From an uncultured Flavobacteriaceae bacterium (GTDB lineage Bacteria; Bacteroidota; Bacteroidia; Flavobacteriales; Flavobacteriaceae): a stretch of DNA of 64,000 bases. A program made the translations under genes and the position numbers. Each line of letters opens with the position of its first letter. Position 1 is the first letter of the stretch. Below are positions 1-64,000 of the stretch, in pieces. The stretch is from positions 1-64,000 of the forward strand of contig CAJWPZ010000002.1 of assembly GCA_913045325.1 (NCBI GenBank), given 5' to 3'. A model generated the notes under the pieces. That model was not told the origin of the DNA, did not search any database, and was given only the letters and a program-made list of their open reading frames with translations.

Positions 1-109
1 TTTGATCAATAAGAACTTTTAACAATTCTGCGCTATCAACTGGTTTTGGATGAAGTCCTAGATGTTTTCGTTCTTCTATTTCCTTTATGTAGTTATTATA
101 GGTATTCAT
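1..109 (-). CDS. acnB: Aconitate hydratase B, N-terminal fragment (runs off the left edge)
   Basis: The minus strand encodes 36 residues from an ATG at 109 to the window edge. They begin MNTYNNYIKEIEERKHLG and go on through LHPKPVDSAELL. I recognise this as the N-terminus of the bifunctional aconitate hydratase 2 / 2-methylisocitrate dehydratase (AcnB) of flavobacteria, which interconverts citrate and isocitrate in the TCA cycle. The active site and the 4Fe-4S ligands lie outside the window. The assignment rests on remembered similarity of a short segment. An 880-base gap and a terminator separate it from moxR, so it should have its own promoter in the AT-rich stretch above 109. Confidence 0.75.
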   Translation of the reverse strand, partial: MNTYNNYIKEIEERKHLGLHPKPVDSAELLKVLIDQ

Positions 110-879
110 GTAACAAAATCATTTAATTAAGTGGTTCTACAAATTTACACATTTTGTGAATAATTTTAAAATATGTAACAAAATCAAAAAAACCATGCAG
201 ATTTATCATAAAAATTAATAATATATATATAATCACTCCTTATTTAACAATTATGAAGAGAGTATACTATAAAATTAACAACATGTCATTATTTAAAATG
301 ATTCTTAATTACGACCACTCCATTAAATAGTAGGTATCGGTTTTTTAAAAAATAAATCACATTAATTTATGTTCTGTTTACTAGGTCTTCAAGTCAAAAG
401 ATAAGATTGAAATTTGAGAGTCTCTCCTAAAAACAATTCATTAATCATATTATGACAATTGGAAAAAGGCTAAAATATGATGCCTTTTTCATAACAGAAA
501 ATATTTAAAATATACATAGCTATGATTATAAAATCACTAAGCAAAAAATAGAAAGCTCCATAGCCGTTTTTAAATAGTAATAATTTCTACAAGGTTAATT
601 TACTAGGAATATCTAGGGGAGTTTATTCAAGAAGAAATGAAACCTTTAGAACGTCGCTTTAAAATCCAATTTAAGTTAAGGGATTTTACCTTTCTCTAGT
701 TTTTACTTTAGTCATAACAGAGAATACATCACCTAAGTACATATATTTTTGTTTTAGAGCTAATGCCTTCATAAAAAAACATGCTCATAAACCAAATTCA
801 CTTAGTTCAAAAAAAAATTGAAATTATACAATGCTCTTGGGATTAAGCTGCATAATACTCATTAAACCTAAAACAACTA
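110..879. other. Long AT-rich stretch without a convincing gene
   Basis: No ORF longer than about 30 codons looks real here. Three things stand out. A 25-codon plus-strand ORF lies at 252-329. A stem-loop at 462-490 (GAAAAAGGC, 11-base loop, GCCTTTTTC) resembles a terminator. Short open stretches that look protein-like occur at about 608-700 on the plus strand and 685-771 on the minus strand; the plus-strand one is blocked by a stop directly upstream. They could be eroded gene remnants, a small RNA, or chance. The right part of the stretch would carry the acnB promoter and leader. Confidence 0.4.
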
Positions 880-925
880 TTAAAAAACAAAATCGATAAT
901 TTCAGGGTATGAAAATTATCGATTT
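880..925 (-). terminator. Rho-independent terminator after moxR
   Basis: A near-perfect inverted repeat (AAATCGATAAT at 890-900, complementary to ATTATCGATTT at 915-925, with 1-base slippage near the loop) is followed in the minus direction by GTTTTTTAAT. It lies 67-100 bases beyond the moxR stop and probably ends the folding-factor/moxR transcript. Confidence 0.7.
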
Positions 926-991
926 AAAAATATGTAAAGCAACACAAATTAGGTTTCATTATGCTTTTTAGTAAAAAATAAGGTGCTCTTG

Positions 992-1945
992 TTATAACAA
1001 ACTAGTAATGATATCTTCAATAGAAAGTCCTTCGGCTTCTGCCTTGTAATTTTTTATCAAACGATGACGTAATATACCAATGGCTACTTTTTGTACATCT
1101 GCAATATCAGGAGAAAAATTACCCTGCAATGCAGCATGTGTTTTGGCGGCCAAAATAAGATTTTGTGAGGCACGTGGCCCTGCTCCCCAGTCTATATATT
1201 TTTTTACTAATTCTGGAGCACCTTGGCTCTTTGGCCTTGTTTTACCCACAAGTGTAACAGCATATTCTATAACATTATCTGCCACAGGTATGCGGCGTAT
1301 AAGCTCCTGAAAATCTATAATTTCTTGAGCCGTAAATAATGGATTTACTTTCTGTGGAGCTCCAGCTGTTGTTTTCTTAACGACCTCTACTTCTTCTTCA
1401 AATGTTGGATAATCAAGATTTATAGCAAACATAAAACGGTCTAATTGGGCTTCTGGCAAAGGGTATGTTCCTTCTTGCTCAATAGGGTTTTGGGTAGCCA
1501 ATACAAAATAAGGTAAATCTAGTTTGTAATTATGTCCTGCAATAGTTACACTGCGCTCTTGCATAGCCTCCAGAAGTGCCGCCTGTGTCTTTGGTGGTGT
1601 TCTGTTAATCTCATCTGCCAATATAATATTAGAGAAAATAGGCCCTTTTATGAACTTGAAATTACGTGACTCATCTAATATTTCAGAACCTAAAATATCA
1701 CTAGGCATTAAATCTGGGGTGAACTGTATACGCTTAAACCCTAGACCCAAAGCCTGAGAAACTGTATTTACTAGTAATGTTTTAGCAAGCCCTGGAACCC
1801 CAATTAAAAGTGCATGACCTCCAGAAAAAACAGATAATAACACCTGTTCTACAACCCCGTCCTGGCCTACAATTACTTTTTTAATTTCTTGGCGCAAGGC
1901 CTCATACCTTGTAACGAGTTGCTGCACTAATGCTACGTCTGACAT
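992..1945 (-). CDS. MoxR-family AAA+ ATPase
   Basis: A 317-residue AAA+ ATPase of the MoxR/RavA class, cytoplasmic, thought to act as a chaperone-like ATPase on VWA-domain or membrane-complex clients. Walker A is GVPGLAKT (about residues 49-56), Walker B is IILADE (about 107-112), followed by NRTPPKTQAALLEAM, the MoxR signature. The C-terminal lid contains GAGPRASQ. It follows the three secreted PpiC-type genes by 77 bases on the same strand and is probably the last gene of that operon. In many Bacteroidota moxR precedes batA-type VWA genes; none is present here, so its client is unknown. Confidence 0.93.
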   Translation of the reverse strand: MSDVALVQQLVTRYEALRQEIKKVIVGQDGVVEQVLLSVFSGGHALLIGVPGLAKTLLVNTVSQALGLGFKRIQFTPDLMPSDILGSEILDESRNFKFIKGPIFSNIILADEINRTPPKTQAALLEAMQERSVTIAGHNYKLDLPYFVLATQNPIEQEGTYPLPEAQLDRFMFAINLDYPTFEEEVEVVKKTTAGAPQKVNPLFTAQEIIDFQELIRRIPVADNVIEYAVTLVGKTRPKSQGAPELVKKYIDWGAGPRASQNLILAAKTHAALQGNFSPDIADVQKVAIGILRHRLIKNYKAEAEGLSIEDIITSLL

Positions 1946-2022
1946 ATGCTATAAAATAAATTTATCTTAATTAATTTCGAGTAAAAAACAAGACTAAAAA
2001 CTCACCTGTTTGCCAGTGAGCG

Positions 2023-3498
2023 CTATTTCTTTACCCAATCACTTGCAAAAACACAGTCTCTGTAATCTTTATTTACATTTACATAGGTGTCTTTAATTTT
2101 TTGCGCTTGCCACTGCTCAATGGTCTTAATTTGTTTTTGACGTAGGGCAAGAGATTTAATTTTCTCGTAGTCTTTTACAAAATCTGCAGGATGCTCCTCA
2201 TACTTGTTTGTTACCGTTAAAAACTTATAGGTCTTTTTACCTGTTCTGTCTTGGTCAATAAATATTTTTGAAACTTCATTTTCGGCTAGATTGTAAACCT
2301 GAGCGCTCAAAGTAGGATCCATTTTTGTTAAATCAAAACGGGTGTCTTGATTTGTAGGATTTACTAATTGCCCCCCATTGTTACTAGTATTACTGTCATC
2401 AGAGTATAGACGAGCAGCTCTACTAAAGGATATACTGTCATTAATAATACTGGTTCTAATTTTTTCAATTCGGTCTTTTGCCTCATTAATAGCATCATTG
2501 GTTAACTCTGGAAATAAAATGATATGACGTACATCTATTTCTTGCCCACGAATTTTATCCACCTTTAGGATATGATAGCCAAATTCTGACTCAAACGGCT
2601 CACTCACTTCACCCTCTAACAAAGAAAAAGCAACATCTTTAAATATCTTAGAATATGGATCTCCTCGGCGCATACTTGGCAGTAGACCACCCCTTGAGGC
2701 AGCTCCATCTTTAGAATACAAAACAGCTTTGGTAGCAAAACTAGAACCTCCCTCTACAATATCTTCTCTCAATTCATTGAGTCTATCCAAAACCCCTTGT
2801 ATGGCCTGTTTAGAAAATTTTGGCTCCACAACAATTTGAGCCACCTCTACCTCTGCACTAAATACCGGACGCTCATCCTGGGGTATGCTATTAAAGAAAA
2901 CAGATACCTCCTCTGGAGTAACCTCAACCGCTTCAACTACTTTGGCTTGCATGCGTTTTGCTAGCTCTATATCTCTTTTGGCTTTCAACAAATCGTTTTT
3001 AAGCTGCAATAAATTGTCTTTACGGTAGTATGCTACCACCTTTTCTTCACTACCTAGTTGCCCAACCATATACTGTACTAGTTGGTCTACTTGCGGGTTT
3101 ATCTCTGCATCAGAGATGGTAATGCTGTCTTGTTTTGCTTGATGAAGGTATAACTTGTCTTCCATTAACTTCCCTAGAAGTTCACAACGGGTAATATCTT
3201 CTACAGAGACTCCATTTTGCTTAAATTCTAGATAACTCTTGTCTATATCACTATCCAAAACCACATACCCACCAATAACGGCAGACACTCCCTCTGCCTT
3301 GTACCTTTTAAAAGGCAGTACAGAATCATTTTGCTTTAATTGGCTAGGGGCTTCTAGCAATGGGTTTTCTTTTGCAACTCCTGTACTATCTACAGCAACC
3401 ACCTGTTGAGCAACCATAAAGGTTTGAGCACTTAGCAACAAAAGTATTGCAATACTATTTTTGGGAATACACTTCAAAATTTTTGTTTTTAACAGCAT
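2023..3498 (-). CDS. Periplasmic SurA-like peptidyl-prolyl isomerase
   Basis: A 491-residue parvulin-type foldase. The N-terminus is a long hydrophobic signal sequence ending near FMVAQQ (about residue 32). A SurA-like N-terminal helical region follows, then one clear PpiC domain (about 215-315, containing GAASRGGLLP and FGYHILKV) and a second, more diverged one (about 320-425, starting VRHIILFPE). SurA proteins escort outer-membrane proteins through the periplasm and isomerise X-Pro bonds. The start overlaps the upstream gene by 44 bases; no other Met would leave an intact signal sequence, so translational coupling is likely. This is the SurA candidate of the operon. Confidence 0.88.
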   Translation of the reverse strand: MLLKTKILKCIPKNSIAILLLLSAQTFMVAQQVVAVDSTGVAKENPLLEAPSQLKQNDSVLPFKRYKAEGVSAVIGGYVVLDSDIDKSYLEFKQNGVSVEDITRCELLGKLMEDKLYLHQAKQDSITISDAEINPQVDQLVQYMVGQLGSEEKVVAYYRKDNLLQLKNDLLKAKRDIELAKRMQAKVVEAVEVTPEEVSVFFNSIPQDERPVFSAEVEVAQIVVEPKFSKQAIQGVLDRLNELREDIVEGGSSFATKAVLYSKDGAASRGGLLPSMRRGDPYSKIFKDVAFSLLEGEVSEPFESEFGYHILKVDKIRGQEIDVRHIILFPELTNDAINEAKDRIEKIRTSIINDSISFSRAARLYSDDSNTSNNGGQLVNPTNQDTRFDLTKMDPTLSAQVYNLAENEVSKIFIDQDRTGKKTYKFLTVTNKYEEHPADFVKDYEKIKSLALRQKQIKTIEQWQAQKIKDTYVNVNKDYRDCVFASDWVKK

Positions 3499-4309
3499 CT
3501 TTAGTAATGTCTTTTTCTAGTTCCTTGATAAGTTCTAGCGTTCTTTTATTTAAAATAATTTCTTTAATAATAGGCTTAATATATTGCAAAGGTGCTGTTT
3601 GATTGGGAGATAGCACCTGCTTAATTTTGAGCAAATATACTCCTAATGAATCTTCTAATTGGGAGAAAGTTGCTTTTTTTAAAACCTTAGATTCTTTGTT
3701 TCTAATTACAGGGAGTTGCCTTAGTAAGGTTTCTTTTTTCACCCAAACAGAGTCGTTAAAATTAGCTCCCTTATACTCTAGACTACTACCCTGGAGTGCA
3801 ACAATGTCCTCGGTATTAAAACGACGTAGTTTTTGCTTTGTTTCAGAAATGGCTGGAAAACTTGCATCTAGATGTATGTATCGCAACTTGTAAATCTCTT
3901 CCTTTAGTGTGAAATTCGCTTTATTTTGTTGGTAAAACAAGTCATACTCTTGTTGGGTTACAGTGCTGTCTAAAAGCTTAGATACAATAGCCCCTTTATA
4001 GGCCTCTGCAAACAAATCATTTCTATACTGGGCTACCATTCCTTGGTAGTCCTCTATTTGCTGCTGTGGCAAATTAATATTTGCTTGATCTATAAGTAGC
4101 TGTTGTGTTGCCCATCTTTGAATATAATTGGCAACAATACTAATACTGTCTTGTTTTGTGGTGTTTTCTGAAATTAATGCCTGTATATCTTGTTGGTATA
4201 AATAAGTCTCGTTTACCCTAGCTACAGGCACTTTGGTGCTTTTTGGCTCCAAAAAATCACAGGCAACTATCCCCATGCACAACGTAAATATAAAAAGAAG
4301 TTTATGCAT
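3455..4309 (-). CDS. Lipoprotein with SurA_N-like fold, no evident PpiC domain
   Basis: A 284-residue lipoprotein: the signal peptide ends in a lipobox GIVAC with the lipidated Cys at residue 17. The rest looks like the chaperone part of the SurA/PrsA family (VARVNETYLYQQDIQALI, then helical segments). I see none of the PpiC landmarks (a Gly-Gly loop followed by GYH) that both neighbours have, so it is probably a chaperone without isomerase activity. Its start codon overlaps the stop of the upstream gene at 4309, and its 3' end overlaps the next gene by 44 bases, so the three are tightly co-translated. It probably works with the flanking foldases on outer-membrane or lipoprotein clients. Confidence 0.8.
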   Translation of the reverse strand: MHKLLFIFTLCMGIVACDFLEPKSTKVPVARVNETYLYQQDIQALISENTTKQDSISIVANYIQRWATQQLLIDQANINLPQQQIEDYQGMVAQYRNDLFAEAYKGAIVSKLLDSTVTQQEYDLFYQQNKANFTLKEEIYKLRYIHLDASFPAISETKQKLRRFNTEDIVALQGSSLEYKGANFNDSVWVKKETLLRQLPVIRNKESKVLKKATFSQLEDSLGVYLLKIKQVLSPNQTAPLQYIKPIIKEIILNKRTLELIKELEKDITKDAVKNKNFEVYSQK

Positions 4310-6270
4310 TATTTTTTAAGTTCTTTCTTGATTTTTTTAAGTGTCTTTTTATGTATCACCACAGGATACTTCTCTCTAAGGCTTTGCATCCAAGAGGCTT
4401 CAAGCTGTTGTTGGTACTGGCTCATCACAGTACCTCTTACCTGGTCAAAAGATTTTTCTCCAGAAGGCAACACCTGGTCTACTTGCACCAAGGTATAGCC
4501 GTCCTGGCCTTTGTATATTTTTGATACTCCAGCAACAAACTCAAAATTATCTGGTAGTTGTTTATCCCCATTTTCAAACATCCCTTTTGAGAGTAAAACC
4601 CTTAAAGAGGCATCGCTGTTAAGTAATTCTTTCACTTGTTGTGGTGTCTTCCCTTGTTGCAATAAAACCTTAGATTCTTCTAGTGCTGCTTTTTCATTGC
4701 TTGTTAAAATAGTAGCATCCACTCTATCTTGCCATAGATACGTTGCTTTGTTTTTTTGGTAAAATTTTTGTAGAGCTAAGGTATCTGTTTTTGCGGCATT
4801 CCAGATGTTCTTTTCCATCACATCAAAAATAAGCAGGCCATCTCTATACTCACTAATCACTGCGGCGTAGTCAAGATTTTCTTCTTCTAGTTTATCTATA
4901 AAATACTCTTGAAGTACTACCGTTTCAAAATCATCATACATATACCTTACACAACTCTCTAGAGTCTTAACAGTTGTTGGTACCGGTCTTTTTTGTCTAA
5001 CTGCCAAATGTGCAGCAAAATCTCTGTAGTAAAAACGTGTACTTCCAATAGTAAAAATAACCTTATCTAGTGTAGGGTTTAGGCTATCATAGCTCCATCT
5101 TCTATTAAAAATTTCTTTGTCTACAAATTGGTTAAAAAAGCTAGCATAGCTAGCATCATTTGTATAACCGTATTTGTCTTTTATTTTACTTCTTATCTCT
5201 GAGGTGACAGCCAACAATCTTTCTCCTCTATTTCCTTGAGCTAGGAGCCTGTCTCTTTGCTGCTCAAAGGTTTTTGACTCACTAATCGCCTCCAAACGTA
5301 TAATGTGCCACCCAAAAGCGGATGAAACTGGCATAGAAATATCTCCAGGGGTAGTTAACTTAAAAGCAGCAGTCTCAAACTTAGGAGCTCTTAACTTTCC
5401 TCTTGTAAAGGGTTTTAATTTACCTCCAGAGACACCAGAGTTTTTATCTTCAGAGAATTGCTTTGCCAAGTCTTCAAATTTCTGTCCTTGATTTAATAAT
5501 TGGTATAATTCGTTTATTCTCACCTGAGGATCAAATTTAGGATCCTTATTTTTATTTGACACCATTATGTGAGAAACTGTAATTTCATTTCCGGTGGGCC
5601 TTCTGTCTAAAACCTTAATAACATGATATCCATAACTGGTTCTTGTGATATCAGAAATGGCACCCACCTTAGTGTTGTAGGCAGCGTTTTCAAATGGATA
5701 TAACATAGAAAAAGCAGAAAAATAACCCAGGTTTCCATTTTGCTCCTTGGTATTTGGCTCTTCAGAGTATTGAAGCACTAAATCAGTGAAATCTTCCCCG
5801 TTTTTAGCCTTTTGCATAACCTGTGCGGCTTTATTGTAGGCCTGTAAGGTGTCTTGTGGCAAGGCATCATAGCCAACCATAATCAAAACGTGTTGCGCAT
5901 TAATCTGCTCCTTAGAACGCTCATAAGCCTCACGGGCCATGTCTTCTTCGATCTTCTGCTCAAACAAGTAATTTCTAGATAATTGAGCACGGTATTTTTC
6001 AAATTCCTTTTTGTATGCCTTTGCTTGATCCAATTTTTGAGCATAGGCCTCTTGCACTTTTAGCTTATAGTCTACAAATAAATCTAAATAACCATCCACA
6101 GATTTTTGAGACGCGTCTTTTACTAAATCTAGATTTTTTTTATACACCCTTAAAAACTCTTGTTTATAAACAGGAGTATTTTCAATGGTAAGAATAACAT
6201 CTTTCTGGGATTGAGAATATGCTGTAAACACAAAAGAGAATAGTGCGCATACAAGGATAATTTTTTTCAT
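4309..6270 (-). CDS. Periplasmic PpiC-type isomerase with two parvulin domains
   Basis: 653 residues from the ATG at 6270, which starts the signal peptide MKKIILVCALFSFVFTAYSQ. A longer reading from 6363 is possible but would begin upstream of the promoter seen at 6329-6358, so I prefer the shorter form. An N-terminal SurA_N/trigger-like helical part is followed by two PpiC domains: about 125-220 (AQHVLIMV to GYHVIKV) and 230-325 (VSHIMVSN to GWHIIRL). The C-terminal 300 residues are mostly helical and basic at the very end. First gene of the operon. Likely role: folding and quality control of exported proteins. Confidence 0.88.
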   Translation of the reverse strand: MKKIILVCALFSFVFTAYSQSQKDVILTIENTPVYKQEFLRVYKKNLDLVKDASQKSVDGYLDLFVDYKLKVQEAYAQKLDQAKAYKKEFEKYRAQLSRNYLFEQKIEEDMAREAYERSKEQINAQHVLIMVGYDALPQDTLQAYNKAAQVMQKAKNGEDFTDLVLQYSEEPNTKEQNGNLGYFSAFSMLYPFENAAYNTKVGAISDITRTSYGYHVIKVLDRRPTGNEITVSHIMVSNKNKDPKFDPQVRINELYQLLNQGQKFEDLAKQFSEDKNSGVSGGKLKPFTRGKLRAPKFETAAFKLTTPGDISMPVSSAFGWHIIRLEAISESKTFEQQRDRLLAQGNRGERLLAVTSEIRSKIKDKYGYTNDASYASFFNQFVDKEIFNRRWSYDSLNPTLDKVIFTIGSTRFYYRDFAAHLAVRQKRPVPTTVKTLESCVRYMYDDFETVVLQEYFIDKLEEENLDYAAVISEYRDGLLIFDVMEKNIWNAAKTDTLALQKFYQKNKATYLWQDRVDATILTSNEKAALEESKVLLQQGKTPQQVKELLNSDASLRVLLSKGMFENGDKQLPDNFEFVAGVSKIYKGQDGYTLVQVDQVLPSGEKSFDQVRGTVMSQYQQQLEASWMQSLREKYPVVIHKKTLKKIKKELKK

Positions 6271-6328
6271 AAAAAGAGCGTGTTTTAAGATGTATTTTTC
6301 TAATAGGTTAACAGTGTAGTTAAGGAAA

Positions 6329-6358
6329 CAAAAATAACAATTTGCCACAAGTAAACAA
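6329..6358 (-). promoter_or_regulatory. Promoter of the folding-factor operon
   Basis: Read on the minus strand: TTG (6358-6356), exactly 19 bases, then TATTTTTG (6336-6329). This matches the Bacteroidota -33/-7 consensus. Transcription should start near 6322-6325, about 50 bases before the ATG at 6270. Confidence 0.7.
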
Positions 6359-6419
6359 ATCAAATTAATAACGCAATACTATGCATTAAAGTACATACCT
6401 ACCACTTTAAAAAAAGAAG

Positions 6420-6427
6420 TACTTTTG
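6420..6427 (+). promoter_or_regulatory. -7 element upstream of the 6485 gene
   Basis: TACTTTTG fits TAnnTTTG. No TTG is present at the expected -33 position. It lies 58 bases before the ATG at 6485. Confidence 0.5.
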
Positions 6428-6484
6428 TAGTGTACATTTTAGGAAACAAAAAACACCCCATAAGGGTCTTTGAAACAGAAATAC

Positions 6485-6727
6485 ATGAGCCAACGCATTA
6501 AATTAATTTGGGACTTTAAAGGCCCTAACGCTTCTCAAACTGCGGCGCACCACATTATCCACCTGGAAGAATTTTCACGTTCAGAAAAACTAGAAAACAC
6601 CCTTTGTGGTCTAGAAAATGTACATGATATGCATCATATTGCATATTTGGTGGTAGAGAAAAAACACATGGATGATTTAAGAGAGCGTCTTAAACCACAC
6701 AGAGGGCAATTATACCAAGAAAAATAG
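6485..6727 (+). CDS. Small conserved hypothetical protein (80 residues)
   Basis: 80 residues from the second in-frame ATG (MSQRIKLIWDFKGP). A start at 6470 would add five residues, but the N-terminus read here looks like the natural one. The protein is soluble and histidine-rich in its middle (two His-His pairs and a His-Met-His cluster), with no signal peptide. I know similar short proteins from flavobacteria only as uncharacterised. The paired His/Met residues could bind a metal; that is inference. It is convergent with queE, with one base between the two stop codons. Confidence 0.75.
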   Translation: MSQRIKLIWDFKGPNASQTAAHHIIHLEEFSRSEKLENTLCGLENVHDMHHIAYLVVEKKHMDDLRERLKPHRGQLYQEK

Positions 6728-6728
6728 C

Positions 6729-7358
6729 CTACGGAATATTTAAATACTTGTGTGTCTGTAGAGATACCATCCATTTTGGATGCGCCATAACATAATCTAC
6801 AATTTGAGGTATCATAGTGTCTCGCTTACTCCATTCTGGCTGCAGGTATAAAATACAATCACTACCCACCTTTGCAGCTTGCTCTTCTGCAAACTTGAAA
6901 TCGTTTTTATTGTATATAATTACCTTTAACTCATGAGCTGCCTTATACACTTGTTGGGTAGGTAACTTCATTTTTTTTGGTGACAAACAAATCCAATCCC
7001 AGGTGCCAGACAAAGCATAGGCTCCAGAGGTTTCTATATGAGTACTCATCCCCATTTGTTTTAACAATGAGGTTAGAGGGTCCATATCCCAGGTAAGTGG
7101 TTCTCCACCAGTTATAACAATAGTTTTTGAGTATTTATTTGCATTTTGCGCAATAGCCTTAATGGCTGTTGGGGGATGACTATCAGGATTCCAGCTTTCT
7201 TTAACATCACACCAATGACAGCCAACATCACAGCCTCCAACTCTAATAAAATAAGCTGCAGTCCCTTTATGGAAACCCTCTCCTTGAATGGTGTAAAACT
7301 CTTCCATAAGTGGAAGCATCAAACCTTTATTTACTTGCTCTTGAATCTCTTTTTGCAT
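6729..7358 (-). CDS. queE: 7-carboxy-7-deazaguanine synthase (radical SAM)
   Basis: A 209-residue radical SAM enzyme converting 6-carboxy-tetrahydropterin to 7-carboxy-7-deazaguanine in queuosine biosynthesis. The cluster-binding motif is CDVGCHWC (Cys 43, 47, 50), preceded by FYTIQGEGFHKGTAAYFIR, the QueE substrate-pocket signature, and followed by TGGEPL (SAM binding). The length is usual for the Bacteroidota form. A -7 element ends only seven bases before the ATG, so the message may be nearly leaderless, or translation may start at Met 14 (MLPLMEEF). No other queuosine gene is nearby. Confidence 0.93.
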   Translation of the reverse strand: MQKEIQEQVNKGLMLPLMEEFYTIQGEGFHKGTAAYFIRVGGCDVGCHWCDVKESWNPDSHPPTAIKAIAQNANKYSKTIVITGGEPLTWDMDPLTSLLKQMGMSTHIETSGAYALSGTWDWICLSPKKMKLPTQQVYKAAHELKVIIYNKNDFKFAEEQAAKVGSDCILYLQPEWSKRDTMIPQIVDYVMAHPKWMVSLQTHKYLNIP

Positions 7359-7365
7359 ACCCCAG

Positions 7366-7373
7366 CAAAGATA
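7366..7373 (-). promoter_or_regulatory. Possible -7 element for queE
   Basis: On the minus strand TATCTTTG matches TAnnTTTG. It stands unusually close to the queE ATG at 7358, implying a very short or absent leader. No -33 TTG is seen at the right spacing. Confidence 0.4.
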
Positions 7374-7586
7374 GTATAATTATCTACGATGGGTACACAT
7401 ATATTCATGGCAAAACAGGAGCGGCTATCTTTAAATTTCCGCAATAAAACACTGTAATACACCTTGGATTAAAACTAAAGACTATATTGTTTTACAAGAC
7501 AGGATACAAATGTTATTTTTATAAAAAATAAGAACACGCTCCCTTACCAAGAGCAAGAATAACTTTCAAACAATCAAAACCAAATA

Positions 7587-8150
7587 ATGAAAAACGCTAT
7601 TATCATAACAGCTTTAGCCGCTTTACTCTCTGTACAATGCACAAGCAAAAAAGACGCCTTTACCATAACAAATGGTAAAATTGGAACACTCACAAGCCAA
7701 ACTACCCTTAAACAACTAAGGACTGTTTTTGCAAATGATAGTATTGTGCCCCTTGCAAGGATAAACCCGAGTGATGCCCTTCAAGGAGATGTAGAGGTGT
7801 TTTCAAAACAGGGTAACAAACTTCTGGGGCTATCTCCAAATAACCAAATGAGTCCAGATGCTACCATAAACACCCTGCGGGTGTATGACTCTAGATACAA
7901 AACCACTAAGGGGCTTTCTATAAAAAGCACCTTTAAAGATATTAAAGACAACTATGAAATTTCTGGCATCCAAACAAGTATAGATGCAGTTGTTGTTTTT
8001 CTAAAAGACAGTGATGTATTTATCACCATAGACAAAAAACAACTACCAGAAAATCTAAGGTATAACCCAAACCTAAGCATTGAGGCCTCTCAAATACCAA
8101 AGGGAGCTACCTTTAAGTATTTTATGATTTCTTGGGAGGATCAATACTAA
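7587..8150 (+). CDS. Hypothetical lipoprotein (187 residues)
   Basis: The signal peptide [18 protein letters not shown] carries a lipobox-like LSVQC with the lipidated Cys at about residue 18. The mature part is beta-rich, with a repeated alternation of short strands ([28 protein letters not shown]), and lacks cysteines. It has a distant resemblance to DUF1131-type lipoproteins that I cannot confirm by eye. It is transcribed together with the VOC gene 17 bases downstream. No function is assigned. Confidence 0.75.
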
Positions 8151-8167
8151 TTAAAACAGTACACCTT

Positions 8168-8590
8168 ATGCATACACTTTCTCCTTTTCATCTAGCCATT
8201 CCCGTTGATGATCTTTCAAGTTGCAGGATATTTTATAGAGACACCCTAGGCTGCCAAGAAGGAAGAAGCAGTGATCATTGGGTAGATTTTAATTTTTTTG
8301 GACACCAACTTGTTATTCACTTAAAAGAAGATACACAACTCAAAGCTCCAACAAATACAGTAGATGGAAAAGAGGTTCCTATTCCTCATTTTGGTGTCGT
8401 GCTCGATATGGATACTTTCAATGAGCTGGCAAAACAACTTCAAGAAAAAAACGTCGAGTTTATCATAGCACCCTACACTAGGTTTAAAGGCCTTGTAGGA
8501 GAACAGGCAACAATGTTTTTTAAAGACCCTAGCTCAAACGCCCTAGAGTTTAAAGCATTTGCAGACCCAAGCCAGTTATTTGCTAGCTGA
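8168..8590 (+). CDS. VOC-family (glyoxalase-fold) protein
   Basis: 140 residues from the ATG at 8168 ([16 protein letters not shown]). An earlier in-frame ATG at 8132 lies inside the preceding gene and would add residues unlike the family. The first betaalphabetabetabeta module shows FHLAIPV...[10 protein letters not shown] and the second HFGVVLDMD...[15 protein letters not shown]. The likely metal ligands are His 8 (FHLA), the His in PHFGV and the Glu in LEFK, as in glyoxalase I and extradiol dioxygenases. The substrate is unknown; the family also includes lyases and antibiotic-binding proteins. Confidence 0.88.
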
Positions 8591-8647
8591 TAAAATTTAG
8601 CGCATTAACTAGATGTAGCGCACCTGTTTTATAAAAATACCAAACAT

Positions 8648-8685
8648 AAAAAAGCCCTTTTAGAAAATACCTAAAGGGCTTTTTA
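8648..8685. terminator. Bidirectional terminator between the VOC gene and folD
   Basis: A strong inverted repeat (AAAAAGCCCTTTTAG / CTAAAGGGCTTTTT, 7-base loop) with T-tracts in both directions, placed between two convergent genes. Confidence 0.9.
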
Positions 8686-8704
8686 ATATTATAATAAGGA
8701 GGTT

Positions 8705-9592
8705 TTAGTTTTTAGAATTAGCACGCTGCTCTCTGGCCAATAAGGTGTTTTTTAGCAGCATGGCAATGGTCATAGGTCCTACTCCACCAGGAACGGGAGT
8801 AATAAAACTTGCCTTTTTGCTCACCCCATCAAAATCTACATCACCAACAATTCTGTAACCTTTAGGTCTAGAGGCATCATCTACTCGGGTAATTCCTACA
8901 TCTATAATAACCGCATCATCTTTCACCATTTCTGCTTTCAAAAAATTAGGAACCCCTAGGGCAGAAATCACAATGTCTGCTTGAGAAATTATTTGTGTTA
9001 TGTTCTTTGTATTACTGTGTGTTAGGGTAACGGTAGAGTTTCCTGGCCAACCTTTGCGGCTCATTAGTATACTCATGGGCCTACCAACAATATGGCTTCT
9101 ACCAATAACAACGGTATGCTTTCCTTTTGTATCTACTTTATAACGCTCTAATAATTCTAAAATTCCAAAAGGTGTGGCAGGTATAAAGGTTGACATATCT
9201 AATGCCATTCTCCCAAAGTTTTCTGGATGAAAACCATCTACATCTTTACTTGGGTCTACGGCCATTAATACCCGCTGGGTGTTTATTTGAGGAGGCAGTG
9301 GTAACTGGATAATAAAACCATCAATAGCATCATTGTGGTTCAATTCTTTAATTTTATCTAAAAGCTCAGCCTCACTTGTGGTGTGAGACATGCGTACCAT
9401 CGTAGACTCGAAACCAACCCGCTCACAAGACCGTACTTTACTTCCAACATAGGTTAGAGATGCACCATCATCCCCTACAATTACAGCGGCTAGGTGAGGT
9501 ACCTTTTCTCCGGCATCTTTCATCTTTTTAACCTCTGCTGCAATTTCGTTTTTTATATCGTTTGATACTTTTTTTCCGTCTAAGATTGTCAT
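8705..9592 (-). CDS. folD: Bifunctional methylene-THF dehydrogenase / methenyl-THF cyclohydrolase
   Basis: A 295-residue cytoplasmic enzyme of one-carbon metabolism that converts 5,10-methylene-THF to 10-formyl-THF using NADP. Landmarks are YVGSKVRSCERVGF (folate side, with the catalytic Lys), QLPLPPQ, KDVDGFHPENFG, the nucleotide-binding VVIGRSHIVGRPMS, and PVPGGVGPMT near the C-terminus. The length is normal. The gene lies 43 bases downstream of ffh on the same strand and is probably co-transcribed with it. Confidence 0.97.
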   Translation of the reverse strand: MTILDGKKVSNDIKNEIAAEVKKMKDAGEKVPHLAAVIVGDDGASLTYVGSKVRSCERVGFESTMVRMSHTTSEAELLDKIKELNHNDAIDGFIIQLPLPPQINTQRVLMAVDPSKDVDGFHPENFGRMALDMSTFIPATPFGILELLERYKVDTKGKHTVVIGRSHIVGRPMSILMSRKGWPGNSTVTLTHSNTKNITQIISQADIVISALGVPNFLKAEMVKDDAVIIDVGITRVDDASRPKGYRIVGDVDFDGVSKKASFITPVPGGVGPMTIAMLLKNTLLAREQRANSKN

Positions 9593-9635
9593 AGCCTTTG
9601 TTTTATATTTCTTGCCTAGAATAATTTAATGGTAT

Positions 9636-10964
9636 TTAACGCATATTACCCATCATTTGCATCATCTTCTTGCCGCCTCCACCTTGCATCATTTTCATCA
9701 TTTTACTCATTTGCTGAAACTGCTTTAGTAGTTGGTTAATTTGCTGTACAGAAGTACCACTCCCTTTTGCAATTCTCTTTTTACGATTGGTATCAATAGT
9801 TGAAGGGACACTTCTCTCTAAGGGGGTCATGGAATGAATAATAGCTTCTATATACTTAAAGGCATCATCATCTATATCTACATCTTTCATGGCTTTTCCG
9901 GCACCTGGTATCATCCCTACCAAATCTTTCATGCTTCCCATTTTCTTAACCTGGTTGATTTGCTTTAGAAAATCATCAAAACCAAATTGATTTTTGGCTA
10001 TTTTCTTTTGTAATTTTCTTGCTTCGTCTTCATCAAATTGTTCCTGGGCTCTTTCAACCAAGGAGATAACATCTCCCATACCCAAGATTCTATCTGCCAT
10101 ACGATCTGGATAGAACACATCAATTGCATCCATTTTCTCACCCGTACCAATAAACTTAATAGGCTTATTTACAACACTTTTAATAGATATAGCAGCACCA
10201 CCTCTAGTATCACCATCGAGTTTGGTAAGGATAACCCCATCAAAATTAAGTCTATCATTAAACGTTTTGGCAGTATTAACAGCATCTTGACCCGTCATGG
10301 CATCTACAACAAATAATGTCTCGCTTGGAGAGACTGCTTTGTGTACATTTTCTATTTCTTGCATCATTGGCTCATCAACAGCCAAACGTCCTGCAGTATC
10401 TATAATAACAACGTTATGACCATTTGCTTTTGCATGTGCGACAGCCTTTGTAGCAATAGCAACAGGATCCATATTACCCTGGTCACTAAATACCTCAACC
10501 CCTATTTGATCACCAACTACTTGAAGTTGATTGATCGCTGCAGGACGGTATACATCACAGGCAACCAGTAAAGGATTCTTGCTTTTTTTGGTTTTTAAAT
10601 AATTGGCCAGTTTACCAGAAAAGGTTGTTTTACCACTACCCTGCAAACCAGACATTAAAATAACACTTGGCGAGCCTTTTAAGTTGATACCCGCTGCATC
10701 TCCACCCATTAGGGCTGTAAGCTCATCCTTTACTATTTTAACCATTAACTGGCTAGGTTGCAAGGATGTCAAAACGTTTTGACCCAACGCTTTTTGTTTT
10801 ACGGTCTTAGTAAAGTCTTTGGCTATTTTAAAATTAACATCGGCATCCAAAAGGGCACGACGTACCTCTTTAAGGGTTTCTGCAACGTTAACCTCTGTAA
10901 TACTTCCGTGCCCTTTGAGCACATGAAGGGCTTTATCTAACTTATCACTTAAATTATCAAACAT
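9636..10964 (-). CDS. ffh: Signal recognition particle protein Ffh (SRP54)
   Basis: 442 residues. An N-terminal four-helix domain precedes the GTPase domain, with P-loop GLQGSGKT (about 106-113), DTAGR, TKLDGDTRGG and the insertion box typical of SRP GTPases. The C-terminal M domain is very methionine-rich (MSKMMKMMQ, KKMMQMMGNM) and binds signal sequences and SRP RNA. The protein delivers nascent membrane proteins to FtsY and SecYEG. A full -33/-7 promoter lies upstream at 11017-11046, and folD follows in the same transcript. Confidence 0.98.
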   Translation of the reverse strand: MFDNLSDKLDKALHVLKGHGSITEVNVAETLKEVRRALLDADVNFKIAKDFTKTVKQKALGQNVLTSLQPSQLMVKIVKDELTALMGGDAAGINLKGSPSVILMSGLQGSGKTTFSGKLANYLKTKKSKNPLLVACDVYRPAAINQLQVVGDQIGVEVFSDQGNMDPVAIATKAVAHAKANGHNVVIIDTAGRLAVDEPMMQEIENVHKAVSPSETLFVVDAMTGQDAVNTAKTFNDRLNFDGVILTKLDGDTRGGAAISIKSVVNKPIKFIGTGEKMDAIDVFYPDRMADRILGMGDVISLVERAQEQFDEDEARKLQKKIAKNQFGFDDFLKQINQVKKMGSMKDLVGMIPGAGKAMKDVDIDDDAFKYIEAIIHSMTPLERSVPSTIDTNRKKRIAKGSGTSVQQINQLLKQFQQMSKMMKMMQGGGGKKMMQMMGNMR

Positions 10965-11016
10965 AAAGAATACATTTTTAAAAAATCTTAATAGAAATTC
11001 ACAAAAGATTTAACCA

Positions 11017-11046
11017 CAAATATACTAATTGATTGGAGAGTTTCAA
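11017..11046 (-). promoter_or_regulatory. Promoter of ffh-folD
   Basis: On the minus strand, TTG (11046-11044), 19 bases, TATATTTG (11024-11017). This is a full match to the Bacteroidota consensus, about 45 bases before the likely leader and the ATG at 10964. Confidence 0.7.
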
Positions 11047-11189
11047 AGTAGCAAAGCTATTAAAAACTGGCTTTTTTTCTAGCAGAAATTTACAGAGCAA
11101 ACACCCCAATAACAAGAATAAAATAAGCTAAAAACACAAATGAAAGTATAACAAGACTACTTCCAAAATACCCCTGCAAAAAAATTAAT

Positions 11190-11197
11190 TATTTTTG
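11190..11197 (+). promoter_or_regulatory. -7 element for the ECF sigma gene
   Basis: TATTTTTG stands 22 bases before the ATG at 11220. There is no TTG at the expected -33 distance, so this could be a weak or regulated start. Confidence 0.5.
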
Positions 11198-11219
11198 TAT
11201 AGTTTTACGCCATTAAATC

Positions 11220-11729
11220 ATGGAAGAAAAACCCAACATTTGCCAACAAGAGGTCTTTAATAAGGTCTATAAAGAGCAGGTACAATCATTGCGAAACTTT
11301 ATGTTCTTTAAAACAAAGGATAGAGATGCTTCTTATGATTTGGTACAGGAAGCTTTTTTGAAATTATGGCAAAATTGCGGTAAAGTTAGTCCCAATAAAG
11401 CTAAAAGTTATCTCTTTACAACGGCAAACAACCTTTTTTTAAACACAGTAGCTCATAAAAAAGTACAGTTTAAATTTACTCAAGGTGTAAAAAAATCTCA
11501 AGACAACAACTCTCCTGAGTTTCTATTAGAAGAAAAAGAATTTGGCCAGAAACTACAAAAAGCACTAGATAGTCTTACCCAATTACAACGCACTGCTTTT
11601 TTACTAAGCCGCGTAGAGGGTAAAAAATACAGAGAAATTGCTGCCATATATAACATTTCAGAAAAAGCTGCAGGCAAAAGAGTATTAGACGCTTTAGAGA
11701 AACTTAGAGAGACTATAGATAATTTATAA
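11220..11729 (+). CDS. ECF-type RNA polymerase sigma factor
   Basis: 169 residues. Region 2 is recognisable as DASYDLVQEAFLKLWQ (about 37-52), and region 4 as LTQLQRTAFLLSRVEGKKYREIA with the helix-turn-helix through AAGKRVLDALEKLRE. Regions 1 and 3 are absent, as in ECF factors. It is followed after 55 bases by a FecR anti-sigma gene and then a TonB receptor with an STN domain: the classical arrangement in which the receptor signals ligand arrival through FecR to release the sigma factor. The likely target is the downstream receptor operon. Confidence 0.95.
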   Translation: MEEKPNICQQEVFNKVYKEQVQSLRNFMFFKTKDRDASYDLVQEAFLKLWQNCGKVSPNKAKSYLFTTANNLFLNTVAHKKVQFKFTQGVKKSQDNNSPEFLLEEKEFGQKLQKALDSLTQLQRTAFLLSRVEGKKYREIAAIYNISEKAAGKRVLDALEKLRETIDNL

Positions 11730-11784
11730 ACCCCCTTAGGTGGTAAAATAACAAGTAACCTGTTATAATATAACAAGCACGTAA

Positions 11785-12699
11785 ATGGAAACAAAACAAG
11801 CATTAGAAAAATGGCTCAATAATGAGGCTACCCCCGCAGAGATGCAGGTGCTAAATGCGTGGCCAGATTTTGATATTTACAAAAAAATAGATGCCCATAC
11901 AAAACGCATGGTATTGCCTGAGCACGATATAACTTCTGGAATAAAAGCCTTAAAAGACACCCCTCTATTTAACAAGCCCCAACAAAAAACACCTAAAGTA
12001 ATTACAATGCCAATGCTGCTGAAAATAGCAGCAATTTTTATACTCCTAGCAGTATCTGGTGTATTTATTACAACCCTACCCACAAACATACAGGCGCCTA
12101 TTGCCAATAATCAAACCATTGAATTACCTGACAGCTCAAAAATAACATTAAAGCAAAACGGTCGTATTAGCTACAAAAAATATGGCTGGCCCTTTAATAG
12201 AGAAGTATCCCTTGAGGGAGAGGCTTATTTTGAGGTGGCAAAAGGAGAAACTTTTACGGTAGTTACCTCAACTGGAAGTGTGAGTGTTCTTGGAACTTCT
12301 TTTAATGTAAAAACAGAGAATGATATTTTAATAGTTTCTTGTTTTGAAGGCCTGGTGTCTGTTAAAACCAATGGAATTAGCACCTTAGTGACCCCCGGAG
12401 ACTCCTTTAGCTTTGCCCCTACGGTGGTTAACAATAAGATATACACCTCCAAACCAACTTGGATTTTTAACGAAAGTAGTTTTGTAGATGTACCTCTGGA
12501 GGCTGTTTTAATGGAAATTGAAAAACATTACAAAGTTACCACCACAACTAAAAATATTGATGTAACTTTACGTTACACAGGTAGCTTTACCCATACAAAC
12601 CTTGACCAAGCGCTGCAAACTGTAACACTGCCACTTAACCTTTCTTTTAGCAAAGATTCAAAAAATGAAGTACAAATTTATGACCCTAAAAAACAATAA
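11785..12699 (+). CDS. FecR-family anti-sigma / sigma regulator
   Basis: 304 residues with one membrane helix (about 78-98, within MLLKIAAIFILLAVSGVF). The cytoplasmic N-terminus would hold the sigma factor. The periplasmic part has the FecR domain (about 105-200: NNQTIELPDSSKITLKQNG, REVSLEGEAYFEVAKGE, VLGTSFNV) and a C-terminal DUF4974-like STN-related domain (about 230-304). It transmits the signal from the STN domain of the neighbouring receptor. The 3' end overlaps the receptor gene by 20 bases, pointing to coupled translation. Confidence 0.94.
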   Translation: METKQALEKWLNNEATPAEMQVLNAWPDFDIYKKIDAHTKRMVLPEHDITSGIKALKDTPLFNKPQQKTPKVITMPMLLKIAAIFILLAVSGVFITTLPTNIQAPIANNQTIELPDSSKITLKQNGRISYKKYGWPFNREVSLEGEAYFEVAKGETFTVVTSTGSVSVLGTSFNVKTENDILIVSCFEGLVSVKTNGISTLVTPGDSFSFAPTVVNNKIYTSKPTWIFNESSFVDVPLEAVLMEIEKHYKVTTTTKNIDVTLRYTGSFTHTNLDQALQTVTLPLNLSFSKDSKNEVQIYDPKKQ

Positions 12700-15250
12700 G
12701 TATCCCTTTATATACTTGTGTTTTTTATTGTTTTTTTGGACTCATTGCTGCCTTGCCCAAAACACCGAACATACCATCCCCTTTGAAGATGCAATCTCTG
12801 AAATTGAAACGGTGTTTGATGTCAAATTCTCATACAACAGCAACACAGCAAAAAGGTTTAGAGTCTCTAAACCCAATACAAGCCAAACACTTACCCAAAC
12901 ATTAAAGCTGTTTTCTGACAAAGAGAACATTAACTTCACCCTTGTTAGTAGCCGGTATATAACAGTCAAATTTCCAAAAAAAATGGTGTCTTTTTGCGCC
13001 ACGTTTATTGATACCCAAACAGCAAAACCAATCGCTATTACCGCTATTTCAGAAAACACAACATACACCAGTAACCCTGGAGGAATTTTAAAGATAGACC
13101 GTATTGCAGACACCCAAGTATTGGAACTATACGTTGAGGGGCAATTTATAAAACAGCTTGTAATTTATAATGCAATAGACAATACAAAAGCCAGTTGTCC
13201 TTTGTTGTTTATAAACCTGGGGGATATCACCAAATTACCCACCATCACACTCTCTGGCTACATAGCAAAAGGGATCGAAAAAACAAAAAATGGAGCGGTT
13301 ACAATTAATAAAAATGACTTTGAAATTTTACCTTCGCTCACAGAGCCAGATATCCTACAAATTGCTCAAGTGCTTCCCGGTATACAAAGCTACGATGAAA
13401 CTGCCTCAAACATTAACATAAGGGCCGGCGGTAGTGATGAGGTAAACATACTGTGGAACGATATTAGGATGTATCAAACAGGCCATTTTTTTGGACTTAT
13501 ATCTGCCCTAAATCCAAATTTGATAGACAATGTTGTTATCTATAAAAATGCAACCCATGCAAGATACAGTGAGGGAGTATCTGGGGTAGTACACATCTAT
13601 CCAACAAACACCATTGATCCAGAGATAAAAGGAGGTGTAGGTATAAATTTAGCAAGCACCAATGCCTTTGTAAAAATACCTGTAACAAAGTCATTTGCTA
13701 TTGTTGGATCTGCAAGAACCTCTATTAACAGTGGTTTGGGTAACCCTATCTATAATTCATTTTTTAAAAGAACCTTTCAAAACACAGAAATAACAAACCC
13801 CAACAACAACCAGCCAGAGGTAGTTAGAACAACAGATGAGGATTTTAATTTCTTTGATATTAGTCTCTCTGCGCTTTGGGACCTCTCACCAAAAGACAAA
13901 CTAAACTACCACTTTATGACCATCAATAATGGCCTTGAATTTAACGAGCGTTTGTTTACCGGTGGCATATCAACAGCAAGTTTTAATGAAGTACAACAAA
14001 ACTCTCTCTTGGGTGGTGTTAATTACCAAAGAAACTGGAACCAGAAACTCACCACAGGGCTTCACTATAGCAACAGCACTTATAAAGCCAACACACAAAA
14101 CACCCAACTAGAACAAGCAAGTCAAAAATTACAAAAAAACCAAGTAAAAGAACAAAGCCTAAAGTTTGATACAAGCTATGTAATAAACGATGACTTCTCT
14201 ATTGAGGCTGGCTATCAATACACTAGCACCATCATAGATAATGTAGAAAACCCACAAGACGCTACCACAACTTTAAGCAGCTCAAATACAGGAATAACCA
14301 ATGGGTTTTACGCGCAAACCACGGCCCAACTATTTGATGATAAAACCACTCTAACACTGGGGGCAAGAGCAACAAACCTCTCCAATTTTAAGACGCAGAT
14401 AGAGCCAAGAATTAACATTTCACACGAGTTAAAAAAACATTGGAATGTGTTTCTCTCTAGCGAGAAAAAACACCAAAACGTACTGCAATTTACCGCCAGT
14501 GAAAATCAATTGTTAGGCATACAAAACAAACAATGGATCCTGGCAGATGGAGTTCAAAACCCTTTATTGAAAAGCAGTCAGGCATCATTTGGGACAGATT
14601 ATACTTTAAAAAACTGGACCCTAAACGCAGAGGTTTTTTATAAAAAAGTAGATGGTATAAACACACGTAATCTAGGTTTTAGAAACCAACTTCAAAGCAC
14701 CCAGGCCATTGGCAACTATACAAGTCAAGGTCTTGAAATAGCTGTTGGAAAAAAACTTAAAAACCTTACTACTTGGCTAAGCTACACCTACATTGATAGC
14801 ACCTATGAATTTAAAACCCTCTCCCCTGTAGGTTTTCCAAACAATTTTAATGTCACCCATTGTGTAAATGCTATTGCTACCTATACCCTAAAAGATGTTA
14901 CTATATCTGCAGGGGCTATTTATCATTCTGGATTACCCTACACCACACCACGTAACCAAACTGCTATTTCAAACACCAGTAATGGCCCACAGATACAATA
15001 CAACAGCCCTAACAACCAAACATTAAAACATTATTTTAGAACTAACCTCTCAGCAGTATACAAGACCCCTTTAGACAATACATTTGATGCAGTTATAAAT
15101 CTTTCGTTACTAAATTTGTTTGATACAAAAAATGAGTTAGGAAGATACTATCAAATAAAGACAAACATTCAAGAAGAAAATTATATCAATACAGTTACCC
15201 AGTATTCTCTGGGTTTTACACCCAACATATCACTGCAGCTATTGTTTTAG
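12680..15250 (+). CDS. TonB-dependent outer-membrane receptor with STN signalling domain
   Basis: 856 residues from the ATG at 12680, which starts a signal peptide ending near HCCLAQ; a start five codons earlier is possible. Domain order: STN (about 25-95, FEDAISEIETVFDVKFSYN), a short carboxypeptidase-like linker, plug (about 185-290, ending the RAGGSDEVNILWND stretch), then a 22-strand-type barrel ending in a terminal Phe. The STN domain is the part that contacts FecR-type regulators. There is no SusD partner, so it more likely takes up iron chelates, cofactors or small ligands than large glycans. The ligand cannot be deduced. Confidence 0.93.
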   Translation: MTLKNNKYPFIYLCFLLFFWTHCCLAQNTEHTIPFEDAISEIETVFDVKFSYNSNTAKRFRVSKPNTSQTLTQTLKLFSDKENINFTLVSSRYITVKFPKKMVSFCATFIDTQTAKPIAITAISENTTYTSNPGGILKIDRIADTQVLELYVEGQFIKQLVIYNAIDNTKASCPLLFINLGDITKLPTITLSGYIAKGIEKTKNGAVTINKNDFEILPSLTEPDILQIAQVLPGIQSYDETASNINIRAGGSDEVNILWNDIRMYQTGHFFGLISALNPNLIDNVVIYKNATHARYSEGVSGVVHIYPTNTIDPEIKGGVGINLASTNAFVKIPVTKSFAIVGSARTSINSGLGNPIYNSFFKRTFQNTEITNPNNNQPEVVRTTDEDFNFFDISLSALWDLSPKDKLNYHFMTINNGLEFNERLFTGGISTASFNEVQQNSLLGGVNYQRNWNQKLTTGLHYSNSTYKANTQNTQLEQASQKLQKNQVKEQSLKFDTSYVINDDFSIEAGYQYTSTIIDNVENPQDATTTLSSSNTGITNGFYAQTTAQLFDDKTTLTLGARATNLSNFKTQIEPRINISHELKKHWNVFLSSEKKHQNVLQFTASENQLLGIQNKQWILADGVQNPLLKSSQASFGTDYTLKNWTLNAEVFYKKVDGINTRNLGFRNQLQSTQAIGNYTSQGLEIAVGKKLKNLTTWLSYTYIDSTYEFKTLSPVGFPNNFNVTHCVNAIATYTLKDVTISAGAIYHSGLPYTTPRNQTAISNTSNGPQIQYNSPNNQTLKHYFRTNLSAVYKTPLDNTFDAVINLSLLNLFDTKNELGRYYQIKTNIQEENYINTVTQYSLGFTPNISLQLLF

Positions 15251-15253
15251 AAA

Positions 15254-17029
15254 CTACATCCTGTTAGGAACTTGTATCCCTAACAATGAAAATGCTGTTT
15301 TTATAACCCCGCCAACTGCGCCGCAAAGGGCAACTCTAAATTCTTTTTCTGTGGTGTTTTGTGCCGCAAAAATTGGCACATTTTGGTAAAAAGAATTAAA
15401 CTCCTTCACCAAATCATAGGTGTAGTTTGCTATGAGTGCTGGACTATAATGCAAGGCTGCCTGCTGAATTGTCTCAGGAAATAACTGAAGTGTTTTTAGC
15501 ACTTGCTTTTCTTTGGGATCAAGGCAAACAATAGCCTCTGTAGATGGTTGGCTAGCCCCTGATGCCTTTCTTAAAATTGACTCAATACGCGCGTAGGTGT
15601 ATTGAATAAAGGGCCCAGTATTGCCTTGAAAATCTACACTCTCTTCTGGGTTAAATAAGATGCGCTTTTTTGGATCAACCTTTAAAATATAATACTTTAA
15701 AGCCCCAAGACCTATAGTGGAGTAAAGCGTTTGTTTTTCTTGGGTGGTAAAATCATCAATCTTACCCAGAGATTCAGAAATGCTACAAGCGGTGGCAGTC
15801 ATGTCTTTAATTAAATCATCTGCATCTACTACAGTACCTTCTCTAGATTTCATTTTACCACTTGGCAAATCTACCATTCCATAACTTAGGTGAAATAAAT
15901 TTTTTGCCCATCCAAATCCTAATTTCTGTAGTATTAGAAATAACACCTGAAAATGATAATCCTGCTCATTTCCAACGGTGTAAATCATACCGTTTATATC
16001 TGGATAATCTTTAACGCGCTGTATGGCAGTCCCGATATCTTGAGTCATGTAAACAGCCGTCCCGTCTGCGCGTAAAACAATTTTTCTGTCTAGTCCCTTA
16101 TCGGTAAGATCACACCAAACAGAGCCGTCAGGATCCTTAACAAAGACCCCACTAGAGAGGCCTTCTGAGATAAATTCTTTACCTAGTAAATAGGTGTTAC
16201 TTTCATAGTAATTTTTATCAAAATCTACACCAATATCTGCATAGGTTTGATCAAAACCATCATACACCCAACCGTTCATGGTTTGCCATAGTGAGACTAC
16301 CTGCTTATCTCCAGCTTCCCACTGCAAGAGCATTTGCTGCGCCTGCAGAATTATAGGAGCTTGCTTTTTTGCGTCCTCTTGTGAAATTCCTTGGGCTATT
16401 AAACCAGCAATTTCTTTTTTATATTCTTTGTCAAAACGCACGTAGTAGTCTCCCACTAATTTATCTCCCTTTTTCCCGGATGATTGTGGTGTTTCTCCTT
16501 TCCCATATCGTTGCCAAGCAAGCATGCTTTTACAGATATGGATACCTCGATCGTTTATAATTTGAGTTTTGTATACTTTTTTACCGCTGGCTTTCACTAT
16601 TTGAGCCACACTATATCCTAGCAATACATTACGTACGTGTCCTAGATGAAGTGGCTTGTTTGTATTTGGAGAGGCAAACTCTACCATCATAGCGTCATTA
16701 CCAGGAGCTACTATACCAAAGGTATCCCAAGTGGGTGTGTTTTTAAAAAAATCTAAATAATACCCATCACTTATAACAATGTTTAAAAAGCCTTTTACAA
16801 CATTAAAACCAGTAACATGAGCTACGTGCTCTTGTAAATAAGCACCAATTGCCTGGCCAATAGCTACAGGGTTTCCCTTTACAACGCGCAGCATAGGAAA
16901 CACCACTACAGTAATATCACCCTCAAACTCTTTACGAGTGGCTTGAAACTCTACAGTTTCTAAGCTGGTATCATAAAGGCTTTTGATAGCATCTTTAACT
17001 TTCTGACTAAGGATATCTTGTAGGGTCAT
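15254..17029 (-). CDS. argS: Arginyl-tRNA synthetase
   Basis: A 591-residue class I synthetase charging tRNA-Arg. The N-terminal Add1-type domain is followed by a HIGH-like motif in SPNTNKPLHLGHVRN (HLGH) and a KMSK-like element at PSGKMKSREGTVVDADD. The C-terminal helical anticodon-binding domain ends in LLGIQVPNRM, a typical ArgS C-terminus. The length is as in other Bacteroidota. It is convergent with the receptor gene (3 bases between them), and no shared terminator is visible. Confidence 0.98.
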   Translation of the reverse strand: MTLQDILSQKVKDAIKSLYDTSLETVEFQATRKEFEGDITVVVFPMLRVVKGNPVAIGQAIGAYLQEHVAHVTGFNVVKGFLNIVISDGYYLDFFKNTPTWDTFGIVAPGNDAMMVEFASPNTNKPLHLGHVRNVLLGYSVAQIVKASGKKVYKTQIINDRGIHICKSMLAWQRYGKGETPQSSGKKGDKLVGDYYVRFDKEYKKEIAGLIAQGISQEDAKKQAPIILQAQQMLLQWEAGDKQVVSLWQTMNGWVYDGFDQTYADIGVDFDKNYYESNTYLLGKEFISEGLSSGVFVKDPDGSVWCDLTDKGLDRKIVLRADGTAVYMTQDIGTAIQRVKDYPDINGMIYTVGNEQDYHFQVLFLILQKLGFGWAKNLFHLSYGMVDLPSGKMKSREGTVVDADDLIKDMTATACSISESLGKIDDFTTQEKQTLYSTIGLGALKYYILKVDPKKRILFNPEESVDFQGNTGPFIQYTYARIESILRKASGASQPSTEAIVCLDPKEKQVLKTLQLFPETIQQAALHYSPALIANYTYDLVKEFNSFYQNVPIFAAQNTTEKEFRVALCGAVGGVIKTAFSLLGIQVPNRM

Positions 17030-17280
17030 GAATTCATTTTAAAGGTGTAAAGATAGTTTTTTTAAGGCTTTTTTGGCACAGTTATTAGTTTCTTTAAAAT
17101 GGGAGTAGTCATACCTCAAGAAATTAGAAAATTAGAGGTCTTTAACACAAGAAATACCATGAAAAAATATTGAGGCTCCTAAAGTCTTTTTTTAAGCTCT
17201 TGGGTTTGTTATTTTTGTGGTAGTTTAAAACAAAACACTACTAATAGCTGCTTTTTTCAATAAAATAAGATCAAAATTAT

Positions 17281-17712
17281 ATGCTGGTAAACGTTTCTTA
17301 CAACAACAAACAAATAGACAATAAGATTGACCAACAAGTGGGCAAACCCTATACCCTAAAAGAGCGTTTTAAGCTAAAAGGTATTGGATCCACTAAGCTA
17401 ATTATCACTCAAACAAGTATACAAATTCACAACCTACTTATTTTAGACAACAACAGAAACCAGTGCAATATAGAAATGCGCCCCAATGGTATTATTGTTG
17501 GTTTTAGATCACTGCTTGAAAGTTATGCGCTTGTAATTCCTTATTATAAATTGGTATTGTATAAAGGCAAAGCAGAGGAGTATTCTATCTACAAAGACAA
17601 TTATTTTATTAAAATACAAGCGCGCAGTAAAGACAAAGAAATACATCGCTTTGTCCAAAAAATACTAAAAGCAAAAACACGCTTAAGCGGCCATAGAATA
17701 GAAGATGTATAA
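17281..17712 (+). CDS. Hypothetical cytoplasmic protein (143 residues)
   Basis: I do not recognise a family beyond similar uncharacterised flavobacterial proteins. It has no signal or membrane segment. The protein looks beta-rich (STKLIITQTSIQIHNLLIL, NGIIVGFRSL, YALVIPYYKLVLYKG) and ends with a basic helix (HRFVQKILKAKTRL), a pattern reminiscent of PH-like folds, but that is only an impression. A TATTTTTG element at 17210-17217 could drive it. It is convergent with the small membrane protein gene that ends at 17716. Confidence 0.7.
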   Translation: MLVNVSYNNKQIDNKIDQQVGKPYTLKERFKLKGIGSTKLIITQTSIQIHNLLILDNNRNQCNIEMRPNGIIVGFRSLLESYALVIPYYKLVLYKGKAEEYSIYKDNYFIKIQARSKDKEIHRFVQKILKAKTRLSGHRIEDV

Positions 17713-17715
17713 CAA

Positions 17716-17883
17716 CTAGGGCTTGTTTTTTATAGCAAGACCAGCCACAACTCCCACAAGGGCAAGACCCATCATACCTAAGAGTTGGCTTACAGGAGTT
17801 TTTTGAGGCTGGAAGAAAGAATATATTCCCAAACAAAAAACAACAATACCCCCAAGAAGTAGCACCCACTTTAATACCCTCAT
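17716..17883 (-). CDS. Small membrane protein (55 residues)
   Basis: A 55-residue reading frame on the minus strand, starting MRVLKWVLLLGG and ending AGLAIKNKP. It has two hydrophobic helices (about 4-22 and 34-50) joined by a short polar loop (FFQPQKTPVSQ), and Lys residues at the C-terminus. This is a credible hairpin-type inner-membrane protein of unknown function. It ends three bases beyond the stop of the 17281 gene on the opposite strand. Clean boundaries and amphipathic layout support it; no homologue is recalled with confidence. Confidence 0.6.
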   Translation of the reverse strand: MRVLKWVLLLGGIVVFCLGIYSFFQPQKTPVSQLLGMMGLALVGVVAGLAIKNKP

Positions 17884-18044
17884 TTTCTTAAATTTTTAAA
17901 GCATGAAGATACCATTTTTTGAAAAACAATTTTAAAATAGGCTTGTTATAATAACCTAAGACAACAAAACTTAAAGTCACGTTAATACCTCCCTAAGGTT
18001 TTATGTTTTAAGAAGTCCTGCGTATCTTTAAAAAAACAACAAAT

Positions 18045-19466
18045 TTGAAAATATTACTTACAGGAGCAAATGGATATATAGGCATGCGCCTACTTCCACT
18101 ATTATTAGACCAAGGACATCAGGTTGTTTGTTCTGTGAGAGATGCCAATAGGTTGTCTATTTCAGAAGATTTAAAAAAACAAATTGAGATCGTAGTTATT
18201 GACTTTCTGGATAAGGTAAAACCAGATGCACTCCCAAAAGATATAGATGCGGCCTACTATTTAATTCACTCAATGAGCTCCTCTACAAGTGATTTTGATG
18301 AAAAAGAAGAACGTGCAGTAAAAAACTTTAATACCTACCTAGAGCCAACAAATTGCAAGCAAGTAATTTATGTTGGAGGTATTGCCAATGAGCAAAGTCT
18401 CTCCAAACATCTTTGGTCTCGTAAAAATGTAGAAAATATTTTATACCAAGGAAGCGCTGCAGTAACAGTTTTAAGAGCAGCAATTATTGTGGGTAGTGGT
18501 AGCGCCTCTTTTGAAATCATTAGAGATTTGTGTGAAAAACTCCCCTTAATGGTAACCCCAAGGTGGGTTAAAACAAAGTGTCAACCCATAGCTATAAGAG
18601 ATGTACTTAATTACCTTACAGGTGTACTGGGCAACAAAGAGTGTTATAATGAAAGTTTTGATATTGGCGGCCCTGATGTTTTAAGTTACAGGGAAATGAT
18701 GGAGGGCTATGCCCGTTTTAGAAAGTTAAACTTAACTATTATTACCCTGCCTTTTTTGTCACCCAAAATATCAAGCTACTGGCTTTACTTTGTAACATCA
18801 ACCTCCTACAAGCTAGCCCTTAATTTAGTGGATAGTATGCGCATTGAGGTAATAACTAGTGATACCAGACTTAAAGATATTTTAAAAATAGAATCTATAT
18901 CATACCAAAAAGCAATAGAGTTAGCTTTTAAAAAAATAAAACAAAACCAGGTGGTCTCCAGCTGGAAAGACTCCATGATTAGTGGCCGTTTTAGAAGCGA
19001 TCTTAAAAAATATGTAGAGGTGCCTGTAAATGGTTGCGTAAAAGACAAACAAAGCATCTTACTTAAAAATCCAGAAAAGGCCTTAGAAAATATATGGTCT
19101 ATAGGTGGTAAGCGTGGTTGGTATTATGCAAACTGGCTATGGCGCCTAAGAGGAGCTGTAGATAAACTATTTGGAGGTGTTGGGCTTCGAAGAGGAAGAA
19201 CCAACACAAATACCATTAATGAAGGAGATGCCCTAGATTTTTGGCGCGTAATCTTGGCAGATAAAGATCAAAAAAGATTGCTGCTTTTTGCCGAGATGAG
19301 AGTGCCGGGAGAAGCTTGGCTAGAATTTAAAATAGACAAAGACAATGTGCTACATCAAACAGCAACCTTTAGACCAAAGGGCCTACTAGGTAGAGCCTAT
19401 TGGTATATTATGTTGCCATTTCATTATTTTATTTTTGATGGAATGATAAAGCGTATTGCACAGTAA
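18045..19466 (+). CDS. SDR-family NAD(P)-binding protein with DUF2867 C-terminus
   Basis: 473 residues with a TTG start (the reading MKILLTGANGYIG begins directly at the nucleotide-binding strand). The Rossmann motif is GANGYIG, followed by an atypical extended SDR domain (to about 300) and a DUF2867 domain (about 310-473, with GGKRGWYYANWLWRLRGAVDKLFGG in two parts and a MLPFHYFIFDGMI end). The family resembles complex I NDUFA9-like and ycf39-like proteins, but the substrate is unknown. Both its stop codon and that of the convergent ctlX gene lie within nine bases. Confidence 0.88.
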   Translation: MKILLTGANGYIGMRLLPLLLDQGHQVVCSVRDANRLSISEDLKKQIEIVVIDFLDKVKPDALPKDIDAAYYLIHSMSSSTSDFDEKEERAVKNFNTYLEPTNCKQVIYVGGIANEQSLSKHLWSRKNVENILYQGSAAVTVLRAAIIVGSGSASFEIIRDLCEKLPLMVTPRWVKTKCQPIAIRDVLNYLTGVLGNKECYNESFDIGGPDVLSYREMMEGYARFRKLNLTIITLPFLSPKISSYWLYFVTSTSYKLALNLVDSMRIEVITSDTRLKDILKIESISYQKAIELAFKKIKQNQVVSSWKDSMISGRFRSDLKKYVEVPVNGCVKDKQSILLKNPEKALENIWSIGGKRGWYYANWLWRLRGAVDKLFGGVGLRRGRTNTNTINEGDALDFWRVILADKDQKRLLLFAEMRVPGEAWLEFKIDKDNVLHQTATFRPKGLLGRAYWYIMLPFHYFIFDGMIKRIAQ

Positions 19467-19474
19467 TAATAGCC

Positions 19475-20419
19475 TTATGCTTTTGTCAATGCTTTAGGTA
19501 AAAATACCTCAGCCATCATGCACCTAGCACTTCCTCCACCACAGGTTTCTATGGTGGTCAAATCGCTGCTTAGAATCTTACAATGCTTCTGGATTGCCTT
19601 TACCTGATCACTTCTCAAACTAGAACGAGCTGCCTCACTCATGATCATGTATTTTTGATTGTCTGCTCCCAAAACCTGTAGCATATTTCCTGCAAATTGA
19701 TGCATCTGAGCCTCTGTGATTGCTATGACCTCTTTCTTTGTTTCTTTAAGGTGTTTGAGCACTTGTTTCTTCTCATGTTTATCATCAATGGTGTCAAGAC
19801 AAATAACCACAAAATTCTCAGCCAAGGCCATCATAACGTTGGTGTGGTAAATAGGCTTTCGCTGGTCATAAACAGTTTGATTTGCCGTGAAAATAACGGG
19901 GTCCATCTCAAAATCTTCACAAAACTCTACAATAAGCTCCTCATGAGCTCTCTGGGAGATAGCACAATACGCCTTCCCATTTTCACGATCCAACAATAAA
20001 CTACCAGTACCTTCTAAGAAATACTCTTGCTCCTCTGCCTGGGTATAATCCATGAAGCCGTCTATAACAAATCCCTCTTTTTCTAGTCTGGTGATAATCT
20101 CCTCACGTCTTTCACGACGTCTGTTTTGAGCAAACATAGGATACAGAGCAACAGTTCCGTTTTGATGAAAGCTAACCCAGTTGTTTGGAAAAATAGAATC
20201 TGGGGTGTCTAGGCCCATGATATCATCTTCAACAATAACTTCAACACCCACACCCCGAAGTTTTGTTACAAATACGTCAAACTCTGACTGCGCCTTTGCA
20301 TTAATTTCTGAGTATTTTAAATCAAGATCTTCTTGAAAATAATTATTCACCTTGGTTTGTTCATTCATTCTAAATGCAACAGGGCGAATCATTAATATGG
20401 TGTTGGTAATTTGCTTCAT
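19475..20419 (-). CDS. ctlX: Citrulline utilisation hydrolase-type protein (CtlX)
   Basis: 314 residues of the guanidino-group-modifying superfamily (arginine deiminase/DDAH fold). The N-terminal IRPVAFRMNEQTKVNNYFQ, the middle DSIFPNNWVSFH and HTNVMMAL (catalytic His), and the C-terminal GGGSARCMMAEVF (catalytic Cys) fit the CtlX subfamily, described as a hydrolase acting on citrulline. The alternative is a generic amidinotransferase-fold enzyme with another substrate. It is cytoplasmic. A TACCTTTG promoter element lies at 20448-20455. A second member of the fold is encoded at 23613. Confidence 0.85.
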   Translation of the reverse strand: MKQITNTILMIRPVAFRMNEQTKVNNYFQEDLDLKYSEINAKAQSEFDVFVTKLRGVGVEVIVEDDIMGLDTPDSIFPNNWVSFHQNGTVALYPMFAQNRRRERREEIITRLEKEGFVIDGFMDYTQAEEQEYFLEGTGSLLLDRENGKAYCAISQRAHEELIVEFCEDFEMDPVIFTANQTVYDQRKPIYHTNVMMALAENFVVICLDTIDDKHEKKQVLKHLKETKKEVIAITEAQMHQFAGNMLQVLGADNQKYMIMSEAARSSLRSDQVKAIQKHCKILSSDLTTIETCGGGSARCMMAEVFLPKALTKA

Positions 20420-20447
20420 TGGGATAAATACGTTTAAATATAAAGCG

Positions 20448-20455
20448 CAAAGGTA
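20448..20455 (-). promoter_or_regulatory. -7 element for ctlX
   Basis: TACCTTTG on the minus strand, 29 bases before the ATG at 20419. It overlaps a small dyad (AAGAGTACC / GGTACTCTT would need both strands). There is no TTG at -33. Confidence 0.45.
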
Positions 20456-20666
20456 CTCTTTTAGTACTACCCATTATAATGTTTAAAACAGGTATCTATC
20501 TTGTTATTTAAAATTCAAAAAATAGTTTCTAGCACAAATAGAAGTACCTTATATAAATTATAGAGATGTGATATGAAATTAGTCTATATTTTAAAATATT
20601 TTACATACATTGAAGGTATATAACACCTAAAAAATGCGAACTAATTTACTGTTAATTTGAAACCTT

Positions 20667-21107
20667 ATGAATAAATATCTATTGCTTTTTATTTTTTGTG
20701 TGATGGGTTTCACCCAACTGCATGCCCAACAATGGCTTACTAGTTTCCAGAAGGCTAAGGAGCTGTCTGCAATTCAAGAAAAAGAAATAATACTCGTGTT
20801 TCAAGGCAGCGATTGGTGCGCACCTTGTATTAAATTAAACAGAGAGATATTTGAGACACCATACTTTTTAACGTATGCTAAAGACCATTTTATTATGCTG
20901 CAAGCAGATTTTCCTAAACGTAAAAAAAACAGCTTAACTCCAGAGCTGCAGGCTCACAATAATGCCTTGGCAGAACGATACAATAAAGGAGGTATCTTTC
21001 CTTTTGTTGTTGTTTTAAATAAAGACGGCAGCGTTTTAGGGCAAACGAGCTACTCCAAAAAAACACCCCAAGAGTATATCCTTGAACTAGAAGGTTTTAT
21101 TAAGTAA
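20667..21107 (+). CDS. Secreted thioredoxin-fold protein
   Basis: 146 residues. The signal peptide ends near LHAQQ (about 21). The active site WCAPCIK (Cys 51 and 54) sits after FQGSDWC, and a cis-Pro element appears in IFPFVVVLNKDG. It belongs to the thioredoxin_7/TlpA-like group and would act in the periplasm as a disulfide reductant or isomerase. It is the first gene of a four-gene operon with apbE (10 bases downstream), DUF4266 and DUF3570. Its probable job is keeping the Cys residues of the DUF4266 lipoprotein reduced; that is inference from context. Confidence 0.9.
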   Translation: MNKYLLLFIFCVMGFTQLHAQQWLTSFQKAKELSAIQEKEIILVFQGSDWCAPCIKLNREIFETPYFLTYAKDHFIMLQADFPKRKKNSLTPELQAHNNALAERYNKGGIFPFVVVLNKDGSVLGQTSYSKKTPQEYILELEGFIK

Positions 21108-21117
21108 CCCCAAACAC

Positions 21118-22101
21118 ATGCTCAAATTTTTAAGTTATGTATGCCTCTTTTTTTGTTTGTCTTCGGCAATAAGCCAAAACATATACAAGCAAAAAACATC
21201 CCTTATGGGCAGTGATTTTGAAATCACTGTGGTTGCTAAAACACAACAAGAGGCAGACCGGCAAATTGGTATAGCTATAGATGAAATAAGCAGAGTTGAG
21301 GCCTTAATTTCTTCTTGGAAGCCCACCTCACAAACCTCCAGTATTAATAAAAATGCAGGTATTGCACCTGTTAAAATTTCAGGAGAGCTTTTTAGCCTTA
21401 TCCAAAGAGCCATACAAATTAGCAAACTAACAGACGGGGCTTTTGATATATCTTATGCATCTATGGACAGGTTATGGAAATATGATGGGAGTATGACCCA
21501 AATGCCCTCCAAAGAGGCCATAAAAAAATCTGTAGCCAAGGTGGGATATAAGAGTATTGTTCTTGACCCGAAAAACAGCACTGTTTTTCTGAAAAACAAA
21601 GGAATGAAAATTGGTTTTGGTGCCATTGGCAAAGGGTATGCCGCAGATAAGGCAAAAAAACTACTTATTTCAAATGGTGTTTCTGGAGGTATTATTAATG
21701 CCTCTGGGGATATCAACTCCTGGGGAAGCAAACCAAACGGGAGCCCTTGGCAAGTTGCCATTACCAACCCTCTCAATAAAAATAAAGCCTTTGCAATGTT
21801 ACCCATTAAAGATGCGGTAGTCACTAGTGGAAATTATGAAAAATATGTTACTTTTAACTCTAGAAGGTATTCTCATATTATAGATCCTAGAAGCGGTTAT
21901 CCCGCCCAGGGAATTATTAGTGTTACTGTATTTGCTCCAAAGGCAGAACTAGCAGACGCCTTGGCAACTTCTGTTTTTGTAATGGGAGTGCAAACTGGAA
22001 TAGATAGAATCAATCAATTAAAAGCAATTGAGTGTATTATCATTACAGATACAGGTAGTATTATTACCTCAAACAACCTAAGTTTAAACACCAAAGAATG
22101 A
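21118..22101 (+). CDS. apbE: FAD:protein FMN transferase (ApbE)
   Basis: A 327-residue flavin transferase that moves FMN from FAD onto a Thr/Ser of extracytoplasmic proteins, with Mg2+. The signal sequence ends near AISQ (about 19). Family motifs: GSDFEITVVAK, DISYASMDRLW, GFGAIGKGYAADK, NASGDINSWG and the SHIIDPRSGYP segment. The DUF4266 gene starts inside its stop region (4-base overlap). The canonical acceptor motif (D-x-x-S/T-G-A-T/S) is not evident in the neighbouring proteins, so the flavinylation target is an open question. Confidence 0.95.
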   Translation: MLKFLSYVCLFFCLSSAISQNIYKQKTSLMGSDFEITVVAKTQQEADRQIGIAIDEISRVEALISSWKPTSQTSSINKNAGIAPVKISGELFSLIQRAIQISKLTDGAFDISYASMDRLWKYDGSMTQMPSKEAIKKSVAKVGYKSIVLDPKNSTVFLKNKGMKIGFGAIGKGYAADKAKKLLISNGVSGGIINASGDINSWGSKPNGSPWQVAITNPLNKNKAFAMLPIKDAVVTSGNYEKYVTFNSRRYSHIIDPRSGYPAQGIISVTVFAPKAELADALATSVFVMGVQTGIDRINQLKAIECIIITDTGSIITSNNLSLNTKE

Positions 22102-22307
22102 AAAAATTAATAGTATTTGTTATAGCCCTTGGGTTTTTATCTTCTTGCGCCGTGGTAAAAGAATATGAAAAAGTAAACATCAATGATCCAGATATGGCCT
22201 TGGGTGATAAAACCATAAAACGTTTTGAGACAAGTGCCCAAGCATACAGAGAAGCAGCCTCTGGTGCTAATGGAGGAAAAACTGGCGGTGGTTGCGGATG
22301 CAACTAA
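22098..22307 (+). CDS. DUF4266 lipoprotein with Gly-rich Cys-Gly-Cys tail
   Basis: 69 residues. The signal peptide has lipobox FLSSC, so Cys 17 would be lipidated, leaving a mature chain of about 53 residues. The tail KTGGGCGCN puts two cysteines (66 and 68) in a flexible Gly-rich end, the hallmark of DUF4266. An ASGAN stretch at about 54-58 loosely recalls an FMN-acceptor site but ends in Asn rather than Thr/Ser. It is translationally coupled to apbE. The tail could bind a metal, form a disulfide, or be modified. Function unknown. Confidence 0.9.
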   Translation: MKKLIVFVIALGFLSSCAVVKEYEKVNINDPDMALGDKTIKRFETSAQAYREAASGANGGKTGGGCGCN

Positions 22308-22346
22308 CAAGTAAAATATTTAGGTAAACAACAAACAATCATACTC

Positions 22347-23612
22347 TTGAAAAAAACACTTTTACTCATACTTTGCTTTACCACGCTAATGGCATACAGC
22401 CAGGATACTATCGTTAACTATAAAAAAAGAGTTTTAGAGTCTGTAGAGGTTGATTTGCTTGCAAGTTATTATAGCCAAGATGGTGATAACGCAGCGGTAA
22501 CTGGAGGAATAGGAACAGAAGAGCTTACAGATTTAGCATCCAGCATTGTTGTATCCATACCCCTTAATGATGATGATGTTTTAAAAATAGACGCTAATGT
22601 AAGCGCCTACACCTCTGCCTCTTCAAGTAATGTAGATGCTTTTGATACTGAGGGTCAAGCAGCAGATCCTTTTGTAGCCTCTTCTGGAGCCTCTGGGAGT
22701 GATGAATGGGTAAACGGTGTGATAACATACAGCCATAGTAGTGATAATAGAAATAACATATGGGGCGCTAATGTTTCTGTATCTAAAGAGTATGATTATT
22801 TCTCAATTGGTTTCGGTGGAAATTACACGCATCTTTTCAATGAAAAAAACACTGAAGTATCTATTAGCGGAAATGTATATTTTGACCAATGGAAGTTAAT
22901 TTACCCCGGAGAAATACGGGAATCTTTCAATGAAGATGTACCCGAAGAACTTGCTCGGAAGGGATTGCCTACTGATAAAAGAAACTCATACGCTCTTGGG
23001 TTTGGGGTTTCTCAAATACTATCAAAAAGAGCGCAAGGTTCACTCTCCCTAGATTTGGTGCAACAAGAGGGCTTATTGTCTACACCATTTCAAAGAATTT
23101 ATTTTTCAGATATCGTTAATCCTATTATTATAGGAAACTTTCGATTTGCTGATGACATAGAGCGCCTGCCAAGCAGTAGGTTTAAAGTTGCTATTGGCGG
23201 GAGATTAAATTATTATTTAAATGAAGTGTTTGTGTTAAGATCTTATCTTAGGTACTACAAAGACAATTGGGGTATCACATCCTACACAGCTAGTTTAGAG
23301 ATGCCTATTAAACTAGGAGATTTCTTTACATTATATCCATCTTATAGATATTATACCCAAACCAAAGCAGATTATTTCTATAAAGCTAACGATGCTCTCT
23401 CTACAGATGCTTTTTATACCAGTGATTATGATTTATCTAGTTTTAACGCTGGAGAGTTTGGCTTTGGAGTATCATACACAGATATTTTTACCAAAGTAAA
23501 ACTACTTGGCTACGGTTTAAAAAGTATTAACGCAAAAGCAAGCTATTACAACCGCAGTAGTTCTTTGTCCTACTTTATGGTCTCTGGTGGGTTAACCTTT
23601 GTGCAAGACTAA
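22347..23612 (+). CDS. DUF3570 outer-membrane beta-barrel protein
   Basis: 421 residues with a TTG start leading into the signal peptide MKKTLLLILCFTTLMAYSQ. The N-terminal part contains the family stretch YSQDGDNAAVTGGIGTEEL (about 42-60), then an acidic segment. The rest alternates short amphipathic strands rich in Tyr/Phe and ends FMVSGGLTFVQD, consistent with an outer-membrane barrel. DUF3570 and DUF4266 genes commonly occur beside apbE and a thioredoxin gene, as here. It may be the outer-membrane component of a redox or export pathway; nothing is proven. Confidence 0.9.
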   Translation: MKKTLLLILCFTTLMAYSQDTIVNYKKRVLESVEVDLLASYYSQDGDNAAVTGGIGTEELTDLASSIVVSIPLNDDDVLKIDANVSAYTSASSSNVDAFDTEGQAADPFVASSGASGSDEWVNGVITYSHSSDNRNNIWGANVSVSKEYDYFSIGFGGNYTHLFNEKNTEVSISGNVYFDQWKLIYPGEIRESFNEDVPEELARKGLPTDKRNSYALGFGVSQILSKRAQGSLSLDLVQQEGLLSTPFQRIYFSDIVNPIIIGNFRFADDIERLPSSRFKVAIGGRLNYYLNEVFVLRSYLRYYKDNWGITSYTASLEMPIKLGDFFTLYPSYRYYTQTKADYFYKANDALSTDAFYTSDYDLSSFNAGEFGFGVSYTDIFTKVKLLGYGLKSINAKASYYNRSSSLSYFMVSGGLTFVQD

Positions 23613-24527
23613 CTAGTCTCTTATAAGTGGCATGGTAGAGCAGCGCAACAGGCCTTCTTGCTTTGCAATTTCTGAATAACTAACCTCTTCTACGGTATAG
23701 CCTTTTTTACGCAGCCAAGAGTTGAGCCTTGTAAAGTTTTTTTCTGAAATAATTACATCTTCACTAATACTAAAGATATTACTATTCATGTGATACATCT
23801 CATTTTTATCTATATGAAAGCAATTTTGAGGGCCAAAAAAGTCTAGTATCCACTGGTACTCTTTCTCTATCAAGAAACCATCTTTATGGATAATACACCT
23901 ACCATGGCCAAGGGGTTGAAAACAACAATCTAAATGTAGCGCATTATCTTGCGGTACTGTATTTGACTTTTTTAAATTAAAAGGTTTTACTATTTTTTTT
24001 GGAAACAGCTCTTGCAATGCCGTTACTGCGGCCATGTTGGTGCGGGCAGTAATATAACTTGAGTAGTCATCACCATAATAGGTGCCAACAAATAGGTAAT
24101 CTCCATAAGGCATTACATCACCCCCTTCTATATGAACCTGCTCAGGAAAGGTTATTACCTTTTGTGGATCTATTTGATTTATCACATATTGTAAGGCGTC
24201 TATCTCACGGGCTCTATTTGATAAAATATTAGCATTAATAAAGAGGTTGTCTATCACAAATGCAATATCTCTAGAAAATATTTGGTTGTAGTTTTCAATC
24301 TGGCTTGGACGATATACTTTTACACCATACTTCTCTAATACGGCGGCAACACCTTCCATTTCCAAAATCATATCCTGGTTTGTAGGATAGGTACCCGCTT
24401 TTATGTGCGCCGCAGATTTAGGGTCATAGGCCTGCTCTAAAGTAGGAGTTGGTCCATTACTATTTGCAGTGCCTAAAACAACAGCTCGAAGCCTTGAAAA
24501 TTCATTTGTGATATTTAATTGTAGCAT
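23613..24527 (-). CDS. Arginine deiminase / DDAH-fold hydrolase
   Basis: 304 residues of the amidinotransferase fold. Landmarks are HIEGGDVMPYGDYLFVG (EGGD substrate-binding motif), HLDCCFQPLG (catalytic His region), MYHMNSN, and a C-terminal GLLRCSTMPL whose Cys is the expected nucleophile. It is probably a hydrolase of arginine, a methylated arginine or another guanidino compound; the substrate is not deducible. It is convergent with the DUF3570 gene, with no bases between them. Confidence 0.85.
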   Translation of the reverse strand: MLQLNITNEFSRLRAVVLGTANSNGPTPTLEQAYDPKSAAHIKAGTYPTNQDMILEMEGVAAVLEKYGVKVYRPSQIENYNQIFSRDIAFVIDNLFINANILSNRAREIDALQYVINQIDPQKVITFPEQVHIEGGDVMPYGDYLFVGTYYGDDYSSYITARTNMAAVTALQELFPKKIVKPFNLKKSNTVPQDNALHLDCCFQPLGHGRCIIHKDGFLIEKEYQWILDFFGPQNCFHIDKNEMYHMNSNIFSISEDVIISEKNFTRLNSWLRKKGYTVEEVSYSEIAKQEGLLRCSTMPLIRD

Positions 24528-24584
24528 AATAACAAATATAATTTTAATTATGAATGTTAGAATAGGATACTCCTTTTTTTAAAA

Positions 24585-24624
24585 CAAAAAATCCCAAATA
24601 CCAATAGTATGGTTTTTGGGATTT
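24585..24624 (-). terminator. Terminator after gltA
   Basis: Inverted repeat AAATCCCAAA / TTTGGGATTT with an inner ACC/GGT extension. In the minus direction it is followed by TTTTTTGTTTT. It lies 25 bases beyond the gltA stop. Confidence 0.85.
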
Positions 24625-24649
24625 CTGGTAAACTATTTTTTATTGGTAA

Positions 24650-25936
24650 TTAACGCTTTGAGATTTCTTTAAATTCTCTATGGTTTTGACCAATATACAT
24701 TTGTCTTGGACGTCCTATTGGTTCTTTACGCTGGCGCATTTCTTTCCACTGTGCTATCCATCCTGGTAATCTACCCAAGGCAAACATCACGGTAAACATT
24801 TCAACAGGAATACCCATGGCTCTGTAAATAATACCCGAATAGAAATCTACATTAGGATATAGTTTACGGTCCACAAAATAAGGATCACTCAAGGCCTCGG
24901 CAGATAAACCTTTGGCAATGTCTAAAACTGGATCTTCTATTCCTAGGTCTGCTAATACTTCGTCTGCAGCTACTTTAATAATTTTTGCACGTGGATCGAA
25001 ATTTTTATAGACTCTATGCCCAAAGCCCATTAATCTAAAAGAATCTGATTTGTCCTTGGCTTTTGCCATAAACTTTGCGGTATCACCACCGTCCTCCTTA
25101 ATAGCCTCCAACATTTCTAGAACCGCTTGGTTAGCACCTCCATGCAATGGACCCCAGAGTGCAGAAATTCCAGCAGAAAGTGATGCATATAACCCTGCAT
25201 GAGAAGAACCTACCATACGTACTGTTGAAGTAGAACAGTTTTGCTCATGATCTGCATGTAGGATTAGTAATTTATCAAGTGCATTTAATAAAATATCGTT
25301 TTGCTTGTACTCCTCATTTGGCTTCTCATACATCATTTTCATGATGTTTTCAACATATCCAAGGCTTGTGTCTCCATAGTTTAATGGCAATCCTTTTTGC
25401 TTACGCATGGTCCAGGCAACTAAAACAGGTAGTTTTCCTAGTATTTTTACGATAGCATTATACATTTCTTCTTCACTATCTACATCTACCGTAGAGGGGT
25501 TAAAAGCAGTTAATGCGCTTGTCAAACAAGACAATACACCCATAGGATGCGCAGACTTTGGAAAAGCATCTAATATTTTCTTAACATCATCATCAACAAA
25601 ACTTTGCTCTTTAATATCTGCATGAAATTTATCAAGTTCAATTACTGTTGGTAATTCACCAAAAACCAACAAATAAGCAACCTCTAAGAAATTTGCTTTA
25701 TCTGCTAGATCTTCTATAGCATACCCTCGATATCTTAAAATACCTTCTTCTCCATTTAAAAACGTAATAGCACTTTGGCAAGCTCCCGTATTTTTATATC
25801 CAGGATCAATAGTGGTTACTCCACCTGTGACAGCCCTTAGTGTTTTGACGTCTATTGCAACTTCATTTTCTGTACCGGTAATTAACGGGAATTCATAGGT
25901 CTTTCCATTAATTTCTAGTGTAGCATTATTTGACAT
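24650..25936 (-). CDS. gltA: Citrate synthase
   Basis: A 428-residue type II (hexameric, bacterial) citrate synthase condensing acetyl-CoA and oxaloacetate. An N-terminal small domain contains the four-residue element YKNTGACQS. Catalytic motifs: LHADHEQNCSTS (His), WGPLHGGANQAVLEM (His), GFGHRVYKNFDPRA (His), and an Asp near VDFYSG. The length is normal for the NADH-sensitive group. It follows eno on the same strand after 152 bases, with its own TAATTTTG element at 25976-25983, and ends in a terminator. Confidence 0.98.
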   Translation of the reverse strand: MSNNATLEINGKTYEFPLITGTENEVAIDVKTLRAVTGGVTTIDPGYKNTGACQSAITFLNGEEGILRYRGYAIEDLADKANFLEVAYLLVFGELPTVIELDKFHADIKEQSFVDDDVKKILDAFPKSAHPMGVLSCLTSALTAFNPSTVDVDSEEEMYNAIVKILGKLPVLVAWTMRKQKGLPLNYGDTSLGYVENIMKMMYEKPNEEYKQNDILLNALDKLLILHADHEQNCSTSTVRMVGSSHAGLYASLSAGISALWGPLHGGANQAVLEMLEAIKEDGGDTAKFMAKAKDKSDSFRLMGFGHRVYKNFDPRAKIIKVAADEVLADLGIEDPVLDIAKGLSAEALSDPYFVDRKLYPNVDFYSGIIYRAMGIPVEMFTVMFALGRLPGWIAQWKEMRQRKEPIGRPRQMYIGQNHREFKEISKR

Positions 25937-25975
25937 ATATTGTAAATTTTTGTAATAATTCTCTTAAAAGGATTG

Positions 25976-25983
25976 CAAAATTA
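25976..25983 (-). promoter_or_regulatory. -7 element for gltA
   Basis: TAATTTTG on the minus strand, 40 bases before the ATG at 25936. No clear TTG is present 19 bases upstream. Confidence 0.45.
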
Positions 25984-26088
25984 CGAAATTTTGAGCAATT
26001 TTTTTAACATTCACCGCCGCTATTTTGCTAAAAAAAGCCAATAAATCAACTGATTCATTGACTTTGTGTATAAAGTAGATGGACCAGA

Positions 26089-27390
<1,302 letters not shown>

Positions 27391-27427
27391 TTAATTATTA
27401 TTTCAACAGACAGGATTTAAAAACTGT

Positions 27428-28537
27428 CTATTGATTTTTCATATTTTCTATAAACTGATCAAACAAGTACCTCGCATCATGGGGTCCAGGGCTCGCCTCT
27501 GGATGATACTGAACAGAAAACACAGGCTTGTTTTTGATTCTGATACCAGCTACTGTATTGTCATTTAAATGCACATGGGTTATCTCTACATCTGGATGCG
27601 CCTGGGTTTCTTGTCTATTTACTGCAAAACCATGATTTTGAGAGGTTATTTCTCCTTTACCTGTTAATAGGTTTTTTATAGGGTGGTTAATACCCCTATG
27701 TCCATTATGCATTTTAAAAGTAGAAATTCCGTTTGCAAGGGCCAATACTTGGTGTCCTAAACAAATACCAAATAAAGGCTTATTTGAATCTAGGATATCT
27801 TTTGCTGTAGCAATGGCCTTTGTAAGTGGCTGGGGATCTCCAGGGCCATTACTTAAAAAATAACCATCTGGATTAAAAGAGGACAACTCAGTGAAAGAAG
27901 AGTTGTAAGGAAACACCTTTATGTAACAATCTCTTTGAGCTAAATTTCTAAGAATATTTTTTTTAATACCAATATCCAAAGCAGAGATTTTATAAGTGGC
28001 ATTTTCATCTCCAAAGAAATAAGGTTCTTTGGTGGACACTTTGCTTGCAAGCTCTAATCCCTTCATGTCAGGAACTTCCGCCAATTGCTTTTTTAGTGAT
28101 TCTATATTATCAACATCTGTAGAAATTACAGCGTTTTGAGATCCATTATCACGAATATATCCAACCAAAGCGCGGGTATCCACATCACTAATGGCTAGTA
28201 AATTGTTTTGATCTAAAAAATTCTCTAAAGAATCATCTGCTATATCTCTTGAATAATTATAACTAAAATTTCTACAAATTAAACCAGCTATTTTTACACC
28301 CTCAGACTCAATCTCTTGACTATTTACACCATAATTACCTATATGGGCGTTGGTTGTTACCATCAATTGTCCAAAATAGGAAGGATCTGTAAATATTTCT
28401 TGATACCCAGTCATTCCAGTATTAAAACATACTTCGCCAAAAGCAGTTCCTTGTTTACCTCCTACTGCCTTCCCGTGGAATATGGTACCATCTGCAAGGA
28501 GTATAAGTGCCTTTTTTCTTGTTTGGTATTTCATCAT
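27428..28537 (-). CDS. carA: Carbamoyl-phosphate synthase small (glutaminase) subunit
   Basis: 369 residues. The N-terminal half has the CarA signature (FGEVCFNTGMTGYQEI). The C-terminal class I glutamine amidotransferase domain has the nucleophile Cys in FGICLGHQVLAL and the His-x-Glu pair in VQYHPEASPGP. It supplies ammonia to CarB for pyrimidine and arginine synthesis; carB is not in the window. It sits between the ribosomal superoperon terminator and eno, with a TATTTTTG element at 28555-28562. Confidence 0.97.
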   Translation of the reverse strand: MMKYQTRKKALILLADGTIFHGKAVGGKQGTAFGEVCFNTGMTGYQEIFTDPSYFGQLMVTTNAHIGNYGVNSQEIESEGVKIAGLICRNFSYNYSRDIADDSLENFLDQNNLLAISDVDTRALVGYIRDNGSQNAVISTDVDNIESLKKQLAEVPDMKGLELASKVSTKEPYFFGDENATYKISALDIGIKKNILRNLAQRDCYIKVFPYNSSFTELSSFNPDGYFLSNGPGDPQPLTKAIATAKDILDSNKPLFGICLGHQVLALANGISTFKMHNGHRGINHPIKNLLTGKGEITSQNHGFAVNRQETQAHPDVEITHVHLNDNTVAGIRIKNKPVFSVQYHPEASPGPHDARYLFDQFIENMKNQ

Positions 28538-28554
28538 AGTTTTAAATAGTTACA

Positions 28555-28562
28555 CAAAAATA
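28555..28562 (-). promoter_or_regulatory. -7 element for carA-eno
   Basis: TATTTTTG on the minus strand, 18 bases before the ATG at 28537 and downstream of the rplQ terminator. The -33 element is not obvious. Confidence 0.5.
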
Positions 28563-28617
28563 CAATTCTAGTTGTTTTTTTTAATCATCGACTTATAATA
28601 ATTTTTAAACAATGTTC

Positions 28618-28651
28618 AAAAAAAAAGGGATAAACACATAATGTTTATCCC
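28618..28651 (-). terminator. Terminator of the ribosomal superoperon
   Basis: A perfect 10-bp stem (GGGATAAACA / TGTTTATCCC) with a 5-base loop, followed in the minus direction by nine T residues. It lies 26 bases beyond the rplQ stop. Confidence 0.93.
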
Positions 28652-28676
28652 TTTATATCTAGTGAAGAAAAATCAT

Positions 28677-29177
28677 TTATTCTTCTTCTTTTGTTTGTGT
28701 TGCTTCTACTACTGGAGCAGCAACCTTAGGAGCACCTGAACCACCACGACGACTACGACGTGTTGATTTAGATTTCTTAGCCTTACCTGGGTTGTATACT
28801 TCGTTGTAATCAACAAGCTCTATCATTGCCATATCTGCATTATCTCCAAGACGGTTACCCAACTTGATAATACGAGTGTAACCACCTGGACGATCACCAA
28901 TTTTTACAGCAACATCTCTAAATAATTGTGTTACTACATCTTTTTGACGTAATCTAGCCATTACAATTCTACGATTGTGCGTAGTATCATCTTTAGACTT
29001 TGTGATTAACGGCTCTACAAAACCTTTTAAGGCTTTTGCTTTAGCAACGGTAGTGTTAATTCTTTTATGCTCAATTAGGGAACATGCCATGTTGGCTAAC
29101 ATAGATTTTCTATGTGCAGTTTTTCTTCCTAAGTGATTTACTTTTTTTCCGTGTCTCATGACATTTTTTTTAAACAA
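28677..29177 (-). CDS. rplQ: 50S ribosomal protein L17
   Basis: 166 residues. The core ([21 protein letters not shown], about 6-26, through the [10 protein letters not shown] segment) is standard L17, located near the peptide exit tunnel. The last 40 residues are an extension, first basic ([12 protein letters not shown]) then Ala/Val/Glu-rich and ending in three Glu, common in Bacteroidota. Last gene of the superoperon, before a strong terminator. The initial MFKKNV could instead start at Met 7. Confidence 0.97.
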
Positions 29178-29227
29178 TCATCTTGCTTCAACTCTTCTTG
29201 AGGAGCAAATTATGCTTGCATTTATAA

Positions 29228-30220
29228 TTAATCTTTATCTAATTTGTATTTTGATAGATCCATTCCAAAGTTTAAACCTTTGATATTTACAAGCTCTTCC
29301 AATTCTGTAAGAGATTTTTTACCAAAGTTTCTAAACTTCATTAAATCATTTTTGTTGAATGACACTAAATCTCCTAGTGTATCAACCTCTGCAGCTTTCA
29401 AACAATTAAGAGCACGAACACTAAGGTCCATATCTACTAGTTTTGTTTTTAATAGCTGACGCATGTGCAGTGACTCCTCATCATAGGTTTCAGTTTGAGC
29501 AATTTCATCAGCCTCAAGGGTGATACGCTCATCACTAAATAACATAAAGTGGTGAATCAATGTTTTAGCTGCCTCGGTTAAAGCATCTTTTGGATGAATA
29601 GAACCATCTGTTTGGATTTCGAATACTAATTTTTCGTAATCTGTTTTTTGCTCTACACGAAAGTTTTCAATGCTGTACTTTACGTTTTTGATAGGTGTGT
29701 AGATAGAATCTGTAAAGATGGTGCCTAAAGGTGCGTTGGCTTTTTTGTTCTCTTCTGCAGGAACATACCCTCTACCTTTTTCAATAGTGATTTCAAAATT
29801 AAGCTTCACTTTTGCATCCATGTTACAAATAACCATGTCCGGGTTTAGTACTTGAAAACCAGATATATGTTTTTGTAAATCTCCAGCGGTTAATTGCTCA
29901 CCACTGTTTATAGAAACCGTTACAGTTTCGTTGTCAACCTCGTCAATCTGTCTTTTGAAACGAACTTGCTTCAAGTTTAAGATGATTTCAGTAACATCTT
30001 CTACAACACCAGAGATGGTAGAAAATTCGTGATCAACTCCTTCAATACGTATCGAAGTAATTGCAAAACCTTCTAATGAAGAAAGTAATACTCGTCTTAG
30101 TGCGTTACCAATGGTTAAACCATATCCAGGCTCTAAAGGACGAAATTCAAATTTCCCTTCAAAATCTGTTGAATTGATCATGATAACTTTATCAGGCTTC
30201 TGAAAATTAAATACTGCCAT
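29228..30220 (-). CDS. rpoA: RNA polymerase alpha subunit
   Basis: 330 residues. The N-terminal dimerisation/assembly domain shows [22 protein letters not shown]. The C-terminal domain, which contacts promoter DNA and activators, carries [23 protein letters not shown] and [15 protein letters not shown]. It sits between rpsD and rplQ, the conserved position, and is translated from the rpsD-rpoA-rplQ message. Confidence 0.99.
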
Positions 30221-30241
30221 AGTGTGACTGTGTGTTATTTA

Positions 30242-30847
30242 TTATTTAGAATATAATTCAACGATAAACTGTGTGTTGATGTTTTCTGGAATCTGTATTA
30301 ACTGAGGAATAGAAACAAAAGTTCCTTCTTTCTTATCAGAATTCCAAGTGATCCACTCATACACATTGTTAGCGTTTGATAATGAAGCGTCGATAGCCTC
30401 TAAAGATTTTGATTTCTCTCTTACAGCAACAACATCTCCTGACTTTAATTGATAAGAAGGAATGTTTACTTTTTCACCATTCACGGTAATGTGACGGTGA
30501 GAAACAAGCTGTCTTGCTGCAGGACGACTTGAAGCAATACCCATACGGTATACTACATTATCAAGACGCGACTCAGCTAATTGAAGCAATACCTCTCCTG
30601 TAATTCCAGGAAGTGCAGTTGCTCTTTTAAACATGTTTCTAAACTGCTTTTCTAAAATACCATAGGTATATTTTGCTTTTTGCTTTTCAGCAAGTTGAAT
30701 TGCATATTCAGATTTTTTTCCACGACGACGGTTGTTACCGTGTTGCCCTGGAGGGTAATTTCTTTTTTCGAAGTTTTTGTCATCTCCGTAAATCGCTTCA
30801 CCAAACTTACGAGCGATTTTAGTTTTTGGACCAGTATATCTTGCCAT
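30242..30847 (-). CDS. rpsD: 30S ribosomal protein S4
   Basis: 201 residues. It starts [17 protein letters not shown], has [16 protein letters not shown] and the S4 RNA-binding domain (about 90-150: [33 protein letters not shown]). No zinc-binding Cys residues, so this is the Cys-free form. S4 nucleates 16S assembly and in other bacteria represses its own operon. Here it is preceded by a 202-base gap with its own terminator, promoter and stem-loop leader. Confidence 0.99.
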
Positions 30848-30943
30848 TTCTAGTAAAATTTTGAAGAAAAAAACTAAATTAAGGTCTTACGTTAATCCTT
30901 TAGTTTTTAATATCTTCAGATTGATATTTATTATTTACAACAT

Positions 30944-30963
30944 AAGATGCCCGAGGGCATCTT
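30944..30963 (-). promoter_or_regulatory. Stem-loop in the rpsD leader
   Basis: A perfect dyad AAGATGCCC-GA-GGGCATCTT (9 bp, or 8 bp with a CGAG-type tetraloop). It lies about 20-40 bases into the predicted rpsD transcript and is GC-rich against an AT-rich background. It is a candidate site for S4 autoregulation, or a 5' stabiliser. Confidence 0.6.
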
Positions 30964-30988
30964 GAATTTTTGTTCTTATTACAGCCTG

Positions 30989-30996
30989 CAAAGGTA
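30989..30996 (-). promoter_or_regulatory. Internal promoter element before rpsD
   Basis: TACCTTTG on the minus strand between the rpsK terminator and the rpsD leader hairpin. The predicted start near 30982 gives a leader of about 135 bases. Confidence 0.55.
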
Positions 30997-31010
30997 GCAA
31001 TAAAAATGTA

Positions 31011-31037
31011 AAGAGTTGTTTTTAAATAACACCTCTT
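31011..31037 (-). terminator. Likely terminator after rpsK
   Basis: Stem AAGAGGTGTT / AACAACTCTT with one mismatch and a 7-base loop, followed in the minus direction by TACATTTTTATT. It lies 13 bases after the rpsK stop and could end, or partly end, the spc/alpha transcript. Confidence 0.55.
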
Positions 31038-31049
31038 TACAAGTGTGAT

Positions 31050-31448
31050 TTATACACGACGTCTTTTTGCAGGACGGCAACCGTTGTGTGGCATTGGAGT
31101 TACATCGATAATCTCTGTAACTTCTATACCTGAATTGTGAATACTGCGAATTGCAGATTCTCTACCATTACCTGGTCCTTTAACGTATACTTTACACTTT
31201 CTCATTCCAGCTTCATGTGCAACTTTTGCACAGTCTTCTGCAGCAAGTTGTGCCGCGTAAGGAGTGTTTTTCTTTGATCCTCTAAAGCCCATTTTACCGG
31301 CAGAAGACCAAGATATTACATCTCCACCTTTATTTGTTAACGAAATAATGATATTGTTAAAAGAGGCCGTAACGTGAGCTTCACCCACAGACTCTATAAT
31401 CACTTTACGTTTTTTTGTGCTTTTCGCTTTTGGATTTGTCTTTGCCAT
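31050..31448 (-). CDS. rpsK: 30S ribosomal protein S11
   Basis: 132 residues. Recognised by [51 protein letters not shown] and the basic C-terminus [11 protein letters not shown]11 forms part of the platform at the mRNA exit (E-site) region. It lies 11 bases after rpsM, and is the last gene before the 202-base break in the alpha operon. Confidence 0.99.
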
Positions 31449-31459
31449 AACGCTATCTA

Positions 31460-31834
31460 TTATTTAGTTGCTTTTTTCTTGTTTGCAACAGTTTTACGTT
31501 TACCTTTTCTTGTTCTTGAGTTATTCTTAGTACGTTGTCCTCGTAAAGGAAGACCCGCTCTATGACGAATACCTCTGTAACAACCAATATCCATTAAACG
31601 TTTTATGTTTAATTGAACTTCCGAACGTAATTCACCTTCGATCTTGAAAGACCCAACAGCTTCACGAATGTTCCCGATTTGATCATCGTTCCATTCACTA
31701 ACTTTTTTGTCTTCACTGACTCCAGCTTTCTCTAATATAGCTTGGGCACGGCTTCTACCAATACCGAAGATATATGTTAACGCGATTACACCCCTCTTTT
31801 GCTTAGGGATATCTACACCTGCGATTCTTGCCAT
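31460..31834 (-). CDS. rpsM: 30S ribosomal protein S13
   Basis: 124 residues. It starts [26 protein letters not shown], contains the helix-two-turn-helix region and [19 protein letters not shown], and ends with a Lys-rich tail that reaches the P-site tRNA. S13 contacts 16S head and 23S via bridge B1. It follows rpmJ by three bases. Confidence 0.99.
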
Positions 31835-31837
31835 AAC

Positions 31838-31954
31838 TTATCCTTGTCTTTGTTTGAACCTAGGGTTCTTTTTGTTAATTACATATAATCTACCTTTTCT
31901 ACGTACAATTACGCAGTCGGCACTTCTTTTCTTAACTGATGCTCTAACTTTCAT
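31838..31954 (-). CDS. rpmJ: 50S ribosomal protein L36 (zinc-free form)
   Basis: A 38-residue frame between infA and rpsM, starting [14 protein letters not shown] and ending NPRFKQRQG. The overall pattern is L36, but only one of the four usual zinc ligands remains (Cys 14); positions 11, 27 and 33 are Ser, Asn and Phe instead of Cys, Cys, His. This is therefore the C-minus, zinc-independent type. The start is one base from the infA stop. Confidence 0.95.
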
Positions 31955-31955
31955 T

Positions 31956-32171
31956 TTAGTATCTGTATGTTATTCGAGCCTTAGTTAAATCGTAAGGACT
32001 CATTTCTAATTTTACTTTATCTCCAGGTAACAATTTAATGTAGTGCATACGCATTTTACCTGAAATATGCGCGGTTACTATGTGTCCGTTTTCTAGCTCT
32101 ACACGAAACATGGCATTACTAAGTGCCTCTACTATGCTTCCGTCTTGTTCTATTGCGGGTTGTTTTGCCAT
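31956..32171 (-). CDS. infA: Translation initiation factor IF-1
   Basis: 71 residues with the S1/OB-fold signature: [33 protein letters not shown], then [28 protein letters not shown]-1 occupies the 30S A site during initiation and assists IF-2 and IF-3. It lies between secY (2 bases) and rpmJ (1 base), the conserved order. Confidence 0.99.
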
Positions 32172-32173
32172 AA

Positions 32174-33508
32174 TTATACTACTGCTTTTCTGTTTTTACC
32201 AGTTTTCATTAAACCATCATAATGACGATTCAATAAAAATGAATTGATTTGTTGCATCGTATCTATGGCTACTCCTACCATAATTAACAGTGAAGTACCT
32301 CCAAAAAACAATGCCCATCCTTGTTGAACTCCTAAGAACTTAACTACAATTGCAGGAAATATTGCTATGAGTGCTAAAAACACAGAACCTGGTAATGTAA
32401 TTTGTGACATAATTCTATCTAGAAACTCTGCAGTCTCACCTCCAGGTTTGACACCGGGAATAAAACCACCACTTCTTTTTAAATCATCGGCCATCTTATT
32501 TGTAGGAACTGTAATTGCAGTATAAAAATAAGTAAACACAATAATAAGTAGTGCAAAGGTAATGTTGTACCAAAGACCAAACATGTCACTAAAACTTGTT
32601 TGCATCCACTGTCCTACAGAAGAATCTTTCATAAAGCTAACACCACCTAAAAAACTAGGTACAAACATGATTGCTTGTGCAAAGATTATTGGCATTACAC
32701 CAGAGGCGTTTAACTTTAATGGAATAAACTGTCTTGCTCCAAATATATTCTTCTCATACTCCCCAGAGGCAGTTCTACGTGCATACTGGACGGGTATCTT
32801 TCTTACAGCCATTACTAAGAGCACACTTAGCAGTATAATAACAAACCAAATCACAAGCTCAATAAGTACTAACATCAATGAAGATGAAGCCAATTCTTGC
32901 GCAAACGATAAAGGTAATGTAGCGATAATACCTACCATAATTAATATAGATATACCGTTACCAATTCCTTTGTCTGTAATTTTCTCTCCAAGCCACATTG
33001 CAAATACACAACCTGTCACTAGAATGATAGTAGAAGAAACAAAGAACATTGGTGTTTTACCAAGTATAAAAGCTGCAGAAGGAACTCCTAAAGCCTCTAA
33101 ACCAAAAAGGTAACTTGGCGCTTGTATCAAACAAATACCAATGGTTAACCAGCGTGTAATTTGATTGATCTTCTTTCTACCACTTTCCCCTTCTTTTTGT
33201 AATTTCTGTAGGTAAGGAACAGCAATTTGCATTAATTGAACCACAATGGAAGCAGAGATATAAGGCATGATACCCAATGCAAAAACAGAAGCATTTGCAA
33301 AAGCACCTCCTGTAAAGGCATTTAACAAACCACCAATTCCACCAGCATCAAATTTACCAGAGAATTCAGCAAGTCTTGAGGCGTCAATACCAGGGAGTAC
33401 TACTTGTGCTCCAAAACGGTATACAAGTAATAGACCCAACGTTACCATAATACGGTTACGTAGTTCCTCTATTTTCCAAACATTTTTTAAGGTTTCAATA
33501 AATTTCAT
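32174..33508 (-). CDS. secY: Protein translocase channel subunit SecY
   Basis: 444 residues with ten predicted membrane helices. Recognised by the first helix region ([24 protein letters not shown]), the plug segment ([35 protein letters not shown]), the cytosolic loop with IPVQYARR and the C-terminal [20 protein letters not shown]. It forms the SecYEG pore for signal-peptide-bearing proteins, including the many exported proteins encoded in this window. It follows rplO by 12 bases. Confidence 0.99.
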
Positions 33509-33520
33509 CCTTAGTTTTTA

Positions 33521-33973
33521 TTATAATGTTACAACTTCACCACCAGCAGCTTCAATAGCTTTCTGAGCAGTTCCCGTAAATTTATGAGCAGTTACTGTTA
33601 ATTTAGCTTTCAATTCTCCTCTTCCAAGAATTTTAACTAATTCATGCTTACGAGCAAGACCAAGAGTAACTATTGTATCAAAATCAATAGCTCCTTTAAT
33701 TTTCTTGTCGTCAACCAACTGTTGCAGGGTATCTAAATTGATACCTTGGTGTTCTATACGGTTTATGTTGGTAAAACCAAACTTAGGTACACGACGTTGT
33801 AATGGCATTTGACCACCTTCAAATCCTAATTTCTTAGAATACCCTGAACGTGACTTTGCTCCGTTGTGACCACGTGTTGCAGTACCACCTTTTCCAGAAC
33901 CTTGTCCACGACCAACGCGCTTTCCTTGTCTTTTAACCGAACCTTCTGCAGGTTTTAAGTTATTTAATTCCAT
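33521..33973 (-). CDS. rplO: 50S ribosomal protein L15
   Basis: 150 residues. A basic, Gly-rich N-terminal tail (RQGKRVGRGQGSGKGGTATRGHNGAKSRSG) threads into 23S rRNA. The C-terminal globular domain ends EAAGGEVVTL, typical of L15. Between rpmD and secY. Confidence 0.98.
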   Translation of the reverse strand: MELNNLKPAEGSVKRQGKRVGRGQGSGKGGTATRGHNGAKSRSGYSKKLGFEGGQMPLQRRVPKFGFTNINRIEHQGINLDTLQQLVDDKKIKGAIDFDTIVTLGLARKHELVKILGRGELKAKLTVTAHKFTGTAQKAIEAAGGEVVTL

Positions 33974-33984
33974 GTGTTTTTATC

Positions 33985-34164
33985 TTATAGGGTTTCCATA
34001 GAAACCAAATGTTTAACTTTATTTACCATACCAAGAATATTTGGCGTGTCATCATGCTCAACTGTTTGACCTATTTTTTTAAGTCCTAAAGCTTCAAGCG
34101 TTCTCTTCTGGCTTAGAGTACGATTAATCGCACTTTTTACCTTTGTTACTTTTATCTTTGCCAT
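33985..34164 (-). CDS. rpmD: 50S ribosomal protein L30
   Basis: A 59-residue frame in the gap between rpsE and rplO. It begins MAKIKVTKVKSAINR and contains the L30 core TLEALGLKKIGQTVEHDDTP and the end LGMVNKVKHLVSMETL. The start is 11 bases after the rpsE stop. The position between S5 and L15 is the canonical one. Confidence 0.97.
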   Translation of the reverse strand: MAKIKVTKVKSAINRTLSQKRTLEALGLKKIGQTVEHDDTPNILGMVNKVKHLVSMETL

Positions 34165-34175
34165 CTTAGTGTTGT

Positions 34176-34700
34176 TTATCCTTTAAACAATTTTTCTAAT
34201 GAAATACCACGCTGCTTTGCAACAGTTTGTGCACTTCTCATTTGCAGTAAAGCATCAAAAGTTGCTTTCACTACGTTGTGTGGGTTAGAAGATCCTTGAG
34301 ATTTTGATAATACATCATGTACCCCAACTGCTTCTAATACGGCACGTACAGCACCACCAGCAATAACTCCTGTACCAGGAGCTGCAGGTAATAAATTTAC
34401 TCTTGCACCACCATACTTTCCTTTTTGCTCATGCGGTAATGAAGCCTTATTCAAAGGAATACGTACTAAGTTTTTCTTTGCATCCTCAATTGCCTTAGCA
34501 ATTGCGCTTGCAACATCCTTAGATTTACCCAATCCTTGTCCTACAACACCATTCTCATCTCCAACTACAACAATTGCTGAGAAACCAAAAGCTCTACCAC
34601 CTTTTGTAACTTTAGTTACACGTTGTACTCCTACCAAACGATCTTTTAAATCAAGACCACTAGGTTTTACTAATTCTACGTTTTTATAATTCTGATACAT
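34176..34700 (-). CDS. rpsE: 30S ribosomal protein S5
   Basis: 174 residues. The N-terminal double-stranded RNA-binding domain shows [32 protein letters not shown]. The C-terminal domain has [41 protein letters not shown]. It lies at the mRNA entry tunnel and affects decoding fidelity. Downstream of rplR by five bases. Confidence 0.99.
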
Positions 34701-34705
34701 ACTAC

Positions 34706-35062
34706 TTAGAATTTTAAGCCACCTTCACGGGCACCTTCTGCTAATGATTTAACTCTTCCGTGGTACAAGTAACCTCCTCTGTCAAAAGAAATGGTGTCAA
34801 CACCAGCCTTTACGGCTTTCTCTGCGATTGCTTTACCTACCAACTTTGCTGCTTCAACTTTATTTGCTGAAGTAGCATCTATATCTTTGTCTCTTGAAGA
34901 TGCTGCAGTGATAGTTTTACCACTTACATCATCGATCAATTGAGCATAAATTTCTTTATTACTTCGGAAAACTGCCAAGCGCGGACGTTGAACAGTTCCT
35001 GTTACAGTTTTACGTATTCTGAAACGTAAACGCTGTCTTCTGTCTTGTTTTGATAATTTCAT
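34706..35062 (-). CDS. rplR: 50S ribosomal protein L18
   Basis: 118 residues, a 5S rRNA-binding protein. Recognised by [49 protein letters not shown] and the C-terminal [26 protein letters not shown]. Between rplF (15 bases) and rpsE. Confidence 0.99.
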
Positions 35063-35077
35063 AACGTTCTCTATTGC

Positions 35078-35620
35078 TTATGCAGATTTACCTGCTTTTC
35101 TTCTTATTTGTTCTCCTACAAATCTCACACCTTTTCCTTTGTATGGTTCTGGTCTACGGAATCCGCGAATCTTCGCTGCAACCTGACCTACCAATTGTTT
35201 ATCGTGAGATGATAATTTAATGATTGGATTTTTTCCTTTTTCTGAAACTGTCTCAACCTTTACTTCTGCAGCAATATTCAATACAATGTTATGAGAAAAT
35301 CCTAAAGCTAAATCTAATTTTTGTCCTTGATTGCTGGCTCTATAACCTACACCAACCAATTCTAATTCTTTAGACCAACCTTTTGATACGCCTTCAATCA
35401 TATTAAAGATTAAAGCTCTATACAATCCATGCTTTGCTCTGTGATCTTTATGATCTGTAGAACGTGTAACGACAACTTGTTCACCGTCCACATTGATTGT
35501 AACATCAGAGTACTCTTGCGATAACTCTCCTAATTTTCCTTTTACAGTCACTATGTTTTCATTAACATCAACTGTAACACCTGCTGGAATTGCTACCGGG
35601 TTTTTACCTATTCTTGACAT
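35078..35620 (-). CDS. rplF: 50S ribosomal protein L6
   Basis: 180 residues in two repeated alpha/beta domains. It starts MSRIGKNPVAIPAGVTVDV; the signature near the end is PEPYKGKGVRFVGEQIRRKAGKSA. L6 lies near the elongation-factor-binding site. Between rpsH (19 bases) and rplR. Confidence 0.99.
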   Translation of the reverse strand: MSRIGKNPVAIPAGVTVDVNENIVTVKGKLGELSQEYSDVTINVDGEQVVVTRSTDHKDHRAKHGLYRALIFNMIEGVSKGWSKELELVGVGYRASNQGQKLDLALGFSHNIVLNIAAEVKVETVSEKGKNPIIKLSSHDKQLVGQVAAKIRGFRRPEPYKGKGVRFVGEQIRRKAGKSA

Positions 35621-35639
35621 CTGTTCTTGTCTTTAATGA

Positions 35640-36041
35640 TTAATATACGTAACACAATACTTCACCACCTACATTTTGATCTTGGGCTTGTTTTCCTGTC
35701 ATTACTCCCGCAGAAGTAGAAACAATAGAAATTCCCAAACCATTCAAAATACGTGGCATTTCTTTCGAATTTGCGTACTTACGTAAACCTGGTTTACTAA
35801 TTCTTTGAATCTTTTTGATCACTGGATCTTTGGTAAGCTTGTCATACTTTAAAGCGATTTTAATAGTCCCCTGAGGTCCTTTATCATCTTCAAACTTGTA
35901 GCTCAACACAAATCCTTGATCGAAAAGAATTTTTGTGATTTCTTTTTTTAGATTAGACGCCGGTATTTCAACAACACGGTGTCCTGCATTTACTGCATTT
36001 CTAACTCTCGTTAGGTAATCTGCGATTACATCTGTATTCAT
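35640..36041 (-). CDS. rpsH: 30S ribosomal protein S8
   Basis: 133 residues. MNTDVIADYLTRVRNAVNAGH and the C-terminal GLGISIVSTSAGVMTGKQAQ...GGEVLCYVY are diagnostic. S8 binds 16S helix 21, and in E. coli represses the spc operon at the rplE start. Here the gap before rpsH is 92 bases, much longer than in the rest of the operon, and holds a stem-loop. Confidence 0.99.
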   Translation of the reverse strand: MNTDVIADYLTRVRNAVNAGHRVVEIPASNLKKEITKILFDQGFVLSYKFEDDKGPQGTIKIALKYDKLTKDPVIKKIQRISKPGLRKYANSKEMPRILNGLGISIVSTSAGVMTGKQAQDQNVGGEVLCYVY

Positions 36042-36061
36042 TTATATTAAGTTGCGGTAAT

Positions 36062-36091
36062 GGTTTTCTGAAATACTATTATCTCAAAACC
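36062..36091 (-). promoter_or_regulatory. Stem-loop between rpsN and rpsH
   Basis: In the minus direction GGTTTT-GAGATA-ATAG-TATTTC-AG-AAAACC folds into a two-part 12-bp stem with one G-U pair and an AG bulge, 20 bases before the rpsH ATG. It is not followed by a T-run, so it is not a terminator. It could be an S8-binding or processing element. Confidence 0.4.
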
Positions 36092-36133
36092 TTTCACCAA
36101 TTTATAATCCTGTTAGTGTACTAAAACTTTAGT

Positions 36134-36403
36134 TTACCAAGATGCTTTTCTTACACCTGGGATAAGTCCTTGATTTGCCATTTCACGAAATGTTACACGT
36201 GAAAGTCCAAATGTTCTCATATATCCCTTTGGTCTTCCTGTAAGTTTACACCTGTTGTGCATACGAACTGGAGAAGCATTTTTTGGTAATTTCTGTAGTG
36301 CTTCATAGTCTCCAGCTTCTTTCAAAGCTTTACGTTTTTCAGCATATTTAGCTACCGTCTTTGCTCTTTTAACCTCACGGGCTTTCATTGATTCTTTAGC
36401 CAT
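36134..36403 (-). CDS. rpsN: 30S ribosomal protein S14 (zinc-free form)
   Basis: 89 residues, ending [20 protein letters not shown], the S14 signature. The long form with a single Cys in [20 protein letters not shown] lacks the two CxxC pairs of zinc-binding S14. Part of the 30S head, assembled late. It starts one base after rplE ends. Confidence 0.99.
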
Positions 36404-36404
36404 C

Positions 36405-36956
36405 TTAGTTCTTTTTAAAAGGTAAACCTAGTTCTGTTAATAATGATTTTGCTTCTTTGTCTGTACCAGCAGAGGTTACAAAAGTGATATTTAAACCCTC
36501 TATCTTTTTAACCTTATCGATATCGATCTCTGGAAATATAATTTGTTCAATTACACCCAGTGAGTAGTTACCTCTTCCGTCAAAACCAGTGGCTTTGATA
36601 CCGTTAAAGTCACGTACTCTTGGTAGTGATGAAGTTACTAATCTGTCTAGAAATTCATACATACGCTCACCTCTTAAAGTAACCATAGCTCCAATTGGCA
36701 TTCCTTTTCTAAGTTTGAATGTAGCAACATCCTTTTTAGAAATGGTAGCAACGGCTCTTTGGCCAGTGATGTTTGTTAACTCTTCTACAGAATAGTCAAT
36801 CAATTTTTTATCGGCTACAGCAGCTCCAACACCACGAGACACAACAATGCGCTCTAGTTTTGGTACTTGCATTACATTTTTGTAACCAAATTCCTCCTTA
36901 AGAGCACCAATTATTCTGCTCTTATATTCTTCCTTAAGTCTTGGTAAATATCCCAT
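36405..36956 (-). CDS. rplE: 50S ribosomal protein L5
   Basis: 183 residues. [46 protein letters not shown] and [22 protein letters not shown] identify L5, which binds 5S rRNA and P-site tRNA and forms bridge B1b with S13. Follows rplX by two bases. Confidence 0.99.
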
Positions 36957-36958
36957 AA

Positions 36959-37273
36959 CTATAATACTTGATTCGATTTTTTAGAAAATCGTACTTTGTT
37001 ACCATTTTCCATTTTATATCCTACACGTGTACCTGTTCCTGTTTTAGGATCAACAAGTGAAAGATTTGAAATATGTATAAGAGCTTCTTTTTCAGTAATT
37101 CCACCTTGAGGATTAGCCGCACTTGGCTTCTCATGTTTCTTTACCATATTAACTCCCTCTACGATTGCTTTGTTTTTTTCAAGAAATACACGCAATATTT
37201 TACCCTCAGATCCTTTGTGGTCTCCAGCAGTAACTACTACGTTGTCTCCAGATTTTAATTTAAGCTTTGCCAT
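36959..37273 (-). CDS. rplX: 50S ribosomal protein L24
   Basis: 104 residues with an N-terminal KOW motif ([24 protein letters not shown]) and [25 protein letters not shown], typical of L24, an assembly initiator at the tunnel exit. Between rplN (13 bases) and rplE. Confidence 0.99.
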
Positions 37274-37286
37274 TTTAATTTTCGTA

Positions 37287-37655
37287 TTAAAGCACCTCTG
37301 GTGCCAATGATACTATTTTCATGAATTGTCTATCACGAAGTTCTCTTGCAACTGGTCCAAATACACGTGTACCTCTCATCTCACCCTGTGGGTTCAATAA
37401 TACACAAGCATTGTCATCAAAGCGGATATATGATCCATCTGCTCTTCTAACCTCTTTTTTGGTGCGTACCACAACAGCTGTTGAGACTGTTCCTTTTTTT
37501 ACGCTCCCGTTTGGAGTTGCATCTTTTACAGTTACTACTATCTTGTCACCAATAGAAGCATACCTTCTTTTAGTTCCACCTAGTACTCTAATGGTTAAAA
37601 CCTCTTTAGCACCAGTGTTGTCTGCGACCTTAAGTCTTGATTCTTGTTGTAACAT
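37287..37655 (-). CDS. rplN: 50S ribosomal protein L14
   Basis: 122 residues. It starts [20 protein letters not shown] and has the signature [38 protein letters not shown]14 forms intersubunit bridges near the L19/GTPase region. A 224-codon open frame on the opposite strand is only its shadow. Confidence 0.99.
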
Positions 37656-37658
37656 ATC

Positions 37659-37922
37659 TTACTTCGCTCTTTCAATGATTTCTACTAATCTCCAACATTT
37701 GGTTTTACTCATAGGTCTAGTTTCCATGATCTTTACAGTATCACCTTCGTTGCAGTTATTTGTCTCGTCATGTGCTACGTATTTTTTCGTTTTTAAAACG
37801 AACTTTCCGTACATAGGGTGTTTTACTTTTTTTACTTCGGCAACAACAATAGACTTATCCATCTTGTTACTAGTAACTACACCAACACGTTCTTTTCTTA
37901 AATTTCTTTTTAATTCTTCCAT
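37659..37922 (-). CDS. rpsQ: 30S ribosomal protein S17
   Basis: 87 residues, OB-fold. [40 protein letters not shown] and the Pro-Met-Ser-Lys-Thr-Lys-x-W end ([14 protein letters not shown]) are diagnostic. It binds 16S 5' domain early in assembly. Separated by 15 bases from rpmC. Confidence 0.99.
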
Positions 37923-37937
37923 CTTTCAGCTTGGTAC

Positions 37938-38129
37938 TTATTGTACTTCTCTTTTAGTTAGTTCTGTCGAAATTCTAGCTACTGTTCTCCTGTGAGTACG
38001 TAGTAAAACAGGATTCTCTAACGGTGAAATGGTGTGAGCCATTTTAAAATCTGAATACACTTTTTTAGCTTCTGCAAGTTGTGCTTGCAAATCTGCTGTT
38101 GATGCTTCGTTTATCTGTGATTGTTTCAT
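37938..38129 (-). CDS. rpmC: 50S ribosomal protein L29
   Basis: 63 residues forming two long helices: STADLQAQLAEAKKVYSDFKMAH and PVLLRTHRRTVARISTELTKRE. L29 lies at the tunnel exit and contributes to SRP and trigger-factor docking. Between rplP (16 bases) and rpsQ. Confidence 0.98.
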   Translation of the reverse strand: MKQSQINEASTADLQAQLAEAKKVYSDFKMAHTISPLENPVLLRTHRRTVARISTELTKREVQ

Positions 38130-38145
38130 AATACAGTTTCAATAA

Positions 38146-38565
38146 TTATGCTTGAAAATCTCTAGATACAACAAACTTAGTTTTCACTGGAAGCTTTTGA
38201 GCCGCAAGGCGCAATGCTTCTTTTGCTGTTTCCATTGGTACTCCAGATACTTCAAATAAAACTCTACCTGGCTTAACAATTGCTGCCCAATATTCTACTC
38301 CACCTTTTCCCTTACCCATACGAACCTCTAGAGGCTTTTTGGTAATCGGTTTGTCTGGAAAGATCATAATCCACATGGATCCTTCTCTTTTCATAAAACG
38401 TGTTGCTGCAATACGAGCTGCTTCTATTTGTCGAGCAGTTAGGAAATTTGAATCTAAAGATTTTATTCCAAACGTTCCATAAGAAAGTTGATTTCCGCGT
38501 CCAGCATTACCCTTCATACGTCCTTTCTGTTGTTTACGGAACTTGGTTCTTTTAGGTTGTAACAT
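38146..38565 (-). CDS. rplP: 50S ribosomal protein L16
   Basis: 139 residues. [42 protein letters not shown] and the SIGNature [27 protein letters not shown] identify L16, which organises the A-site tRNA region and 5S architecture. Between rpsC (21 bases) and rpmC. Confidence 0.99.
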
Positions 38566-38586
38566 TTTTTCTTTTACTTTAAAAAA

Positions 38587-39315
38587 TTACTTTCTACGAC
38601 GTGGCTTACTACCACCTCGTCCTTGATTTCCACCTTTTCCACCTTTTTGATTACCCGTAGATAATCCAACTAGAGGAGAAAGCTCTCTTTTACCATATAC
38701 TTCACCTTTCATGATCCATACTTTAACACCCAATCTACCATAAGTAGTGTGCGCCTCAACTAAAGCATAATCTATGTCGGCTCTAAATGTAGACAAAGGA
38801 ATACGACCGTCTTTGTAAGACTCGCTACGTGCCATTTCGGCACCATTTAAACGTCCAGAAATTTGAATCTTGATTCCTTCTGCATTTAAACGCATTGCTG
38901 CTGTAATTGCCATTTTAATAGCACGACGGTAAGAGATTCTATTCTCAATTTGTCTGGCTACACTGGCACCTACTAAAAATGCATCCAACTCAGGTCTTTT
39001 GATTTCGTGGATGTTGATCTGTACTTCTTTTTCTGTAATCTTCTTAAGCTCTTCTTTCAACTTGTCTACCTCTTGACCACCTTTCCCGATAATAATACCA
39101 GGTCTTGCAGTAGTGATAGTAACGGTTACAAGTTTAAGCGTACGCTCAATAATTACTCTAGACACACTTGCTTTACTTAAACGAGCGTGAATATACTTTC
39201 TAATCTTGTCGTCTTCGGCTAATCTATCACCGTAGTCGTTTCCACCATACCAGTTAGATTCCCATCCTCTGATTATTCCTAAGCGGTTTCCGATTGGATT
39301 TGTCTTCTGTCCCAT
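38587..39315 (-). CDS. rpsC: 30S ribosomal protein S3
   Basis: 242 residues. [25 protein letters not shown], the KH domain with [19 protein letters not shown], and the C-terminal [23 protein letters not shown] identify S3, which lines the mRNA entry channel and has helicase activity with S4 and S5. A Gly/Lys/Arg-rich tail ([18 protein letters not shown]) extends it, as in other Bacteroidota. Confidence 0.99.
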
Positions 39316-39322
39316 TTATAAT

Positions 39323-39730
39323 TTAGCTTTGTGTGTTATCGTTAGCCCCTAATACCAATGTAACATGGTTTGAGCGTTTTCTAATTCTGTGAGCACGACC
39401 CTGCGGTGCAGGACGTAATCTCTTTAGCATAGTTCCTCCGTCTACACGAATTTCCTTTACAAAAAGATCTGCATCTTCTATAGACGCATCTTCGTTTTTA
39501 GCTTGCCAGTTTGCAATTGCAGACAACAACAATTTCTCTAAACGTCTAGATGCTTCTTTTGAACTAAACTTTAATAAGTTTAGTGCTTTATCAATCTTCT
39601 CACCTCTAACCAAATCCGCCATTAAGCGCATTTTTCTTGGTGATGTAGGACAGTTATTCAGCTTAGCAAAGTACTGAGTCTTTTTAGCTTCTTTAATCTG
39701 TTCTGCTCTTTCTCTTTTACGAACTCCCAT
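39323..39730 (-). CDS. rplV: 50S ribosomal protein L22
   Basis: 135 residues. [21 protein letters not shown] and the beta-hairpin region [30 protein letters not shown] identify L22, whose hairpin lines the nascent-peptide tunnel and is a macrolide-resistance locus. The hairpin sequence looks wild-type. Between rpsS and rpsC with gaps of six and seven bases. Confidence 0.99.
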
Positions 39731-39736
39731 GGCCTA

Positions 39737-40015
39737 TTATTTTTTACCTTTATTTTTTGCACCTGCGTGACCACGGAATGATCTTGTTGGTGAAAATTCT
39801 CCTAGTTTATGTCCTACCATATTCTCAGTTACATATACTGGCACGAATTGACGGCCATTATGAACTGCAATAGTTTGTCCTACAAAATCTGGAGTAATCA
39901 TAGAAGCCCTTGACCAAGTTTTGATCACTGTCTTTTTATTAGTCTCCACATTGTCTTGTACTTTCTTATCTAACTTGTAGTGAACGTACGGTCCTTTTTT
40001 TAACGATCTTGCCAT
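39737..40015 (-). CDS. rpsS: 30S ribosomal protein S19
   Basis: 92 residues. [19 protein letters not shown] and [26 protein letters not shown] are diagnostic. S19 forms the head with S13 and contacts A-site tRNA. Three bases after rplB. Confidence 0.99.
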
Positions 40016-40018
40016 AGC

Positions 40019-40843
40019 TTATTTCTTTCTACGTTCAATTATGTATTTATTACTCTGCTTTGTCTTAGAACGGGTTCTAAATCCTTTTGCAGGAATACCG
40101 TTTCTAGAACGTGGGTGTCCACCAGAAGACTTCCCTTCACCACCACCCATTGGGTGATCGACAGGATTCATCACTACTGGTCTTGTACGTGGTCTTCTAC
40201 CAAGCCATCTAGAACGTCCCGCCTTACCAGATACTGTTAACTGGTGGTCACTATTTGATATAGCACCAATGGTAGCCATACAAGTAACTAAGATTAAACG
40301 TGTTTCACCAGAAGGTAATTTAACGGTAGCAAATTTACCATCACGAGCCATTAACTGTGCAAAAGCACCAGCACTACGAGCCAATACAGCTCCTTGTCCT
40401 GGACGTAGCTCTATACAAGAGATAATAGTACCTAATGGAATTGATGAAAGGGCCATTGCATTTCCAATTTCTGGAGCAACATCATCGCCAGAGACGATGT
40501 TTTGACCTACTTGAAGACCGTTTTGAGCAATTACATAACGCTTTTCACCATCTTGATAGTTCAATAAAGCGATAAATGCTGTACGGTTTGGATCATATTC
40601 GATAGAAGCTACAGTAGCAGGAACGCCTGCTTTTTCACGCTTAAAATCGACTATTCTATATTTCTTTTTGTGACCACCACCTATATAGCGCATGGTCATC
40701 TTTCCTTGACTGTTTCTACCACCAGATCTTTTGTTCGGAGCTAATAAACTTTTCTCCGGCTTATCAGTTGTAATGGCGTCAAATCCATTTACAACTCTAA
40801 AACGCTGTCCTGGGGTGATTGGTTTTAATTTTCTTACTGACAT
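40019..40843 (-). CDS. rplB: 50S ribosomal protein L2
   Basis: 274 residues. The central domain begins [15 protein letters not shown]; the C-terminal signature is [26 protein letters not shown], with the His important for peptidyl transfer. L2 is required for subunit association. Between rplW (26 bases) and rpsS. Confidence 0.99.
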
Positions 40844-40869
40844 TTTTGTCTTTGTTTTAAATGAAAAGC

Positions 40870-41163
40870 TTATTCAGCTCCTCCGTAAAAATCTATTGTA
40901 TCACCTTCCGCCACCTGTACAATTGCTTTTTTATAAGCATTTGTTTTACCAGTTTGAACTCCCGTTTTTGTAAAACGAGTTTTTCTGTCCGGGCGGACAT
41001 TTAATGTGCGAACTTTAAGAACAGAAACTTCATAAGCAGCCTCAACTGCTTTTTTGATTTCTACCTTATTAGCCTTTGGATTTACTATAAATCCGTAACG
41101 GTTATTTAATTCCGCATCGGCTGTAGCTTTTTCCGTAATTATAGGTTTTATTAAGATACTCAT
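40870..41163 (-). CDS. rplW: 50S ribosomal protein L23
   Basis: 97 residues. [27 protein letters not shown] and [20 protein letters not shown] identify L23, the docking site for trigger factor and SRP at the tunnel exit. Between rplD (7 bases) and rplB. Confidence 0.99.
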
Positions 41164-41170
41164 CTTGTTT

Positions 41171-41800
41171 CTATTTACTTAAGTTTGACTCAATTCCTTC
41201 CAATGAACCTTCAAATAGTATAACACTATTTGCATTCAAAATTTTATAAGTACTTAATTCTGAGTTACTTATAACTTCAGTACCTGTTAAATTTCGCGAA
41301 GACAAATATACATTATTATTTGATTCACCCAACACAAACAATGATTTTTTGCCCTCAAGACCTAAAGTCTTTAATACAGCAGTAAAATCTTTTGTTTTAG
41401 GTGTGTCAAATTTTAAGTCTTCTAACACAACGATTGCCTTATCATTTGCCTTCATTGTGAGGGCAGATTTACGAGCTAAACGCTTCAAGTTCTTATTTAA
41501 TTTAAACGAGTAGTTTCTTGGTCTAGGACCAAACATACGACCACCGCCTCTAAAAACACCAGACTTGATACTTCCCGCACGGGCAGTACCAGTTCCTTTT
41601 TGTTTTTTTATCTTTCTTGTAGATCCTGAAATCTCTGCACGTTCTTTTGATTTATGCGTTCCCTGACGTTGGTTTGCCAAGTACTGCTTTACATCAAGAT
41701 ATACAGCGTGATTATTAGGTTCTATACCAAACACTTCTTTAGAAAGTTCAACCTTTCTACCTGTGTCTTTTCCTTTACTATCTATTACAGCTACCTTCAT
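41171..41800 (-). CDS. rplD: 50S ribosomal protein L4
   Basis: 209 residues. The tunnel loop [59 protein letters not shown] (in pieces of under 20, about 47-105) is the L4 signature. In E. coli L4 also regulates the S10 operon by attenuation. Here the rplC gene, overlapping this one by one base, is preceded by a structured leader with a terminator, so the same type of control is plausible. Confidence 0.98.
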
Positions 41801-42411
41801 TATTTCTCAATGGTTACGTAAGCGTTTTTATGTCCAGGAATACATCCTTTAACAACAAGTAGGTTCTTTTCAGCAACTACTTTTAAAACTCTTAAATTTT
41901 GAACTTTCACCTTTTCGTTCCCCATTTGTCCAGCCATCTTCATTCCTTTGAATACTCTCGCAGGATATGATGCTGCACCAATAGAACCTGGCGCTCTTAA
42001 ACGGTTGTGCTGACCGTGAGTAGCTTGACCTACACCGGCAAAACCGTGACGTTTTACAACCCCTTGAAATCCTTTACCTTTAGAAGTGGCTGCCACATCG
42101 ACAAACTCTCCTTCAGCAAAATGTTCAACGGTGATTGTATCACCTAATTTAACTTCCTCATCAAAACCTTTAAATTCGGCGACTTTGCGTTTTGCAACGG
42201 TTCCTGCTTTTTTAAAGTGCCCTTCAGCGGCTTTAGTAGCAGTCTTCTTGTCATCGAAACCAAGTTGAAGGGCTTCATACCCATCAACCTCCATAGTTCT
42301 GACTTGGGTAACAACACAGGGCCCACACTCAATAACGGTACACGGCATATTCTTACCGTTCTCGTCAAAGATGCTGGTCATCCCTATCTTTTTTCCAATT
42401 AACCCAGACAT
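41800..42411 (-). CDS. rplC: 50S ribosomal protein L3
   Basis: 203 residues. [20 protein letters not shown] and [35 protein letters not shown] identify L3, whose loop reaches the peptidyl-transferase centre; the Gln in GVGQATHG is the usual methylation region. First gene after the 199-base structured gap following rpsJ. The start codon spacing gives no Shine-Dalgarno sequence. Confidence 0.99.
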
Positions 42412-42440
42412 AATTTATTATTTATTGATTATTAAAATTC

Positions 42441-42605
42441 GTTGCTCATGCAACAGTTTTTCTTTTTAAAATAAAACGGGGTCAAAATAAATTCGACCCC
42501 GAATATTACTTTGTTTACCGTTTTTCCTTCGCACGCAGCTTAGGACATGTTTATCTTCTGCAAAACAGAAGTCTCATGGTAATGAGATACCTACTAAAGT
42601 AGGTA
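42441..42605 (-). ncRNA. Structured leader between rpsJ and rplC (candidate r-protein attenuator)
   Basis: In the minus direction, starting five bases after the rpsJ stop: hairpin 1 (42605-42588, TACCTACT-TT-AGTAGGTA), hairpin 2 (42587-42572, TCTCAT-TACC-ATGAGA), hairpin 3 (42571-42555, CTTCTG-TTTTG-CAGAAG), about 50 unpaired bases including GCTGCGTGCGAAGG, a terminator-like stem (42501-42477), and a small stem (42454-42441). All are perfect stems. No promoter matching TAnnTTTG follows the terminator, so rplC needs read-through from rpsJ. This resembles an autogenous attenuator of the S10-operon kind, but I cannot match it to a known family. Confidence 0.6.
42468..42501 (-). terminator. Terminator-like stem inside the rpsJ-rplC leader
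   Basis: CGGGGTC / GACCCCG, 7 bp with an 11-base loop, followed in the minus direction by TTTTATTTT. It would stop transcription 110 bases after rpsJ unless read through. Confidence 0.75.
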
Positions 42606-42610
42606 TTCAC

Positions 42611-42916
42611 TTATACCTTAATCTCTACCTCTACACCACTTGGTAACTCTAACTTCATTAGAGCATCAATTGTTTTTGAAGAAGAACTATAGATATCCAA
42701 TAACCTCTTGTAAGAACTTAATTGGAACTGTTCTCTACTCTTCTTGTTTACGTGCGGTGAACGCAGTACAGTAAAAATCTTCTTGTGTGTTGGCAATGGA
42801 ATTGGTCCAGTAACTACAGCACCTGTTGACTTTACTGTCTTAACGATTTTTTCAGCAGATTTGTCTACTAAATAATGATCGTATGACTTTAATTTAATTC
42901 TTATTTTTTGACTCAT
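42611..42916 (-). CDS. rpsJ: 30S ribosomal protein S10
   Basis: 101 residues. [21 protein letters not shown] and [29 protein letters not shown] identify S10 (also NusE, a transcription antitermination partner of NusB). It follows fusA by ten bases without an intervening tuf gene, the usual arrangement in Bacteroidota. Its dual role makes the structured terminator just downstream worth attention. Confidence 0.99.
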
Positions 42917-42926
42917 TGCTGTAATA

Positions 42927-45053
42927 TTAAGCGTTAGTTCCTCTTGCTGCAGTAATTACTTCTTCTGATATATTAGAAGGAGTTTCTGCATAGTGTGAAA
43001 ATTCCATTGTTGATGTTGCACGACCTGATGATAATGTTCGGAGTGTAGTAACATATCCAAACATTTCAGAAAGTGGCACTGTAGCCTTTACAGTCTTCGC
43101 GCCTGCACGGTCTCCCATGTCACTTACCTGACCTCTTCTTCTATTTAAATCTCCTACAATGTCACCCATATTTTCTTCAGGTGTAATCACCTCAAGTTTC
43201 ATGATTGGCTCCATAATAACTGCTTTTGCAGCTTTTGCAGAATTTTTAAATCCAAGCTTAGCAGCTAATTCAAAAGATAACTGATCTGAATCCACATCAT
43301 GGTATGAACCATCACGCAAAGTCACCTTCATAGAATCAACTTCATATCCTGCTAGTGGACCATTTACCATGGCCATCTTGAATCCTTTTTCAATAGATGG
43401 AATAAATTCTTTAGGAACGTTACCACCTTTAATTGAAGATACAAACTGAAGACCTACCTCACCTTCGTCTGCTGGTTCAATCGTGAACACGATATCAGCA
43501 AACTTACCACGACCACCAGATTGTTTCTTGTAAACTTCTCTGTGATCTGCAGATCTTGTAATAGCTTCTTTATATTCAACCTGTGGCTGTCCTTGGTTCA
43601 CTTCTACGTTAAATTCACGTCTAAGACGATCAACAATAACATCTAAGTGAAGTTCACCCATTCCAGATATAATAGTCTGTCCTGAAGCTTCATCTGAACG
43701 AACCGTAAAGGTTGGATCTTCTTCAGCAAGTTTTCCTAGACCAATACCTAATTTATCAACATCTGCCTTAGTCTTAGGCTCAACCGCGATTCCAATTACT
43801 GGATCAGGGAAGTCCATAGATTCTAAAACAATAGGATGTTTTTCTGAAGTAAGTGTATCTCCTGTTTTGATAGATTTAAATCCAACAGCAGCTCCAATAT
43901 CTCCAGCTTCTATATAGTCAATTGCATTTTGTTTGTTAGCATGCATTTGGTAGATACGTGAAATACGTTCTTTTTTTCCAGAACGGTTATTTAACACATA
44001 AGAACCTGCATCCAAACGACCAGAATATGCTCTAAAAAATGCCAAACGACCTACAAAAGGGTCTGTAGCAATTTTAAATGCCAATGCAGCGAAAGGTTCG
44101 TCTACACTTGGCTTGCGAATTTCTTCTTTTTCTGTGTCTGGGTTCATTCCAACAATTCCTTCCTTATCCATAGGAGAAGGCAGGTAGCGACATACAGCAT
44201 CTAAGAGAAACTGTACCCCTTTGTTTTTGAAGGCAGAACCACAAATCATAGGAATAATAGCCATATCCATTACAGCAGCTCTAAGGGCAGCGTGCACCTC
44301 TTGCTCTGTAATAGAATCTTCATCTTCCATGAATTTTTCTAAAAGATTCTCGTCATAACTTGCAACTTCTTCAATAAGGAGTGCACGATACTTGCGAGCT
44401 TCTTCTTTCATATCCTCAGGGATGTCAACAACATCAAATGTTGCTCCTTGAGTATCATCATGCCAAATAATAGCACGATTTTTAATTAAATCAATAACAC
44501 CTTTAAAATCCTCTTCATCTCCAATGTTTAAAACAATTGGCACAGCGTTAGATTTCAACATGTCTTTCACTTGTTGACAAACTCCTAGAAAGTCTGATCC
44601 TTGACGGTCCATTTTATTAACAAACCCAATTCTTGGAACTTTATAGTTATCTGCTAGTCTCCAGTTAGTCTCAGATTGAGGCTCTACACCATCAACTGCA
44701 CTGAATAAGAAAACTAGTCCATCCAGTACACGAAGAGATCTATTTACCTCTACAGTAAAATCTACGTGACCTGGTGTATCAATAATATTAAAATGATATC
44801 CTTTAGTGTCTGTTAGTGTTTCTCCATTTTCTAATGGAAATTTCCACTCACAGGTAGTAGCAGCAGAAGTAATGGTAATACCACGTTCTTGCTCTTGTGC
44901 CATCCAGTCCATGGTAGCAGCGCCATCATGTACTTCACCAATTTTATGTGAAACTCCAGTGTAATATAAAACTCGCTCAGTTGTGGTAGTTTTACCAGCA
45001 TCAATATGAGCAGCAATTCCAATATTTCTTGTGTATCTTAAATCTCTTGCCAT
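42927..45053 (-). CDS. fusA: Elongation factor G
   Basis: 708 residues, GTPase of translocation. G1 [11 protein letters not shown]2 [12 protein letters not shown]3 [12 protein letters not shown] and G4 NKMDRQG are intact, followed by domains II-V ([17 protein letters not shown] in [25 protein letters not shown] in IV). The length and motifs are those of canonical EF-G1. Between rpsG (5 bases) and rpsJ. Confidence 0.99.
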
Positions 45054-45058
45054 TTCTA

Positions 45059-45535
45059 TTAGAATCTAAAGTGTGAGAATGCTTTATTTGCTTCGGCCAT
45101 TTTGTGCGTATCAGTACGCTTTTTAACCGCTGCTCCTTCTTCTTTAGCTGCTGCTAGAATTTCAGAAGCTAGCTTTTGTGCCATAGATTTTTCGTTACGC
45201 TTTCTAGCGAAACCAATTAACCACTTCATTGCAGTAGATATTTTACGATCTGCACGAATCTGATTAGGTATCTGGTACGTTGCACCACCTACTCTACGAC
45301 TTCGTACTTCTACGTGAGGCATTACGTTTGAAAGGGCGTCCTTCCAAATCTCTACACCTGTTTTTTCTTCGTCTGTTTTCTTCTCCTCTACAATGTCTAT
45401 TGCATCATAGAAAACTTTGAATGCCACCGACTTCTTACCATCCCACATCAAGTTGTTCACAAAGCGTGTAACTAACTGATCGTTGAATCTAGGATCCGGT
45501 AAAAGCGGTCTTTTCTTGGCTGCTCTTTTTCTCAT
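45059..45535 (-). CDS. rpsG: 30S ribosomal protein S7
   Basis: 158 residues. [27 protein letters not shown] and [19 protein letters not shown], with the C-terminal [14 protein letters not shown], identify S7, the head-assembly initiator that contacts E-site tRNA and in E. coli represses the str operon. Between rpsL (25 bases) and fusA. Confidence 0.99.
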
Positions 45536-45560
45536 GTCTTCGTTTTAAAAAAAATTAAAA

Positions 45561-45935
45561 TTACTTCTTAGGGCGTTTTGCTCCGTACTTAGATCTACGT
45601 TGTGTTCTACCCTCAACACCAGCGGTGTCTAAAGCTCCACGAACGATATGATATCTAACTCCAGGCAAATCCTTCACCCTTCCACCTCTAACCAATACTA
45701 TCGAGTGTTCTTGTAGATTGTGTCCTTCACCACCGATGTAAGCGTTTACTTCCTTACCATTTGTTAAACGAACACGAGCAACTTTACGCATTGCTGAATT
45801 CGGTTTTTTTGGTGTGGTAGTATAAACACGTGTACATACTCCGCGGCGTTGCGGACATGAATCTAAGGCAGCCGATTTTGACTTCTTGGTTATTTTGGTC
45901 CTTCCTTTTCGTACTAATTGTGAAATAGTTGGCAT
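45561..45935 (-). CDS. rpsL: 30S ribosomal protein S12
   Basis: 124 residues. [42 protein letters not shown] and [20 protein letters not shown] are diagnostic. The Lys residues at the streptomycin-resistance positions (in KKPNSA and in the KDLPGVRYH stretch) are wild-type. First gene of the superoperon, with a full promoter at 45991-46020. Confidence 0.99.
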
Positions 45936-45990
45936 AAAATTCCTTGTTATACTTAGTTGTTATTTATTAGTTCCCTCTTATTAGGGCGTG

Positions 45991-46020
45991 CAAAAATATA
46001 ATAATTATTTGATATCTCAA
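45991..46020 (-). promoter_or_regulatory. Promoter of the ribosomal superoperon (rpsL)
   Basis: TTG (46020-46018), 19 bases, TATTTTTG (45998-45991) on the minus strand. The transcript starts about 50 bases before the rpsL ATG, at a small CCCT/AGGG dyad (45973-45986). Confidence 0.75.
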
Positions 46021-46119
46021 ACCTTAGGGTATTAAAATTTTAGGATTTTTAATATTTCTGCTTTCAGATATTAAAAACGAAATGCAATCGTTACTATTAC
46101 AAAATAAATTGCATCCTAT

Positions 46120-47814
46120 TTGAAACAAATTTATTACATATTTCTATACCTTAATATATATACCGGTTTTTTCTCACTAGCGCACAGCCAAGAGATAACC
46201 CTCACAGTTTCTTTTGAAACCAGGGTATCAAAAACACTTGAAGACGCTCTTGCAATCTCAACAAAACATGAAAATTTTAAAAGTGTTAGAGAGGAAGCAG
46301 AAAGACTTTCTATAAAACTAGAAACCTTTGGTTACTTAGAAAATTCATTGGAAAGCATGAAAAGAATTTCAGACTCAACAGCTGCTGCACACTTTTATTT
46401 AGGAAAAAGATACACGCAATTAAAAATAGATTACAGCAACACTCCATTTACCGAAGATGAAATTGCGCTAATTTCAAAAAACACCAAAGAAAATTATTTT
46501 ATCATCCCTATTCAGCAAGGCAGGGAGATATTAGAGAAACTAAACCAACTGCAAACAAAAAACGGGAACACCTTTGGCAAACTAAAACTAACAAACCTCA
46601 CCACGCAGGACACTATTGTTGTAGCCACCCTAAAAACATCTGAAAAGTCAAAAAGAACCATTGACTCAATTGTATTAAAGGGGTATGAAAAATTTCCTAC
46701 ATCTTTTATAACCTATTTTGCGGGGATTAAAAAAGGAGCGGTGTTTGACAACAAGAAAGTAATTAAAAAAAATAACGTTTTAAATAGTCTAGGATTTGCA
46801 AACAGCATAAAGCCACCACAAGCATTATTTGAAAAAGAAAAAACAACACTTTATTTATATCTAGAGAAACAAAACTTTAACACCTTTGATGGCATTATAG
46901 GTTTTGCTACAAATGAGCAAACACAAAACATAGTTTTTAACGGGTACATCGATCTTGTTTTAAACAACAATCTGAATTACGGAGAACAATTTGTTTTGAA
47001 ATATAAAGCAGATGGAGCAGATCAAGAAAGCTTAAGCCTAAAAACGCAACTCCCCTATTTGTTTAAGACTCCTTTAGGAATTCAGGCAGAATTAAATATA
47101 TTTAGAAGAGATAGCACTTTTTCCTCAGCCTCTCAAAGCCTAAATGTATCATACCAAATCTCTCCTTCGTCAAAAGCTCAAATAGGTATTGTAGCTAAAA
47201 CCTCAAATGAACTTTTATCAGAAAACCAAAACCTAGAAAATCTTCAAGATTTTAGCTCCTCATTTTTAACAACAGGAGTGACTTTTATAAAATTTCAGCA
47301 AAACACTCTTTTTCCTGTGAAAACCTTTTTAAACCTAGACATTGGTATTGGAAACAGAAAAACCACTTCCAAAAACACAAAACAAGTAACAATATCAGGT
47401 GTCATAAACCACTCTGTTAACTTTAATCAAAAAAACAGTATCTATCTACAAAACACTACTAATTTGATGACAAGCGATACATACCTTACAAATGAACTAT
47501 TTAGGTTTGGTGGTATTAATAGCATGCGGGGGTTTTTAGAAAACAACATAGACGCCTCAATGTTCTCTATACTAAACACAGAATACCGTTATTTAGTAAA
47601 TCAACAAACCTATCTGCACTCTATAATAGATCTAGGCTATTTTGAAAATGAAATACTAAAACAAAAAGAAAAATTGTACAGTTTTGGTTTTGGGTTAGGA
47701 ATGAGTACCAAAGCAGGACTTTTAAAGTTTAGTATAGCCAACGGAAATATTGACGGTCAGGCATTTAAATTTTCAAATTCAAAAATACATCTAAGTATTG
47801 CATCTCAATTTTAG
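46120..47814 (+). CDS. Outer-membrane protein, POTRA plus Omp85-type barrel
   Basis: 564 residues with a TTG start; the in-frame stop at 46105 rules out a longer form. The signal peptide ends near SLAHSQ (about 23). A helical periplasmic region (30-175) precedes one POTRA-like repeat (about 180-250, TIDSIVLKGYEKFP), then a beta-barrel to the terminal Phe. The GGINSMRGF element (about 464-473) matches the Omp85/TamA-type RGF/Y motif. It is probably an outer-membrane insertion or secretion component of the BamA/TamA superfamily with fewer POTRA domains than BamA. It is divergent from rpsL. A 7-bp inverted repeat (ATGCAAT / ATTGCAT) lies at 46082-46114. Confidence 0.75.
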   Translation: MKQIYYIFLYLNIYTGFFSLAHSQEITLTVSFETRVSKTLEDALAISTKHENFKSVREEAERLSIKLETFGYLENSLESMKRISDSTAAAHFYLGKRYTQLKIDYSNTPFTEDEIALISKNTKENYFIIPIQQGREILEKLNQLQTKNGNTFGKLKLTNLTTQDTIVVATLKTSEKSKRTIDSIVLKGYEKFPTSFITYFAGIKKGAVFDNKKVIKKNNVLNSLGFANSIKPPQALFEKEKTTLYLYLEKQNFNTFDGIIGFATNEQTQNIVFNGYIDLVLNNNLNYGEQFVLKYKADGADQESLSLKTQLPYLFKTPLGIQAELNIFRRDSTFSSASQSLNVSYQISPSSKAQIGIVAKTSNELLSENQNLENLQDFSSSFLTTGVTFIKFQQNTLFPVKTFLNLDIGIGNRKTTSKNTKQVTISGVINHSVNFNQKNSIYLQNTTNLMTSDTYLTNELFRFGGINSMRGFLENNIDASMFSILNTEYRYLVNQQTYLHSIIDLGYFENEILKQKEKLYSFGFGLGMSTKAGLLKFSIANGNIDGQAFKFSNSKIHLSIASQF

Positions 47815-47928
47815 GTTTTATTCAACAAAATCGGCAGTAGGCTTTGAAAAAAAAGCAAAATTTAAGTTTAAATAGTTGTGTAATTAACTTTTTATTTGGA
47901 TTTTTGAAGTTGGCTAATTCAAATAAAT

Positions 47929-50900
47929 ATGAAAATGAAAACAAAGTTTAGTGGAATTTTAACGCTATTACTAGCGTTAGTAGTGCAAATATCATTTGCA
48001 CAGGAAAAAACAATCTCCGGTACAGTGACTGATGATTCAGGCTTACCGCTACCAGGAGTAAATATTATTGTAAAAAGTACGACAAATGGTACTCAATCTG
48101 ATTTTGATGGAAATTACTCTATCTCAACAGAAGTGGGACAATCACTTGTTTACTCTTATGTAGGGTTTGACTCTCAAGTAAAACTTGTTACTGCATCATC
48201 AAGTATGATGAATGTAACAATGGCTGAGGGAGAAACGCTTGATGCGGTAGTACTTACAGGTTACGGTGGTGCAACTAAAGAACGTAAGTCTTTAGGATAT
48301 GCAGTTACAACACTTCAAGCTGATGAAATCGAAAACAAACCAGAATCTGACGTTGTTAGATCTTTAAATGGTAAAGTTGCCGGTGTTCAGATTGTAGGTA
48401 ACAGTGGAGCTACAGGATCAGGTACTAACTTTGTTATTCGTGGTAGAAGTTCTATTAACGGAAGCAACCAACCTTTATTTATTGTAGATGGTGTTCCTTT
48501 TGACTCTGGTACAAACCAACAAACTGGTTTTGGTGGTGGTAACACAGTTACAAGTAGCCGTTTCTTAGATTTAGATCCAAACAATGTTGAGAGTGTACAA
48601 ATCTTAAAAGGTTTGAGTGCTTCTGTATTGTATGGACAACAAGGTAGAAATGGTGTTGTACTTATTACAACCAAAAACGGATCTACCAAAAACTTAAACA
48701 AAAAGTTTGAGGTAACGGTTAACTCATCTGTATACCAAACACAGATCTCTAACCTTGCAGATTACCAAAATGAGTATGGTCAAGGAGCTGATAACACAAT
48801 CAACTCTGGTTATGTAGGTAACTGGGGAGCTCGTTTTGACGCTGGTCTTGAGGTATCTCACCCATATGCTTCTTTTGGAAATTTATTCCCTGAATATGAC
48901 GGGTTAAAAATTCCTTACGTAGCAGCACCCAATAACGTAAAAGATTTCTTTAGAACTGGACTAGGTCAATCTATGTCTGTAAATGTTGCAGGATCTCCTG
49001 GAAATGATGGTAACACTCGTTACAACTTAAACTTTGGTTACACAACCGAAGACGGTTACATTAGAAATAACGGTTTAACTCGTTACAACATTGGACTAGG
49101 TGGTTCTACAAAACTTTCTAATAAATTCTCATTTAATGGAACTGCTAACTTTAGTAGCACAAGAGTAAACACTCCTCCAATTGCTGCAAACAACGCAGGT
49201 GGAGCTTTATCTATTTTTACGAGAACATTATTTATGCCAAGAAACTTGGATTTAAATAACATTCCTTATGAAAATCCTAACGATAGATCTAGTGTGTATT
49301 ACAGAACAGATCAAGAAAATCCAAGATGGTTATCTAACTATGCAGGAAGTGAGCAAAAAACAAATCGTTTTTACGGTAAGATAGGCGCTTCTTATGAAAT
49401 GTCTGAAAACTCGTCAATATCTTACCGATTTGGTTTGGATACATACAACGAAACTCAAGAGTTTAAAGCAGCTCGTGGAAGTGTTACGGCACCATACACA
49501 ACTGGGTACTTAAGAACAACAAGTGGTACAAACTTTATTTTTGATCATAACTTGAACTTTAGTTTTAATAACATTGAGCTTGCTGATGAGTTAAGTTTAA
49601 CTACTCAATTAGGTTTCAATGCAAGACGTGATACCTATGAGCAATTTGGACAATCTAGTCAAAACCAAGTAGTATTTGGTTTCTTTGATCATGACAACTT
49701 TATTGACCAAACAATTAATGACCCAGTTGCAGGTAGTTTAACTTTTCAAGCACAACAGAACATTTTAGGTGCATATGGTGAAGCAGCTTTTGATTATGGT
49801 GGATACTTATTCTTAACTCTTTCTGGTCGTAATGACTGGGCTTCAACCCTTGAGGCTGAAAATAATACGTTATTTTATCCTGGTGCTTCTTTAGCATTTG
49901 TTCCAACATCTATGGATGGTGGATCATCAGATGCTTTAAATTACATGAAGTTCCGTGCAGGTTACGGTACATCAGCTAGGTTCCCAAATGCATATTCTAC
50001 AAGAACAGGGTTTAACTCTACAGCTTCTGCTGTAATTGGTTCAGACGGAAATGCAGTTACAACAAACGGATTATCTTCTTTCTTAGGAAATGTAAATCTT
50101 AAACCAGAACTTCAAAAAGAATTTGAACTTGGTTTAGAAGCAGATTTATTCAAGAAAAGAATAAGTGTTGATGCAACTGTTTACAAAAGATCAATACGAG
50201 ATCAAATTGTAAGAAGACCAATTTCGCCATCTAGTGGAGCAACAGTAACATTTGATAATATTGCAGAATCGCAAATAGAAGGTGTAGAAATAGGTTTAGA
50301 CTTTACACTAATTAAAAGTGATAACTTCACTTGGAGTGTACGTAACAACTTTAGTGCCGCAGAAAACACAGTTATAGACTTAGGTGGTGTTGAATCTTTT
50401 GCTTATGCAGGATTCTCTAACCTAGGAAACTATGCTTCTGAAGGTGAGGCGTTAGGTGTTATTAAAGGTGGATATGCTGCAAGATATGATCCAGCTTACA
50501 TCTCTGATGAAAACCCTTACGGTACAGGTGTAAATGGAGCATTACTTATTAATCCAGGAACGGGTCAAATTCTTGACTCAGAAGGAGATTTAGGTAGAGG
50601 TATCGAAACAATTGGTGATCCTAATGCAGACTGGACAGCAACAACTATTAATACTTTAACATACAAGCAACTAGCTGTATCTGCACAATTAGAGTATACG
50701 CATGGTGGAGAGATTTATTCTCAGACTGCATCTCAGTTTTACCGTCGTGGTGTTACAACAGTAAATGTAGATAACAGAGAAGGAACATATATTGTTCCAG
50801 GATTATTAGCTAACCCAACTACTGGTCAATTATTATTGGACACAGATGGGAACCCAATTGAAAACACAATTCAAATTGGAGCAAATGATCTATACTTTAT

Positions 50901-51192
50901 CAACTTAGTTGATCCATCTGGTCAAGGTATTTATGACGCATCAACCATACGTTTAAGGGAAGCATCATTAACCTACTCACTTACAGAGAAAATGTTAGAG
51001 AAAACTCCATTTGGAAACATCTCTTTCTCTTTATCTGGTCAAAACTTATATGTAAAGGCAATCAATATTCCTGATGCATTTAACATTGATCCAGAAGCAT
51101 TGAGTGTTGGAACAGGTAATGGTCAAGGTTTAGAATTCCAAACAGGACCTACATCTAAGCGTTACTCATTTGGTATAAAAGCAACATTTTAA
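47929..51192 (+). CDS. SusC/RagA-family TonB-linked outer-membrane protein
   Basis: 1087 residues. The signal peptide ends at ISFAQ (about 25). A carboxypeptidase-regulatory-like domain (27-105, ISGTVTDDSGLPLPGVNIIVK) is followed by the plug (about 115-225, with FVIRGRSSINGSNQPLFIVDGVPF) and a long barrel ending IKATF. It imports substrates captured by the neighbouring SusD protein, using TonB energy. There is no glycoside hydrolase or regulator nearby, so the substrate (glycan, peptide or other polymer) is unknown. Confidence 0.96.
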   Translation: MKMKTKFSGILTLLLALVVQISFAQEKTISGTVTDDSGLPLPGVNIIVKSTTNGTQSDFDGNYSISTEVGQSLVYSYVGFDSQVKLVTASSSMMNVTMAEGETLDAVVLTGYGGATKERKSLGYAVTTLQADEIENKPESDVVRSLNGKVAGVQIVGNSGATGSGTNFVIRGRSSINGSNQPLFIVDGVPFDSGTNQQTGFGGGNTVTSSRFLDLDPNNVESVQILKGLSASVLYGQQGRNGVVLITTKNGSTKNLNKKFEVTVNSSVYQTQISNLADYQNEYGQGADNTINSGYVGNWGARFDAGLEVSHPYASFGNLFPEYDGLKIPYVAAPNNVKDFFRTGLGQSMSVNVAGSPGNDGNTRYNLNFGYTTEDGYIRNNGLTRYNIGLGGSTKLSNKFSFNGTANFSSTRVNTPPIAANNAGGALSIFTRTLFMPRNLDLNNIPYENPNDRSSVYYRTDQENPRWLSNYAGSEQKTNRFYGKIGASYEMSENSSISYRFGLDTYNETQEFKAARGSVTAPYTTGYLRTTSGTNFIFDHNLNFSFNNIELADELSLTTQLGFNARRDTYEQFGQSSQNQVVFGFFDHDNFIDQTINDPVAGSLTFQAQQNILGAYGEAAFDYGGYLFLTLSGRNDWASTLEAENNTLFYPGASLAFVPTSMDGGSSDALNYMKFRAGYGTSARFPNAYSTRTGFNSTASAVIGSDGNAVTTNGLSSFLGNVNLKPELQKEFELGLEADLFKKRISVDATVYKRSIRDQIVRRPISPSSGATVTFDNIAESQIEGVEIGLDFTLIKSDNFTWSVRNNFSAAENTVIDLGGVESFAYAGFSNLGNYASEGEALGVIKGGYAARYDPAYISDENPYGTGVNGALLINPGTGQILDSEGDLGRGIETIGDPNADWTATTINTLTYKQLAVSAQLEYTHGGEIYSQTASQFYRRGVTTVNVDNREGTYIVPGLLANPTTGQLLLDTDGNPIENTIQIGANDLYFINLVDPSGQGIYDASTIRLREASLTYSLTEKMLEKTPFGNISFSLSGQNLYVKAINIPDAFNIDPEALSVGTGNGQGLEFQTGPTSKRYSFGIKATF

Positions 51193-51203
51193 AAAAAAAA
51201 GGT

Positions 51204-51245
51204 ACTAGTAAGGTGGTAATTAATTTACCACCTTGTTATACTAGT
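51204..51245 (+). repeat. Stem-loop between susC- and susD-like genes
   Basis: Inner stem AAGGTGGTAA / TTACCACCTT with a 5-base loop, plus an outer stem ACTAGTA / TACTAGT. No T-run follows (GTAACCTAAAA), so it is probably an mRNA-stabilising or attenuating element that sets the SusC:SusD ratio rather than a full stop. Confidence 0.65.
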
Positions 51246-51271
51246 GTAACCTAAAAATTTAATTATATATT

Positions 51272-52891
51272 ATGAAAAATATTTTAAAAATAACATTCGT
51301 AACAGCTATGTTGGCTTTATTCACTGGATGTGAAACAACAGAGCTAGATTTACTAGACAACCCTAATGCAATTAGTGCAGACGTGGCAAGTCCAAATTTT
51401 GTATTAAACTCAATTCAATTGTCATTTAATGGTATTGTTAGTGGGTTTAGAGGAAGTTCATCAAACCTTACTCGTATGACTGCCCAGTTTGGTCAGTACA
51501 ATGGTACAGTTTCTGTTAACTCATTAAATGGAACTTGGTCATCTGCCTATAACATGTTTGCTAACGTAGACTTAATAGAAGAAATAAATGCTATAAGTGA
51601 AGTGCCAATTCCTTATCACGTAGCTGTAGCTCAAATTATGGAAGCTTACACATACATATCACTTGTTGATTATGTAGGTGATGTACCTTACAGCCAAGCA
51701 AACCAGTTTGGTGAGTTTCCAACACCTGAACTAGATGAAGGTCAAGTTGTATACGAAGCTCAAATAGCTTTGTTAAATACAGCTATTTCTAACCTAAACC
51801 AAGAATCTGCAGTAATACCACAAGATTTATTTTATGGTAGTTTTGATGCAGATAACTGGATTGCAGTAGCAAACACACTAAAATTAAAAGCCCACTTAAA
51901 CATGGGTGATGGTGCAGCTATTTCAGGTTTATTGTCTGAAAACATTATTGATACTGATGATGAAGATTTTCAATTCGAATACTCTTCTGCTACTTCTCCA
52001 GAATCTAGAAGCCCAATATTTCAAGGAAACTATCCTAACGGAACTGGATTTTACATGAGTAATGGATTTTTAGATATGTTAAACGCAGGTGATGCTGAGG
52101 CTCCTTACGTTGAAACAGGAATCGCAGATCCAAGACTACGTTACTATATCTACCGTCAAAAAAATGCAGGTCCTTCTGGATCTAACTTACCATGTTTAGA
52201 TAATGATATCTATGACTACTGTTATGTTGGTAACCTTTATTGGGGTAGAGATCATGGGGATGATGAAGGGATTCCAAATGATAACACAAAAAGATCTACA
52301 TGGGGAGTATATCCAGGTGGTGGAGCTTTTGACAACAACCAATACAACAGAACAGATTCTAGTAATACCGTAACACTTAATGGTGAAGGTATAAACCCAA
52401 TATTCTTATCATCTTTTACGCACTTTGCACTTGCTGAGGCAGGATTAGATTTAGGAGTTGGTGTTGATGCTAGAGCATTATTAGAAGCAGGTATTTCTCT
52501 TAGTATGGAAAAAGTAACTGATTTTTCAGGATCATTAATTACTACTGATGAAGATGATGAAACAATCGATTATGCTGCAACATCTGCAGATATCAATGAT
52601 TACATTGCTAGAGTATTAGCAGAGTATGATGCTGCGTCAGGAGACGATGCTAAATTAGCTATTGTTATTAGAGAATGGTACATCGCTTCTTGGGGTAACG
52701 GTATAGAGCCTTACAACATGTACAGAAGAACAGGATACCCTACCTTGCAAACTGGTGTTGTACCAGTAGGTCCATTCCCAAGATCTTACAGATATCCGTC
52801 TGATGAAGTAAACACGAATCCTAACGTAGATCAAACTACTGCAGATAACCAAGTATTTTGGGATACTAACCCAGCTGGTTTCATTAACTAA
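51272..52891 (+). CDS. SusD/RagB-family nutrient-binding lipoprotein
   Basis: 539 residues. The signal peptide has lipobox ALFTGC (Cys 19). The mature protein has TPR-like helices (PNFVLNSIQLSFNGIV; SSAYNMFANVDLIEEINAI; YTYISLVDYVGDVPYSQANQFGE) typical of the SusD-like_2 branch, and loops with acidic repeats (TTDEDDETIDYAATSADI). It forms the lid of the SusC barrel on the cell surface. 79 bases downstream of the susC-like gene. Confidence 0.95.
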   Translation: MKNILKITFVTAMLALFTGCETTELDLLDNPNAISADVASPNFVLNSIQLSFNGIVSGFRGSSSNLTRMTAQFGQYNGTVSVNSLNGTWSSAYNMFANVDLIEEINAISEVPIPYHVAVAQIMEAYTYISLVDYVGDVPYSQANQFGEFPTPELDEGQVVYEAQIALLNTAISNLNQESAVIPQDLFYGSFDADNWIAVANTLKLKAHLNMGDGAAISGLLSENIIDTDDEDFQFEYSSATSPESRSPIFQGNYPNGTGFYMSNGFLDMLNAGDAEAPYVETGIADPRLRYYIYRQKNAGPSGSNLPCLDNDIYDYCYVGNLYWGRDHGDDEGIPNDNTKRSTWGVYPGGGAFDNNQYNRTDSSNTVTLNGEGINPIFLSSFTHFALAEAGLDLGVGVDARALLEAGISLSMEKVTDFSGSLITTDEDDETIDYAATSADINDYIARVLAEYDAASGDDAKLAIVIREWYIASWGNGIEPYNMYRRTGYPTLQTGVVPVGPFPRSYRYPSDEVNTNPNVDQTTADNQVFWDTNPAGFIN

Positions 52892-52916
52892 TACATTTTA
52901 ATTAAATACTTTAATT

Positions 52917-53492
52917 ATGAAAAATATAAATAAAATATTCTCTCTAGCATTTGTAGCTATATTGACTACAGTTACTTTTACTAGCTGTGAATACGATGAA
53001 GATAAAGCACGCTTTCCGCAACTAACTAACGGAGGTTTTGTAAAGTTTGTAAGTGCTCCAGAATTTGATATGGGCGCTGATCCAGCTACCGCTTCTTTTA
53101 GCGCGATGACTGAAGATCCTAACGGAACTGTTGCAACTTACGAAGTAACTGTAGTTGGAGATTTCGAAGGTGCACCTTCAGAGGCGTTACCTTTCGGTTC
53201 AACAACAACATTCCCTTTTGATGTAAGTTTCACAACTGCAGACATGGCTGAATTATTTGGAGTTGATGCTTCTGTTTTTGTAGAAGATGATTCTTTTGAA
53301 TTCTTTGGTGTAGTTACAACTGTAGACGGTGTTGTTTATGATGGTACTGCTCCATCTGGTTCATATCCACTTATAGAAGATCCTGAAAATGCAGGTTCTT
53401 GGAATGGTGGACAAACCAGTGGTGTACTAACAAGTGCAGCTGGTTTATTAGCAGCATTTAACTGGGAAGTAAGCTACGAAGACGCTAACTAG
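52917..53492 (+). CDS. Small acidic lipoprotein of the SusCD operon
   Basis: 191 residues. Signal peptide with lipobox TFTSC (Cys 23), then a beta-rich, very acidic mature part poor in Lys (EFDMGADPATASFSAM, FTTADMAELFGVDASVFVEDDS). It probably sits on the outside of the outer membrane as an accessory binding protein of the SusC/SusD complex. No domain is recognised. It starts 25 bases after the susD-like stop and is followed by a terminator, so it is the last gene. Confidence 0.85.
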   Translation: MKNINKIFSLAFVAILTTVTFTSCEYDEDKARFPQLTNGGFVKFVSAPEFDMGADPATASFSAMTEDPNGTVATYEVTVVGDFEGAPSEALPFGSTTTFPFDVSFTTADMAELFGVDASVFVEDDSFEFFGVVTTVDGVVYDGTAPSGSYPLIEDPENAGSWNGGQTSGVLTSAAGLLAAFNWEVSYEDAN

Positions 53493-53515
53493 TAAATTAT
53501 TAGTTAATATATTTT

Positions 53516-53547
53516 AAAAACCATCCTTTTCTAAGGATGGTTTTTTA
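53516..53547 (+). terminator. Terminator of the SusC/SusD operon
   Basis: Perfect 13-bp stem AAAAACCATCCTT / AAGGATGGTTTTT with a 4-base loop, running into TTTTTTATTTTT. It lies only ten bases before the rlmB ATG, so rlmB would need a start within the terminator or read-through. Confidence 0.92.
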
Positions 53548-53557
53548 TTTTTGCACT

Positions 53558-54295
53558 ATGAAGAAAGAGACGTTATTATTTGGTATTTACCCCGTTATAG
53601 AAGCTTTAAAGGCTAAACAAACAATAGATAAGGCATATGTCCAAAAAGGACTACAGAGCCCTAAAATTGACGCTATTGTAGCAGATCTTGAAGCTTTAAA
53701 CACTACAATCTCCTATGTGCCTCTTGAAAAGATGGAGAAACTATGCCGAAGCAATCACCAAGGTATTATTTTAATAAGTTCTCCCATAGAGTTTGTTGCC
53801 CTAGAAACCATGGTAGAAGCAGTACTAGAAAGTAAAAAAACTCCTTTGTTTTTGATTCTAGACCAGATTAGTGATGTTAGAAATTTTGGTGCCATTCTAA
53901 GAACAGCAGAATGTACAGGAGTTGATGGCGTTATTATACAAAAAAAAGGGGGAGCCCCTGTAAGTGGAGATACTGTTAAAACCTCTGCAGGAGCTATATT
54001 TAATATTCCTATTTGTAAAGTAGACCATATTAAAGATGCTATTTATTACCTACAAGGAAGTGGTATCACAACTATTGCTGCTACAGAGAAAACACAAGAC
54101 ACCATATACAACCTAGAATTAAATGAGCCTATGGCAATTGTTATGGGATCTGAAGGTCTTGGAGTTTCAAAATCTGTGCTTACAATTGTAGACAAGAAAG
54201 CTTCTTTACCCCTACTAGGTGTTATCAACTCCTTAAATGTGTCTGTTGCTTGTGGAGCTTTACTATATGAGGTAGTACGTCAACGCTCAAAATAA
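53558..54295 (+). CDS. rlmB: 23S rRNA (guanosine-2'-O-)-methyltransferase RlmB
   Basis: 245 residues from the ATG at 53558 (MKKETLLFGIYPVIEAL); the earlier ATG at 53537 lies inside the terminator stem. SpoU-family motifs: NFGAILRTAECTGVDGVI (motif 1), AIVMGSEGLGVSKSVL (motif 2) and GVINSLNVSVACGALLYEVVRQR (motif 3), forming the trefoil-knot SAM site. It methylates the ribose of G2251-equivalent. Convergent with the rhomboid gene. Confidence 0.96.
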   Translation: MKKETLLFGIYPVIEALKAKQTIDKAYVQKGLQSPKIDAIVADLEALNTTISYVPLEKMEKLCRSNHQGIILISSPIEFVALETMVEAVLESKKTPLFLILDQISDVRNFGAILRTAECTGVDGVIIQKKGGAPVSGDTVKTSAGAIFNIPICKVDHIKDAIYYLQGSGITTIAATEKTQDTIYNLELNEPMAIVMGSEGLGVSKSVLTIVDKKASLPLLGVINSLNVSVACGALLYEVVRQRSK

Positions 54296-54300
54296 AAACC

Positions 54301-55053
54301 CTACTCTTTTTTCTGTTTCACAATTGTGTACACAACTCCTATATCCTTTTTTGATGTAGTATTTAGTTGCTGCTCATCTACCTTTGGTTTGTTTTCAATA
54401 AAATTTCCATCTGCATCAAATTGCTGCATAAAAGGGTCATTCTGGGGCGAGTAATCTTCTGCTTCCCAATCAAATTTTTTGTTAGTGACTGTGGTAGTGC
54501 CTTTGTATAAAAAGGCCAATAATACACCAACGCCAAAACCAGATAAATGTCCTTCCCAAGATATGTGGGCATCTAAAGGAAAAACATACCAAAGCAAACT
54601 ACCATACACAAACACAACCGCGAAAGAAAGTGCTGTTAGTTGGTATTGCTTTGAAATAATACCTTTAAAAAATAAGAAGGAAGCCAATAAATAAACAATA
54701 CCACTTGCACCAATATGGTTTGCAGGACGGCCAATACCCCAGGTGATAAGCCCCGTAATAATAAAACCTAAAATAAACACTTGCCAACGCAAAGGGCGAT
54801 AAAAATAAAAAAGTGCTGTACCCAATACTAACATAGGAATACTGTTGTTAAACAAGTGCTTTAAACTACCATGAATAAAAGGACCAAATAGCACACCTCT
54901 TAATCCTTCAATTCTTCCTGGATGTATACCATAGGGTGTGAAATCTTTAGCAAACCTTATTTCAAACCAAAATACCAGCCACATCACCATCACAAACAGC
55001 AAAGGATAAAGCACAACATCTAAAGAAAAATACAATTTTTGTGGTTTAATCAT
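54301..55053 (-). CDS. Rhomboid-family intramembrane serine protease
   Basis: 250 residues, about six membrane helices followed by a 60-residue polar tail. The catalytic Ser is in HIGASGIVY (Ser 117) and the His in WEGHLSGFGVG (His 169); the HGSLKHLFNN loop segment is typical too. It cleaves membrane substrates within the bilayer. The substrate is not known. The stop is six bases from that of the convergent rlmB. Confidence 0.93.
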   Translation of the reverse strand: MIKPQKLYFSLDVVLYPLLFVMVMWLVFWFEIRFAKDFTPYGIHPGRIEGLRGVLFGPFIHGSLKHLFNNSIPMLVLGTALFYFYRPLRWQVFILGFIITGLITWGIGRPANHIGASGIVYLLASFLFFKGIISKQYQLTALSFAVVFVYGSLLWYVFPLDAHISWEGHLSGFGVGVLLAFLYKGTTTVTNKKFDWEAEDYSPQNDPFMQQFDADGNFIENKPKVDEQQLNTTSKKDIGVVYTIVKQKKE

Positions 55054-55107
55054 ACCCTAATATAGCAAAAACAAATCCAAATGTTTTAATATGATAAAAT
55101 GTCAGTA

Positions 55108-55136
55108 TTGCAGCATTAATTAAAAACATACCTTTA
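55108..55136 (+). promoter_or_regulatory. Possible promoter of rarA
   Basis: TTG (55108-55110), 18 bases, TACCTTTA (55129-55136; the last base departs from TAnnTTTG). The rarA ATG follows after four bases, suggesting a leaderless or nearly leaderless mRNA. Confidence 0.4.
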
Positions 55137-55140
55137 TAAA

Positions 55141-56439
55141 ATGAATATTCCATTAGCAGAAAGAATACGGCCAAAGACACTCCAAGACTATCTCAGCCAG
55201 CAACACCTTGTTGGCGAAACTGGAGCTCTCACAAAACAATTACAAAGCGGTATGATACCGTCAATGTTATTTTGGGGGCCTCCTGGTATTGGCAAAACAA
55301 CCTTAGCTACCATTATTGCATCACGCTCAGGAAGGCCTTTCTACCAATTAAGCGCCATTGATAGTGGAGTAGCTGCCGTAAGAGAGATTATTGAAAAAGC
55401 AAAAAAATCTGACGGGTTGTTTACCACAAAAAACCCAATACTTTTTATAGATGAAATTCATCGCTTTAGTAAATCTCAACAAGACTCTTTACTTAGTGCT
55501 GTAGAAAAAGGATTAGTAACCCTTATTGGTGCCACCACAGAAAACCCAAGTTTTGAGGTGATACCTGCCCTACTCTCCAGATGCCAGGTGTATGTGTTAA
55601 AGTCTTTTTCTAAAAAAGATCTTGAAGACCTATTAAAACGAGCCATTGCCATAGATACTGTATTAGTAAAATATGATATTGTGTTGCAAGAAACACAGGC
55701 CATTTTAAGACTATCTGGAGGCGACGCAAGAAAACTACTCAATATTCTAGAATTGGTGGTGATTTCTGAAATATCTGAGGTGCTAAGTGATGAAAAACAA
55801 AAGGTTGTTATCACCAATAAAATGGTACAGCATAAGGTGCAGAAAAACACAGTTTTGTATGATAAAACTGGAGACCAACACTATGATATTGTTTCGGCAT
55901 TTATTAAATCAATACGCGGTAGTGATCCAAATGCTGCTGTCTACTGGCTGGCTAGAATGATTGAGGGAGGCGAGGATATAAAATTTATTGCCAGAAGACT
56001 GGTGATTCTTGCAAGTGAAGATATTGGAAATGCAAACCCAAATGCTCTTTTACTTGCTAACGCAACATTTCAATCTGTAACCTCAATTGGTTTTCCAGAG
56101 TCTCGTATTATTTTGAGCCAATGTGTTATATACCTGGCAAGCTCTGCAAAGAGTAATGCTAGCTATCTAGCAATTAAAAAAGCACAACAACTCGTTAAGC
56201 AATCCGGTGATTTATCTGTACCCTTTTCTATTAGAAATGCACCCACAAAACTCATGAAAGAGTTAGGGTATGGAGACAACTACGCATATGCTCATGATTA
56301 TGAGAATGCTTTTGTGCCTCACGAGTTTTTACCAAAAGAAATTATTGGCACCTCTTTTTACCAGCCCGGAAACAATGCAAAAGAAAATCAATTAAAGACC
56401 TATTTAAAAAGTCTATGGAAAGATAAATATGACTTTTAA
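55141..56439 (+). CDS. rarA: Replication-associated recombination protein RarA (MgsA/WRNIP1-like)
   Basis: 432 residues, AAA+ clamp-loader-like ATPase acting at stalled replication forks. Walker A is GPPGIGKTT (about 46-54), Walker B LFIDEIHRF, with ATTENPSFEV (sensor) and SRCQVYVL nearby. The C-terminal MgsA-type domain contains HYDIVSAFIKSIRGSDPNAA and YPNEF-like YENAFVPHEFLP. The 3' end overlaps the convergent 56436 gene by four bases. Confidence 0.97.
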   Translation: MNIPLAERIRPKTLQDYLSQQHLVGETGALTKQLQSGMIPSMLFWGPPGIGKTTLATIIASRSGRPFYQLSAIDSGVAAVREIIEKAKKSDGLFTTKNPILFIDEIHRFSKSQQDSLLSAVEKGLVTLIGATTENPSFEVIPALLSRCQVYVLKSFSKKDLEDLLKRAIAIDTVLVKYDIVLQETQAILRLSGGDARKLLNILELVVISEISEVLSDEKQKVVITNKMVQHKVQKNTVLYDKTGDQHYDIVSAFIKSIRGSDPNAAVYWLARMIEGGEDIKFIARRLVILASEDIGNANPNALLLANATFQSVTSIGFPESRIILSQCVIYLASSAKSNASYLAIKKAQQLVKQSGDLSVPFSIRNAPTKLMKELGYGDNYAYAHDYENAFVPHEFLPKEIIGTSFYQPGNNAKENQLKTYLKSLWKDKYDF

Positions 56440-57206
56440 TTCTGAAAGATTAATGTAATGATTACACCAGCTTGATCAACAAGCTTCAAATCATTATTTT
56501 CAAGAAAATAACCCTGGTAATTAGCGTCAAATACCATGCCCCTGTAGCCAGTTTCAGAGTATTGAATAACTCCCTTTAAAATTAGATTTGCCCCAGAAGC
56601 ATCATACACATTATAACCTCCCTCGACTTTCTTTAAAAGATATGCCACTGTATTATAGGTGTAGGCGTTGTATTGATTAACGGGGCCCATACTATCCTTA
56701 GATTGAGCAGTACTATTTGTCGAAGTAACAACTACAGTAGCATCTTTTTGTGTGGCAGCAGAAACCTTTGGCCTTACCGCTACAGCATCCTGTTTTACAT
56801 CAAGCTCATTAAAGCATAAAAAAGCTTTACGCAAAGCATCTTGGTAAGATTTTTTATAGTCTTTTTGTTTGCTAGCACCGGTTTCTCCGCGATATACCTC
56901 ATTGCCTTTGCAATCTTTTAAAACAACCATCATTTTTGTTCTTGTAAATCCAGAAGTAGACTCTACATCTGCCCATAATCCATCACAATTATCTACACTT
57001 GGCAACTCACTAAAATAATAGGTGTTAAAACCATTTTTAGCTAGATAGTATTTAGTCATATCATTTAATTGATATTGATTGGCTTTAGATAAAAATTCAA
57101 ATTTATCTGGAACCACCACAAAACTATAGTCACTCAACCTCTTTTGGGCCAAAGAGAGATTGGAGCATGTTACTATAATAACTAAGGTTAGAAAAAGGTG
57201 TTTCAT
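56436..57206 (-). CDS. Secreted hypothetical protein (256 residues)
   Basis: Signal peptide ends near LSLAQ (about 20). The mature part includes FVVVPDKFEFLSKANQYQLN and YLAKNGFNTYYFSELP, then a Ser/Thr/Lys-rich middle (about 145-180) and a C-terminal beta-rich part. I recognise similar proteins only as uncharacterised in flavobacteria. It is the last gene of a run with the DUF5723 protein (2-base gap) and a lipoprotein, so it likely shares their envelope function. Confidence 0.75.
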   Translation of the reverse strand: MKHLFLTLVIIVTCSNLSLAQKRLSDYSFVVVPDKFEFLSKANQYQLNDMTKYYLAKNGFNTYYFSELPSVDNCDGLWADVESTSGFTRTKMMVVLKDCKGNEVYRGETGASKQKDYKKSYQDALRKAFLCFNELDVKQDAVAVRPKVSAATQKDATVVVTSTNSTAQSKDSMGPVNQYNAYTYNTVAYLLKKVEGGYNVYDASGANLILKGVIQYSETGYRGMVFDANYQGYFLENNDLKLVDQAGVIITLIFQN

Positions 57207-57208
57207 TG

Positions 57209-58621
57209 TTAATTTAATATATAATTTAATCCTACTTGTAAAGATACACTATTTGCTTTGGCAAGATTAGACATCTGCAGGAGGTTATCTGCCGCTAAAA
57301 ATAAATTTACACCTGCTATATTTAAAAACATTCCAGCTCCAATATTTTTGGCAGAATAACTATCTATAGTGTAGGTTGTTTTTATAGAAAGTGTGTTGCC
57401 AAACCTTCTTGTGTAATAAAGTGTACCGGCCAGTTGTAGCCCTCTAGGTCTAAATATGCTATAGTACTGAACCCCTGCCTGAGAAACTCGCTTTTTTTTT
57501 GTGCCATTATTTTTACAATTACAACCTCCATTGTCTCCAACAAATCTCCCAAAATCATAATGCAGTCCAGCATTTATTTTAGTGGGTCGCAGTTGGGTAT
57601 ATCCGGTATTGAGGGTGTCAACAGGAATTTCGCGGGCTATATCATCTTCCAGGTTATCATAATAAGGAATGGCAGGTTCTCCATTTACTAGTTCAGGAAA
57701 AACAAGCGCTATACCCTCTAGAGTATAATCTCCTTTAGCCCTGTAACGTTCTGTGTCTTTGGTATGAAAAATAGCGCCAAGATCAAGCACAGAGGCGGTT
57801 AAAGAAAGCTCGTTGTCAAACTGGTAGGTAATACCGGCGTCTATACCAAGGCCAAGATTACCGCCAAGTAAAGCTCGGCCAAGTAGTTTTTTACTAACTT
57901 GAGACTGCTCTAAACCATCTAATGATATAAACCCAGAGGTGTTTACCTCAACATCCAAATCTGTAACTGTATGCTCATATATATTAGCACTACCCTCTCT
58001 TACAGTTGTTTTAAACGCGCCTTTATTTCTTGTACTACTAACACTTATTAAACTAGAATAGAGTTTTAAGCGCACTCCTGCAGTAAGCTTTTTTGAAACT
58101 TGTTTATTCACCCCAAAATGATATACGGTTAACAAATCAAGGCGAGCACTAATGTCATTAAAATCATACGCTTTCCCAATATAATCTCTATTGCCCTCCC
58201 AAGCCAAAATAGCAAAATCTTTAGGAAAGTAGGCAATGGCATCAAGTTCTTGATATATTCCGCCAGAGAAGTACATAGGCTCAAAACCCTTGGAGAGCCA
58301 ACCAAAGGTTAACACATCTAATTGCTGATTTACAGTGAAAAAGTCTCGAGAAGTTAACCTAGAGATGGTAGTAGTAATTTTAGTATTAATAGCTACACCA
58401 TCATCAGCAAAGACATCAAATACAGAAACTCCAGAAGAGCCAACATTAAAATGAAATCCAGACGCTAAAGGGACACCTGCATGAAATTGACTCGTGACAA
58501 GGCTTCCTGGATTGAGCAGCAGGGTTTGTGGGGTTACCTCCCAATTATACAGTAGTTGTTTATTTTGACAAACAACTACTGATAGCCCAAGGAGTAGATA
58601 AATAATAAGAAACTTTTTCAT
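57209..58621 (-). CDS. DUF5723-family outer-membrane protein
   Basis: 470 residues. Signal peptide MKKFLIIYLLLGLSVVV followed by the family start NWEVTPQTLLLNPGSLV. Alternating beta-strands throughout, with SGVSVFDVFADDG, a mid-region AGVRLKLYSSLISV, and a Cys-containing loop GGCNCKNNGTKKK (about 365-378), suggest a barrel of the FadL/PorV-like type. Function unknown; the family is largely confined to Bacteroidota. Between a lipoprotein gene and the secreted 56436 gene. Confidence 0.85.
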   Translation of the reverse strand: MKKFLIIYLLLGLSVVVCQNKQLLYNWEVTPQTLLLNPGSLVTSQFHAGVPLASGFHFNVGSSGVSVFDVFADDGVAINTKITTTISRLTSRDFFTVNQQLDVLTFGWLSKGFEPMYFSGGIYQELDAIAYFPKDFAILAWEGNRDYIGKAYDFNDISARLDLLTVYHFGVNKQVSKKLTAGVRLKLYSSLISVSSTRNKGAFKTTVREGSANIYEHTVTDLDVEVNTSGFISLDGLEQSQVSKKLLGRALLGGNLGLGIDAGITYQFDNELSLTASVLDLGAIFHTKDTERYRAKGDYTLEGIALVFPELVNGEPAIPYYDNLEDDIAREIPVDTLNTGYTQLRPTKINAGLHYDFGRFVGDNGGCNCKNNGTKKKRVSQAGVQYYSIFRPRGLQLAGTLYYTRRFGNTLSIKTTYTIDSYSAKNIGAGMFLNIAGVNLFLAADNLLQMSNLAKANSVSLQVGLNYILN

Positions 58622-58630
58622 TATATTTTA

Positions 58631-59182
58631 CTATTGCTCTATTTGCAAATAATAGGTGGTCTTAGACTGTAAATTTAAGACACCCGTTAAATCTTGTGAT
58701 GAAGAAGGTATGGTTACAGTAACTAAAACCTTTTTTGCCTTTGTTAGCTCTTTAATTTGAACCTCATCTAAGGATTGCACAAAATAGCTCACTACTGGTG
58801 TATCCTCACTACCAGATGCCACTGTAGTTTGCATAAAATATTTGGAAGTATTTTGTTCATTTAAAAAGTCAAAAGACACATTAAATTCTCTTGAAATACT
58901 GTTTGTAAACTCAAAAAAGAAATCTGCCCTTTTTAGTATATCATTGATATCGCTACCGCCCAGAAAATCTAAATCTGTGGTATCTTGAACAACCAAAATC
59001 TCTGTATTGTTTGCGTAATCATAGAATTTAGAAGCCTCCAAATTAAAATAAATTAGATCAAGTTCGATTTCTGGTGTTACCACTACATCATTGGCTTGAT
59101 CAAAATCTGTACCCTCAAAACAAGAACCGCAAAGTAATATATAGGTAAGTAAAAAAAATAGTTTGTAAATTTTAATCTCCAT
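58631..59182 (-). CDS. Hypothetical lipoprotein (183 residues)
   Basis: Signal peptide with lipobox LLCGSC (Cys 21). The mature part has an acidic beginning (EGTDFDQANDVVVTPEIELDL) and an immunoglobulin-like beta pattern (FFEFTNSISREFNVSFDFLNEQ; VLVTVTIPSS; YYLQIEQ). No family is recognised. Nine bases before the DUF5723 gene; probably a surface or periplasmic partner of that barrel protein. Confidence 0.78.
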   Translation of the reverse strand: MEIKIYKLFFLLTYILLCGSCFEGTDFDQANDVVVTPEIELDLIYFNLEASKFYDYANNTEILVVQDTTDLDFLGGSDINDILKRADFFFEFTNSISREFNVSFDFLNEQNTSKYFMQTTVASGSEDTPVVSYFVQSLDEVQIKELTKAKKVLVTVTIPSSSQDLTGVLNLQSKTTYYLQIEQ

Positions 59183-59312
59183 AAGATCTAGGCTATAATA
59201 AATAAACGTATTTCTGGTAAAAAAAGTCTTTAAAGGCTATAATTTCAAAATCAAAAGAAGTAAAAATACCACTAAAAGAATGTAAGTGTTTTTTTAGTGC
59301 ACATTTGTTATT

Positions 59313-60002
59313 TCACAATAAATCTTTAATCTCTAATAAGTAATCTACAACCTTATATCCTGATTTTGGGATTTCTTTTCTATAATTAAAAAATATAGTA
59401 TCCATCCCAACACCCTCTGCCCCAATGATATCTGCATCAAAGGTGTCACCAATCATCACACAAGATGGAGCAGAAACTCCTGCCTTTGCCAAGGCTGTTG
59501 TAAACACCAAAGGGTTCGGTTTTTTAACACCAACCTCCTCAGAGCTTGTTACGGTAGCAAAAAAAGGAGCTAACTTACTTTTTTCAAGTTTAATAAACTG
59601 TACCTGAGAAAACCCATTGGTTATAATGTGTAATGTGTATTTTTCTTTTAAATATTCTAGTAATTCAAAGGTTCCATCAAACAAATAATTATTATTGGGC
59701 AGCTCCTCGATATACGCATCACTCATACCATCAATGATTTGCATATCATAGGTCACTCCTAGCTTACTAAAGCTATCGATGAGTCTACCTCTGCGTAGTT
59801 GAGTTTTGGTAACACGCTCTTCTCTAAACTCCCGCCAATAGTTGAAATTTATAGGCTCGTATACTTTTAAAAATGAAGCTAGAGGAATGCCAACAGAAAA
59901 TCTCTGAAACACACGCTCAAGGGCTAAGCCAGAGTTTCTGTCAAAATCCCAAAGGGTATGATCTAAATCGAAAAAGATATCAGTTATTGTTGGTTGTATC
60001 AT
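59313..60002 (-). CDS. yjjG: HAD-family nucleotidase, YjjG type
   Basis: 229 residues. HAD motif I FFDLDHTLWDFDRNS (Asp nucleophile), motif II in ITNGFS, motif III Lys in GVKKPNPLVF, motif IV MIGDTFDADIIGAEGVG. It is close to YjjG, which dephosphorylates non-canonical pyrimidine nucleotides such as 5-halogenated dUMP. The 5' end overlaps the 3' end of the upstream deacetylase-like gene by four bases. Confidence 0.92.
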   Translation of the reverse strand: MIQPTITDIFFDLDHTLWDFDRNSGLALERVFQRFSVGIPLASFLKVYEPINFNYWREFREERVTKTQLRRGRLIDSFSKLGVTYDMQIIDGMSDAYIEELPNNNYLFDGTFELLEYLKEKYTLHIITNGFSQVQFIKLEKSKLAPFFATVTSSEEVGVKKPNPLVFTTALAKAGVSAPSCVMIGDTFDADIIGAEGVGMDTIFFNYRKEIPKSGYKVVDYLLEIKDLL

Positions 60003-61285
60003 GAGATTAAAGTTTCAGAAAAAAGGGAACGCCAAAGTTTATTATTAGGATCTGCAGAAAAATCTTTGTTTGAAAACAGCACAGAAAATGTCCCGTTAAC
60101 ACCTTGTACTTTACTAAACATATTAGCAATTTTTAATGCAGTATCCTTAGGGCTTAATTTTAAAAAACCTTGAGTGGTACAAGCAATTGGTTGTATGGCT
60201 AGTGGGGTTATGATTTCATAATCTAAATCATAAAACAAAAAAGGAGTACAGGTTCCTGCCCTAAACCCAGGTTGATTTTCATATACCATTGTGTAATCTT
60301 TCTTTATTTCTAGGGCAACCAGATTTCTGTAAATTTCTGGAAGGCTAATAAGTAAATTACTGTTTTGACTGCTTTGAATTGTTCTATTTATAATATGCTC
60401 AAGAGTTGTTTTTTCGGTTTTTAAAAAATCAGGATTTGTTAATGCTCTTAAAGAGACTAAGAGCCCTACCTCCTTATAATCTGCAACATACTTAATAAGC
60501 ATTTTAAATTTTTGCTTCTGGGTATTAATAGTCTGGTGAAAATCTACCGCTTCTCCCAACAAGAAAAACACAGTAAGTTTCATGCTGCTTTTTTTAGTAA
60601 CATCAACTATCCAGGTATAGCTATTGTAAGGGTCTTTTTGTAGGCCTAAAACAACTTTAGAGCGCAGTATAAACTGTTTTAATCTAAGCCTAAAAAGATC
60701 TGAAGCAAAACCAATAAAAGACCTAAAGATTCCTTTATTTAAAAAAGCATAGGCAACTTGTGCATTAATTAAGCTATGTACTGTTGTTTGTTTTTCTGGA
60801 AATACTAGCTGTGGAAATGTTTGTTGTAACAAAACCTTTAGTTTATAGCTCCAGATATCAATTACTGGGCTATCTAGAAAGTTGTATTTGAAACCCAAAC
60901 TCTCGTTGGCAGAAAACCTTCCTAAATGATCTTTTACATGAGGTAAATACTCTTCATACCTGCTTAGTAAATAGAAGGCGGCCGTAAATATATCAAATGG
61001 GATAGCACTTTTATCGCTTACGGCAAAGAAACATTTGGTTGCTTCCCAATCTCGCACATTAATCTCTACACTTTCAATTCCTTGTTGAGTAAGTAAGCCA
61101 TGACTTTGAAAAAACAGCTCATTACCCAAAGGTTGTTTACCATAAGAAGCTTTTGGACCTTTGTGTGCTAAAAACAAATCAATCTCTGAGGTGAAATCAA
61201 CTTGAATTCCCAGAATACGAGTACATATATGTTTAAAAACATAAGAAATTCTTGGGGTAATTTGTTTGGTAAAAATAAGTAGCAT
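59999..61285 (-). CDS. Polysaccharide-deacetylase-family protein (DUF7033 type) with altered active site
   Basis: 428 residues from the ATG at 61285 (MLLIFTKQITPRISYVF); a start eight codons earlier is possible. The N-terminal DUF7033-like region (SAIPFDIFTAAFYLLSRYEEYL, DSPVIDIW) and the middle WIVDVTKKSSMKLTVFFLLGE identify the flavobacterial deacetylase family, as does GFRAGTCTPFLFYDL (about 341-355). The positions that normally hold FDID, GIHPSY, SRQHFLKL and WHN read INAQ, GLLVSL, SSQNSNLL and LFSN. This suggests loss of metal binding and catalysis. Between the histidine kinase and yjjG genes. Confidence 0.75.
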   Translation of the reverse strand: MLLIFTKQITPRISYVFKHICTRILGIQVDFTSEIDLFLAHKGPKASYGKQPLGNELFFQSHGLLTQQGIESVEINVRDWEATKCFFAVSDKSAIPFDIFTAAFYLLSRYEEYLPHVKDHLGRFSANESLGFKYNFLDSPVIDIWSYKLKVLLQQTFPQLVFPEKQTTVHSLINAQVAYAFLNKGIFRSFIGFASDLFRLRLKQFILRSKVVLGLQKDPYNSYTWIVDVTKKSSMKLTVFFLLGEAVDFHQTINTQKQKFKMLIKYVADYKEVGLLVSLRALTNPDFLKTEKTTLEHIINRTIQSSQNSNLLISLPEIYRNLVALEIKKDYTMVYENQPGFRAGTCTPFLFYDLDYEIITPLAIQPIACTTQGFLKLSPKDTALKIANMFSKVQGVNGTFSVLFSNKDFSADPNNKLWRSLFSETLIS

Positions 61286-61357
61286 ATAGAAATATAACCT
61301 AAAAGGCACAGCAGTATTTGTACCCTATACAATTCAAATATAGGATAATTTGGTTTG

Positions 61358-62518
61358 TTATTTTTTGATTTTAAAATAAAAGGTACTCCCCTCTCCAAAT
61401 TCAGATTCTACCCATATAGTACCCTCATGAAGTTTAACTATTTTTTCTGCATGAGCAAGACCAACTCCGCTTCCTTCTTGCTTTTGCTGGGTAGGCACAC
61501 GGGAGAAAATAGTAAAGAGATCTTCTATGTCCTCCTGCTTGATTCCAATACCATTATCTGTTACAGAAAAAATCCAAAAATCTTCTTCTTCGTTAACTGC
61601 AATATTAATAATGGGGGCCACCTGTTTTTTGGCATATTTAAGAGCATTACTAAGTAGGTTTTGAAACAATAAACGCAATTCTACCTTATAGCCCTTTATT
61701 TTAGGTAATTTTTCAGAAATAATAGTTGCATTGGTTTCTTGAATTCTCTTTTTAAGATCATACTTAGCTACCTCAAGCTGCTCTTGCACATCCACCTTTG
61801 TTATTTTTAAATCTCTACCAATACGGCTATGTTCTAACAAGCCTTTGATTTGCTGGGCCATTCTTCCAGAGGCTTCATGGATATACCCAATATATTCTTT
61901 ACCCTTTGGAGAAAGTTCATCAGTAAATTTCTGCATCAAAAAATCACTGCTAAATCTAATAGTAGCAAGAGGTTCTTGCAAGTCATGAGAACAAATAGAA
62001 ACAAACTGCTCAAGGTCCTTATTAACTCTTTCTAAATCCTCCTTTTTATTTTTAGCCTTGCGTTGTGCTTTTTTAATTTCTGAAATATCTACCAGAGTGA
62101 ATATAGATTTTACAACAATACCAGCTTTATTATAAATTGCTCTTGAATTTAAAATTGCCTGAATCCTCTTCCCTTTTTTAGTTTTCAAGGTAACTTCTTC
62201 GCTAGCGATTGCACCTTTACCCAAAAATGCATCTAAAAGTGCTACAATTTTGAGGCTCGATTTTTCTGTAAATATTTTTGACACATGGGTGCCAAGAATT
62301 GCTTTTTTATTTTTGTGCCCAAGGTTAGCCACAAGCATACTATTACAATTAACAATATACCCTGTTAATGGATTTATTGTGGCATGCATAACAGGGTTGT
62401 CATCGTACAGAAAACCAAAATTAGTTTCACTAATTCGTAGCTTTTCTTGCAAGCTAGCAACCTGTTGTTCTAGTTTGGTAATTTGAGATGACTCTTTGCT
62501 TGATGATTCTTTACTCAA
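61358..62518 (-). CDS. PAS-domain sensor histidine kinase, soluble
   Basis: 386 residues without membrane helices. A short N-terminal coiled coil (ITKLEQQVASLQEKL) precedes one PAS domain (about 32-150, NFGFLYDDNPVMHATINPLTGYIVNCN), a helical linker and HisKA with the phosphoacceptor His 178 in CSHDLQEP. The ATPase domain has LLSNALKYAK (N box), VTDNGIGI and GSGVGLAHAEKIVKLHEG (G boxes). It senses a cytoplasmic cue. No response regulator is adjacent, so it is an orphan kinase. It starts 50 bases after mpl ends. Confidence 0.94.
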   Translation of the reverse strand: MSKESSSKESSQITKLEQQVASLQEKLRISETNFGFLYDDNPVMHATINPLTGYIVNCNSMLVANLGHKNKKAILGTHVSKIFTEKSSLKIVALLDAFLGKGAIASEEVTLKTKKGKRIQAILNSRAIYNKAGIVVKSIFTLVDISEIKKAQRKAKNKKEDLERVNKDLEQFVSICSHDLQEPLATIRFSSDFLMQKFTDELSPKGKEYIGYIHEASGRMAQQIKGLLEHSRIGRDLKITKVDVQEQLEVAKYDLKKRIQETNATIISEKLPKIKGYKVELRLLFQNLLSNALKYAKKQVAPIINIAVNEEEDFWIFSVTDNGIGIKQEDIEDLFTIFSRVPTQQKQEGSGVGLAHAEKIVKLHEGTIWVESEFGEGSTFYFKIKK

Positions 62519-62568
62519 TGTATCTTTTGTTAATATGATATACTCCTGTGTGGATACTACATCCGTAA

Positions 62569-63924
62569 TTATTTTAAAATTTCTTTGACTTTTTCAAAAT
62601 CTAAACCACCATAATCACCACTACTCATAAGCAGCAAAGAGGTGTTGTTAAAATCTTGGGCAAACAAATAGTCTTGAAAGGCGGTTGGGTCTGTAAAGAC
62701 CAATAAATCTTCTCTTTGAAAAGCGTTTAAAATTTGAGCGCTAGAAACAGCCTCCAACTTTTTTATTTTTACTGCCTTTGGAGAGTAAAACACGACCGCT
62801 TTATCTGCACCATCTAGGGCGCCTTTATATTCAGAAAGAAATTCTGGATTTAAACTACTGTAAGTATGCAACTCTAAACATGCCAACAAACTACGCTCGG
62901 GATACTGATTTTTAAGGGCCTGGGTGGTTGCCACCACTTTACTTGGCGAATGTGCAAAATCCTTATATGCAATGCTTGTAGGACCTTGTGCAATTTTCTC
63001 TAAGCGCTTGCTTGCTCCTTTAAATGTTGCAATTGCCTGATAAAAATCTTCTTGTTGTACTCCCATGAGTTGGCAAATCCAACGAGCACCCTCTAGGTTA
63101 TTTAAATTATGTTTTCCAAATACTTCGATAGGCATTGCTCCGTCCTGTGTATCTAGAAGTGTATCGCCATTGTCAACACTATACCTAGGAGTTTGGTAGG
63201 GATATTTTTTTATTTGGTTTTGGGTTGCCTCCACTACTTGTTTAACCTCTATATCTTCCTGATTGTATACTATGGCGCCACCATGAGTAATCTGGGAAAG
63301 AAAAATACGGAATTGCTCCACATAGTTGTCAAAGGTTGGAAATACGTTGATGTGATCCCAGGCAATACCACTCAACAAAGCAATATTGGGTTTGTATAAA
63401 TGAAATTTTGGACGTCTATCAATGGCAGAAGACAGATACTCATCTCCTTCTAGGACAATAAAATCATTTTCTTTTGTAAGGTGCACCATGGTATCAAAGC
63501 CCTCTAGTTGTGCTCCTACCATATAATCTACTTGTATATCATGGTAATGCATTACATGCAAAATCATAGAAGTAATGGTTGTTTTACCATGAGATCCTCC
63601 AATAACTACGCGGGTTTTGTTTTTGGATTGCTCATATAAAAACTCTGGATAACTATAAATGGTAAGCCCAAGTTCTTTAGCACGTAGTAATTCTATATTA
63701 TCTAATTTGGCATGCATCCCCAAAATAACAGCATCAATATCTGACGATATTTTATCTTCAAACCAACCGTAATGCTCAGGTAGTAAACCTTTGGCTGCCA
63801 ATCTTGACCTAGAAGGATCAAAAATCTCGTCATCGCTTCCCGTTACGTGTTCTCCTTTGTTATGTAATGCAATGGCTAAATTGTGCATGGCACTACCGCC
63901 AATGGCTATGAAATGGATTCTCAT
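62569..63924 (-). CDS. mpl: Murein peptide ligase (UDP-MurNAc:L-Ala-gamma-D-Glu-meso-DAP ligase)
   Basis: 451 residues of the Mur ligase family. N-terminal Rossmann-like IHFIAIGGSAMHNLAIAL, the P-loop GGSHGKTTITSM (about 109-120), LEGDEYLSSAIDRRPKF (Mpl rather than MurC), and the C-terminal EKVKEILK. It attaches recycled tripeptide to UDP-MurNAc during cell-wall recycling. MurC is the alternative, but the Asp-Glu-Tyr element and the start MRIHFIAIGGSAMH favour Mpl. A TATTTTTG element lies at 63978-63985. Confidence 0.93.
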   Translation of the reverse strand: MRIHFIAIGGSAMHNLAIALHNKGEHVTGSDDEIFDPSRSRLAAKGLLPEHYGWFEDKISSDIDAVILGMHAKLDNIELLRAKELGLTIYSYPEFLYEQSKNKTRVVIGGSHGKTTITSMILHVMHYHDIQVDYMVGAQLEGFDTMVHLTKENDFIVLEGDEYLSSAIDRRPKFHLYKPNIALLSGIAWDHINVFPTFDNYVEQFRIFLSQITHGGAIVYNQEDIEVKQVVEATQNQIKKYPYQTPRYSVDNGDTLLDTQDGAMPIEVFGKHNLNNLEGARWICQLMGVQQEDFYQAIATFKGASKRLEKIAQGPTSIAYKDFAHSPSKVVATTQALKNQYPERSLLACLELHTYSSLNPEFLSEYKGALDGADKAVVFYSPKAVKIKKLEAVSSAQILNAFQREDLLVFTDPTAFQDYLFAQDFNNTSLLLMSSGDYGGLDFEKVKEILK

Positions 63925-63977
63925 CTAAATTAAAAAATTTATATCGTTATCTGTACACAAATGTTACTCACTTACTT

Positions 63978-63985
63978 CAAAAATA
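63978..63985 (-). promoter_or_regulatory. -7 element for mpl
   Basis: TATTTTTG on the minus strand, about 54 bases before the ATG at 63924. The -33 position would lie beyond the window edge. Confidence 0.5.
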
Positions 63986-64000
63986 GAAAGATAACCTTTA

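Follow-up and report, generated by a model that had tools for sequence, protein, structure and literature searches.

Which protein receives the flavin when an exported ApbE is encoded in a short operon that has no FMN_bind protein? The question is raised by the window, a 64,000-nucleotide stretch of contig CAJWPZ010000002.1 from an uncultured Flavobacteriaceae bacterium. Genes for a thioredoxin-like protein, ApbE, a DUF4266 protein, and a DUF3570 protein lie head to tail on the + strand at 20667-23612, with intergenic gaps of 10, -4, and 39 bases. The preliminary description had reported four same-strand genes with these gaps, and the coordinates and Pfam families agree. It had also stated that no acceptor site is evident in the three proteins other than ApbE, but DUF3570 carries an exact [S/T]GA[S/T] acceptor, SGAS, at residues 113-116. 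We put the probability that the operon is a member of the DUF3570-type flavinylation system, with DUF3570 as the ApbE acceptor, at about 0.8. The features are as follows.

20667-21107, + strand: secreted thioredoxin-like protein; Thioredoxin_7 (Pfam, 4e-12); active-site WCAPC with Cys51 and Cys54
21118-22101, + strand: ApbE, exported FAD:protein FMN transferase; Pfam PF02424, 2e-84, positions 1-266 of 266
22098-22307, + strand: DUF4266 small lipoprotein; Pfam 1e-19; Cys17 as probable lipid anchor; C-terminal GGGCGCN with Cys66 and Cys68
22347-23612, + strand: DUF3570 protein, predicted outer-membrane beta-barrel and putative ApbE substrate; Pfam 9e-34; TTG start
22611-22622, + strand: DUF3570 site 1, TSAS, residues 89-92; variant acceptor with Ser for Gly, from the alignment
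22683-22694, + strand: DUF3570 site 2, SGAS, residues 113-116; canonical ApbE acceptor motif

The Operon and Its Host Genome

The host genome, a draft of 1.88 Mb spread over 51 contigs, is approximately 90% complete, and a family search finds in it a single copy each of DUF3570 and DUF4266. Its nearest named relatives are the Flavobacteriaceae metagenome assemblies L048 to L050, with a DUF3570 identity of 85-95%. The TTG start of DUF3570 is conserved in three close relatives. ApbE is full length and has its conserved residues; G197 and D198, T236, H253, and D280 are among those conserved in at least 95% of 24 relatives. The thioredoxin-like protein shows a weak likeness to DsbH, under the DsbH cut-off. 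The DUF4266 protein had been described as a 69-residue lipoprotein ending in GGGCGCN; the length and the tail are as described, and a lipobox-like SSC is seen at Cys17. Its C-terminal CGC is invariant (62 of 62 relatives). The operon is flanked by two genes of the arginine deiminase/dimethylarginine dimethylaminohydrolase superfamily, at 19475-20419 and 23613-24527, both on the - strand, and L048 to L050 keep both flanks.

Candidate Acceptor Sites in DUF3570

SGAS by itself is weak evidence, since at least one [S/T]GA[S/T]-type motif is expected in about 6% of shuffled DUF3570 copies that preserve composition only. The real evidence for a DUF3570 acceptor is that the position of this candidate motif is conserved among relatives. 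An alignment of 82 DUF3570 proteins places two sites in register, one canonical (SGAS) and the other, TSAS, aligned with a canonical site of green sulfur bacteria. In green sulfur bacteria the residues aligned with site 1 read V-[S/T]-G-A-S, and in most of the other proteins [T/S]-S-A-S; only two of the 82 depart from its Ala-Ser. At site 2, the aligned columns hold SGAS or SSAS in 42 of the 82; SGAS is the form seen in the window and the flavobacterial proteins closest to it, SSAS that of many of the other proteins. The match at site 2 is looser for green sulfur bacteria, in which the second motif lies at varying distances. SGA is also retained in a gammaproteobacterial DUF3570 homologue of 27% identity. 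A regular-expression scan had suggested that most class-level relatives are without the motif; this was rejected, as the alignment shows S-S-A-S at the same places. Neither site is preceded by the usual upstream Asp, and site 1 is without the usual Gly.

Whether site 1 still accepts flavin is a question of its own. Ser replaces Gly at site 1 in most relatives outside green sulfur bacteria, and in a tree of the 82 sequences the Gly/Ser difference tracks the major branches with few changes. In another ApbE substrate, a Gly-to-Ala change cuts flavinylation roughly by half (PMC12052999). Site 1 may no longer be flavinylated in this lineage, leaving a single-flavin barrel; this variant of the main explanation, not exclusive of it, is a possibility to be taken seriously, though we hold it to be the less probable outcome. 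TSAS has no Gly, and flavobacterial relatives retain SGAS at site 2 only, both of which would suit such a loss. Against it, site 1 preserves its Ala-Ser in nearly every one of the 82 proteins, and apbE is still present in operons whose two sites both read S-A-S. In these operons, S-S-A-S may be accepted by the ApbE partners, or the operon may have persisted after loss of flavinylation; the former seems likelier because Ala-Ser is conserved. The Ser-for-Gly change at site 1 may be mildly new, and the published motif logo may already cover the variant. If ApbE accepts Ser for Gly, the motif used for finding ApbE substrates would widen.

The Published DUF3570 System

The operon of the window is an unexceptional representative of a DUF3570 flavinylation system that has been described. 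Méheust et al. (2021; eLife 10:e66878, PMC8238504) reported 285 DsbD flavinylation clusters, with DUF3570 in 227, Thioredoxin_7 in 183, and DUF4266 in 221. A further 316 clusters contain ApbE, DUF3570, a thioredoxin-like protein, and DUF4266 without a neighbouring DsbD (PMC8238504). The same study remarked on the CXC tail of DUF4266. Covalent FMN on a DUF3570 protein was demonstrated there for Chlorobium luteolum alone: the cognate ApbE flavinylates the protein at two sites, and substitution of both serines is needed to abolish the modification. The claimed acceptor puzzle is thereby removed: the motif had been overlooked, and the system was already published. In the literature searched, no functional work on DUF3570 or DUF4266 postdates 2021.

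The operon of the window shares with the clusters of Méheust et al. the four families, the CXC tail, and the acceptor sites in DUF3570. It resembles the 316 clusters that have no DsbD nearby, and in the host genome DsbD is encoded elsewhere. It differs in that site 1 is TSAS rather than [S/T]GA[S/T], leaving one canonical site, and in having no flanking VIT1. The Chlorobium luteolum pair (DUF3570 ABB24424.1, ApbE ABB24423.1) offers a homologous substrate family beside apbE. In relatives from green sulfur bacteria, site 1 falls in the alignment columns that it occupies in the window but carries Gly, and the clusters often include a DsbD-like gene and a TlpA-like thioredoxin. Family f73, which comprises the relatives with two canonical sites, was assigned to the green sulfur bacteria, the group to which the protein of the published experiment belongs, because all six of the DUF3570-rich genomes tested (6/6) encode the FMO bacteriochlorophyll protein. 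Single genomes of green sulfur bacteria contain as many as nine DUF3570 matches, which are frequently arranged in tandem and mostly have two SGAS/TGAS motifs each (L101:3990-13456, L095:5756-10594).

The families also travel together across the phylum. Among 395 phylum genomes, DUF3570 occurs in 118 and DUF4266 in 113, all of the latter nested within the former (113/113; Fisher p about 1e-93, with kinship among genomes ignored). In 54 DUF3570 neighbourhoods, a sample that includes near copies and some loci that stop at contig edges, apbE is found in 47, DUF4266 in 50, a thioredoxin of the window's type in 36, and the gene order of the window in 32. Frequent occurrence of DUF3570 and DUF4266 without apbE had been named, together with FMN_bind substrates elsewhere in the genome, as what would refute the preliminary proposal; such occurrence is rare, given the 47 of 54 neighbourhoods with apbE, and the outcome speaks against an unusual system.

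A Candidate Electron Route

In the mechanism that we propose, the exported ApbE would move FMN from FAD onto Ser116 of DUF3570 (SGAS), and Ser92 in the variant TSAS is probably flavinylated as well. Flavinylation would take place before or during assembly of the barrel in the outer membrane. Cytosolic electrons would traverse the inner membrane via the DsbD encoded elsewhere; the genome has one full-length DsbD, on another contig. DsbD would pass them to the secreted thioredoxin (CAPC), which would hand them to the CGC tail of the DUF4266 lipoprotein. The disulfide potential of CGC is -167 mV as quoted in PMC4316792, and the value is also given in PMC3173608; a potential near -167 mV would be suitable for exchange with thioredoxins. 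The CGC tail could then reduce the protein-bound FMN on DUF3570, and the FMN could reduce a substrate, possibly Fe(III), at the outer membrane or beyond it. The mature DUF3570 of the window has zero cysteines, and a redox connection from the CGC tail to the barrel would therefore have to run through the flavin. The present analysis shows the sites, the gene set, and the genome context; the placement of the lipoprotein, the route of the electrons, their direction, and the final acceptor are what we infer. The full route from DsbD through thioredoxin and the CGC lipoprotein to the FMN-bearing barrel has, in our estimate, slightly less than an even chance of being correct. It would fit the facts and is in line with the hybrid thioredoxin-flavin route that PMC8238504 puts forward. 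The preliminary description had also suggested electron transfer involving the barrel; this part agrees with PMC8238504 and the present data, whereas its view of the DUF4266 tail as the ApbE target falls, as [S/T]GA[S/T] is not found in that tail.

The thioredoxin and the CGC lipoprotein might instead form a thiol-disulfide or metal-handling branch that serves maturation or metal loading of the barrel and carries no electrons to the flavin. CGC tails mimic disulfide isomerases well (PMC4316792) and could bind metal, and VIT1-like and RND-efflux-like genes lie near the operon in some relatives. We regard such a branch as unlikely: the cysteine-free mature DUF3570 needs no disulfide, and in green sulfur bacteria DsbD-like genes lie next to the set.

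Fold and Topology of the Predicted Barrel

The AlphaFold model of DUF3570, built from five sequences and of low confidence, has a mean pLDDT of 51, a pTM of 0.52, and about 16 strands. Nearly all of the Foldseek matches listed for it are outer-membrane barrels (porins, FadL), with TM-scores of just ~0.2-0.27. The strand connections in this low-confidence model alternate between short ones of 7, 4, 3, 4, 4, 3, and 2 residues and others of 16, 33, 2, 31, 35, 4, 27, and 5. In known barrels, the short turns are on the periplasmic side. On this ground, the model weakly suggests that both flavin sites are at or in the second long loop, on the outer side or folded into the lumen. ApbE acts in the periplasm, and attachment would therefore have to precede insertion of the barrel.

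Taken furthest, DUF3570 could be a haem-free outer-membrane electron conduit, with one or two FMN in a long extracellular or lumen loop, fed from the periplasm by the thioredoxin and the CGC lipoprotein, and flavinylated before insertion by an ApbE that takes both S-S-A-S and S-G-A-S. This combination is speculative, and we would bet against it.

Other Possible Targets of ApbE

The FMN_bind proteins NqrC and RnfG, which are flavinylated by ApbE, are alike in chemistry and motif class. They differ from the operon of the window, whose acceptor would be a predicted outer-membrane barrel and in whose four proteins Pfam finds no FMN_bind domain (PF04205). The genome encodes one FMN_bind protein, NqrC, inside an nqr cluster, and the ApbE of the operon could mainly serve Na+-NQR (NqrC/NqrB), its place in the operon being incidental. 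We consider this highly improbable, as a second ApbE is encoded on another contig (C7:65422-66258) and ApbE adjoins DUF3570 in 47 of 54 loci. The second ApbE probably serves Na+-NQR. It had been suggested earlier that FMN_bind substrates elsewhere in the genome might account for ApbE; NqrC is indeed present, but the separate second ApbE could serve it, and the explanation of an orphan ApbE by FMN_bind elsewhere was rejected since this second ApbE exists. The likely flavin sites of NqrC and NqrB are D-A-L-A-G-A-T and S-G-E-T, both off the textbook motif (L047:2733-3482, 3485-4693).

Least probable of all, with hardly any chance in our view, is that the target of ApbE is the DUF4266 tail, or some other non-canonical residue, and not DUF3570: a conserved SGAN/SGGN stretch of DUF4266 resembles S-G-A-x, but the window and almost all relatives have Asn or Gly at its fourth position where Ser/Thr would be required, and the canonical site sits in DUF3570, the demonstrated substrate in a homologous operon (PMC8238504). 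DUF4266 was rejected as acceptor on account of the missing Ser/Thr at the acceptor place. The near-motifs pointed out before, SGAN (55-58) in DUF4266 and VTGG (51-54) in DUF3570, are both at the positions given.

Neighbouring Genes

No DsbD or iron transporter gene was found beside the operon of the window. A family search of the host genome (~90% complete) found no VIT1, and an association with VIT1 in this host was rejected for that reason. Among relatives, a DsbD-like gene is recurrent downstream of the operon (7 loci). VIT1-like genes, named by eye, lie near the operon in six loci (L029, L033, L034, L036, L086, and L111). The recurrent downstream DsbD-like gene and the nearby VIT1-like gene are features that these relatives share with the clusters of Méheust et al. 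(PMC8238504). RND-efflux-like genes occur near the operon in some relatives, and genes for Rieske-like proteins, named by eye from sequence, lie upstream of it in five loci. Elsewhere in the window, a SusC/SusD-like pair, a TonB-dependent receptor and a SusD-like lipoprotein, is encoded at 47929-52891.
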